Positions 1-21,959 of a stretch of DNA of 21,959 nt are shown here, piece by piece. Under the pieces are notes generated by a model. The model had not been told where the DNA came from. It saw only the letters and a list, made by a program, of their open reading frames with translations, and did not search any database. Both the position numbers and the translations under genes were made by a program. Source of the stretch: a virus. Within the stretch, counting starts at the first letter, position 1, and every line of letters begins with the position of its first letter. The DNA is taken from IMG/VR virus record IMGVR_UViG_3300034630_000011, positions 1 to 21,959 of that record. One strand, 5' to 3'.

Positions 1-651
1 TCAATCATTCGACCACAACGCCGACTTCGCTATCCCCGCCACATACTGAATCACCTCCACCTCATCCTCCGGAATGCTGATCCGCGGATGCGCCTCGTTC
101 ACCGAATCGAGGTGCACCATGCCATCGCGCACATAGGCCAGCTGCTTGACCATGACCTTGCCGCTGCGCTCGCGCACCAGCACCTCGTCGCCGGGCATGA
201 AGCCGTGGTTGGGCTCGATGACGACGAACTCGCCGTGGCGGATGCGCGGCTTCATGCTCTCGCCGCGGCAGCGCAGGGCGTACGCGTTGGGGTCGCGCGT
301 GGGCCAGTTGATGCGGCCGTCGCCGTGGCCCACGGGGTACTGCAGTTCGCAGAAGTAGCCGTCGTCGCCCAGCTGCGCGGTGCCCACCACGGGCACGCCT
401 TCGGGCGCGAGGCTGCGCGCGGCCTCGCTGCCGGCGCGCAGCAGCGAGGGGAACATGCTGCCCAGGGGCAGGTTGGCGCGCTTTTCGAGGTTGAGGGCGG
501 CGCGCTCGCCGAAGGCCTCTTCCTCGTCCAGGTACTGGGTCATGCGGCCCTTGCTCACGCCGAACTGGTCCATGAACCTCTGGCGGTCGGTGCCGAAGTG
601 CTTCTCGAAGTAGGCGGTGAATTCCGCGCGGCGGGTGCTGTCGTTGCTCAT
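1..651 (-). CDS. CI-like phage repressor with S24 (LexA-type) self-cleavage domain
   Basis: 216-aa protein expected to hold the prophage silent by binding the operators just upstream of it. Residues about 20-60 form a helix-turn-helix (DQFGVSKGRMTQYL). Residues 85-210 form the S24 serine-protease/dimerisation domain, with the nucleophile Ser132 in GESMKPRIRHGEF and the general-base lysine in KVMVKQL (probably Lys169). The only Ala-Gly pair ahead of that domain is A73-G74, a candidate RecA-stimulated cleavage site. The family commonly has PVVGTAQLG at the domain start, as here. It diverges from the cro-like gene. The ATG at 649-651 has no Shine-Dalgarno and lies 8 nt from the -10 box, so the message may be leaderless. 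The stop codon is at the window edge. The family call is firm; induction by DNA damage is inferred. Confidence 0.93.
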   Translation of the reverse strand: MSNDSTRRAEFTAYFEKHFGTDRQRFMDQFGVSKGRMTQYLDEEEAFGERAALNLEKRANLPLGSMFPSLLRAGSEAARSLAPEGVPVVGTAQLGDDGYFCELQYPVGHGDGRINWPTRDPNAYALRCRGESMKPRIRHGEFVVIEPNHGFMPGDEVLVRERSGKVMVKQLAYVRDGMVHLDSVNEAHPRISIPEDEVEVIQYVAGIAKSALWSND

Positions 652-659
652 GGCTGCGC

Positions 660-687
660 AGTTTAGCTGTAGCTAAATTTTTGGCAA
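660..687 (-). promoter_or_regulatory. Repressor-maintenance promoter (PRM-like), leftward
   Basis: Read leftward, a -35 box TTGCCA (682-687) and a -10 box TAAACT (660-665) are 16 bp apart. The -10 box is 8 nt from the repressor ATG, so transcription would start at or just before the start codon. The -10 overlaps the operator at 662-677, so occupancy of that site should switch off repressor synthesis. Predicted from sequence only. Confidence 0.6.
662..677. promoter_or_regulatory. Operator 1, TTTAG-N6-CTAAA palindrome
   Basis: TTTAGCTGTAGCTAAA is a 16-bp inverted repeat with 7-bp arms. The same TTTAG-N6-CTAAA frame recurs at 716-731. It covers the -10 region of the leftward repressor promoter, the position of a lambda OR3-like site. 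Likely bound by the CI-like and/or Cro-like protein. Confidence 0.75.
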
Positions 688-692
688 GTTGT

Positions 693-708
693 TTTAGCTT
701 GTGCTTGA
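693..708. promoter_or_regulatory. Operator 2, imperfect copy
   Basis: TTTAGCTTGTGCTTGA keeps the left half-site TTTAG and matches three of five bases in the right half (CTTGA for CTAAA). It lies between the two perfect copies, 31 bp centre to centre from the left one and 23 bp from the right one. It overlaps the -35 box of the rightward promoter. Probably a weaker, cooperatively filled site. Confidence 0.5.
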
Positions 709-733
709 CTATTTGTTTAGATAAAACTAAACT
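705..733 (+). promoter_or_regulatory. Early rightward promoter (PR-like)
   Basis: A -35 box TTGACT (705-710) and a -10 box TAAACT (728-733) are 17 bp apart. The -10 is identical to that of the opposing promoter. It is 7 nt from the ATG of the Cro-like gene, which lacks a Shine-Dalgarno, suggesting a leaderless transcript. Operators 2 and 3 overlap its -35 and -10, so repressor binding should block it. Confidence 0.65.
716..731. promoter_or_regulatory. Operator 3, TTTAG-N6-CTAAA palindrome
   Basis: TTTAGATAAAACTAAA is the second perfect copy of the TTTAG-N6-CTAAA operator. It fills the spacer and part of the -10 of the rightward promoter. Binding here would shut off the early operon, the role of a lambda OR1-like site. 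Confidence 0.7.
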
Positions 734-740
734 TGCTGCC

Positions 741-971
741 ATGAGATTCACGGATTGGCTGGATGCCGAACCCGGCCGAAACAAGGCGGTGGCAGTGCAC
801 TTTGGGCTGACGCCCAGCGCCATCACGCACTGGCGCCGGGCTGTGCCCCGAAACCGCATGCACGAGCTGCATGTGTTCACACAGGGGGCGGTGGACTTTG
901 CCGGCATGTTGCCCCGGTCCCGGGGGAGCCTGGTGTCTGGCACCGGAGCCCCGGACTCCGGGGGCGGCTGA
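741..971 (+). CDS. Cro-like / YdaS-type helix-turn-helix regulator
   Basis: 76-aa DNA-binding protein, the likely Cro counterpart of the divergent repressor. Residues about 12-33 form the HTH (RNKAVAVHFGLTPSAITHWRR), followed by the RNRMHELHVFTQGAV segment usual in YdaS/Cro proteins. The tail from residue 60 is Gly/Ser/Pro-rich and probably disordered. The frame is open upstream to 681, but the ATG at 741 gives the right domain length and leaves the operators outside the gene. No Shine-Dalgarno precedes it. It is the first gene of the early operon and is followed by a terminator-like hairpin. Whether it acts as Cro or as a YdaS-type toxin/antitoxin-like factor cannot be settled from sequence. 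Confidence 0.85.
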   Translation: MRFTDWLDAEPGRNKAVAVHFGLTPSAITHWRRAVPRNRMHELHVFTQGAVDFAGMLPRSRGSLVSGTGAPDSGGG

Positions 972-1025
972 CTGGTTGTTGGTTTTCTCCTTCCGCGGCG
1001 CCGATGCAGCAGGTGCCGTGGACCT

Positions 1026-1082
1026 TGCCCGGCGCTGCGTTGCGCGGCTTTGTTGTGCCTTGCGCGGCGCCGGGTGTTTTTT
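1026..1082 (+). terminator. Terminator after the Cro-like gene (tR1-like)
   Basis: CCCGGCGC (1028-1035) pairs perfectly with GCGCCGGG (1067-1074), extendable by two G-U pairs, and is followed at once by TTTTTT (1077-1082) and a further T-rich tract to about 1107. The loop is long (31 nt) and contains a TTGCGCGGC direct repeat. Placed like lambda tR1, it would limit early transcription beyond cro. I could not identify a clear nut site. Confidence 0.55.
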
Positions 1083-1125
1083 GTTTGTTTGTTTCTTTCT
1101 TTTTTTTGTGATGGGCCCACCTGTG

Positions 1126-1141
1126 CGCTCCTGCGGGAGCG
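1126..1141 (+). other. Small hairpin upstream of the first early-operon gene
   Basis: CGCTCC-TGCG-GGAGCG forms a 6-bp stem with a 4-nt loop between the T-rich tract and the next gene, with no T-run after it. It could be a regulatory RNA element. The 972-1178 stretch otherwise holds the terminator above and no credible gene. Confidence 0.3.
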
Positions 1142-1178
1142 TGGGCGCCCGTACGCCTTGTGAGGAGCCGCTGAAGCC

Positions 1179-1505
1179 ATGCGATCGACGACAACAACCA
1201 CCACCACCACAACAACACCACCACCACTACCACCCGTGCAGGCAGCGGGGCCCAATGCCTTTGCGTTGCTGCGCCCGCGCAGCAGTGCCGTAGCGGCCAA
1301 TGATGCGGTGGCACCGCGATGCGGCGGCAACAGCCGTGGCGCGGCGACGGAAGGCGCCACCAAGGTGCTGGTGCTCAACCGCCGCGGACTGCGGGTGGTG
1401 GACCTGGCGCCGCGTGTGCGGGGGGCCATCAGCATCGAGAGCCGCGCCCAGGCGCAGGCCAGCCTGGACAAGAGCCGGCGCATTGCGCGCGACTGGAGGC
1501 AGTGA
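1179..1505 (+). CDS. Hypothetical early phage protein with N-terminal poly-Thr tract
   Basis: 108-aa protein that I do not recognise. Residues 4-13 are ten consecutive threonines, followed by a Pro-rich stretch and a low-complexity middle. The C-terminal part (KVLVLNRRGLRVVDLAP, then an Arg/Ala-rich helix) looks like ordinary folded protein. An AGGAG at 1163-1167 lies 11 nt before the ATG. The stop overlaps the next gene's ATG (TGATG), so the two are probably translationally coupled. The threonine run is encoded by an ACN trinucleotide tract (about 1188-1220) that could vary in length by slippage. The true start could lie downstream of the Thr run. Confidence 0.6.
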   Translation: MRSTTTTTTTTTTPPPLPPVQAAGPNAFALLRPRSSAVAANDAVAPRCGGNSRGAATEGATKVLVLNRRGLRVVDLAPRVRGAISIESRAQAQASLDKSRRIARDWRQ

Positions 1506-1687
1506 TGGGGATGCTGATGGGCCACACCCTGCAGCGCCTGACGCCCGAGGTATTGCGCGCTGCAGCGCAATCGGCGGCTGCGCAGCACATCCCCTTGGCC
1601 GAGGCCAACCACCACGAGCCGGGCACCGCGCTGTGGGCGCAGTTCAACGAGGCCTATGCCGCATGGCCGCAGCAGGAGGGCGCGTGA
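1505..1687 (+). CDS. Small hypothetical early phage protein
   Basis: 60-aa protein with no domain I recognise. It is mostly helical by composition (LQRLTPEVLRAAAQSAAAQ) and ends in an acidic/aromatic segment (WAQFNEAYAAWPQQ). Its ATG overlaps the previous stop by one base and its own stop overlaps the GTG of the following replication-type gene, so it sits inside a tightly coupled early operon. Codon use matches the neighbours. Confidence 0.6.
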   Translation: MGMLMGHTLQRLTPEVLRAAAQSAAAQHIPLAEANHHEPGTALWAQFNEAYAAWPQQEGA

Positions 1688-2898
1688 GCAGCACTGGCAA
1701 CAGCACCAGCACGAACACCGGCATGAAGGGCGGCGCAGCGCTGCCCGAGCCCCTGACCTTGCCCGGGTGCGACCTGAGCGACTTCCCGTACATGGAGCTG
1801 GATGTGCGGCGGCTGCGCGATTCGAAATTTGCGGCGGCGGCCGTGGGCGAGGCGTTTCGCGCGGGCATTCTGCTGTGGTGCGCGGCCTGGCACCAGGTGC
1901 CGGCGGCTTCGCTGCCCGATGACGATGTGGAGTTGGCCAACCTGGCCGGCTATGGCCGCGTGCTCAAGGAATGGAAGAAGGTGCGCGCTGCCGCGCTGCA
2001 CGGTTTTGTGAAGTGCGCGGACGGGCGCCTGTACCACCCCGTGGTGGCCGAGAAAGCGATTGCCGCCTTTGCTGCCAAGGAGAAGTACGCCTACGAAAAA
2101 TACTGCGACCGCCTGCGCAAGGAAAACGCCAAGCGCGCCAAGGAGGGCAAGCCGCCCGTGGGCGTGCCGCCGCAGGCGCTGTGGAAGACCGGTGCCTACC
2201 CGCATGGCATGGCGCCTGCGGGCGAGGGCGATGGCCATGTTGCGCAGCAGCCGGGCGATGGCGGCTTTCCGCCGGAAATCCGCCACCCGTCCACCGGCCA
2301 TCCACCGGAAACCGGCCTTAAAGGGAACCGAAAGGAACGGAGCCGAGACCGAGACGGAGATGGAACCGGAGACGGAACGGATCTCTTTGGCGAAACCCGC
2401 AGACCCGTTGCTGGCGCAACGGCCAGCGCCGAGGCGCTGCGCGGCAACGCTGGCATCGATGCCGCCGAGGGCCTGGCGCGGGACGCGTTGTGGTCGGCAG
2501 GCAAGTCGCTGCTGGCACAGGCGGGCATGCCGCGTGCGCAGTGCGGCAGCTTCATCGGCCGGCTGTGCAAGGACCATGGCAGCGACACCGTGGCCGAGGC
2601 CGTGCGCGCTGCCTGCGTGGCCCGCCCGGCAGACCCGGCCGAGTACATGAAGGCCGTGTGCCTGCGCGCCGCCGGCCAGCGCGGCCCGGTGCTGCGCCGT
2701 GCCGGCGCACCCGGCACGCCGCCCCTTTCGGGCAACCGGCAGGAGGCGCTGGAGCAGCGCAACCGCAGCGTGGCCGATGCCTGGGTGCTGCAGGCGCCCG
2801 ACGGGGCTGTGCACGCTGCGTCGCCGCAACCACCAGTACCGAGCCACCACCCGCAACCCCACCACGTACAGGAGCCACCGCACCATGCAAGCATCTGA
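1684..2898 (+). CDS. DUF1376-type phage replication protein
   Basis: 404-aa protein of the kind encoded at the replication-initiator position of lambdoid-like prophages. Residues about 33-125 match the DUF1376 pattern: DFPYMELDVRRLRDS, a hydrophobic helix with LLWCAAWHQ, the LPDDDVELANLAG turn, then KVRAAALHGFV and GRLYHPVVAEKA. Residues about 125-145 are Lys/Arg-rich. A low-complexity linker follows, then a second helical domain at about 268-330 (ALWSAGKSLLAQAG, SFIGRLCKDHG, PADPAEYMKAVCL) of the type seen in phage primosome proteins. The GTG start is chosen because AGGAGG (1674-1679) lies 4 nt upstream and it overlaps the previous stop; an ATG at 1723 is the alternative. A role in replication initiation is inferred from family and position. 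Confidence 0.8.
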   Translation: MSSTGNSTSTNTGMKGGAALPEPLTLPGCDLSDFPYMELDVRRLRDSKFAAAAVGEAFRAGILLWCAAWHQVPAASLPDDDVELANLAGYGRVLKEWKKVRAAALHGFVKCADGRLYHPVVAEKAIAAFAAKEKYAYEKYCDRLRKENAKRAKEGKPPVGVPPQALWKTGAYPHGMAPAGEGDGHVAQQPGDGGFPPEIRHPSTGHPPETGLKGNRKERSRDRDGDGTGDGTDLFGETRRPVAGATASAEALRGNAGIDAAEGLARDALWSAGKSLLAQAGMPRAQCGSFIGRLCKDHGSDTVAEAVRAACVARPADPAEYMKAVCLRAAGQRGPVLRRAGAPGTPPLSGNRQEALEQRNRSVADAWVLQAPDGAVHAASPQPPVPSHHPQPHHVQEPPHHASI

Positions 2899-3814
2899 AC
2901 GCGCGCCCTTTGCGCAGCTGATCACCGATGTGCTCGCCTACTACCGGCAGGACGCCAGCCGCTTTGTGCTGGACCTGTGGTGGAACGCGTGCCAGCCGTT
3001 CGAGCTCTCGCAGATCCGCCAGGCCATGCAGCGCCATGCCACCGATGCCGAGCACGGCCGCTTTGCGCCGCGCGTGGCCGATGTGGTGCGCATTCTGGCC
3101 GGCACGGCGGCCGAGCGTGCGGCCCTGGCCTGGGGCAAGACGCTGGAGGCCATGGGCAGCGTGGGCGCGTACACCGACGTGGTGTTTGACGACCCCGCCA
3201 TCCACGCCGCCGTGCAGGACCTGGGCGGCTGGCCCAAGGTGTGCCGCACCGACCTGAGCGAGCTCGGTTACCTGCAGCACCGCTTTTGCGAAAGCCACCG
3301 CGCCTACACCGGGCGCGGCAGTTTCGACTACCCGCGCTGCCTGGGTGGTGACCGCAGCCCCGACAGCGAGTACGCCAAGGTCGGCCTGCCGCCGCCGCGC
3401 ATCGCATTCATTGGCAATGCACAGCGCGCGCGCCTGGTGTACGACGGGGGCAATGCGGCGGGCAAGACGGCGGTGCGCTTTCACGCGCTGCAGGCCCTCG
3501 CGGCAGCGGGTTCCATGCCACCGGCTGCGCCGCGCAGTGAGGTCGAGCCAGGGAACGAGGCTGCGCGTGTGCCATTGGATGCACCGCGCGCCGCAGCGCA
3601 GCCGCCACTGCCCAGGCCCCGCAGCACCCAAGCCATCACCGTGCGGCCACCCCACGCCACAACCCCCGCCATGGACCGCGCTGCATTGCGCGCGCTGGCA
3701 TCGGCAGGCCCCTTGGCGGCGGCCGCCGCAACACCCCCACGGCCCGGCGCATTGCGTGCCGCGACCGGGGTGCGCCAGCCCACTGCGCAGGCCCCGCAGA
3801 CACCCATGCACTGA
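2885..3814 (+). CDS. DUF6475-type protein, replication-operon partner
   Basis: 309-aa protein. Residues about 1-180 match the DUF6475 pattern: an N-terminal helical part (VLDLWWNACQPFELSQIRQAM), the VADVVRILAGTAAE segment, then TLEAMGSVGAYTDVVFDDP and GGWPKVCRTDLSEL. This domain usually sits directly after the DUF1376/initiator-type gene, in the slot where lambda has the helicase loader P, so a loader-like role is plausible but unproven. Residues about 215-309 are Pro/Ala-rich and probably disordered. It overlaps the upstream gene by 14 nt. The internal GNAAGKT resembles a P-loop but falls in the linker and lacks strand context, so I do not call it an ATPase. Confidence 0.75.
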   Translation: MQASERAPFAQLITDVLAYYRQDASRFVLDLWWNACQPFELSQIRQAMQRHATDAEHGRFAPRVADVVRILAGTAAERAALAWGKTLEAMGSVGAYTDVVFDDPAIHAAVQDLGGWPKVCRTDLSELGYLQHRFCESHRAYTGRGSFDYPRCLGGDRSPDSEYAKVGLPPPRIAFIGNAQRARLVYDGGNAAGKTAVRFHALQALAAAGSMPPAAPRSEVEPGNEAARVPLDAPRAAAQPPLPRPRSTQAITVRPPHATTPAMDRAALRALASAGPLAAAAATPPRPGALRAATGVRQPTAQAPQTPMH

Positions 3815-3842
3815 ACACCACCGCTGAAAGGATGTACCCCTC

Positions 3843-4295
3843 ATGAAAGTCATGCTCATCAAATCCCCCGAAGGCCTGCGCGGAACGACGCCGGACGACC
3901 AGGACGCCTGGGCCCGTTTCACGCGCAAGCTGGAGGTGATGAAACCCGGCACCTGCCTGCGCATGGAATGGAGCCGCCCGCGCAACGGCCCTCAGCACCG
4001 CCGCCTGTTCGCGCTGCTGCAGGTGGTGGCGGAAAACAGCGAGGTCTATGACACCGCCGAGCGCGCGCTGGTGGCCGTGAAGCTGGCCGCCGGCTACTGC
4101 GACGATGCCATCGACCCGCGCACGGGCAAGGCCGTGCCGGTGGTGCGGTCGATCCGCTACGAGGCCATGGACCAGCCCACCTTCGAGCGCTTTTACGCAG
4201 CGGCGGTGGATGCCGTGCTGCAGCTCATTTTGCCCACCATGGACCGCGCCACGCTGCAGCGCCTGATCGCCATGGTGGAGGAGGGCTGGGCATGA
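3843..4295 (+). CDS. DUF1367 family phage protein
   Basis: 150-aa protein matching DUF1367, a family found in the nin-like region of many prophages and of uncertain biochemical role. Visible hallmarks are RNGPQHRRLFALLQ, a central VKLAAGYCDD, the PVVRSIRYEAMDQPTFERFY segment and a C-terminal helix ending VEEGWA. An AAGGA-type Shine-Dalgarno lies about 12 nt before the ATG. It ends in an ATGA overlap with the next gene. The position between replication genes and a Q-like gene fits a recombination or repair accessory role, which is inference from lambda nin-region synteny. Confidence 0.8.
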   Translation: MKVMLIKSPEGLRGTTPDDQDAWARFTRKLEVMKPGTCLRMEWSRPRNGPQHRRLFALLQVVAENSEVYDTAERALVAVKLAAGYCDDAIDPRTGKAVPVVRSIRYEAMDQPTFERFYAAAVDAVLQLILPTMDRATLQRLIAMVEEGWA

Positions 4296-4735
4296 GCGCC
4301 GCACTGTTGTCCACCCTGCGCGGCAACGCGGAGCCGGTGGTCTGCGCGCTGCTGCGCAGCGCTGGGGCAGGGCAGCCATGCCCCGCGTGCCAGGCCGCGC
4401 AGACCCGCGCGCACAGCCCGCTGTTTCGCGCCCACTGCCACGGCTGCAAGGTGCGCGCATTGGCGCAGGGCCCGCAGTTCTGGCGCTCGCTGAAGGAGGG
4501 CGCCCACACCGATGCCTACCAGGGGGAGCTGGCCGCCGTGTTCGGCGCAGCGGGTGCTGCGGCGGGCCATGCCGTGGTGCTGGCCGAGTACCGGCGCCTG
4601 CGGGCGCTGCAGGACAACGCCGTGCGCTGCGGCCTGGTGCCACGCACGCCCGAGGCCGCCAACGACGATGGCCGCAACGACCGCACCGATACCCACAACA
4701 CCAACCACACCGACAACAACCCATGCGAGGGATGA
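4292..4735 (+). CDS. Small Cys4 (zinc-ribbon-like) phage protein
   Basis: 147-aa protein. CPAC and CHGC, 18 residues apart, form a likely Cys4 zinc site (residues about 30-52). A helical segment follows (FWRSLKEGAH, AVVLAEYRRLRALQ), and then an Asn/Asp/Thr-rich tail. It is coupled to the DUF1367 gene by ATGA and runs into the Q-like gene. I do not recognise the family. The zinc site suggests nucleic-acid binding, nothing more specific. Confidence 0.65.
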   Translation: MSAALLSTLRGNAEPVVCALLRSAGAGQPCPACQAAQTRAHSPLFRAHCHGCKVRALAQGPQFWRSLKEGAHTDAYQGELAAVFGAAGAAAGHAVVLAEYRRLRALQDNAVRCGLVPRTPEAANDDGRNDRTDTHNTNHTDNNPCEG

Positions 4736-4737
4736 GC

Positions 4738-5364
4738 ATGCTGATGACCACCGACCCCACCCACAGCCCCTACCGCACCGTGGAGGAAGCCTATACCCGC
4801 GCGGGCACCTCGTCGTCGAACCTCAAGGTGGACCCCGATCGCCGTGGCGATGCCGATGTGCTGATCGCCGCGGGCTGGTCGCCCGGCATGCTGGGCGGCG
4901 CGCTCATGCGCCTGCGCGGCGAGTGGGACAGCGTGGCAGCGCCGCGCTTCAGACAGCACAGCACGGCGCACCAGCGCCGCAACCACCCGGGTGCAGATGC
5001 AGATGCAGGTGCCGGTGCCGATGCCGTGCAACTGCTTGGCCGCCTGCGCTCGCTGGCCCAGGTGCTCGAAGCCGTGGAGCGCTGGGCCACGGCCAAGCAC
5101 CTGGCCGACGCACGCACCCTGGCGCGTACCAGCGTGTGCTATTGGCTCGACCCCACCTGCCGCGCCTGCCTGGGCCGCGGCGCCGCACTGGTGCCCGGCA
5201 CGCCCATGCTGGGGCGTGTGTGCAAGGCCTGCGGCGGCAGCCGCAAGGCGCGCGAGCCCATGGGCCAGGACGGCCGCCGCACGCTCAACATGCTGGACGA
5301 TTGTGTGAGCCGCCGCAACCAGTCGATGAAAAAACGCTTGCACAATTCCATGCATCGCGGTTAG
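4738..5364 (+). CDS. Putative Q-like late antiterminator (zinc-finger protein)
   Basis: 208-aa protein. A helical N-terminal half contains an Ala-Asp-Gly repeat linker (around 4989-5025). The C-terminal half has a treble-clef or DnaJ-like zinc site, CRACLGRG and CKACGGSRK, followed by a basic helix (RRNQSMKKRLHN). Lambdoid Q proteins have this kind of Cys4 finger. The assignment rests mainly on context: last gene of the early operon, TAG stop embedded in the -10 box of a strong promoter, and a terminator about 140 nt further on. Three ATGs compete (4723, 4732, 4738). I prefer 4738 because GAGGG lies 6 nt upstream; 4732 would give an ATGA overlap. No sequence-level match to a named Q family was verified. 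Confidence 0.6.
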   Translation: MLMTTDPTHSPYRTVEEAYTRAGTSSSNLKVDPDRRGDADVLIAAGWSPGMLGGALMRLRGEWDSVAAPRFRQHSTAHQRRNHPGADADAGAGADAVQLLGRLRSLAQVLEAVERWATAKHLADARTLARTSVCYWLDPTCRACLGRGAALVPGTPMLGRVCKACGGSRKAREPMGQDGRRTLNMLDDCVSRRNQSMKKRLHNSMHRG

Positions 5365-5367
5365 AAT
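5338..5367 (+). promoter_or_regulatory. Late promoter (pR'-like)
   Basis: A -35 box TTGCAC (5338-5343) and a -10 box TAGAAT (5362-5367) are 18 bp apart, a good sigma70 match in an otherwise high-GC region. The TAG of the -10 is also the stop codon of the Q-like gene. The predicted start is near 5374. The downstream terminator at 5505-5535 makes a lambda pR'-tR' arrangement. Confidence 0.7.
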
Positions 5368-5373
5368 TGCACC

Positions 5374-5535
5374 AGACGATTGCAGAGGGTGCTGACCCTC
5401 TCGCCCGTCGCCCCTCTGTTGAATGCCCGCAGCCACAGCCTGGCTCATCGCCTGTAGCGACTGCGGTAGATAGTTGGGGTGGTTTGTCGTCTTGAATTTC
5501 TGTGAATCCCGCATGGTTTGCCCTGCGGGATTTTT
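5374..5535 (+). ncRNA. Predicted late leader RNA (6S-like)
   Basis: The stretch from the predicted late start to the intrinsic terminator is about 160 nt and has no convincing gene. It contains a stable hairpin, AGAGGGT-GCTG-ACCCTCT (5384-5401), and ends in the terminator. Lambda makes a 194-nt 6S RNA from the equivalent position when Q is absent. No function beyond being the terminated leader is claimed. Confidence 0.45.
5505..5535 (+). terminator. Intrinsic terminator of the late leader (tR'-like)
   Basis: AATCCCGCA (5505-5513) pairs perfectly with TGCGGGATT (5524-5532) across a 10-nt loop, followed by more T (to 5535). A 9-bp stem plus T-run is a strong rho-independent signal. It lies about 130-160 nt after the predicted late promoter start, ahead of all tail genes. 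Confidence 0.8.
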
Positions 5536-5675
5536 GCTTTGCGGCCTTGCTTTGTTGGCTGCAGCCCTGGTTTCGTTTTCCCTCTTTTCCCACTGCCCCC
5601 GTGCATGGCGCACCTGCGCTGCGCGCGCGTTGCGGCGTGCGCAAAAAGACATCCATCCATCTTTCGAGGTGCCCC

Positions 5676-5789
5676 ATGAGCCCTGCCACCAAAGCACTGC
5701 ACGAAACCCTGATCCGCCTGGCCAAGGGCGCGATCACGGCCTGGGAGCAGTGGTTGCACAAACAGCAGCAGTTGCCGCCGCAGCCCTGA
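5676..5789 (+). CDS. 37-aa hypothetical protein, first ORF of the late operon
   Basis: The protein starts MSPATKALHETLIRLAKG and continues through AWEQWLHKQQQ, giving one amphipathic helix with a Gln/Pro tail. GAGGT (5666-5670) is well placed ahead of the ATG. It lies between two intrinsic terminators. Small proteins of this look occur near late leaders of related prophages, but I know no function. It could be a leader peptide, or the remnant of a gene lost with the head module. Confidence 0.5.
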   Translation: MSPATKALHETLIRLAKGAITAWEQWLHKQQQLPPQP

Positions 5790-5883
5790 CCCCTTGTCCC
5801 ACCGTTCACTCTGCCCCGCGGCAGGCCGCTCTCCCGGATCTTGTCTGGGCAGATACGCCTGCCACCTGCCACGCAGAACTTCC

Positions 5884-5914
5884 GCCGCACTGTCGTTGAT
5901 TGGTGCGGCTTTTT
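5884..5914 (+). terminator. Intrinsic terminator upstream of the tail tube gene
   Basis: GCCGCAC (5884-5890) pairs with GTGCGGC (5903-5909) across a 12-nt loop, followed by TTTTT. It is 45 nt before the tail tube ATG, so expression of the tail genes from the late promoter needs read-through. The 5790-5959 gap holds nothing else I can support. Confidence 0.7.
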
Positions 5915-5959
5915 GTTTGTCTGTTGTCACTTCGACATCTCCACTGAAAGGCCCATTCC

Positions 5960-6601
5960 ATGGCTGTATCCCTGCCCGACGGCGCAACCATCGCCATTGC
6001 AACCACCTACGGCTCGGTCAAGACCGTGACCGCCATCACCAACGCCAACCCCGGCGTCATCACCTCGGCCGCGCACGGCCTGCTCAACGGTGCCTTCTAC
6101 GAGCTCAAGTCGGGCTGGCAGAAGATCAGCGACCGCGTGTTCAAGGCCTCCAACGTGGCCACCAACGCGCTGGACGTGACCGGCATCGACACGACCGACA
6201 CCAACCGCTTTGCGGCCGGTACCGGCGTGGGCAGCCTGCGCGAGATCACGGCCTGGACGCAGATCCCGCAGATCCTGGAGTTCACCACCAGCGGCGGTGA
6301 CCAGCAGTTCGCCAACTTCTCCTTCCTGGAAGAAGACTACGAACGCCAGCTGCCCACGGTGACCAGCGCCCAGTCGATCCAGATCGGCATCGGCGACGAC
6401 CCTTCGCTGCCCGGCTACCAGGCCCTGAAGGCCGCCGGCGAAGCCCGCGCCATCCGCGCGCTGAAGGTCACCCTGCCCAACGGCGCCGTGCTGCTGTACA
6501 ACGGCTTTGTGTCCTTCAACGAAACGCCCACGCTGACCAAGGGCAGCGTGATGCAGGTGCGCGCCACCATCTCGCTGCAAGGCCGCCCCACGCGCTACTG
6601 A
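5960..6601 (+). CDS. Major tail tube protein
   Basis: 213-aa protein. It begins MAVSLPDGATIAIATTYG and has the beta-rich, moderately acidic composition of siphophage tail tube proteins, including TQIPQILEFTTSGGDQQF, FSFLEEDYERQLPT and a C-terminal strand segment (KGSVMQVRATISLQG). It should polymerise into hexameric rings around the tape measure. The assignment is supported by what follows: chaperone with frameshift, then tape measure, the standard siphophage order. A GAAAGG Shine-Dalgarno (about 5946-5951) lies 8 nt before the ATG. The head-tail connector genes that normally precede it are absent here. Confidence 0.85.
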   Translation: MAVSLPDGATIAIATTYGSVKTVTAITNANPGVITSAAHGLLNGAFYELKSGWQKISDRVFKASNVATNALDVTGIDTTDTNRFAAGTGVGSLREITAWTQIPQILEFTTSGGDQQFANFSFLEEDYERQLPTVTSAQSIQIGIGDDPSLPGYQALKAAGEARAIRALKVTLPNGAVLLYNGFVSFNETPTLTKGSVMQVRATISLQGRPTRY

Positions 6602-6607
6602 GCGCGC

Positions 6608-6627
6608 CAGGCGCCGTGAGGCGCCTG
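6608..6627 (+). other. Perfect 8-bp hairpin after the tail tube gene
   Basis: CAGGCGCC-GTGA-GGCGCCTG, a perfect 8-bp stem with a GNRA-type tetraloop, starts 7 nt after the tail tube stop. It is followed by TCTTCCCCTTT, a poor T-run. Best read as an RNA-stabilising or weak termination hairpin behind a highly expressed gene. Confidence 0.5.
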
Positions 6628-6690
6628 TCTTCCCCTTTGCCTGCACCGCCAGCAACCAGCTCTGGCCTTGCGGGCACCCCCATGCACCGA

Positions 6691-6744
6691 CCCGGCCCTG
6701 TTCGCTCCTTCGAGGGGGCGGCAGGGCTGGGCACGGGCTTTTTT
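6691..6744 (+). terminator. Probable terminator upstream of the tail chaperone gene
   Basis: GCCCTG (6695-6700) pairs with CAGGGC (6722-6727). CCCG (6691-6694) can stack with CGGG (6734-6737) across a bulge, placing the stem next to TTTTTT (6739-6744). Less clean than the other terminators in this operon. It is 36 nt before the chaperone start. Confidence 0.4.
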
Positions 6745-6780
6745 CCTGTTTGTGTTTCCTCCCTCGAAAGAACCAACATC

Positions 6781-7362
6781 ATGGCCAAACTCGTAATCGG
6801 CAAGTCCACCCCCAAGTCCTTCGCGCTCAAGGTGGAGGTGCCCACGCCGCACGGGCTCGACGAAGTCAACTTCGACGCCCGCCACCTGCCCTCCACCGTG
6901 TGGGCCAAGATGCGCGAGCAGCACGCCGACGCCATCGGCAAGACCGTGCAGGCGCTGTTCGACGCCGCGCGCCAGGAGGCTGAGCAGGCCTACGCAGCCG
7001 AGCAGGCGAGCAAGCCTGTGGCTGCTGTTGCTGCTGCCGCCAAGAAACCCGCCGGCAAGAAGGCTGCAGTGGTTGCGGCCGAAGCCGCCAACGATGGCGC
7101 CGAAGTGGTGTTGTCGTCCGACGCCGACGCCAAGGAAGCTGCCATCACCGCGCTGATCAAGCCCGTGAAGGAAAGCGACATCGCCAGCCTGCGCGCCAAG
7201 CACAGCGCCGAGCTCATCGTGCAGATCGTCACCGGCTGGGACCTGGACGAACCCCTGGGCGTGGACGCCCTGGTCGACATGTGCGACAGCTACCCCGGCG
7301 CCGCCGAGGCCGTGTTCAAGGCCTACAACGAAACCCGCGAAGGCCTGCGCCTGGGAAACTGA
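6781..7362 (+). CDS. Tail assembly chaperone (lambda gpG-like)
   Basis: 193-aa protein between tail tube and tape measure, the position of lambda G. Residues 1-65 are a compact domain (KSFALKVEVPTPHG, VNFDARHLPSTVWAKMREQ). Residues about 75-110 form an Ala/Lys-rich linker. Residues 115-193 are a helical domain ending in AYNETREGLRLGN. Such proteins coat the tape measure and recruit tail tube subunits during assembly and are not in the virion. The stop at 7360-7362 directly follows a GGGAAAC slippery heptamer, so a minority of ribosomes should continue into the -1 frame. The ATG at 6781 is the only start giving a folded N-terminus; its Shine-Dalgarno is weak (GAAAGA). Confidence 0.85.
   Translation: MAKLVIGKSTPKSFALKVEVPTPHGLDEVNFDARHLPSTVWAKMREQHADAIGKTVQALFDAARQEAEQAYAAEQASKPVAAVAAAAKKPAGKKAAVVAAEAANDGAEVVLSSDADAKEAAITALIKPVKESDIASLRAKHSAELIVQIVTGWDLDEPLGVDALVDMCDSYPGAAEAVFKAYNETREGLRLGN
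7353..7359 (+). promoter_or_regulatory. Programmed -1 ribosomal frameshift site GGGAAAC
   Basis: In the chaperone frame the heptamer is read as G GGA AAC, exactly X XXY YYZ, and the next codon is the TGA stop. Slipping back one base re-pairs the tRNAs on GGG and AAA and continues CTG AAG GCC into the DUF1799 frame. Lambda uses GGGAAAG at the same place between G and T. Downstream only a small GGCC-ATC-GGCC hairpin is visible; no obvious pseudoknot. Confidence 0.85.
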
Positions 7363-7682
7363 AGGCCATCGGCCGCGCGCCCTACCACAAGCCCCCCGAC
7401 GAGGCCGAGCTGGCCGCCTGGGGCATGCGGTTAAGCGACTTCCCCGAGCAGGACGTGGAAGTCTGGCCCGAGCACGTGGACGCCTGCCTGCTGTTTTGCA
7501 GCGTGAGCACCCAGTGGCGCGTGGGCATGGGCGGAGCGACGGGGCTGGATTACCCGGCGGTGTTTGCGACGCTGGACCGCTTGCACCGGGGCAAGACCGA
7601 TGCAGAGCGGGATGCGGTCTTTGCGGACTTGCAGGTGATTGAGCGGGCGGCGTTGGAAGAGATGAACAGCGGCAGGGATTGA
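7359..7682 (+). CDS. DUF1799-type extension of the tail chaperone (gpT-like), made by -1 frameshift
   Basis: 107 codons open from the slip site. Features matching DUF1799 are PEQDVEVWPEHVDACLLF, QWRVGMGGATGLDYPAV, and a terminal acidic helix (VIERAALEEMNS). It has no credible start of its own: the only early ATG (7425) would cut off the N-terminal PYHKPPDEAEL segment and lacks a Shine-Dalgarno. The expected product is a chaperone fusion of about 300 aa (6781-7359 joined to 7359-7682). In lambda the gpGT fusion links the tape measure to tail tube subunits, and the G:GT ratio matters for assembly. The same role is inferred here. Confidence 0.82.
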   Translation: MKAIGRAPYHKPPDEAELAAWGMRLSDFPEQDVEVWPEHVDACLLFCSVSTQWRVGMGGATGLDYPAVFATLDRLHRGKTDAERDAVFADLQVIERAALEEMNSGRD

Positions 7683-7826
7683 TAGAGCCCTGGGTTCTTG
7701 CCCCGTGACGGCAGCAGGCATCGCTGCCGATGCCATTCCATTTTCATGAAGCCTTGTGCTGCGCATGCGCACCAAGCTTGCCGGTGGCCGGGGACAAGGC
7801 TGCTTTGGGCTGAATCGACTGTAGCC

Positions 7827-7850
7827 AGGCCGCCTTCGGGTGGCCTTTTT
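7827..7850 (+). terminator. Strong intrinsic terminator before the tape measure gene
   Basis: AGGCCGCC-TTCG-GGTGGCCT is an 8-bp stem (one G-U) closed by a UUCG tetraloop and followed by TTTTT, one of the best terminators in the window. It ends 47 nt before the tape measure ATG. The rest of the 7683-7897 gap shows no gene or other signal. Confidence 0.8.
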
Positions 7851-7897
7851 GTTTTCTGGACCTGCTGGGTGCGAGTCCTCTTTCTTGGGGTTTGACT

Positions 7898-13240
<5,343 letters not shown>

Positions 13241-13242
13241 AC

Positions 13243-14175
13243 ATGAACATCATCGACAACATCGCCATCACCGACACAATGATCGGTGCCGGCACCACCA
13301 TCGCCGAGCCATCGGCGGGAGAGACGGCCTGGGCTGCTGGCGTGGCCTACGCGGTGGGCGACGTGCGCATCCGCGCGGCGACGCACCGCAAGTACAAGTG
13401 TGCAGCCGTGCACACCAGTGCGGCAACGCCCACGCCCGAGAACGATGGCACGCGCTGGGTGGACATCGGCCCCACGGACCGCATGGCGCCGTTCGACATC
13501 TACACCAGCACGCAGGCGAGTGCCACTGGCAGCATGACCTATGTGCTCAAGCCCGGCTACTTCAACAGCCTGGCGCTGTATGGCCTCACGGGTGGCCAGT
13601 ACAGCGTGACGGTGCGCGATGCGCCTGGCGGCACAGTGATCTACGCGCGTTCGGGCTTCCTGGTGGACGACCCGCTGGGCTGGTACGAGTACCTGTTCAC
13701 CCCCGTGCGGCCGGTGGGCAAGCTGGTGTTCACAGGCATTCCGATCCGCCCCGCGGCCGAGCTCACGCTGACCATCACGGCAGCGGCAGGGCAGCCGGTG
13801 GGCATAGGGATGATCGTCATGGGCGACTACATCCCGCTCATCAGCGACGAAGCCCAGTGGGGCGGCACCCAGTACGGCGCATCGGCCGAGCCGGTGACCT
13901 ACAGCTACATCAAGACCAACGACGACGGCACCACCAGCATCGTCAAGCGCCACAGCGCGACGAACCTGCGCGCCAGCGTGGTCATGCCGCGCGAGCACGC
14001 AGACGCTGCGCTCAAGACCTTGCAGCGCGTGCTCGACCGGCCCGTGGCTTTCTTTGCCACGCCCGCCAAGGGTTACGAGGGCCTGAACGTCTTCGGCATT
14101 GCTTCCTCCTCGCCCGTGGGCTACGACAGCTTCGGGCATGCCTCCATCGACATCAACGTGAAAGGGCTCATCTGA
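13243..14175 (+). CDS. Minor tail protein with N-terminal carbohydrate-binding-like segment
   Basis: 310-aa protein directly after the tape measure, the usual slot for the distal-tail (tip) protein. Residues about 29-59 resemble a CBM5/12-like fold (AWAAGVAYAVGDVRI, then YKCAAVHTS). The middle is beta-rich (GQYSVTVRDAPGGTVIY). The end (VFGIASSSPVGYDSFGH, then INVKGLI) looks like a structural closing strand. GGAGAA lies 9 nt before the ATG. Its stop overlaps the fibre gene's ATG (TGATG). A tail-tip or fibre-attachment role is inferred from position; I cannot name the family. Confidence 0.7.
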   Translation: MNIIDNIAITDTMIGAGTTIAEPSAGETAWAAGVAYAVGDVRIRAATHRKYKCAAVHTSAATPTPENDGTRWVDIGPTDRMAPFDIYTSTQASATGSMTYVLKPGYFNSLALYGLTGGQYSVTVRDAPGGTVIYARSGFLVDDPLGWYEYLFTPVRPVGKLVFTGIPIRPAAELTLTITAAAGQPVGIGMIVMGDYIPLISDEAQWGGTQYGASAEPVTYSYIKTNDDGTTSIVKRHSATNLRASVVMPREHADAALKTLQRVLDRPVAFFATPAKGYEGLNVFGIASSSPVGYDSFGHASIDINVKGLI

Positions 14176-16505
14176 TGCCAACCAATCCACCCACCATCAC
14201 CGCGCTGCCCACCCCGCCGGACCCAAACGATCGCAGCAGCTTCAACGTGCGCGCGTATCCCTGGAGCGTGGCGCAGCAGACCTTCGGGGCCGAGCTGTCA
14301 GCAGTGGCAGCAAATACGTTCGGCAACGCGACAGAGTCTGCTGGCAGCGCCTCGGATGCTGCAGGCTCTGCGGCCGAGGCTGCCAATGCGGTCACTGATG
14401 CGCAGGCCGCTCGCGACGCCGCTGCGGCCAGCGCCGCCAGCGCGGTCAACGCGCCCGGCACCAGCGCCACGAGCACCACGAGCCTGTCGCTCAGCGCCGG
14501 CACCAAGAGCCTCACCCTGGTACAGACCGGGAAGCTCTTCGCCATCGGCCAGCGCATCGTGATCGCGCGCACTGCCGACCCGGCGAACTCCCGCATGGTC
14601 GGCACGCTGTCCAGCGCGGACACGGGAACTGGAGCGCTGGTGGCTACGGTGGCTTTCTCGGACGTTCGAGGCTCGGGCACCTTCACCGATTGGACCATCA
14701 GCCTGGCCGGCGAGAGTTCGACCTTGCCATCGCCAGGTGTGCCCGACGCGGGCAAGGTGCTGGGGGTGGATGGGGGTGGGCAGTACGCGCTGATCACGGC
14801 GCCGACCCGGGGCGTAGGCGCCGGCACCGCCAGCGGCAACACCACGCTCACGGCCGCGAGCGGTGCGCTCCAGGCCATCACCACCACCGGGCCGGGCCAG
14901 TGGGTGCAACTGCCTGCGGCCGACACTTTGACGGTGGGCATCGCAGGTTTCGTGATCCAGAACGCTGGAGGCTGGGATCTGGAAATCCGCGATGGTGCCG
15001 GCACTCCGTTGGGCTGGGTGCGACCTTCGGAAAGTGTGGCGGCCGACCCTAAGAACGTGGGCAGCGTGGCTGGGGCCTGGGTGTTGCGCGGGCACCTGCC
15101 TTACTCCTTTCTGAGCGTGCCGCTGGCGTTCGCCAGCGCGTCCAACTATTTGAAGTTCGTCGTGCAACTTGACGCGACGCGCGAGGTTCTGTTTTTCACC
15201 GACAACGCGACCCGCATCGCTGCCGTGGTGTGGGACGGTCAGGCCGGGCAGTTCGGCACGCCGGTGGTGGTCCGCACGGCTGCGCAATCGCTCAACATGC
15301 GAGCCATCAAGTCGGCGACTGATCAGGTGCTGCTTCTCTCATCCCCGAACGGCCCCGCTTGTCAGGCTGTCGTGTTGGGGTTTTCTGGCACCGTGATCAC
15401 CGTCAACAGCCCGGTGTCTTTCTCGGTGGCGGGTGCATCTCTGATAAGCGATGGCATCCAGGATCTGATCTCAGTCGCGGGGCAGGGGTTTGTGGTGTCG
15501 TTCAACTATGGCGCGGCCGGCACGCCAAAAGGCGGTTTGAAGGCCATCACCATTTCCGGCACCACGCCCACCATCGGCGCCGGGGAATACGGCATCACGA
15601 ACGTTGGCGGCGGTAATGGCAATGGTGGCAACGCAACCATTGATTTGATTGACATCGGCAGCAGCAAAGTGTTGTCGTTCTCCTGGGGTAGCGATCAAAT
15701 CGGCTATGTGCAACTGGTGACGGTGTCGGGCACGGGGCTGACTGGTGGCACGGGTCACCAGTTGGCCAACCCCGTTGGAAACAACGGCCATTACCGGTTG
15801 CTGGGTTCGGGTCGCGTGGCCATGGTGTATGGCGCTAGCAGCAGCTACGGCGTTATTTTGAGTGCGCCTGCAACGACCGTTGTCGCGTCGGCGGTGACGC
15901 TGATGTCCAACATCAAACCGAGCGTGCTTCACGTTGTCGGAAGCAATCAGGTAATTGTGGCTGGCTGGAACAGCAATCCAGGCCCCGATGCGGCGTTTAA
16001 CGTATTGACCGACAACGCAGGCACTGCAGTTGCAGGTACGCAAATTGGCGTTACCACCGATAGTAATGCTACGCACGTAAGCCTGCTGATGGGTGATGCG
16101 GCAGGTTGCGTGGTGGCAGCCGGAACGGCCGAAAACGCGGGGGTCGTCTATCGCTTGGAAATCTCAGGCAACAACCCGGTCATGAAGTCGGCACGAAGCC
16201 TCCAGCCGCAGGCTATCTACAACAATAGCGGAATTCCATCACTTTGGAACTACATGTGGGGAAAATTGCCGCCTCCGCTGCTCACAAGCGGGAACTTGAA
16301 CGCAATCAATTTCTTTGGCAGCGTTGGCCCCTTTCTTTGGTCTACGCCCACCGGCGGCAACGTGCCGAGTTCTGTTCCGGTGGAGCCTTGTGCGTTTCAG
16401 ACTTTCAACGTTCGTGAAGTTTGTGGCCCTGGCTATCGCTGGGATTCGCGGTTATCCCTCAGCTCTGCAAACCGCGTCGTCGCACAAAAACTGAAGGTGG
16501 CCTGA
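14175..16505 (+). CDS. Tail fibre / receptor-binding protein
   Basis: 776-aa protein. It begins with a short virion-attachment-like segment (NDRSSFNVRAYPWSVAQQTF). Residues about 50-95 are an Ala/Ser-rich helical stalk (AGSASDAAGSAAEAANAV), usual in trimeric phage fibres. Residues 100-315 are beta-rich spacer domains, including a WVQLPAADTLTVGIAGFVIQ segment typical of fibre proteins. Residues about 325-680 fall into roughly seven similar 45-residue units, suggestive of a beta-propeller. Residues 680-776 form a distinct C-terminal cap with two Cys (C739, C750). The last third is visibly less GC-rich than the rest of the operon, as expected for an exchanged host-range domain. Receptor unknown. 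Confidence 0.8.
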   Translation: MPTNPPTITALPTPPDPNDRSSFNVRAYPWSVAQQTFGAELSAVAANTFGNATESAGSASDAAGSAAEAANAVTDAQAARDAAAASAASAVNAPGTSATSTTSLSLSAGTKSLTLVQTGKLFAIGQRIVIARTADPANSRMVGTLSSADTGTGALVATVAFSDVRGSGTFTDWTISLAGESSTLPSPGVPDAGKVLGVDGGGQYALITAPTRGVGAGTASGNTTLTAASGALQAITTTGPGQWVQLPAADTLTVGIAGFVIQNAGGWDLEIRDGAGTPLGWVRPSESVAADPKNVGSVAGAWVLRGHLPYSFLSVPLAFASASNYLKFVVQLDATREVLFFTDNATRIAAVVWDGQAGQFGTPVVVRTAAQSLNMRAIKSATDQVLLLSSPNGPACQAVVLGFSGTVITVNSPVSFSVAGASLISDGIQDLISVAGQGFVVSFNYGAAGTPKGGLKAITISGTTPTIGAGEYGITNVGGGNGNGGNATIDLIDIGSSKVLSFSWGSDQIGYVQLVTVSGTGLTGGTGHQLANPVGNNGHYRLLGSGRVAMVYGASSSYGVILSAPATTVVASAVTLMSNIKPSVLHVVGSNQVIVAGWNSNPGPDAAFNVLTDNAGTAVAGTQIGVTTDSNATHVSLLMGDAAGCVVAAGTAENAGVVYRLEISGNNPVMKSARSLQPQAIYNNSGIPSLWNYMWGKLPPPLLTSGNLNAINFFGSVGPFLWSTPTGGNVPSSVPVEPCAFQTFNVREVCGPGYRWDSRLSLSSANRVVAQKLKVA

Positions 16506-16507
16506 CC

Positions 16508-17074
16508 ATGACAAAAATTACCGTTTCGGGGACGGTGCACGACCCGTTCAAGAGCGTGGTCACGCAGGCCTCGACGTACATTGTCGAAGGATTGGAGGGC
16601 GGCGAAGAGGTACTACCCTTCAACGCCATTTGCAGGCAGGGCGTGGTGTCCGATTGGACAGGCGACCTTCCGAGCCCGCCCTAGCCAGACCTGGGGCCCC
16701 TGCGCGCCGTGGCCCAGATCGACGCCGACTTGGACACCATCTACGGTTTGGCCATCGGCAACCGGCAGGCCGAGTACGAAGAGGCTAAGCGCTAGGCGCA
16801 CGCCTACGCGTAGGGTGGCTACGTGGGTATGGTGCCGGGCATGGTCCAGAGCTGGGCCATTGCCAAGGGCTGGACCGCAGAGCAGGCCGCCGACGACATC
16901 CTGCAGAAGGCCGCCACCTGGCACGGGGCCCAAGATGCCATCGGCGCCGCCCGGCTGCTGCGCAAGGAGCAAGCCCGCGACGTCTTGACCTCGCAGGCCC
17001 TGGCCACTGTGCGTACGGCGTGGGTGGCCTTCGTGGTTGTCGTACGCGGCCACCTCGGCCTTGGAGCGGCGTGA
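16508..17074 (+). pseudogene. Tail-end protein gene interrupted by three in-frame amber codons
   Basis: One frame runs from ATG 16508 to TGA 17072-17074 (189 codons) and is protein-like throughout, but contains TAG at 16682-16684, 16793-16795 and 16811-16813. The N-terminal 58 residues (MTKITVSGTVHDPFKSVV, then STYIVEGLEGGEE) and the C-terminal part (YVGMVPGMVQSWAIAKGW, AEQAADDILQKAATW, ARLLRKEQARD) fit the small accessory protein often found after phage fibres. It has no frameshift and no other stop type. TAG ends two neighbouring genes, so genome-wide amber recoding is unlikely. Most simply a nonsense-mutated gene; suppression or read-through remains possible. Only the first 58 aa would be made otherwise. 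Confidence 0.7.
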
Positions 17075-17532
17075 TGTACGCCGCCTTCTGCAAAGCCATC
17101 CGGCCTGGTTGCGGTCTAAAGCCACGCGGCGCGAATCCTGGACCACGGGCAATACAGCCTTGCGAACTGGTGATTGTCGATGGGGCCTTATGGGGCCGCC
17201 AGTTGGTTGAAAAGGGCGCGCGCTTCAATGAGATCGCCTACAAGCCAGCGCGCGCTGGGATGCGCTCTGAGTCCTCGACGAACTAGAAGACCGGGCCTGC
17301 CAGTGGCTCGAGACCAGCAAGGGCAAGCGCTACGGCTTGCGGGAGAGCCTCCGATTCGTACTACCCATCGTGCCCCAGGATCCCGACGCGCTGTTCTGTT
17401 CCGAAGCCCTGGCTGGCGAGAGCCCCAGCGATACGGAACAACTACGCCGCCGCTGCGCCAATCCGCGCCATGTACCCACAACCCGCCTCGGCGGGTTTTT
17501 TTACGCCCGACGAAAGCGAGCAGCACCCATGA
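17074..17532 (+). pseudogene. Decayed YiiX/C92-type papain-like peptidase gene
   Basis: Pieces of one protein can be followed across three frames. From ATG 17074 (overlapping the previous stop, TGATG): CELVIVDG and GARFNEIAYKPA. From about 17253 in a second frame: RWDAL, a TGA, then LEDRACQWLETSKGKRYGL and DALFCSEALAG. From about 17410 in a third: EPQRYG. Back in the first frame: RAMYPQPASAGFFTPDESEQHP, with a TGA at 17530-17532 in ATGA overlap with the holin. In the intact permuted-papain family I expect a catalytic His just before CELV and Cys in FCSEA; here the His position reads Pro (QPCELV). Frameshifts, stops and the lost residue make it a clear pseudogene. The family name is from memory of motifs. 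Confidence 0.65.
17481..17502 (+). terminator. Intrinsic terminator ahead of the lysis cassette
   Basis: ACCCGC-CTCG-GCGGGT followed by TTTTTT: a 6-bp GC-rich stem, tetraloop and T-run. The same bases encode PASAGFF at the end of the decayed peptidase gene. It lies 26 nt before the holin ATG, so lysis gene expression would need antitermination. Confidence 0.85.
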
Positions 17533-17801
17533 GAAACGAAACCATCGACGCCCTGGGCGCCACGGGCGGCAAGACCATTGCGGCCGGGGCGGGGCTCACC
17601 AGCTTTGGCTGGATCACCTCCAACGAGTTCCTGGGCCTGGTGGGCGCCATCGTGGCCGTGGCGGGCCTGGTGATCACCTGGTACTACAAGCGCGAGGCCA
17701 ACCGGCGCCATGCGCGCGAGCACGAGCTGCGCATGGCGCGGCTGCGCCGCGGCATGGACCTGCCCGAGAGCGAGCTGGCCGAGCAGGGGGTGGATGAATG
17801 A
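17529..17801 (+). CDS. Holin (small membrane protein of the lysis cassette)
   Basis: 90-aa protein. A hydrophobic stretch at about 15-30 is followed by a strong transmembrane helix at 34-52 (FLGLVGAIVAVAGLVITWYY) and a highly basic then acidic cytoplasmic tail (KREANRRHAREHELRMARLRR). This matches small phage holins encoded directly before a lysozyme. It should permeabilise the inner membrane and, with a signal-anchor endolysin, act as a pinholin-like timer. The ATG overlaps the TGA of the decayed gene (ATGA), and the stop overlaps the lysozyme ATG the same way. The open frame upstream of 17529 is the second-frame remnant of the pseudogene, not holin. Confidence 0.82.
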   Translation: MRNETIDALGATGGKTIAAGAGLTSFGWITSNEFLGLVGAIVAVAGLVITWYYKREANRRHAREHELRMARLRRGMDLPESELAEQGVDE

Positions 17802-18406
17802 GCGGCGCTGGCACTGCCTTTGCAGTCACCGACCGCCTGCGCTACTTTCCCCACCTGATGGGTTCGCTCGCGCTGGCCAGTGCGGGTGTGCTCACCTTCC
17901 TGGGCCAGTGGGAGCCCGATCAGCGCGACCCTGGCCTGGTCTATGCGGACAAGCTCGCGGGCGGGCTGCCAACGGTGTGCAAGGGCATCACGCGGCATGT
18001 GACGAGCACGCCCGTGGTGGTGGGTCAGCGCTGGACGCCTGCGCGCTGCGCGCAGGAGGAGGGCGCCGCCATCGAGGCGCTGCAGCTGCGCCTGGCGCAG
18101 TGCTTCTCGCGGCTGCCGCCGCAGAGCGTCTTCGACATGGCCACCAGCCATGCCTGGAACAACGGTGTGGGCAACACCTGCGCGAGCCAGGCGATGGTGG
18201 CCTGGAATGCGGGCGAATGGGCGTTGGGCTGCCGGCGGCTGGGCCTTTCTGACAGTGGCAAGCCGGTGTGGAGCTATGTGCGCACCGGCCGCACGCTGCC
18301 CGACGGCAGGCCTGAAATGCGCTTTGTGCAAGGCCTGGCGAATCGGCGCGCGGCCGAGACCACGGCCTGCCTGGAAGGGCTGCTGCAGGGGCATCGCACT
18401 CCATGA
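17798..18406 (+). CDS. Phage lysozyme (GH24-like endolysin) with N-terminal signal anchor
   Basis: 202-aa muramidase that cleaves peptidoglycan. Residues about 19-36 (HLMGSLALASAGVLTFLG) form an uncharged helix suited to a signal-arrest-release anchor. The catalytic region follows: Glu39 in QWEP, Asp51 in VYADKLAGG and Thr59 in LPTVCKGIT, a slightly stretched version of the T4-type E-D-T arrangement. Further family signatures are LPPQSVFDMATSHAWNNGVG, MVAWNAGEWALGCRRL and GLANRRAAE. Six or more Cys suggest disulfides in the periplasm. It is coupled by ATGA to holin upstream and Rz downstream. SAR-type export is inferred from the N-terminus. Confidence 0.9.
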   Translation: MSGAGTAFAVTDRLRYFPHLMGSLALASAGVLTFLGQWEPDQRDPGLVYADKLAGGLPTVCKGITRHVTSTPVVVGQRWTPARCAQEEGAAIEALQLRLAQCFSRLPPQSVFDMATSHAWNNGVGNTCASQAMVAWNAGEWALGCRRLGLSDSGKPVWSYVRTGRTLPDGRPEMRFVQGLANRRAAETTACLEGLLQGHRTP

Positions 18407-18894
18407 CCACGCTGCTCATGACCCATGCCGCAGCAGCCGCGCTGGGCGCCGCCCTGGCTGCAACGGCTGCGTGGCAACTGCAGGACTGGCGCCTGGGCGA
18501 ACAGATTGCCAGCCTGCAGGCCACCCATGCCACCGAGCGGGCCCGCGCCAGCCAGGCTGCCTGGGCGGCCGAGCGCGCCACCGCACTCAAGTACCAAGGA
18601 GCATTGAATGATGCACGCACCCGCGAAGCGGCTTTGCAGCGCGATGCTGCCCGTGCTCGCACTGAGTCTGACGGCCTGCGCGAGCAGGCAGCCGGCGCCG
18701 CCCGGCGCATTGCCGCGGGTGCTGCTGCCCCCGCCGCCATCGCTGGGTACGCCGCTGCCGCCGGTGAGCTACTCGCAGACTGCAGCCGAGCGCATCAAGA
18801 GCTGGCACGACAGGCTGATGGCCACGCCGCTGATGCGCGCGCCCTCAGAGACGCCTGGCCGGTGAGCGACGCAGTCGCCAGCCGCCACCCCTAG
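18403..18894 (+). CDS. Rz-like inner-membrane spanin (i-spanin)
   Basis: 163-aa protein. The N-terminal helix at about 5-25 (Ala-rich, ending AAWQLQDW) anchors it in the inner membrane. Residues 30-110 are a charged Ala/Arg/Glu coiled coil (ATHATERARASQAAWAAERA), the periplasmic Rz feature. The C-terminal part contains LLADCSRAHQELARQADGHA, standard in Rz. With Rz1 it spans the periplasm and fuses the membranes in the last step of lysis. The Rz1 gene is nested in another frame. It ends in TAG, directly abutting the stop of the convergent reverse-strand gene with no gap. Confidence 0.88.
   Translation: MTTLLMTHAAAAALGAALAATAAWQLQDWRLGEQIASLQATHATERARASQAAWAAERATALKYQGALNDARTREAALQRDAARARTESDGLREQAAGAARRIAAGAAAPAAIAGYAAAAGELLADCSRAHQELARQADGHAADARALRDAWPVSDAVASRHP
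18608..18865 (+). CDS. Rz1-like outer-membrane lipoprotein spanin, nested in Rz
   Basis: 85-aa protein encoded wholly within the Rz gene in the +1 frame. Lipoprotein signal peptide: basic start (AKRLC), hydrophobic MLPVLALS and lipobox LTAC with Cys24 as the lipidation site. The mature part is Pro-rich (QPAPPGALPRVLLPPPPS), the classic Rz1 character. AAGGAG (18596-18601) lies 6 nt before ATG 18608, the best Shine-Dalgarno in the cassette; ATG 18611 is an alternative. It should bind the Rz C-terminus across the periplasm. Confidence 0.88.
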   Translation: MMHAPAKRLCSAMLPVLALSLTACASRQPAPPGALPRVLLPPPPSLGTPLPPVSYSQTAAERIKSWHDRLMATPLMRAPSETPGR

Positions 18895-19770
18895 TCAGTT
18901 GCAGCTGATCAACCCCGGTGCACCGGCAATCCCTGCGTAGCGGATCTCGAAGGGCTGCGCCAGGTTGATGCTGGAGGGGAAGGCCGAGAACACGGCCTCT
19001 TTCTGCGCGGGCGAGGCGATGGTGCCGATGCCCGACCAGCCGTTCGACGGAGAGAAGAGTGCCGTGTCCGCATCGTAGTGGTAGGGCGATACGTCGATGG
19101 AGGTGGTGCCCTGCACGAAGAGCAGGCTGCCGCTCAGGAAGTTGGGGTTGCCCGATGCCGCGGTGAGCAGCATGCTGACCTTCTGCGCCTCGGGGTTCAC
19201 GCGGAAGTCGGCCAGCAGCATGCCATTGGCGTTGTTGGCAAGGGCCCCTGCGCAGGTGCGCTGCGCGGCCGACACGTTGAGCACCTTCACGGTGTAGGTG
19301 CTGGTGATGGTCTTGCCCTGCAGCAGCGCGCTGGCGGTGAACACCGCGTTCACATCGGCCGTCTGGCTGGCTGCCAGGAACACGCCCTGGGGCGTGATGG
19401 TGCCGGCCGAGGCGGGCACCACGGTCCAGATGGCCACCGTGGGGGTGCTGCTGCCGTCGGCGTTCTGCAAGGCGGCAGACAACGTGATGGTGCCGGCCTC
19501 GTTCACCGTGGTCGGGCCCGAGATCTTGAGCTGCGCTGCTGTGCTTGGGGCCACGGCTTGGGGTACGAAGTGCAGTGTTTGGGGGTCCCACTTGAAGGTG
19601 ACGTCCCACTCGCCCATGCCGGGCACTTTCAGGCGCTTGACGGTGAAGGCGTCGACCGCCTCGGGCTGGTAGCCCGCATTGGTGAGGTCGATGTCGATCG
19701 CCGCCGAAGCGGGCAGCGACAGGGTGGCGGCCGCAACGGCGGCGCAGATGGTGGTGAGTGATGCCCTCAT
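18895..19770 (-). CDS. Secreted Ig-like domain protein, probable lysogenic-conversion gene
   Basis: 291-aa protein on the opposite strand to all late genes. Signal peptide 1-23 (TTICAAVAAATLSLPASA, cleavage before Ala24). Residues about 30-75 hold a compact segment (KVPGMGEWDVTFKWDPQTLH). Residues about 78-166 look like a bacterial Ig-like (BIG2-type) domain (LKISGPTTVNEAGTITLSA, IWTVVPASAGTITPQGVFLA). The C-terminal domain has two Cys (C173, C290) that could pair. AAGGGA lies 8 nt before the ATG. Placed between lysis and terminase and transcribed backwards, it fits a moron expressed in the lysogen. Adhesion, surface masking or superinfection exclusion are all possible; no function can be assigned. 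Confidence 0.8.
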   Translation of the reverse strand: MRASLTTICAAVAAATLSLPASAAIDIDLTNAGYQPEAVDAFTVKRLKVPGMGEWDVTFKWDPQTLHFVPQAVAPSTAAQLKISGPTTVNEAGTITLSAALQNADGSSTPTVAIWTVVPASAGTITPQGVFLAASQTADVNAVFTASALLQGKTITSTYTVKVLNVSAAQRTCAGALANNANGMLLADFRVNPEAQKVSMLLTAASGNPNFLSGSLLFVQGTTSIDVSPYHYDADTALFSPSNGWSGIGTIASPAQKEAVFSAFPSSINLAQPFEIRYAGIAGAPGLISCN

Positions 19771-19788
19771 GAACGAAATCCCTTGTTA

Positions 19789-20034
19789 TCAGTGGTTTTG
19801 GGTGGCGGGATCGTAGCCGCCCGGCACCACGCCCTGGTGGCACCTGTCGTATTTGCACCAACCCCCACCGCCAGCCCAGCCAGGCCTTGCGCCAGAGGGC
19901 TTCTTCGTTGGCCTGTGCGGTCTGCGGATCCTGCTAAACCCAATGCCGGTGCGGCTTGCAAGACCACGCCACCGTGGCCGCGCAGTCCCCCCGGCCTTTC
20001 TTGCCACCCTTGCCAACCTCTTGAGTTTTGCCAT
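19789..20034 (-). CDS. Possible small basic protein upstream of the secreted protein
   Basis: 81 codons from ATG 20034 to a stop 18 nt before the secreted protein's start, ending WCKYDRCHQGVVPGGYDPA, which has unusually protein-like composition. The N-terminal part is very basic (AKLKRLARVARKAGG). No Shine-Dalgarno precedes its ATG, which lies on the same CATG as the start of the rightward gene at 20033. Could be the first gene of a reverse-strand operon, a gene fragment, or chance in high-GC DNA. Confidence 0.25.
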   Translation of the reverse strand: MAKLKRLARVARKAGGTARPRWRGLASRTGIGFSRIRRPHRPTKKPSGARPGWAGGGGWCKYDRCHQGVVPGGYDPATQNH

Positions 20035-20419
20035 GCAAGCACACACGCAGTTACACCTTTCTTCCTGTCCTTCTGCCGCCATGGATGCCCCGACCATGCC
20101 CGCGCGCACCATCACCAGCATCCGCGCTGGCGGCCTCAAGTCGCGCGTGGAAAAGCTGCTGCACAGCCAGGCCGGCCAGCCGCTCACGCTGGGCCAGATT
20201 GGCGCCGCGCTGGACCTGCCCAAGACCTCGCACCCCGAGATCAGCAGCTGCCTGGCCAAGCTGCGCGAGGCCGGCCGCGTGCAGACCAGCACCGGCCCGG
20301 CGTCGAGCGCGCGCGGGCGGCGGCTGGTGCAGCGCTACAGCATCCTGCTGCGGCGCGTGGGAGGCGATGTGTGCATCTCGGAGATGGATGCCCGCCGGGC
20401 GCTGGCCATGGCCCGCTGA
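20033..20419 (+). CDS. Winged-helix DNA-binding protein near the terminase genes
   Basis: 128-aa protein. Residues about 34-105 form a winged helix: SRVEKLLHSQAG, TLGQIGAALDLPKT, then the recognition-helix-like EISSCLAKLREAGRVQ and a basic wing (SSARGRRLVQRY). The N-terminal 25 residues are not conserved-looking; ATG 20081 or 20096 could be the true start, and none has a good Shine-Dalgarno. It opens the segment leading to the terminase genes. It might regulate late genes or serve in DNA recognition for packaging. I do not recognise a named family. Confidence 0.65.
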   Translation: MQAHTQLHLSSCPSAAMDAPTMPARTITSIRAGGLKSRVEKLLHSQAGQPLTLGQIGAALDLPKTSHPEISSCLAKLREAGRVQTSTGPASSARGRRLVQRYSILLRRVGGDVCISEMDARRALAMAR

Positions 20420-20441
20420 TTGCCCACCAGGAGACTTGCCC

Positions 20442-20747
20442 ATGGACTTTGTTGAAGACCACAGCCAGGAAGACCTGCACCTCATCGAGCTGCAGGCCCC
20501 GGGCGCAGCCCCTTTGCACGCGGGTGTGACGGCGTCGGGCATGGTCTACCTGCGTGGCGACCTGCACCCGCTGGGCAGCGCCACGGCCCTCCTCAAGGCT
20601 GCGCGCGCGCAGGTGCCCTATGCCGCAGTGAGCGCGGTGAACGTGCTTTTTCCGGCCGACTGGCTGCGCGGCGAATGCCTGCACGATGCCGACCGCCTGC
20701 GCGTGATTGCGGCCATGGAGCGCCTGGTGCGCGGGGCAGCGCGATGA
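20442..20747 (+). CDS. Hypothetical protein preceding the terminase small subunit
   Basis: 101-aa alpha/beta-looking protein with no domain I recognise (LHLIELQAPGAAPLHAGV, VYLRGDLHPLGSATALL, VNVLFPADWLRGECLHD, LRVIAAMERLVRG). AGGAG lies 8-9 nt before the ATG and it ends in an ATGA overlap with the terminase small gene, so it is translated and probably co-regulated with packaging functions. The role is unknown. Confidence 0.65.
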   Translation: MDFVEDHSQEDLHLIELQAPGAAPLHAGVTASGMVYLRGDLHPLGSATALLKAARAQVPYAAVSAVNVLFPADWLRGECLHDADRLRVIAAMERLVRGAAR

Positions 20748-21235
20748 GTGGCGGCAAGACCGTGCCACACCTGCTGGCGGTGCCAGCGGCTGGCGCCCGC
20801 CCGCCCGCACCAGTAGAGCCGCGCGAGGGCGTGGGCGCGGGTGAGCCCGGGGACGGCGTGACGCCGGCCATGGTGCTGCGTGAGCTGGCGGGCATAGCCT
20901 TCTTCGACATCCGCAAGCTCTTCAACGGCGATGGCAGCCTGAAGCGCGTGCAGGAGCTCGATGGTGCCACGGCCGCCGCCATCGCCTCCATCGAGGTGGT
21001 GGAGATCGGCCCCGGCGGCCAGCTGGAACTGGGCAAGAAGTTCAAGTCGCCCGAAAAGCTCAAGGCCCTGGACCTGCTGGGCACGCACCTGGGCATGTTC
21101 GCCAAGAAGGCCGACGAGGCCCCCGACCCGCTGCGCAAGGCCCTGGCGCAGATGCCCGCCGAGCGCGCCGAAGGCATGCTGGCTGCGCTGGAGCAGGTGA
21201 AGTCGACCAGGGAGAAGCCGCACAGTGCCCGCTGA
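20744..21235 (+). CDS. Terminase small subunit (Terminase_2-like), lacking the usual N-terminal HTH
   Basis: 163-aa protein. Residues about 43-120 match the C-terminal part of Terminase_2 small subunits: MVLRELAGIAFFDIRKLFNG, ELDGATAAAIASIEVVEI, and SPEKLKALDLLGTHLGMF. This region forms the oligomer and contacts the large subunit. The usual N-terminal helix-turn-helix (phage-type LTxKQxRFVxEYL) that recognises the packaging site is missing; residues 1-42 are Pro/Gly/Ala-rich. No in-frame upstream extension encodes one. It is coupled by ATGA to the gene before and overlaps the terminase large GTG by 11 nt. Confidence 0.78.
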   Translation: MSGGKTVPHLLAVPAAGARPPAPVEPREGVGAGEPGDGVTPAMVLRELAGIAFFDIRKLFNGDGSLKRVQELDGATAAAIASIEVVEIGPGGQLELGKKFKSPEKLKALDLLGTHLGMFAKKADEAPDPLRKALAQMPAERAEGMLAALEQVKSTREKPHSAR

Positions 21236-21959
21236 GCTGCCAGCCCTTCCCGACGTTCTGGCCGGCGCCACGCTCGAAGAGATCGCGGCCATCGAGGCTT
21301 TGCTGCGCGAGCGGCTCGCAGGTTGGCGCATGCGCCGCTTTTTCCAGGACGAAGGCCCTCTGCGTCGCGCGCTGTACGGCCGGCACCTGGCCTTCTTCCG
21401 CGCCGGCGCTGAGCACCGTGAGCGCTGCTTCATGGCCGGCAACCGCGTGGGAAAGACCATTGCGGGGGCCTACGAAACAGCTCTGCACCTCACGGGCCGC
21501 TACCCCCATTGGTGGGAGGGGCGGCGCTTCGATGGCCCCATCCAGGCCTGGGCCGCCGGCAAGAGCCTGGAGACCACGCGCGACATCGTGCAGCTCGAAC
21601 TCTATGGCCAGCCCGGCCAGCCGGGCACTGGCATGGTGCCGGCCGACGACATTGCCAAGGCCCGCCCGCGCGCCGGCGCCAACGGCGCGCTCGACTACCT
21701 GTGCGTGCGCCACCAGAGCGGGGGCGAGTCGGTCATCGGGTTCAAATCGTATGACCAGGGCCGCAAGGCCTTCGAGGGCACGGCACGCCACTGGGTGTGG
21801 CTGGACGAGGAGCCGCCCGTGGCGGTGTACAGCGAATGCCTGACGCGCACCGCGACCACGCAGGGGCTCATTGCGATCACCTTCACGCCGCTGGAGGGGG
21901 CGACGGAGGTGGTGCTGGATTTCTTGACGAAGGGGGTGGTGGTGGGTGGGGCGGGGTGA
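21225..21959 (+). CDS. Terminase large subunit, ATPase part only (stops at 244 aa)
   Basis: Packaging motor ATPase. Walker A GNRVGKT at residues 72-78, Walker B VWLDEE at 191-196 with Asp194 and catalytic Glu195/196, and coupling motif III around TFTPLEG (219-225). These make the ATPase domain complete. A TGA at the window end closes the frame shortly after motif III. Large subunits are normally 400-600 aa with a C-terminal RNase H-like nuclease, so this one is truncated or frameshifted in the G-rich stretch just before the stop. GTG start at 21225 with GGGAG about 9 nt upstream, overlapping the small-subunit stop. Without nuclease it could not cut concatemers. Confidence 0.85.
   Translation: MPAELPALPDVLAGATLEEIAAIEALLRERLAGWRMRRFFQDEGPLRRALYGRHLAFFRAGAEHRERCFMAGNRVGKTIAGAYETALHLTGRYPHWWEGRRFDGPIQAWAAGKSLETTRDIVQLELYGQPGQPGTGMVPADDIAKARPRAGANGALDYLCVRHQSGGESVIGFKSYDQGRKAFEGTARHWVWLDEEPPVAVYSECLTRTATTQGLIAITFTPLEGATEVVLDFLTKGVVVGGAG

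Follow-up and report, generated by a model that had tools for sequence, protein, structure and literature searches.

A slippery heptamer adjoining the chaperone stop codon and a predicted -1 frameshift into DUF1799 in a viral tail gene cluster

Results

Organization of the tail locus

The window, that is, the whole stretch of 21,959 bases analyzed here (virus record IMGVR_UViG_3300034630_000011, IMG/VR), carries a tail assembly chaperone and a DUF1799 domain as a pair between the tail tube gene (Phage_tail_3), which lies upstream, and the tape-measure gene (Table 1). An earlier note on this DNA had placed the pair at 6781-7682, and this span is correct: the chaperone starts with the ATG at 6781 and the -1 frame ends with a TGA at 7680-7682. 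The slippery heptamer, which that note had described as lying directly before the chaperone stop, is indeed there and in phase (G_GGA_AAC), and the -1 frame opens at C7359 with a Leu codon. The chaperone and the DUF1799 residues together (193+107) give a predicted fusion of 300 aa, in agreement with the proposed G/GT-like pair of 193 and about 300 aa. Both halves were matched, in order, by PHROG 17368, a 213-aa family, and NCBIfam contains no model for either half.

Table 1. Features of the tail locus in the window.
Feature	Position	Strand	Evidence
Major tail (tube) protein gene, Phage_tail_3	5960..6601	+	Pfam 4.7e-58; PHROG 584 major tail protein
Tail assembly chaperone, G-like, 193 aa, stop TGA 7360-7362	6781..7362	+	Phage_TAC_4 E=5e-19
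Slippery heptamer G_GGA_AAC adjoining the 0-frame stop	7353..7359	+	Sequence; same spot in relatives
Predicted T-like extension in the -1 frame, DUF1799, 107 residues after the shift	7359..7682	+	E=5.7e-27
Tape-measure gene, 1782 aa	7892..13240	+	TMP_3 E=2.2e-9, just below the curated cut-off; length

The tail region (5869-7682) is 96% identical to an Acidovorax soli contig, so the host is probably Acidovorax or a near relative. At about 6976-7170 the chaperone gene contains a long Ala/Lys-rich insert that is absent in most relatives (the T1 chaperone has 105 aa), and a Q/S repeat (QSQSQSQQQQ...) lies within the tape-measure gene at about 9470-9560. The genes of the window follow the order repressor, replication, NinB-like, tail, lysis and terminase, with head genes absent before the tail, and the NinB-to-tail junction is common to four sister records of 21-25 kb (G001, G003, G004 and G005; loci L004, L006, L007 and L009). 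Neither Phage_portal nor Phage_capsid had a match in the window or in these four records, and the element may be a defective prophage or may encode a tail only, as a flexible tailocin-like element would. The large terminase is apparently split (window 21225-21959; L471 2590-4895; L472 213-2642): its N part has the same end point (FLTKGVVVG) in the relatives, followed by differing inserted ORFs, and its C part picks up again about 1 kb on, followed by host-like genes (a chemotaxis receptor and, by eye, a Fic-like gene).

Conservation of the slippery heptamer

The motif GGGAAACT occurs once in the window against 0.30 occurrences expected by chance and turns up in roughly one in four shuffled windows; the motif alone is therefore weak evidence, and it is the phase, the position and the conservation that carry the case. 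To assemble relatives from viral contigs, bacterial genomes and phage records, similarity of the DUF1799 protein was the sole criterion and the motif played no part; DUF1799 was located by profile HMM in 382 fetched loci, some contigs being present in more than one scan. A TAC-like ORF precedes DUF1799 in 372 of 379 relatives. The heptamer lay exactly at the 0-frame stop and in phase as AAAAAAC in 198 loci, GGGAAAC in 159 and TTTAAAC in 1, such that AAAAAAC or GGGAAAC adjoins the chaperone stop in 357 of the 382 DUF1799 loci; 13 others had a heptamer 3-9 nt before the stop, 1 had it at 39 nt, and in 10 loci no heptamer was found.

When the loci were clustered at 70% identity into lineages (n=71), a heptamer adjoined the stop in 65 (GGGAAAC, AAAAAAC or, once, TTTAAAC), lay at 3-9 nt in 5 and at 39 nt in 1. 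The earlier note had named conservation of the heptamer in homologues as a check, and with 65 of 71 lineages at the stop and 5 more within 9 nt this is borne out. GGGAAAC and AAAAAAC alternate among the lineages, the slip property being kept, and the frameshifted-chaperone arrangement thus appears to be almost universal across the approximately 70 DUF1799 lineages.

Some individual loci depart from this pattern. In a T1-like subgroup (L349-L351, L353 and L354) the sequence reads GCA AAG GTC TAA, the heptamer having been lost with DUF1799 still in the -1 frame; here an A_AAG tetramer, which is shift-prone in E. coli (Atkins et al., PMC5009743), may serve instead of the heptamer. The sequences of L042 and L159 are truncated, and two A are missing from the A run of L003, for which a +1/-2 arrangement was considered and set aside, the two missing bases representing an error or a mutant.

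Translation of the -1 frame and alternative explanations

Comparison of the -1 frame with the six closest relatives placed most substitutions at third positions, which indicates translation of the DUF1799 domain and purifying selection on it. Translation as one of two separate genes, with DUF1799 beginning at its own start (GTG 7281) or reached by re-initiation past the chaperone stop, would be consistent with the many records in which two genes are annotated, for example VarioGold and Aval. The window does contain this in-frame GTG, 78 nt upstream of the junction and inside the chaperone gene, and to that extent the earlier statement that the -1 frame has no start of its own is too strong. 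However, no Shine-Dalgarno-like match precedes GTG 7281, the first in-frame ATG (7425) lies inside the DUF1799 domain, and in 37 of 69 lineages no ATG, GTG or TTG was found before codon 9, a near-invariant Tyr, nor in 61 of 69 any start with a Shine-Dalgarno-like match before it. The earlier note would have taken independent second-frame starts in homologues as a refutation, and the outcome was the opposite. Residue conservation in the -1 frame begins near the junction, and a two-gene arrangement leaves the conserved slippery heptamer unexplained; we consider it very unlikely.

Slippage by the RNA polymerase rather than by the ribosome, on the A run, could be envisaged for the roughly one third of lineages that have six consecutive A, but the window and most lineages carry GGGAAAC, in which three A are too short for the polymerase, and both heptamer types are phase-locked to the ribosomal X_XXY_YYZ rule, making this explanation even less probable. 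The least probable is that the motif is kept merely for the Gly-Asn or Lys-Asn end of the protein, with no shift at all. Such a constraint would fit with the invariance of the terminal Asn: among 50 aligned chaperones with a mean identity of 26%, the last residue, Asn193, is the sole invariant column, and its codon is the second slip codon. Nevertheless, the synonymous choice at the slip site is also locked. All 43 GGGAAAC lineages have GGA for Gly, a codon with a 13.8% share among the Gly codons of these loci; for Lys the codon is invariably AAA, against an expectation of 32%, and for Asn it is invariably AAC, against an expectation of 73%. In many lineages, moreover, DUF1799 has no other evident translation route.

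Predicted frameshift and the role of DUF1799

From the anatomy of the locus, the conservation of the heptamer and the missing alternative start, we infer that a programmed -1 ribosomal frameshift of the lambda G/GT type makes a chaperone-DUF1799 fusion, with a probability of about 0.94. The features of this type found at the locus are the site between the tube and tape-measure genes, the chaperone ORF coming first, and the conserved heptamer leading into a -1 extension. Most ribosomes would stop at the TGA at 7360 and release the chaperone, while a minority would slip back by one base on G_GGA_AAC, tRNA-Gly and tRNA-Asn re-pairing with GGG and AAA, and would then bypass the stop to produce the fusion. 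If the lambda scheme applies, the chaperone part would coat the tape-measure protein and the DUF1799 part would recruit the tail-tube subunits, and neither would remain in the finished tail. In lambda, gpG is produced in an approximately 30:1 excess over gpGT, whose T part attaches to the tube protein (Atkins et al. 2016, PMC5009743), and an HK97-like chaperone cluster gave 6-7% frameshifting when assayed in E. coli (PMC3711429). Since A_AAA_AAC slips far less readily in E. coli than A_AAA_AAG does (PMC5009743), the frameshift rate could be low.

The earlier note had tied DUF1799 to the gpT role, and the position and the predicted fusion agree with this, although as an analogue only, for the searches revealed no sequence relationship between DUF1799 and Phage_tail_T. 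The Phage_tail_T profile (PF06223) was matched by the T halves of lambda, HK97 and KS9, whereas the extension in the window matched DUF1799 only. Remote membership of DUF1799 in Phage_tail_T was also tried with hhalign, which found nothing against a lambda/HK97/KS9 alignment of 7 sequences, 5 of them near-identical. By its position and the predicted fusion, DUF1799 is thus a well-supported candidate for the gpT role, as an analogue outside the gpT family.

The AlphaFold models had pLDDT values of 88 for the chaperone, with low confidence at residues 95-100, and 94 for DUF1799. Fold comparison with the PDB gave no clear match for either half; the HK97 gp13 structure (2ob9_B) appeared with Z 3.5 and rmsd 6.3 over 95 aligned residues, amid unrelated rows of like score. 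Among predicted structures, the DUF1799 model matched proteins that carry the name 'Tape measure chaperone' in the phages F20, Solomon and Scapp.

RNA signals and the adjoining stop codon

No notable RNA structure was found downstream of the window heptamer (z 0.10). Across lineages, the 50 nt downstream folded slightly more stably than control sequences did, with a mean z of -0.88 against -0.29. A shared downstream stem-loop was considered and rejected, as there was no common structure on an ungapped alignment and the window was unremarkable, and so was an upstream Shine-Dalgarno-like stimulator, for which the signal was weak (mean z -0.3 to -0.5). Some lineages, namely phage T1 (L099 2181-2260), L070, L090 and L105, show a strong hairpin (z about -4) a few bases past the stop; others have none.

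The average distance between heptamer and stop in other phages is 26-36 nt (PRFect paper, PMC10885494). The second -1 codon at the DUF1799 loci varies (Lys, Arg, Thr, Ile, Glu, Ser or Ala) and nearly always starts with A, or with G after CTA, as the stop in the other frame requires. Where this codon specifies Arg, 13 of 14 lineages have AGA or AGG, codons with a share of 12.7% in the same loci, and 25 of 70 lineages have CTA, a rare Leu codon with a share of 8.8%. Both comparisons are illustrative, as the lineages are not fully independent. This codon bias beside the heptamer suggests that the adjoining stop is kept by selection at the nucleotide level.

In a bacterial system, frameshifting at the HIV-1 heptamer fell when a stop was placed behind it, and was lost altogether when RF2 was in excess and the stop was its cognate one (PMC4373837); these effects make a shift in competition with a release factor plausible. 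The ribosome would pause with the stop codon in the A site, slippage would compete with the release factor (RF2 at TGA), and the speed of termination, not RNA structure, would set the ratio of chaperone to fusion. That the stop is a selected part of the signal in this sense is a tentative proposal, which on balance we regard as doubtful.

Discussion

Relation to published work

The arrangement is less new than the earlier note suggests, since T1-like phages are already annotated with a tape-measure chaperone frameshift, and the frameshifted pair of Phage_TAC_4 and DUF1799 is known in kind from their publications and annotations. In the open-access literature DUF1799 appears in one paper, as a separate gene and with frameshifting unmentioned, most subscription papers falling outside the search; within this mostly open-access literature, neither a near-universal DUF1799 shift nor codon evidence for a selected stop was found in print. 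DUF1799, listed in Pfam as of unknown function, gains a likely role in some 70 lineages as the T-like part that a frameshift appends to the chaperone, and records with two separate genes at this site probably miss the fusion protein. The adjoining stop also makes these loci a simple natural system in which to ask whether -1 frameshifting in bacteria is tuned by how fast termination proceeds.

Comparison with known phage systems

HK97 gp13/gp14 resembles the window in being annotated as a -1 frameshift chaperone, but it combines Phage_TAC_1 with Phage_tail_T, and a scan of the gp13/gp14 overlap found no X_XXY_YYZ heptamer. Lambda gpG/gpGT likewise lies between the tube and tape-measure genes and joins a chaperone to an extension by a -1 shift at G_GGA_AA(G/C). 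In contrast to the window, however, the lambda T half is Phage_tail_T, and 15 nt separate its heptamer, GGGAAAG, from the stop.

The T1-like phages (Drexlerviridae; T1 gp40/gp39, Rtp35/36, Stevie and Skenny) have a tape-measure chaperone pair like that of the window, and the published announcements of Stevie and Skenny describe the frameshift (PMC4319613, PMC6763657). T1 and Rtp share with the window Phage_TAC_4 followed by DUF1799 in the -1 register and a heptamer at the stop, although their heptamer is AAAAAAC rather than GGGAAAC and the pair is annotated as two genes in their records; the T1-like chaperone also lacks the long insert of the window. A chaperone-DUF1799 join is annotated in one public record, that of a Serratia phage. 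Finally, KL1 gp18/gp19 (PMC3483164) and Loki gp12/gp13 (PMC5313236) have GGGAAAC-TGA and AAAAAAC-TAA at the stop, respectively, as in the window, but the KL1 extension is Phage_TAC_18, not DUF1799, the Loki extension is KL1-like by eye, and an additional gene precedes the tape measure. Since KL1 and Loki carry it with a different extension, the stop-adjoining heptamer is more widespread than DUF1799.
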